Positions 1 through 15,047 of a stretch of DNA of 15,047 bases are shown here, one piece after another. The translations under genes and the position numbers were made by a program. Source of the DNA: Deltaproteobacteria bacterium RIFOXYA12_FULL_61_11 (lineage in GTDB: Bacteria; Bdellovibrionota_F; JAHFAK01; YA12-FULL-61-11); the NCBI GenBank assembly GCA_001799195.1, contig MGSU01000068.1, positions 1 to 15,047 on the forward strand, given 5' to 3'. Every line of letters begins with the position of its first letter. Within the stretch, counting starts at the first letter, position 1. Under the pieces are notes generated by a model. That model was not told where the DNA came from. It saw only the letters and a list, made by a program, of their open reading frames with translations, and did no database searches.

Positions 1-1072
1 CGGGGTATTTATGCCGTATTGCCTTGACCGTTTCGCGTATGGCGGTCGGATGATGGGCGAAATCGTCGATGATGGTGACTCCGGAGACCTCGGCGAAGAG
101 CTCCATGCGGCGTTTGACTCCCTGAAAGGAGAGCAGGGCAGCGCCGACCTGGTCCTTGTCCAGGCCGAGGCGCATCGCCATGGAGAAGACGCCGAGGATG
201 TTCTGGAGGTTGTGCTCCCCGACGATGGCCGAGGCGTAGCGGCCGATCTCGACTTTGTTGCAGAAGATCGAGAAGGTCATGGTCGAGCCGTTGAAGTCGA
301 TGTTCTTGGCCGTCCACTTGGCGTTGGGGTTGTAGAGACCGTAGGTCTCGGTTCCGCAACAGGCGTACTGGACCACGTCGAGGGCGGTCTGGTTGTCGGC
401 GCAGACGCTGATGATGCCCTCGGGCGGCAGCAATTTCACCAAACGGGTGAATTCCAAGACGATGCTCTCCAGACTGTCGTAGATGTCCGCATGGTCGTAT
501 TCGATGCCGGTGAGGATGAGGTTGGTCGGTCGGTAGTGGAGGAATTTCGGGGCCCGGTCGAAGCAAGAGGTCGAGTATTCATCGCCCTCGATCACGAACG
601 GTTGCCCCTGACCGAGGCGATAGCTGCGGCCATAGTTGAGAGGGATGCCGCCTATCATGAAGGAAGGATCCGCTCCGCACTGATGGAGCACCCACGCGGC
701 AAGGGAGGTCGTGGTGGTCTTGCCGTGGGTGCCTGCGATGACCAAGGGTTGACGGTCTTGCAGGAAGAGTTCGGAGAGGGAGGCGGGGAACGAGGTGTAG
801 GGCAGGCCGAGCCGAAGGACCTCGTTGAGTTCCGGATTGTCTTTCTTGATGGTGTTGCCGACGACGACCAGGTCGGGTCGGTGGGCGAGGTTCTCGGGCC
901 GGTAGCCTTCGAAGACCTGGATACCGAGGGCGGCGAGTTGATCGCTCATGGGCGGGTACATGTTCTGATCCGACCCCGACACGGCGTAACCGCGCTCTTT
1001 CAGCATGCCGGCATAGGAAGCCATGGCCGTCCCACACACCGCGATGATATGGACCTTCTTGCCTTCGTTCAT
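1..1072 (-). CDS. mpl: UDP-N-acetylmuramate:L-alanyl-gamma-D-glutamyl-meso-diaminopimelate ligase (Mpl), 5' part
   Basis: The frame is open from ATG at 1072 to the left edge (357 codons), so the C-terminal domain lies outside the window. Mpl is a cytoplasmic Mur ligase that re-attaches the recycled murein tripeptide to UDP-MurNAc using ATP. Visible motifs are the N-terminal HIIAVCGTAM nucleotide-fold start (residues 8-17), GSDQNMYPPMS (33-43), the ATP P-loop GTHGKTTT (114-121), EGDEYSTSCFD (162-172), HYRPTNLIL (179-187), EYDHADIY (191-198), GEHNLQN (285-291) and GVKRRMEL...DDFAHHPTAI (318-345). The EGDEY and HYRP...DHADI stretches fit Mpl rather than MurC. The start has a clear AGGAG site seven bases upstream. 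It is divergent from the lipoprotein gene at 1445. A missing 3' end due to the window edge is the only oddity. Confidence 0.93.
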   Translation of the reverse strand, partial: MNEGKKVHIIAVCGTAMASYAGMLKERGYAVSGSDQNMYPPMSDQLAALGIQVFEGYRPENLAHRPDLVVVGNTIKKDNPELNEVLRLGLPYTSFPASLSELFLQDRQPLVIAGTHGKTTTTSLAAWVLHQCGADPSFMIGGIPLNYGRSYRLGQGQPFVIEGDEYSTSCFDRAPKFLHYRPTNLILTGIEYDHADIYDSLESIVLEFTRLVKLLPPEGIISVCADNQTALDVVQYACCGTETYGLYNPNAKWTAKNIDFNGSTMTFSIFCNKVEIGRYASAIVGEHNLQNILGVFSMAMRLGLDKDQVGAALLSFQGVKRRMELFAEVSGVTIIDDFAHHPTAIRETVKAIRHKYP

Positions 1073-1444
1073 GTCTTACTCCTTCATGGAGGAAATACCG
1101 TTCGAGACGGGATGGCCGCTCTGAGGCGACGCTCCAGGGCCCTCATACTGAAGTCGGCCGCCAATGTCACGGATTTCCTGCCTCGGGCTCTTCTCGGTAG
1201 AAGGATTGGTTCCTATCTCGTTGCTATCATTGTCGATATTCCTTCCTCAGGAGGAGCGCACTGCTCCTGGCCGTATTCAAGGTCTCTGCTTCTGTCCCAA
1301 ATTCTGTCAATTCGGCGGACATGTTCTTACAATGGAACAAGAAGAAGGCATGTCGGTAAGTAATAACAAAAAGTTGTAATTGAATATTCCGGCTTATTCC
1401 TTGAAGAGATGAAGCTGGTCGGGTGCTACTCATGGGGGGATATC
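1073..1444. other. Divergent intergenic region, no supported gene
   Basis: These 372 bases separate mpl (minus) from the Cys-rich lipoprotein gene (plus). Short frames exist on both strands, but none has a convincing start with a ribosome site or coding-like third-position GC. The right part (about 1320-1400) is AT-rich compared with its surroundings, as expected for promoters. It contains the palindrome GAATATTC at 1382-1389 and a TGTAAT hexamer at 1375-1380 that could be a -10 box, but I find no good -35 partner. A tiny frame (Met-Lys-Glu-stop) sits just before the mpl start and probably only carries the ribosome site. Confidence 0.5.
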
Positions 1445-1996
1445 ATGAAGACGACCGGGTTGATCGTGGCGCTGTGCGCCTTGCTCCAGGCCTGCGGTAC
1501 CGAGACCGAAGTCCAGACCGATTACCGGTGGCAGCAACCGCTCCCCACTGCGGGACAATACTCCCCGCAACCTGAGCCCACTCCCTCTACCGTGCAAGCC
1601 ACGGCGAACACGGGTTTCGGGTATGACCAGGGGCCTGCCGTCGCTCCGGCGGTTGACTATCCGACCGAACCCGTGCAACCCGTGCAGCCCGTGAGCACGG
1701 ACCTGCCCCAGCCGCTAGGCGAAACCCCACCCCCGGCCGTGGCCACGATTGGGGTCTGTGTTTGTGCGGTCGATGCAACCGGTTGCACCGAGGTCTTTTT
1801 CCTGGGAAAACAGTGTCAGCGGGCCAACGAGAGCGGCGAACTCGAGGGAGTCACCCAGGAGGAATGCACCGAGCAGTTGTGCCGTCAGGACGCTCAGGCT
1901 TCGGCGGAAGAGGCTTGTGCTGCCGAGAGCATGTGCGACATGGACTCCTTCACCCTCGAGATCCACTCGGTCACGGCGAGCTGGCAAACCCGCTGA
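1445..1996 (+). CDS. Small Cys-rich lipoprotein of unknown function
   Basis: This encodes a 183-residue protein that I do not recognise. I chose ATG 1445 over the in-frame ATG at 1409 because it follows a GGGGGGA stretch and gives a proper lipoprotein signal: hydrophobic GLIVALCALL and then lipobox LQAC, with the lipidated Cys at residue 17. Residues 25-100 are a low-complexity Pro/Gln/Val/Thr linker containing VQPVQPV. The C-terminal part (103-183) holds eight cysteines at 105, 107, 114, 124, 141, 146, 158 and 164, which suggests a small disulfide-bonded domain presented at the end of a flexible tether. No catalytic motif is visible. It is monocistronic by position: a divergent gene lies to the left, and a stem-loop and a new promoter to the right. 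Confidence 0.8.
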   Translation: MKTTGLIVALCALLQACGTETEVQTDYRWQQPLPTAGQYSPQPEPTPSTVQATANTGFGYDQGPAVAPAVDYPTEPVQPVQPVSTDLPQPLGETPPPAVATIGVCVCAVDATGCTEVFFLGKQCQRANESGELEGVTQEECTEQLCRQDAQASAEEACAAESMCDMDSFTLEIHSVTASWQTR

Positions 1997-2108
1997 GACC
2001 CACCATCTCGGTCGAGAACCCCCCCGAGAGCCCTTCCTTAGTAAGCATGCAGTCTTGGGGTGGATTGCAGGTTGTTCGTCACCATGTTGGGGTGGCGCCG
2101 ACGGGGGA

Positions 2109-2142
2109 CCCCCACCACGCGCAAGCATGAGCATGGTGGGGG
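2109..2142. terminator. Perfect 9-bp stem-loop downstream of the lipoprotein gene
   Basis: CCCCCACCA (2109-2117) is perfectly complementary to TGGTGGGGG (2134-2142) across a 16-base loop. It lies 113 bases after the lipoprotein stop and before the promoter of the next unit, so a transcription-terminating or mRNA 3'-end-protecting role is plausible. There is no T-tract after either arm, so it is not a canonical intrinsic terminator. A protein-binding inverted repeat is the alternative. Confidence 0.4.
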
Positions 2143-2206
2143 TGAGAGGCGACAGGACCCCTTGCCTCATCAAGACTGAATGCTAACCCTACCTTGCCGA
2201 TAGACG

Positions 2207-2235
2207 TTGACATCCGAGGACCGACTCCCGACAAT
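2207..2235 (+). promoter_or_regulatory. Sigma70-like promoter of the SPFH/glycyl radical enzyme unit
   Basis: A perfect TTGACA (-35, 2207-2212) is followed by a 17-base spacer and GACAAT (2230-2235), which matches TATAAT at four of six positions. This predicts a transcript start near 2242 and a leader of about 30 bases before the ribosome site GAGGAG (2261-2266) and ATG at 2274. Position and spacing fit a promoter for the four-gene unit. The call rests on consensus matching only. Confidence 0.5.
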
Positions 2236-2273
2236 CGTCTCCGCACCTGCGGGATCCGCCGAGGAGACGAACC

Positions 2274-3380
2274 ATGAGCGACCAAGCGATCGAGGATGTG
2301 GAGAAAGAGCGCGGTGGCTGTCTCAAGCCATTGTTGCTCTTGGGAGTTCTTGTGGGACTCGCCTTTGCTGCCGGGGTGCTGATCTTCGGTTCCGTCCTCG
2401 TTGGGCCGACCGAACTCGGGGTCAAGACGGTCCAGTTCGACCTGCCCGGGTTCCTGCGCAAAGGCATGCTCGAGAAGACCTATGGGCCTGGCTATCACTG
2501 GTTCATCCCCTTCGCGGAACAGATCGACACCTTCGACGGCTCGGTCCAGACCTTCCACATGAGCAAGAGTTATCGCGGGGATCGCGAGCACGGCAGTGAA
2601 CCGCTCGAGATCCGCACTCGCGACGAGAGTACGGTGACCCTGGAGGTCATGGTCCTCTACCAGGTCGACCACGCCAATGCCTGGGTCTACTGGCAGAACG
2701 TCGGCAAGAGCGGGTTGCAGGTGAGGCGGTTGGGTACCAAGGTCCGAGATTTACTCAAGCTCTCTCTGGGACAGCTTGGACGGGACGAGTTCTACAGCAA
2801 CGCCAAGGGCCGCGAAGCCCAGTCCAAGAAGGTTGTCGAAGAAATCAACGCCGTCTTCTTGCGGACGCTGGAGTCCGAGGGCGGGCCGCGGCTCGATCCG
2901 CGCGCGGAGGCCATCAGGGTCATCGATGTGTTGATCTCGGACTTCCATTTTACCGAGGAGTACGAGCACAAGATCCGCGACAAGAGCTTGGTCGAGGAAG
3001 AGGTGACGGTGCAACAGGCCCGCGAGAAGACCGAGGAACAACGTGCCGGCTTGCTGGAGATCAAGGCGAAAGGTGAGGCCGAGGTCAAGGTCATCACCGA
3101 GGAAGGGGAAGCCGAGGCGCGGCGGATCAAGGCCGATGCCGACCTTGTTTTCCAGCGCATGCTCGCGCAAGGCGAACTGGCGCTCAAGCTCGCCGAGGCG
3201 GACGGTAAACAAAAACTCACCGAAGCCTTCAAGGGCAGGGGAGGGAAGCTCTCCGCGGCCTTAGAACATGCGCGTACCCTGGAGGGCCTCAAGGTCATGG
3301 TGCTTTCTTCCTCGGGCAAAGAAGGATTCAACCCGCTCGATCCGCGTAAAATGCTCGAACTCTACGATGTGGCAAAATGA
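2274..3380 (+). CDS. Membrane-anchored SPFH/prohibitin-family protein
   Basis: This is a 368-residue protein. A short charged N-terminus (1-18) is followed by one transmembrane helix (about 19-42), an SPFH/Band-7 domain (about 44-235) starting at GPTELGVKTV and including GPGYHWFIPF (71-80), and then a long Glu/Lys/Ala/Gln-rich helical region (about 236-320, e.g. EEEVTVQQAREKTEEQ) of the kind that oligomerises prohibitins, flotillins and HflK/HflC. The orientation expected from the charged N-terminus puts the SPFH domain on the periplasmic side, as in HflK/C. The start is supported by GAGGAG seven bases upstream. The stop overlaps an alternative ATG of the next gene, and the partner lipoprotein follows after 11 bases, so the two probably form a hetero-oligomer. 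SPFH rings scaffold membrane microdomains or control FtsH-type proteases; which role applies here is not visible. Confidence 0.85.
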   Translation: MSDQAIEDVEKERGGCLKPLLLLGVLVGLAFAAGVLIFGSVLVGPTELGVKTVQFDLPGFLRKGMLEKTYGPGYHWFIPFAEQIDTFDGSVQTFHMSKSYRGDREHGSEPLEIRTRDESTVTLEVMVLYQVDHANAWVYWQNVGKSGLQVRRLGTKVRDLLKLSLGQLGRDEFYSNAKGREAQSKKVVEEINAVFLRTLESEGGPRLDPRAEAIRVIDVLISDFHFTEEYEHKIRDKSLVEEEVTVQQAREKTEEQRAGLLEIKAKGEAEVKVITEEGEAEARRIKADADLVFQRMLAQGELALKLAEADGKQKLTEAFKGRGGKLSAALEHARTLEGLKVMVLSSSGKEGFNPLDPRKMLELYDVAK

Positions 3381-3391
3381 AGGAGGGGACG

Positions 3392-4528
3392 ATGAGAATA
3401 GTGGTCATCCTGTTGGCCTTGGCCGCGCTGCTCCCCCTCTCCGGCTGTTCCTTTCAGAAGGTCGAGAGCAACGAGTTGGGCGTGTTGATCAACAATACCT
3501 ATCTGCCCCGCCGTTGGCTGCCCTATCCGACGGGCTGGTGCAAGGGGGTTTCTCCTGAGCCCCTGGAGGCCGGTCGGCACTTCAACCTGCCCTGGTTGCA
3601 GCATATCGAGGTGTTCACCCGTTCGCTGCAAACCATTGCGGTGGTCGATACGACCGGAGACGAAGACCTCCCTCGAGAAGGCTCCCTGCGGCTGAAGACC
3701 TCGGAGGGAAATGATGTCTACGCTGATCTGACGCTCTCCTACAGCATTGATGAAACGAGAGTCATTGCCATCGTGAGAGCCTTCGGCAGTCTCGAGGTCT
3801 TCGAACGGAGGATGATACGGCCAATGACCCGCAGCGTGTGCAGAACCACGTTCGGCGGCTTGTCCACGGCCCAGTTCTCGTTGTCCGAGGAGCGGCGGCG
3901 CATGGCCCTGGAAGCCATCGAGACCCTCAAGCACAGTCTCGAACCCTTCGGTCTGCAGATACGCGATCTGAACGTCGTCGGTTTCCGCTTCAACCCGGAG
4001 TACGAGGCCAAGGTTCGGGAAAAGGAGATGTACAACCAGGAAGCCGAACAGTTCTCGTACTTGCAGAGATCGACCCTGGCCCAAATTGAGGCTCGGAAGA
4101 AGGAGGCCCTCGGTCTCAAGGGCAAGCTCCTGGAGGAAGCCCAAGGCTACCTCAAACAGATGGAACTCCGCGCCTCGTCCATGCTCTACCAGAAAGAGAA
4201 GGCTGCCGAGGCGCTCAAGTTCGAGTTGGTTTCCAGGGCCGAAGGCTTGCACGCGATCAACGCGGCGCTCGACGGGCCGGGAGGCCCCAATCTCGTTTCC
4301 TACGAGTTGGCGCGCACCGTCCGCGGCAAGGACATCCTGCTCCTGCCCTCGGCCGAAGGGGCCTTGCAGGTCACGGACGTCAATGATTTGCTGGTGCGCT
4401 ACCTGACCTCGCGAGCGTTGCACAGTGACCGCGTCGAACCTTCTCCGGCGGTGCCACCGGCAAACGCTCAGGCCGAGCCCGCCCCTTCCTCTCCTCTCCG
4501 ATCCGGAGAGACGCCACCGCAACCCTGA
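3392..4528 (+). CDS. SPFH-domain lipoprotein
   Basis: This encodes 378 residues. I chose ATG 3392 over the in-frame ATG at 3377 (which overlaps the upstream stop) because AAGGAGGGG lies five bases before 3392 and the resulting N-terminus is a clean lipoprotein signal with lipobox LSGC (Cys19). An SPFH-like domain follows (about 24-215: SNELGVLINN, AGRHFNLPWLQHIEVF, LKTSEGNDVYADLTLSYSID). It is followed by a Glu/Lys/Ala-rich coiled segment (about 210-300) and a disordered Pro/Ala tail (about 345-378). Most SPFH proteins are anchored by a transmembrane or hairpin segment, so lipid anchoring is uncommon. The gene is tightly coupled to the TM-anchored SPFH gene just upstream, suggesting a HflK/HflC-like pair with one lipidated subunit. 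Confidence 0.85.
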   Translation: MRIVVILLALAALLPLSGCSFQKVESNELGVLINNTYLPRRWLPYPTGWCKGVSPEPLEAGRHFNLPWLQHIEVFTRSLQTIAVVDTTGDEDLPREGSLRLKTSEGNDVYADLTLSYSIDETRVIAIVRAFGSLEVFERRMIRPMTRSVCRTTFGGLSTAQFSLSEERRRMALEAIETLKHSLEPFGLQIRDLNVVGFRFNPEYEAKVREKEMYNQEAEQFSYLQRSTLAQIEARKKEALGLKGKLLEEAQGYLKQMELRASSMLYQKEKAAEALKFELVSRAEGLHAINAALDGPGGPNLVSYELARTVRGKDILLLPSAEGALQVTDVNDLLVRYLTSRALHSDRVEPSPAVPPANAQAEPAPSSPLRSGETPPQP

Positions 4529-4596
4529 GCGTCTTCCAGGTTCCAGCGGACGAGTTTGCGGTGCGGTAGGTGAGAAACCACTCATTGAAGGTGGCC

Positions 4597-7563
4597 ATGG
4601 TCTCCAGGCTGATCGACCGCCACGCTCTCGAGACGCACCTCACGGAAGGCAGTCTCTACTCGCTCCTCACCCTGCTGCGTTGGTACCTCCGGCTCAATAC
4701 CTCCTTCCGCCGCAATATCGATTTCAAGGCTCCTGGAACCGCCAGACGGACCTATGAGGCCATTTTCCATTTTGTCGCGACCGACGGCACCTGTGCGCTC
4801 AGCGCGAGCTTTGGTTCCGGATCTCTGCGGCTGCGGAAGGGGTTGCACGGTACTGCCGATGCGACCTTCGAGTACCGAGACGGGGCAACCCTACGTTCCA
4901 CCCTGCTGAAGAAGCCGCACGAGGTGCTCGAACTCCTGCTCAGCGGGGAGTTGGTGCTCCGCGGCAATCTCAATCACAGCTCGCGCTTCTCCTACATGCT
5001 CTCCGAGCTGAGCCACCGTCTCGATCCCAGCAGGTTGCTGCGGCGCAATGCGCCTGCTCGACCGCCCGGGGACGTTCCGCTGCACGAGGATAGGACCCGG
5101 GAACTGCTCTCTTCGGTGCCCAGGGACCGGGTCGAGTTGCTCGACGAACAGTATCTCAGTCGCTTCCGGCTCGAGGATTTCCCGCGCCTCGAACGGATCA
5201 AACAACGGATCTTTGCGACCCGGCCGGCCGTGTGCATCGAACGCGCCGAGTTGGTCACCGCCTATCACCGGACCCACGGCTTCCCGGACGAGGCTGTCGG
5301 CCGCGGCGAGGCGGCGCTGCGCCAAGCAAGGATGCTGGAATACGTGCTCGGCAAGCGCCAGGCCTTGATTGCCGAGGACAGCCTGCTCGCTGGCACCACC
5401 ACCACCAAGATGGTCGGCGTGGTCCTCTATCCCGAGTTCTCGGCCGGACTCTTGTGGCCGGAACTCCTGACCGTGGGTACGCGCGAGCTGAACCCATACG
5501 AACTCTCGGCCCAGGACGCCGAGAAGCTGAACCTGGAAATCCTTCCTTACTGGATGGAGGCCACGGTGCGCGAGACGTGCCGCAAGACGTATGGAGCTCC
5601 GCTCTGTCAGCGTCTGGACGAGCGCTTCGCCTTGTACTTCCTGTGGAAGACCGTGGCTGTCTCGCACACCGTGGTCGATTACCCGCGCATTCTCGCCCGC
5701 GGGCTATCGGGGTTGGTCGACGATCTGCGCGAGCGCCTGGCCGGAGTCGAGGACTCCTCTTCGCGCGAATACCTCCAGGCCATGCTCGTGGCGTTGGGTG
5801 CGGTCCAGAACTATGTCCTCAACCTGGCCGCCCAGGCCCGGCGGCTGGCCGAAAAAGAGGAGGATCCGCAGCGTTGGGAGGAGTTGATGCGCCTCACGCG
5901 CATCCTCGGCCGGGTCCCCGCGCAACCGTCGCGAACCCTCGACGAAGCGGTCAACGCGCTGTGGGTGACCTTTGTCGCCTTGCACCTCGAGAACACCAAT
6001 GCCGGGTTGTCCTGGGGGCGGTTGGACCACTGGCTACAACCCTATTTCCTGGCTGACCTCGAGCCCCTGCGCGAAGCCGCCGAACGCGAGGCCTATGTGC
6101 GCCATGCCGTCGAACTGATCAGTTGCCTGTTCCTCTGCTGCGCGGATCACGTTCCCATGGTTCCCAACCTCGGCAACACGCTCTTCGGCGGCAGCTCCTC
6201 GGACATGGCCATCACCCTTGGCGGAGTTGACGCCCAAGGCCGGACCGCGGTGTGCGACATGACCTATGTGTTCCTCAAGGTGACGGAATTGTTGGCCCTG
6301 CGCGATCCGAACGTCAACGCCCGCTACCATCCGGAGGTCAACTCCAAGGCCTACCTGCGCAGACTGTGCGAGGTCAACGCCATTACCCACGCCACGCCCT
6401 CTATCCACAACGACAAGGCCGTACTCGAGGCCCTGACGGCCAATGGGTTCCCCCTCGAGGACGCCCGAGATTTCTGCGCCACGGGCTGCGTCGAGCCGAC
6501 CCTCGCGGGACGGCACATGGGCCACACCAATTGCATGTTGGTGAACACCGTGGCCCCCCTGGAGATGGTCCTGCACGATGGAGTACACCCTTTGCTCGGT
6601 TCCAGGGTCGGACCGGATCCGGGGCCGCTGGGAGCGCACCGGAGTTTCGATTCGCTCCTGCACAGCTATCTCGAGCAGCTTGCCTGGGTGCTCGACCAGG
6701 CGGTCGAGTACAACGACCTGCTCGGCAAGACCCATCAACGGCTTCACCCGACCCCCTTGCTCTCGGCTTTTATCCGAGGACCTGAGACGAGCTGCAAGGA
6801 CGTGCTCGACGGCGGAGCGCTCTTCAACAGCTCGGGGGTGGCCCTGGTCGCATTGCCCGATGTGATCGACAGCTTGGTGGCCCTCGAGTTCGTGGTCTTC
6901 GAGCAGAAGTTCTGCGATCTTTCGACTCTGCGCCGGGCGCTCGACGAGGACTTCGTGGGGCACGAGGTGCTGCACGCCCGCATCCTGCGGCAGGTGCCCA
7001 AGTTCGGCCAGGACCGCCCCGCGGTCAACCGCCTGGCCGACGAATTGCTGGCCTTCATCCACCGTCATCTCACCGGAAAGACCAACTACCGCGGGGGGGC
7101 CTATCTCCCCGGGTATTGGTCAATGTCCAACCACGTCGCCTTCGGCAGGCTCTCCGGGGCTCTGCCGAGCGGTCGCAAGAGGGGCAAGGCCTTCACCCCG
7201 GGCATCACCCCTTCACCCATGGCCGGAGGCGACTTCCTGGACAATATTCGCGGCGTGGCCCGTCTTGATCCACGGCTCCTGCCCAACAACGTGGCGTTCA
7301 ACGTCAAGATCGTCCCGGACGAGGGTGTCGGCCATGCCGCTTCCGTCGACCTCCTCACCGCCTATGCCGGAGCCTATTTCGAACTCGGCGGTATGCAGCT
7401 CCAGTTCAACGTGGTGTCCACCGAGACCCTGCGCCGAGCCATGGAAGAGCCCGACGCCTACCGGTGGTTGATCGTGCGCATCTCGGGTTACAACGCCTAT
7501 TTCGTCGACCTCAACCGGGATCTCCAGATGGAGCTGATCGAGCGCTATGAGCAGTCCTGCTGA
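4597..7563 (+). CDS. Glycyl radical enzyme (PFL-like) with N-terminal SCP2-like domain
   Basis: This encodes 988 residues from ATG 4597; an in-frame GTG at 4570 would add nine residues, and neither start has a strong ribosome site. Residues are counted from 4597. About 40-150 resemble an SCP2 sterol/lipid-carrier fold (FHFVATDGTCAL, LRLRKGLHGTADATFEY, LLSGELVLRGNL). From about 165 onward is a full glycyl radical enzyme barrel. The active-site loop CATGCVEP carries the catalytic Cys631 and Glu633, and the C-terminal radical loop is VRISGYNAYFVDLNRD with the radical Gly964. LSWGRLDHWLQPYF (471-484) is another family hallmark. GCVEP is typical of dehydratase, lyase and eliminase members, unlike the double Cys of pyruvate formate-lyase, so it is probably not PFL itself. 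The substrate is unknown. The extra lipid-binding-type domain hints at a hydrophobic one (inference). The gene overlaps its activase by 17 bases. Confidence 0.92.
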   Translation: MVSRLIDRHALETHLTEGSLYSLLTLLRWYLRLNTSFRRNIDFKAPGTARRTYEAIFHFVATDGTCALSASFGSGSLRLRKGLHGTADATFEYRDGATLRSTLLKKPHEVLELLLSGELVLRGNLNHSSRFSYMLSELSHRLDPSRLLRRNAPARPPGDVPLHEDRTRELLSSVPRDRVELLDEQYLSRFRLEDFPRLERIKQRIFATRPAVCIERAELVTAYHRTHGFPDEAVGRGEAALRQARMLEYVLGKRQALIAEDSLLAGTTTTKMVGVVLYPEFSAGLLWPELLTVGTRELNPYELSAQDAEKLNLEILPYWMEATVRETCRKTYGAPLCQRLDERFALYFLWKTVAVSHTVVDYPRILARGLSGLVDDLRERLAGVEDSSSREYLQAMLVALGAVQNYVLNLAAQARRLAEKEEDPQRWEELMRLTRILGRVPAQPSRTLDEAVNALWVTFVALHLENTNAGLSWGRLDHWLQPYFLADLEPLREAAEREAYVRHAVELISCLFLCCADHVPMVPNLGNTLFGGSSSDMAITLGGVDAQGRTAVCDMTYVFLKVTELLALRDPNVNARYHPEVNSKAYLRRLCEVNAITHATPSIHNDKAVLEALTANGFPLEDARDFCATGCVEPTLAGRHMGHTNCMLVNTVAPLEMVLHDGVHPLLGSRVGPDPGPLGAHRSFDSLLHSYLEQLAWVLDQAVEYNDLLGKTHQRLHPTPLLSAFIRGPETSCKDVLDGGALFNSSGVALVALPDVIDSLVALEFVVFEQKFCDLSTLRRALDEDFVGHEVLHARILRQVPKFGQDRPAVNRLADELLAFIHRHLTGKTNYRGGAYLPGYWSMSNHVAFGRLSGALPSGRKRGKAFTPGITPSPMAGGDFLDNIRGVARLDPRLLPNNVAFNVKIVPDEGVGHAASVDLLTAYAGAYFELGGMQLQFNVVSTETLRRAMEEPDAYRWLIVRISGYNAYFVDLNRDLQMELIERYEQSC

Positions 7564-8464
7564 ACGGTCCGACCGGATCCCTCTGGTCGTTGCGCTCAAA
7601 CGCAATGCCACACACGACGGACCGGGCATCAGGACCGTGGTCTTCTTCAAGGGCTGTCCCTTGACCTGTAGTTGGTGCCACAACCCCGAGATGATCGACC
7701 CACGGCCGCAGTTGATCCTGGATCAGGATCGTTGTCTCCGCTGCGGGGCTTGCGTGGGGATGTGTCCGCGCCGAGCGCTCGGGGAGGGACCTCTGCCGCG
7801 ACTTCTAGAGGAACGTTGTGACCACTGCGGACAGTGCGTAGAAGGCTGCCCGAGTGGAGCGCTGAGCCTGTTCGGACGTCCCTTGACGTGCGACGAGTTG
7901 CTGACCCGGGTGCTCACCGACACGGTGTTCTATGCCCACTCCGGTGGGGGAGTGACCGTCTCCGGCGGCGAAGCCACCCTGTTCCCCCAGTTCGTCGGGG
8001 AGTTCCTGCGCCGTTGCGGGCAGGCCGGACTCCATAGGACCTTGCAAACCTGCGGGCATTTCGGGTGGGCGGCGTTCGTCGAGCAGGTCTTGCCGCACCT
8101 CGAGCTGATCCAGTTCGATCTCAAACTGGTCGACGCGGCTCGACACCTGCGTGCCACGGGGCACAGCAACGCTTTGATCCTGCGCAATCTCCGCACCCTC
8201 TTGGCCGAGGCCAGAGAGAGAGTCGTCGTCCGCAGACCCTTGGTCCCGGGCATCAATTGCGATGAGGCCGACTTGGTGGCCACGGGCAGGTTGCTCACCG
8301 AACTCGGGGTCGAGGAGTTGGTGTTGCTGCGCTACCACCGGCTCTGGTCCTCCAAGGCCGCGCTCGTCGGTAGAACAGGGGATCCCGTTTCTCCCTCGCT
8401 ACTCCCACCGACCGACGAGGCCTTGGCCACCTGGTTGGCACCCCTCTCCTGGCGCTGGGGCTGA
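7547..8464 (+). CDS. Glycyl radical enzyme activating enzyme (radical SAM)
   Basis: This 305-residue protein uses S-adenosylmethionine and a [4Fe-4S] cluster to abstract hydrogen from the glycine of its partner enzyme. The radical-SAM motif is CPLTCSWC (Cys37, 41, 44), preceded by DGPGIRTVVFFKG (24-36). A ferredoxin-like insert has two further four-Cys sets: Cys63/66/69/73 and Cys91/94/97/101. The SAM-binding SGGEAT (139-144) and LQTCGHF follow. This three-cluster layout is typical of activases of the non-PFL glycyl radical enzymes. The start lies inside the end of the upstream gene (17-base overlap), implying translational coupling and identifying that enzyme as the substrate. Ala replaces the common Pro after SGGE, as also seen in some YjjW-type activases. 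Confidence 0.95.
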   Translation: MSSPAERSDRIPLVVALKRNATHDGPGIRTVVFFKGCPLTCSWCHNPEMIDPRPQLILDQDRCLRCGACVGMCPRRALGEGPLPRLLEERCDHCGQCVEGCPSGALSLFGRPLTCDELLTRVLTDTVFYAHSGGGVTVSGGEATLFPQFVGEFLRRCGQAGLHRTLQTCGHFGWAAFVEQVLPHLELIQFDLKLVDAARHLRATGHSNALILRNLRTLLAEARERVVVRRPLVPGINCDEADLVATGRLLTELGVEELVLLRYHRLWSSKAALVGRTGDPVSPSLLPPTDEALATWLAPLSWRWG

Positions 8465-8633
8465 AGCCCGAGGGAGCGTCGATCGTACGGTGGCCAAATG
8501 GCTCTGCTTCGCCATCCCAGCACCACGAGAACCCATTTACCTGAAGAAATCATAGGTACTTTTATTGGCATGGTTCGTGATAATCGGCGCCACCGGAGCT
8601 CTCGCTCGCGCCGAGAATAAGGAGGAAACAACC

Positions 8634-11237
8634 ATGTCACGCCAGCTTCCGTCCGTTTTCTTGTCCTTTCTTCTCCTCTCCCTGTTGTTTGTGGGCCAGG
8701 TAAATGCCCAATGGGACGATGACGACGACTGGGGTGACGACGACAGCGATTTCGGCGACGGTGAATTCGACGACGACTGGGGAGACGGCGACGAAGATTT
8801 CGGCGACGGTGATTTCGATGATGATGATTGGGAAGACGAGCCCGGCTACCAGGAAGGCTACAACGCCGGATACTCCGCCGGGCAGTCGACAGGGTATAGC
8901 ACCGGTTACAGCACTGGGGTCAGCGATGGTGCGAAGAACAGCTACAACACCGGTTACAACGCCGGGTACAGCGCCGGGTACGGCACAGGAAAGAACGAGG
9001 GTGCCACGGGCGGCTATGACAAGGGTTATGACGAGGGCTATGATGCCGGGATGGATGCCGGTGAGGCCGCAGGGGTAGCTGCCGGCAAGAATGACGGTTA
9101 TGCCTGGGGGTATGACGAGGGCTCCAAGGCGGCCTATGATACCGGCTACAAGGACGGCTACAAGACCGGTCGGACCGAGGGTGAGCAGTCAGGATACAAC
9201 AAGGGCTACAACGCCGGCTACGAGGTCGGTTACGGGGAAGGAACGCGCAGTACCTATCAGACGGCGTATGACAAGGGCTACAACGAGGGTTACGGCAAGG
9301 GTAAGACCAGCGGGTACGACGACGGGTACGACAAGGGTTATTCCGAAGGATCGACCGCGGCGCACAAGCAAGGCTACGACGCCGGCTATCTCGAGGGGTA
9401 TGCCAAGGGCACGGAAGACGGTGATGCCAAGTACGCCGAAGGCTATGGGAAAGGTCAGACCGATGGGTACAACTCCGGCTACAATAAAGGATATCAGCGA
9501 GGCAAGAACGAGGGCTATGCCCTGGGCTACGCCGAGGCAGAGGTTCGCGGACAGGAAGACGGTTACAACGCCGGATACGAGGTCGGGTTTGCCGAGGGCG
9601 AGGGTCTGACGTATGACGACGGGTTCCTCATCGGTTACCAAGAAGGCTATACCAAGGGCTACGAGCGTGGCAAGGTCGACGGGACGGCCTCAGGGCTCGA
9701 GGCTGGACAGGAAGAAGGTCATCAGGTAGGCCTGGATGGCGATTTCACCGAGATTCATGACCAGAACTTCAACGAAGGTCGCGATCTCGCGGCAAAAGAC
9801 CGCTATGATTCGGGTTTCCAAAAAGGCTACGAAGAAGGCTACCGCAAGGCGTTGACCGAGAGCGGTATGACCGATGAAGAGGTCACCGCGGCGCTGGAAG
9901 AGCAGGAGAAGAAGGGCCTGTGCGGCAGCCTCACCGCTTCCGAGGGGCAGGGCTGGTACTTAGCGTTGTTCCTGGTCACCCTGCTCGCCCTGGTCGGTTT
10001 GCGTGCTGGCAGGCGCCCCATCCTCCTGGCCGGGCTGTTCCTCACCCTGGCCTTGCCCCGAGTCGAGGCCCAGACCTATGACGATGGATATGACGAGGGA
10101 TACGACGACGGCTACGACAGCGGTTACGACAGCGGCTATGCTGCCGGCGTGGGCACGGGGTCGACCGGTCAGTACAACTCAGGCTATAACACCGGCTACG
10201 ATGAGGGCTATACCAAGGGCTGGAACGAGGGATCGGCCGGGCAGTATGAGCGCGGCTATACGACCGGTTACAACGCAGGGTACGAGCTGGCCCAGGATGC
10301 GGGGTACGAGAAGGGCTACAACAACGGTTACGAACAAGGGTACGAACAGGGCTACACCGCCTCGTACAACAGCGGTTACCAGGCCGGTTACACCAAGGGT
10401 TTCGGTGAGGGCGAGCAGGCCCGTTACCAGTCCGGCTACAACGACGGCCTGACCGCCGGACGCACCGACGGACGGGTTGCCGGGACCGATCAGGGCTATC
10501 AGGACGGGTATGCCTCGGGCCAGGACAAGGGCTACCAAGACGGCTACGCGGGCGGCTATAAAACCGGCAAGGCACAGAACTTCAAAGATTATTACAACCA
10601 AGGCAGGGGTGAGGGCTACGGTGCGGGTTATGCCCAGGCGCTGAAGGATCGCTATGACCAAGGCTATCGCGACGGTCACGTCGTCGGGGCCCAGGCCGGC
10701 GATCCGGTCGGCTATGCCAAGGGGTACGAGGACGGTTATGCCCTCGGCCAGGACGAGGGATACCAGGCCGGGTACCAGAAGGTCTACGAGACGGGGCGCA
10801 CCGAGGGTTTCCGCGTCGCCGCCGGCGAGGATTACTTCCAGGGCATCGACGAGGGCAGGGTCCAAGGCGAAGCAGAGGGTTACACGGCCGGCTCGGCCGA
10901 GGGGTACGACCTCGGGTACCAGCAGGGTTTCGAGCTGGGTCTCACTGCCGGGACCGACGAGGGCAGCGCCGCTGCCGCCGCTGAAGGTCTGGCCGAGGGA
11001 CGCGCCGAGGGCAACAGCGCGGTGCACGAACAAGAGGGCTACGAAGCCGGTCTGACGGATGGCTACAAAGCAGGGCAGGCCGAGGCCGAGAATCGCAAGA
11101 CCAGCCTCGCCCAGGCAGAAGAAGAGCACAAGGGGGCCTGTGGTTCCCTCAGGAGCGAGGCCGAGGGTCTACCCATGGCGATTGTGCTCCTGCTCACCTT
11201 CGCTCTCCTGCTCCGCCGTCGCGGTGCAGTGGCCTGA
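8634..11237 (+). CDS. Giant Tyr-x-x-Gly repeat protein: two anchored surface proteins fused in frame
   Basis: This encodes 867 residues. The ATG at 8634 follows AAGGAGG by eight bases and opens a clear signal peptide (FLSFLLLSLLFVGQVNA, cleavage after Ala25), so upstream in-frame starts are rejected. Half 1: an Asp-rich segment (26-70), then about 85 tetrads of Y-x-x-G type (71 to about 407), an acidic linker, CGSL at Cys430, a transmembrane stretch from Trp441 to Leu456 and RAGRR. Half 2 follows at once: a signal-peptide-like hydrophobic run and PRVEA (463-479), then a second set of about 85 tetrads (482 to about 817), CGSL at Cys836, a transmembrane helix and RRR at the C-terminus. Both halves share repeat type and tail design, so a fused tandem duplication is the best reading. 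The regular GxxxG spacing predicts long helices with glycine-mediated packing, as in FliH or Yae1-type repeats (inference). Function is unknown; a surface stalk is possible. Confidence 0.85.
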   Translation: MSRQLPSVFLSFLLLSLLFVGQVNAQWDDDDDWGDDDSDFGDGEFDDDWGDGDEDFGDGDFDDDDWEDEPGYQEGYNAGYSAGQSTGYSTGYSTGVSDGAKNSYNTGYNAGYSAGYGTGKNEGATGGYDKGYDEGYDAGMDAGEAAGVAAGKNDGYAWGYDEGSKAAYDTGYKDGYKTGRTEGEQSGYNKGYNAGYEVGYGEGTRSTYQTAYDKGYNEGYGKGKTSGYDDGYDKGYSEGSTAAHKQGYDAGYLEGYAKGTEDGDAKYAEGYGKGQTDGYNSGYNKGYQRGKNEGYALGYAEAEVRGQEDGYNAGYEVGFAEGEGLTYDDGFLIGYQEGYTKGYERGKVDGTASGLEAGQEEGHQVGLDGDFTEIHDQNFNEGRDLAAKDRYDSGFQKGYEEGYRKALTESGMTDEEVTAALEEQEKKGLCGSLTASEGQGWYLALFLVTLLALVGLRAGRRPILLAGLFLTLALPRVEAQTYDDGYDEGYDDGYDSGYDSGYAAGVGTGSTGQYNSGYNTGYDEGYTKGWNEGSAGQYERGYTTGYNAGYELAQDAGYEKGYNNGYEQGYEQGYTASYNSGYQAGYTKGFGEGEQARYQSGYNDGLTAGRTDGRVAGTDQGYQDGYASGQDKGYQDGYAGGYKTGKAQNFKDYYNQGRGEGYGAGYAQALKDRYDQGYRDGHVVGAQAGDPVGYAKGYEDGYALGQDEGYQAGYQKVYETGRTEGFRVAAGEDYFQGIDEGRVQGEAEGYTAGSAEGYDLGYQQGFELGLTAGTDEGSAAAAAEGLAEGRAEGNSAVHEQEGYEAGLTDGYKAGQAEAENRKTSLAQAEEEHKGACGSLRSEAEGLPMAIVLLLTFALLLRRRGAVA
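8844..9852 (+). repeat. YxxG tetrad repeat array, first half
   Basis: This codes about 85 four-residue units with Gly at position 4 and mostly Tyr at position 1, for example YNAG, YDKG, YDEG, YKDG. The register is kept over almost the whole array, with a single slip near DAKYAEG. A 20-residue (60-base) higher-order unit is visible for several copies in the middle, starting at YDTGYKDGYKTG, YNKGYNAGYEVG, YQTAYDKGYNEG, YDDGYDKGYSEG and YDAGYLEGYAKG. The other positions are rich in Asp, Glu, Lys, Asn and Ala. Confidence 0.9.
9921..10070 (+). other. Internal anchor / signal-peptide junction of the repeat protein
   Basis: Read in frame, this segment encodes CGSLTASEGQG, a hydrophobic run WYLALFLVTLLALVGL, the basic motif RAGRR, a second hydrophobic run ILLAGLFLTLAL and PRVEA followed by Gln480. 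The first part matches the end of the whole protein (CGSL, hydrophobic run, RRR). The second part has the n-, h- and c-regions of a signal peptide, with the basic motif shared by both. A TTG at 9999 could serve as a separate start for the second half, but no ribosome site is visible before it and there is no stop codon. It could equally be a re-entrant transmembrane hairpin with the basic loop in the cytoplasm. Confidence 0.7.
10077..11087 (+). repeat. YxxG tetrad repeat array, second half
   Basis: This codes a further 85 or so tetrads (YDDG, YDEG, YNSG, YQAG, YEDG) in nearly unbroken four-residue register, with one extra residue near HEQEGYEAG. Compared with the first half there are more Gln and Arg and the final third is more degenerate (LTAG, RAEG, SAAA). 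There is no counterpart of the Asp-rich segment that starts the first half. The two arrays are alike in design but not copies at the base level, so the duplication is not recent. Confidence 0.88.
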
Positions 11238-11334
11238 AGATCGTTCCGATCGTCCCCTGCGGGTGCGTTCCTCTTCCCTCTGAAAGCCCTCGGTACCTTC
11301 GCAGAGAACTCGGGCCGAGTTGCCGTATCGGCTA

Positions 11335-12513
11335 CTATCTTGTATTTGGCCTGAACACGACTTGCCGCTCCCCCTCGGTGGGCAGGCAGGGCTCCTGCTC
11401 GGGGTCGGGCAGGCTGGTTACCACGAAGGCGGCCGGGAGGTCCTCCCAGTGCCGCAAGTCGGGTTTGACCGTGTAGGCGCCGACATCGTCGGCCTTGCCT
11501 AGCAGGAACAGGCCGCCCTCGAGAGAGAGTCGGCAGAGGTACCCGTCGACATCGGCCGCGAGGTCCGCGGCGCAACCCCCGACCGCCAGGCTCGCGCCCG
11601 TGGCCGCTGCCGCGATGCCGTAGACGAGGCCGATCGGGAGGCGGATCCAGCTCTTGAGGTTGACCAGGGGATGGTAGCGCTTGCTGTGCCGGATCCCAAT
11701 CTTGTGGAACCAACTCCTCGTGGTGAGGCGGAAACCCGTCTCGGAGACGCAGGTACTGGGGTAGGGCTGTTTCGGTCGGATGCGGAAGTAGCCCTGCCGT
11801 TGGTCGAGCAGGGTCAGCGACCACTCGACCTCGGGGAAGCGGCCAAGGCCGAGGATGGTCCATGAGGGACTCGGCGCCCCCTGATCGATGGCTTCGAGCT
11901 GCGAGGTGGCGTACGCGGTCAGCGGCTCTTCCCGGCGGTCGTTCAGGGTATAGGCGAGCCAGAGGGGGCGGGTGTTGTCCCGGTGCCTTTCGAGGTCTTC
12001 CCGTAGCGCCGCCTGCAGCAGGAGGTTGAGCGGATCGACCCCCTGGTTGTAGATCAGGGCGCCGCTCTCGGTGTAGCAGCGGTTGAGCTGCACGACCGCT
12101 TCCTCGACGCGGCCGGTGTGGTAATAGGCCAGGGCCAGGAGCAGCGCCAGGTACTCGCGTTCGTAGCTCTCCAGGACGTAGTCGGTGACCGAGCCCTCTG
12201 GGATGAAGAGTTCCGCCGTCTCGGCCAGGATTCGGTAGGTCTTGTGCCGGTATTCGTCCTGGATGCGGGAACCCAGGGCGAGGACATACTCGTGGCAGCC
12301 AAAGGCCGAGAGGCGGGAGAGGCGGTTGAGGGTGCGCAAGCGGTGCTTGGGATTGGCACCTTCGGCTTCCTTCCGGCACAGGGCCTCGTGGATTTCGGGA
12401 GGGGGCGGGCTGTTGGATTTGTGCTGCCCGCAAGCCAGGACCAGCAGCAGTCCGACACCGGCGAGCCGGACGCTGAGAGGAGAGTATCGCGGCAGGGGGG
12501 GGGGGGAACTCAT
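11335..12513 (-). CDS. Lipoprotein with TPR-like helices and a poly-C tract at its start
   Basis: This encodes 392 residues from ATG 12513. The N-terminus has a lipobox LVLAC (Cys28) after SPLSVRLAGVGLL, so export and lipidation are expected. Residues about 115-160 (YLALLLALAYYHTGRVEEAV) look like a tetratricopeptide-type helical hairpin. A Gly/Ala-rich hydrophobic stretch lies near 290-325 (IGLVYGIAAAATGASLAVGG) and may be membrane-associated. It recalls uncharacterised TPR-bearing lipoproteins of the COG3014 sort, but I am not sure of this. The start codon has no good ribosome site and is followed by a run of 12 C (12495-12506) coding TCC CCC CCC CCC C; a change in run length would shift the frame before the signal peptide. 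It is convergent with the repeat-protein gene and divergent from the esterase gene. Confidence 0.78.
   Translation of the reverse strand: MSSPPPLPRYSPLSVRLAGVGLLLVLACGQHKSNSPPPPEIHEALCRKEAEGANPKHRLRTLNRLSRLSAFGCHEYVLALGSRIQDEYRHKTYRILAETAELFIPEGSVTDYVLESYEREYLALLLALAYYHTGRVEEAVVQLNRCYTESGALIYNQGVDPLNLLLQAALREDLERHRDNTRPLWLAYTLNDRREEPLTAYATSQLEAIDQGAPSPSWTILGLGRFPEVEWSLTLLDQRQGYFRIRPKQPYPSTCVSETGFRLTTRSWFHKIGIRHSKRYHPLVNLKSWIRLPIGLVYGIAAAATGASLAVGGCAADLAADVDGYLCRLSLEGGLFLLGKADDVGAYTVKPDLRHWEDLPAAFVVTSLPDPEQEPCLPTEGERQVVFRPNTR
12495..12506. repeat. Homopolymer of 12 G/C inside codons 3-7
   Basis: There are twelve consecutive G on the plus strand, hence twelve C in the minus-strand lipoprotein gene. 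It is the longest mononucleotide run I noticed in the window. It lies between the start codon and the lipobox, where slipped-strand changes of one or two bases would abolish or restore the protein. At the present length the frame is ON. It may also be a sequencing-error hotspot. Confidence 0.85.
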
Positions 12514-12682
12514 GAGGTCAGTGGGGAGAGGTCAATCTCCGGCTATCGTAGCCGCCCTTCACCGAGGTGTCCATGCCCGGCCTTTCGTCGCGACATTGAC
12601 CTCTGCTCGCCCGCGTGCTAAGGAAGTCCCCGATGGGTGGAAAAAACCTACCCGGGTAACGGACCGTTTCGAGGAGGGGAAC

Positions 12683-13627
12683 ATGAGGGCGATCATCCTT
12701 GGTGGCTTAGCGGCTTGTGCGCTCTGCGCCCAGCTCTGGGCAGGCGTGATCGAGGTGACCCACCACAGCGACGCCCTCGGCCGGGAGCGCAACCTCTCGG
12801 TCTATGTACCGCCGGGCTATGACGGCAGCGGAGCCTATCCCACGGTGTACCTGTTGCACGGGTACGCTGCCGAGACCAACAATGCCTACTGGGAGAAGAA
12901 GTACGCTATCGGCAAGGTCCTCGACGAGCTGATCGCGACGGGCCGTATTCGTCCGTTCGTGGTAGTGATGCCCGATTCCTCGATGCGCTGGAAGGCCTCG
13001 GGGTATACCTTCTGCGGATCGTTCTACGTCAACACCGTGGCCGGTCGCTACGAAGATTATGTGATGGAGGACGTGATCGAGTACGTCGAGCAGCACTTTG
13101 CCGTGTCACCCGATCCCGCCCGTCGCGCGGTCATGGGCCACAGCATGGGCGGCCTGGGTGCTCTCCATTATGCGATGAAATACGGGAAGTCGCGTTTCGG
13201 CGCGGTCGTGGCCCACAGCGGTCCGACCCTGTACCCCCTGATCAAACACCTCCAGCCCCTCTTCAACCGCGCTTTCACCGACGGGCATGTCGTTTCAAAG
13301 CTCGTGATCAAAGTGTTCGGCCTCCTGGGGATCTCGCCGGCCGAAGTTGTCGACTTTCCCGGCGAGGATGCGCTGGAGGCGGAGTTCTCGGCCCAGCGGA
13401 GCGGCGGACCCGAGGTGCGCTGGGACAACCTCCGCGGGCTCTACGTGTACCTGAGCTGCGGCGACAAGGACGAGAAGCACATGTATCCGTTGAACAAACT
13501 CTTCGTCGGACAGCTCTCGAAGCGGCGCATCGACCACACCTTCGTGTCCTACGAAGGCGATCACGATAACCGGCTCCTCGAGATGATCAAGGATTCCTTC
13601 ACCCGCCTCGGTGCTGCACTTCCCTAA
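12683..13627 (+). CDS. Secreted esterase of the alpha/beta-hydrolase (esterase D / antigen 85-like) family
   Basis: This encodes 314 residues. The ATG at 12683 has GAGGAGGGG just upstream; the reading frame stays open further left, but the signal peptide (IILGGLAACALCAQLWA, cleavage after Ala20) fixes this start. The putative-esterase fold is shown by RNLSVYVPPGYDG (36-48), YPTVYLLHGY (52-61), VVVMPDSS (93-100), the nucleophile elbow MGHSMGG (Ser154, residues 151-157), Asp261 or Asp263 as acid in CGDKDEKH, and His294 in EGDHDN. It probably hydrolyses short acyl esters in the periplasm or outside the cell. The length is normal for the family. TTGACC at 12596-12601 could be a -35 box, but the -10 is poor. 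No partner gene follows. Confidence 0.88.
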   Translation: MRAIILGGLAACALCAQLWAGVIEVTHHSDALGRERNLSVYVPPGYDGSGAYPTVYLLHGYAAETNNAYWEKKYAIGKVLDELIATGRIRPFVVVMPDSSMRWKASGYTFCGSFYVNTVAGRYEDYVMEDVIEYVEQHFAVSPDPARRAVMGHSMGGLGALHYAMKYGKSRFGAVVAHSGPTLYPLIKHLQPLFNRAFTDGHVVSKLVIKVFGLLGISPAEVVDFPGEDALEAEFSAQRSGGPEVRWDNLRGLYVYLSCGDKDEKHMYPLNKLFVGQLSKRRIDHTFVSYEGDHDNRLLEMIKDSFTRLGAALP

Positions 13628-13668
13628 CCGCGATACTCCCGCTGGTTCCCCTTTCCCTCAGCCCTTGA

Positions 13669-13974
13669 GCGACAGTTCGACTTCCGAGGGACGGAGATCG
13701 TCCCCGTTCCGCCGCCCGTGCGCTCACGTTCCGAATCGGCAATCTTGCGGTGGAACTCGAGCAGGACGGCGAAGTGGTCGAACGCCTCGAAGAACGCCGC
13801 GCTCACTTCAATCTGACGAGCCTGATCAGCCGCCCGGTCGACAGCAAGTTATCACCGTCCGACCAGACCGAGTAATGGAAGAGCTTCGGCGGGTTCCAAC
13901 TCGACCGCACCATCACCGCGTTGACGCTGCGTTTCCGGGGTTTTTCCCGACGCATCCTGGTGACCGAGGAGTGA
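13669..13974 (+). pseudogene. Interrupted ORF remnant of unknown family
   Basis: One plus-strand frame runs from the TGA at 13666-13668 to a TGA at 13972-13974 with a single internal stop, TAA at 13873-13875. Codons on both sides of the TAA have the high third-position GC of real genes here. Readable segments are ALTFRIGNLAVELEQDGEVV, RRAHFNLTSLISRPVDS before the stop, and FGGFQLDRTITALTLRFRGF after it. There is no ATG with a ribosome site, so the 5' end also seems lost. I do not recognise the family. It could instead be a fortuitous open frame in GC-rich DNA. Confidence 0.4.
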
Positions 13975-13994
13975 GTTCCCGCCGGTCATAGGAA

Positions 13995-14275
13995 TTATCC
14001 GTACTCCAACCAGAGCATTTCCAGAAAATCTTCGAAGGGCCAATACTCGAGTTCATCAGCATTGCGGCGCAGGGGGTCACGGCTGAGCAGGATGAGGCGG
14101 CCGGGAAAACCCTCCTCCCTGATTTTCAAGAGCCCCCGTCCGTCCTTACGGTCGGTCTTTTTCGACGACCTCGCACCGCGGCAAGACCATCACCGTGCTG
14201 AGGGGGGGAAGCCAGGGCGGCGGTGGATTGGGCCACGAATTCGGGAGGATCAATCGCCAGGGTTGGCAGGAACAC
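13995..14275 (-). pseudogene. Third small gene of the overlapping cassette, frameshifted
   Basis: Two coding-like segments in different frames join into one product. From GTG 14275 the frame reads FLPTLAIDPPEFVAQ and GDGLAAVRGRRK. After a run of five A (minus strand; T5 at 14158-14162) the neighbouring frame continues KTDRKDGRGLLKIREEGFP, RLILLSRDPLRRNADELEYW and FEDFLEMLWLEYG, then stops at 13995-13997. Adding one A would restore a single frame of 93 codons. The start overlaps the end of the DUF2283 gene by 26 bases, so it belongs to the same transcription unit. I do not recognise the family. It may be a recent mutation, an assembly error or programmed slippage. Confidence 0.5.
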
Positions 14276-14528
14276 ACCCTTCCGTCAGAATTCCAGGGTC
14301 GTTGCGCGGGAAGTGGCCTTTGAGCGGGATCTCGAAAAGGTCTTTGCGGAGGAGGCGTGAGGAGAAGAAGAGCACCTCGAGGTTCTCGAGGGCGTCGGTC
14401 GTGGGGTTGTAACGCGCGATGACGTCGTCGCCTACCTCGCGGGATTCTTGCTCGGCATAGGGGGGGCAGAGGTCGATATGAAGAATATCGACTTCGCGGT
14501 CATAAGTGAACTTCAAGCTCGGCTCCAT
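14250..14528 (-). CDS. DUF2283 family protein, putative antitoxin
   Basis: This encodes 92 residues from ATG 14528, which follows AAGGAG by eight bases; the longer in-frame start inside the upstream gene is less likely. The sequence has the DUF2283 pattern: LKFTYDREVDILHIDL (5-20), a Glu-rich segment, VGDDVIARYNP (32-42) and LENLEVLFFSSRLL (47-60). DUF2283 proteins are small beta-rich proteins often found beside small nuclease-like genes, and an antitoxin role is commonly suggested rather than proven. It overlaps the upstream gene by 16 bases, so the two are translationally coupled. The C-terminal 20 residues beyond IPLKGHF look like an extension. Confidence 0.8.
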   Translation of the reverse strand: MEPSLKFTYDREVDILHIDLCPPYAEQESREVGDDVIARYNPTTDALENLEVLFFSSRLLRKDLFEIPLKGHFPRNDPGILTEGCVPANPGD

Positions 14529-14830
14529 TCGACTACTCCTTCGCTCAGACGTCTCGATTGGTACGCGGTAATGATCCAATGTCGATCGTGATGGTGTGGT
14601 TCGCTCATCACCACTACCACGATGTATTTCCCACTATTGGCGATCCAGCGAGAGAACAACCGGGCGTTCGAAAAACGCACCGAACGGCGTACCTGATCGG
14701 GTGATTGCAGGGTTTCGCCAACCTTCTCAAGGTGCAGAGGAAGAAGATCCGGGTGACGTTCAGCAATATGATCTGCTCGTTCCTCGGTCAACTCAACCGG
14801 TTTCTCGAGATAGGGGCAAGGGAAGAGCAT
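14513..14830 (-). CDS. Small nuclease/toxin-like protein paired with DUF2283
   Basis: This encodes 105 residues from ATG 14830; a GTG at 14857 in frame would add nine residues with no better ribosome site. The sequence opens with PVELTEERADHIAERHPDLL (11-30), then SPDQVRRSVRFSNARLFSRW (43-62), GKYIVVVVMSEP (67-78) and HWIITAYQSRRL (84-95). The pattern of a conserved His-rich helix, then strands with Arg and a final WI-TAY strand, resembles short barnase/EndoU/colicin/RelE-like (BECR) predicted RNases. Calling it a toxin rests on this resemblance and on its overlap with the DUF2283 gene. It is the first gene of the cassette. Confidence 0.65.
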   Translation of the reverse strand: MLFPCPYLEKPVELTEERADHIAERHPDLLPLHLEKVGETLQSPDQVRRSVRFSNARLFSRWIANSGKYIVVVVMSEPHHHDRHWIITAYQSRRLSEGVVEWSRA

Positions 14831-14851
14831 GCCAGTCAACCACCCGACTAA

Positions 14852-15047
14852 TATCACCGTCGGTTATACCAATGGACCCATTTGAACACAAGGGATCGGA
14901 GGCTGTTTCATCGCTGCCCGAAGATCCTGCACCGGGCCTATTGTCTGTTCCGCAGCCCGGTACTGGGTTCCCGGCAGGGGCGCATCGTCCTGGTCCAGCA
15001 CCGCGAGCTCTGCGATCCGGAAACCGGCGGCCGTTACACGGTGAAGC
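14852..15047 (+). CDS. Partial S24 (LexA-like) peptidase domain, probably a gene fragment
   Basis: A plus-strand frame opens after TAA 14849-14851 and runs off the right edge. It encodes AYCLFRSPVLGSRQGRIVLV and QHRELCDPETGGRYTVK, a close match to the S24-type domain often found alone or at the end of helicase-like proteins (GRIVLVQHR.I.DPETGG.YTVKRY). The part before AYCLF (FHRCPKILHR) lacks the usual S-M-x-P nucleophile segment, and there is no ATG start. A 5'-truncated or decayed gene is therefore likely. The 3' end is outside the window. Confidence 0.5.

What the first reader, a model, noticed from the sequence alone, without database searches (positions are those of the whole stretch)
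8634..11237. Two complete surface-protein genes fused into one ORF, with an anchor and a signal peptide back to back in the middle
The sequence shows signal peptide, YxxG array, CGSL + hydrophobic run + RAGRR, then directly ILLAGLFLTLAL + PRVEA, a second YxxG array, and CGSL + hydrophobic run + RRR. RAGRR serves as both the stop-transfer tail of half 1 and the n-region of a signal peptide for half 2. Either a stop codon was lost between duplicated genes, or this is a bacterial 'polyprotein' cut by signal peptidase (and perhaps a sorting protease) into two anchored proteins, or a hairpin-anchored two-arm stalk. TTG 9999 would be an alternative start.
Basis: partly seen in the sequence, partly recalled or inferred. 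Interest (0 to 1): 0.85.

Follow-up and report, generated by a model that had tools for sequence, protein, structure and literature searches.

The report
Two surface proteins fused in tandem
One bacterial gene encodes two similar secreted surface proteins end to end, with the membrane anchor of the first running straight into the export signal of the second, so it probably makes a precursor that is cut in two; distant predatory-type bacteria encode comparable proteins as two neighbouring genes.

Summary
One 867-codon ORF (8634-11237, +) reads: signal peptide, Yxx-G array, CGSL + TM + RAGRR, then a 12-residue hydrophobic core with PRVEA|Q, a second array, and CGSL + TM + RRR. The CGSL tail is a real sorting-type tail: at least seven other proteins of this genome carry it at their C-terminus, and only this gene has an internal copy. 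The tails resemble MYXO-CTERM (two genome tails score just under TIGR03901, one reaches TIGR03382; this protein's own two do not score). The genome has CPBP proteases and a type II secretin. In Bdellovibrionota, Yxx-G lipoproteins occur as adjacent but separate gene pairs (20 pairs in 18 genomes examined, none fused). The halves' synonymous sites are saturated, so this is not a recent copy or repeat misassembly. The internal TTG has no Shine-Dalgarno; only one single-base error could restore two genes, and it would strip tail 1 of its arginines. Most likely a real gene fusion, cut by signal peptidase I at 479|480 and a myxosortase-like protease at the cysteines into two anchored proteins. A precedent is published (Myxococcus MXAN_5598, internal MYXO-CTERM). 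Cleavage is inferred; no close relative was found.

The parts
8634..11237 (+). 867-aa fused ORF (P0001): SP1 - array 1 - tail 1 - SP2 - array 2 - tail 2
   Evidence: AAGGAGG 5' of ATG, anti-SD energy -12.2 kcal/mol
8634..8708 (+). Signal peptide 1, residues 1-25, VNA|Q
   Evidence: cleavage inferred from the (-3,-1) rule
8709..8837 (+). Acidic, Trp-containing linker (DDDDDWGDDD...), half 1 only, residues 26-68
8841..9890 (+). Yxx-G (GxxxG-type) array 1, about residues 70-419
   Evidence: period 4; Yae1_N repeats E 1e-36 for the whole protein
9921..10016 (+). Internal sorting-type tail 1: CGSL (430-433), TM 440-456, RAGRR 457-461
   Evidence: tail profiles built partly from this tail; independent members in seven other ORFs of the genome
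10005..10070 (+). Internal signal peptide 2: n-region AGRR shared with tail 1, h-region ILLAGLFLTLAL 463-474, c-region PRVEA|Q480
   Evidence: AF2 helix 461-473 separated from TM1 at 459-460 (low overall confidence)
9999..10001 (+). In-frame TTG, possible but unsupported internal start
   Evidence: anti-SD -2.7 kcal/mol, weaker than the random internal median -3.6
10071..11090 (+). Yxx-G array 2, about residues 480-819
11139..11234 (+). C-terminal sorting-type tail 2: CGSL (836), TM 848-860, RRRGAVA

Best explanation
A genuine fusion of two ancient tandem duplicates into one precursor (shown: one open frame, two repeats of the same architecture, divergence at saturation). Inferred mechanism: SP1 targets the chain to Sec. 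Array 1 crosses the inner membrane. Tail 1 stops transfer with RAGRR in the cytoplasm. The short SP2 reopens translocation, array 2 crosses, and tail 2 stops transfer. Signal peptidase I cuts at 25|26 and 479|480. A CPBP (myxosortase-like) protease then cuts both tails beside Cys430 and Cys836, probably after lipidation. The result is two separately anchored, equimolar GxxxG-repeat helical stalk proteins, comparable to what Bdellovibrionota make from two adjacent lipoprotein genes.
For: The tail is a family in this genome: ORFs on C17, C339, C297, C2, C290, C283 and C65 all end G-x-CG-x + TM + an Arg-rich end; only this gene has an internal copy. Tails are MYXO-CTERM-like: L021 scores 17.7 and L065 13.8 against cut-off 20 for TIGR03901, L068 15.9 against 15.85 for TIGR03382, TraA control peptide 20.6. 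A class relative's tail protein (L061) matches a myxosortase-dependent metalloprotease family below cut-off. Four CPBP proteases are present, one nearest archaeomyxosortase MrtA (E 2e-12, below cut-off). A GspD secretin is above cut-off. SP2 has an SP-like 12-residue core and V-x-A|Q matching SP1. Topology is self-consistent, with RAGRR cytoplasmic for both segments. Array proteins in Bdellovibrionota: 20 adjacent pairs in 18 genomes, each gene with its own signal peptide and stop. Internal MYXO-CTERM in MXAN_5598 is proposed to be processed (PMC11980579).
Against: No proteomic or biochemical evidence. Seen in one draft MAG only; no relative of this gene in the only class relative held. The protein's own tails do not reach any NCBIfam tail model, and no CPBP protease reaches a myxosortase model cut-off. 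The Bdellovibrionota proteins lack the tail and have an extra C-terminal domain, so they may be analogues. SP2 cleavage rests on motif rules; no trained signal-peptide predictor was available.
Confidence: 0.55

Rival explanations
1. Uncut fusion: tail 1 and SP2 stay together as a transmembrane hairpin, giving a two-armed stalk, with array 2 tethered to the membrane at both ends.
For: AF2 places two helices, 414-458 and 461-473, with a break at 459-460 (pLDDT about 70-75 there, low elsewhere). Close spacing of TM1 and SP2.
Against: The SP2 core is only 12 residues, short for a stable TM and shorter than most tails in the genome, and it carries a V-x-A|Q site as in SP1. The CG tail suggests processing.
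Confidence: 0.2
2. Sequence or assembly error: one missing base near 10011 joined two overlapping genes (gene 1 stop, gene 2 GTG start at 10003).
For: Among all single edits in 9990-10035, one insertion gives a stop after LRAG and a GTG start with a full SP2. Draft MAG, 342 contigs.
Against: Tail 1 would then end LRAG, losing the Arg cluster that tails of the genome end with. No Shine-Dalgarno there. GC3 stays high through the junction. The halves are too divergent for repeat collapse.
Confidence: 0.1
3. Recent, non-adaptive stop loss or decaying fusion with no selected function as a unit.
For: Only one genome; no fused array pair among the 20 Bdellovibrionota pairs examined.
Against: No stop or frameshift anywhere in 867 codons, and SP2 and both tails are intact. 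No codon just after RAGRR is one substitution from a stop.
Confidence: 0.1
4. Half 2 is also made separately from the internal TTG 9999.
For: TTG is in frame and gives M-RAGRR-h-region-PRVEA|Q.
Against: Upstream anti-SD energy -2.7 kcal/mol, weaker than the random internal median (-3.6) and than ATG 8634 (-12.2).
Confidence: 0.05

Closest known systems
MYXO-CTERM / myxosortase system of Myxococcota, especially MXAN_5598 (internal MYXO-CTERM; PMC11980579)
   Same: Cys motif + TM + Arg-rich end on signal-peptide-bearing surface proteins; T2SS secretin and CPBP proteases present; in MXAN_5598 the tail is internal and attributed to gene fusion.
   Different: Here both halves are the same kind of repeat protein and both carry a tail, with a signal-peptide-like segment directly after tail 1. 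Tails score below or at the models, and no CPBP protease reaches an Mrt model cut-off.
Tandem Yxx-G lipoprotein pairs of Bdellovibrionota (mainly Bacteriovoracaceae-type genomes)
   Same: Two adjacent co-directional genes for exported proteins with the same Gly/Tyr period-4 arrays.
   Different: Separate genes with lipoboxes and stops, no CG tail, extra C-terminal domain.
Bradyrhizobium FbcH (cytochrome b/c1 precursor cut by signal peptidase; from memory, paper not in library)
   Same: A bacterial precursor cut at an internal signal sequence into two membrane-associated proteins.
   Different: Respiratory enzymes, not repeat surface proteins; no sorting tails.
FliH/YscL GxxxG repeats and Yae1_N (PF09811)
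   Same: G-[YF]xxG repeats at every fourth residue, thought to form close-packed helix dimers (PMC2674601).
   Different: Those are cytoplasmic; this protein is exported, has arrays of some 350 residues and no FliH C-terminal domain.

Membership tests
MYXO-CTERM sorting tail (TIGR03901/TIGR03382) | Cys-containing motif, TM helix, Arg-rich end | tested here: met
   Both tails
MYXO-CTERM sorting tail (TIGR03901/TIGR03382) | Score at or above the curated model cut-off | tested here: not met
   Tails of P0001: no hit; L021 17.7 and L065 13.8 against 20, but L068 15.9 against 15.85 for TIGR03382
MYXO-CTERM sorting tail (TIGR03901/TIGR03382) | Tail at the C-terminus of many signal-peptide-bearing proteins of one genome | tested here: met
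   Seven further ORFs in the own genome; tail 1 of P0001 itself is internal
MYXO-CTERM sorting tail (TIGR03901/TIGR03382) | Cognate myxosortase (MrtX/MrtC/MrtP-type CPBP) | tested here: inconclusive
   Four CPBP proteins, none over an Mrt cut-off; nearest MrtA 47.6 of 200 bits
MYXO-CTERM sorting tail (TIGR03901/TIGR03382) | Type II secretion system | tested here: met
   GspD over cut-off
MYXO-CTERM sorting tail (TIGR03901/TIGR03382) | Cys lipidation and cleavage | not testable with these tools
   needs biochemistry
Signal-peptidase-processed polyprotein | Internal signal peptide with n, h, c regions and (-3,-1) site after a cytoplasmic positive loop | tested here: met
   RAGRR, 12-residue core, VEA|Q; rule-based only
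Signal-peptidase-processed polyprotein | Two mature products | not testable with these tools
   needs proteomics or a blot
FliH | NCBIfam FliH model cut-off / C-terminal FliH domain | tested here: not met
   178.1 against 180 bits from 12 repeat stretches only

The most novel reading that the evidence does not exclude
A bacterial surface 'polyprotein': one translation product is cut by signal peptidase I and a CPBP sorting protease into two lipid-anchored partner stalks that pair through GxxxG arrays, so fusion fixes 1:1 supply and co-delivery of partners that another phylum encodes as gene pairs.
Probability: 0.35. Interest if true: 0.62.

Novelty: new variant of a known kind. Interest (0 to 1): 0.45.

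Why it matters
It would be a clear case of an internal sorting tail running straight into an internal signal peptide in a bacterium, with both halves carrying tails, so it tests whether C-terminal sorting proteases act on internal tails. It also points to a MYXO-CTERM-like system in a poorly sampled lineage, and to a recurring pairing of Yxx-G surface proteins in Bdellovibrionota that has no explanation here.

Tried and rejected
Relatives in genus, family, order, class and phylum of the genome: only one other genome is held, without a match. First scan of genome contigs with P0001: no relative. Phages, near match: none. Plasmids: weak repeat matches only. Viral contigs: 19 repeat matches, not followed. 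FliH identity rejected: repeats only and below cut-off. Recent duplication rejected: 42% of shared residues use the same codon, equal to expectation. Fold: two AF2 models were low confidence (mean pLDDT 42.7 and 46.0), so no fold search was made. PDB sequences: one weak hit, pyridoxal kinase (E 0.004), taken as a compositional match. The 'open_frame' figures of about 900-1000 aa suggested fused relatives; reading the DNA showed pairs of separate ORFs. The literature library does not hold the FbcH papers.

Full report
Observation. Window 8634-11237 (+) is one open frame of 867 residues. The ATG follows AAGGAGG (anti-SD -12.2 kcal/mol). Four hydrophobic stretches stand out: 7-21 (SP1), 440-456 (TM of tail 1), 463-474 (SP2) and 848-860 (TM of tail 2). 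Between them lie two arrays with a strict period of four residues. Pfam sees 13 Yae1_N stretches, and the NCBIfam FliH models hit through repeats only (178.1 bits against a cut-off of 180).

What the tail is. A profile made from both tails and one found by scanning sampled contigs was run on the whole own genome. It found further tails in C339, C297 and C2, and a second profile added C290 and C283; C65 was seen by eye in a weak match. All are at the C-terminus of ORFs, several with signal peptides or lipoboxes. The internal copy in this window is the only one found. The profiles contain the tails of this gene, so its own scores are not independent; the proteins found afterwards are. NCBIfam places the set next to MYXO-CTERM: L021 17.7 and L065 13.8 bits against 20, L068 15.9 against 15.85 for TIGR03382, with the TraA tail as positive control at 20.6. 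The two tails of this protein gave no hit. The class relative G001 has a metalloprotease with such a tail that matches the myxosortase-dependent MXAN_2677/2678 family below its cut-off. The genome has four CPBP proteins, one closest to archaeomyxosortase MrtA (E 2e-12, well below cut-off), and a GspD secretin above cut-off. I conclude a MYXO-CTERM-like system, not proven membership.

Split or fused relatives. This genome is alone in its order among those held, and one other genome shares its class and phylum. In genome contigs the arrays led to Bacteriovoracaceae and other Bdellovibrionota, and to some unrelated repeat proteins. A search of 368 genomes of that phylum gave 53 with matches. Reading the DNA of the strongest showed 20 adjacent co-directional pairs of Yxx-G lipoprotein genes in 18 genomes, with gaps of 3 to 246 bases, each gene with its own signal peptide and stop; none fused. 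The regions were mostly picked because they had two matches, so this is not an unbiased frequency; singletons also occur. These proteins lack the CG tail and have a shared C-terminal domain, so homology beyond the repeat is not shown.

Is the fusion real? Of 158 aligned identical residues in the halves 42% share the codon, the expectation from codon usage. Synonymous sites are therefore saturated, which speaks against a recent duplication and makes repeat collapse in assembly unlikely. GC at third positions remains 0.80-0.90 from 9843 through the junction. All single-base edits in 9990-10035 were tried: two create a stop before 10060. One of these, an insertion before 10011, would also yield a GTG start in frame with SP2, but would leave tail 1 as LRAG without its arginines. 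TTG 9999 has no Shine-Dalgarno. Without reads the indel rival stays at about one in ten.

Mechanism. Steps shown: one frame, duplicated architecture, sorting-type tails, SP-like second core with a (-3,-1) site. Steps inferred: re-initiation of translocation by SP2, cleavage at 479|480, cleavage or lipidation at the cysteines, and pairing of the arrays as helices. FliH work proposes that such GxxxG repeats mediate helix-helix contacts (PMC2674601). AF2 gives helices in both models but with low confidence, so the stalk is a suggestion.

Known precedents. Guo, Haft and Wall (PMC11980579) describe MXAN_5598, with an internal MYXO-CTERM followed by a beta-barrel part, attributed to a possible fusion of two genes, and propose that its N-terminal part is processed. 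They cite evidence that C-terminal sorting tags work in the middle of a protein. From memory, Bradyrhizobium FbcH is a bacterial precursor cut by signal peptidase at an internal signal sequence. The present case joins the two ideas and is therefore a new variant, not a new kind.

Noticed in passing
L120-L135, L139, L070, L071, L109 (Bdellovibrionota): Adjacent pairs of Yxx-G repeat lipoprotein genes with a common C-terminal domain recur in many genomes; function and reason for pairing unknown.
   Followed up: partly
L004:5005-8346 (own genome, contig C127): A separate 1113-aa coiled-coil protein with an N-terminal hydrophobic segment and GxxxG-type repeats; the only other array protein found in this genome.
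   Followed up: no
window 4570-8464: Glycyl radical enzyme of 997 aa with about 200 extra N-terminal residues before the PFL domain, overlapping its activase gene; not over the cut-off of any named subfamily.
   Followed up: no
window 2274-4528: Two overlapping SPFH/Band 7 genes, the second with a lipobox-like N-terminus.
   Followed up: no
L159:3955-4671 and 5344-6240 (own genome, contig C97): Two CPBP protease genes near each other, one MrtA-like: candidate processing enzymes for the CG tails.
   Followed up: partly
P0001 against NCBIfam NF004270: Repeats alone bring this exported protein within 2 bits of the FliH cut-off, a trap for automatic annotation.
   Followed up: yes
L140-L158 (IMG/VR contigs): Yxx-G array proteins also occur on viral contigs.
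   Followed up: no
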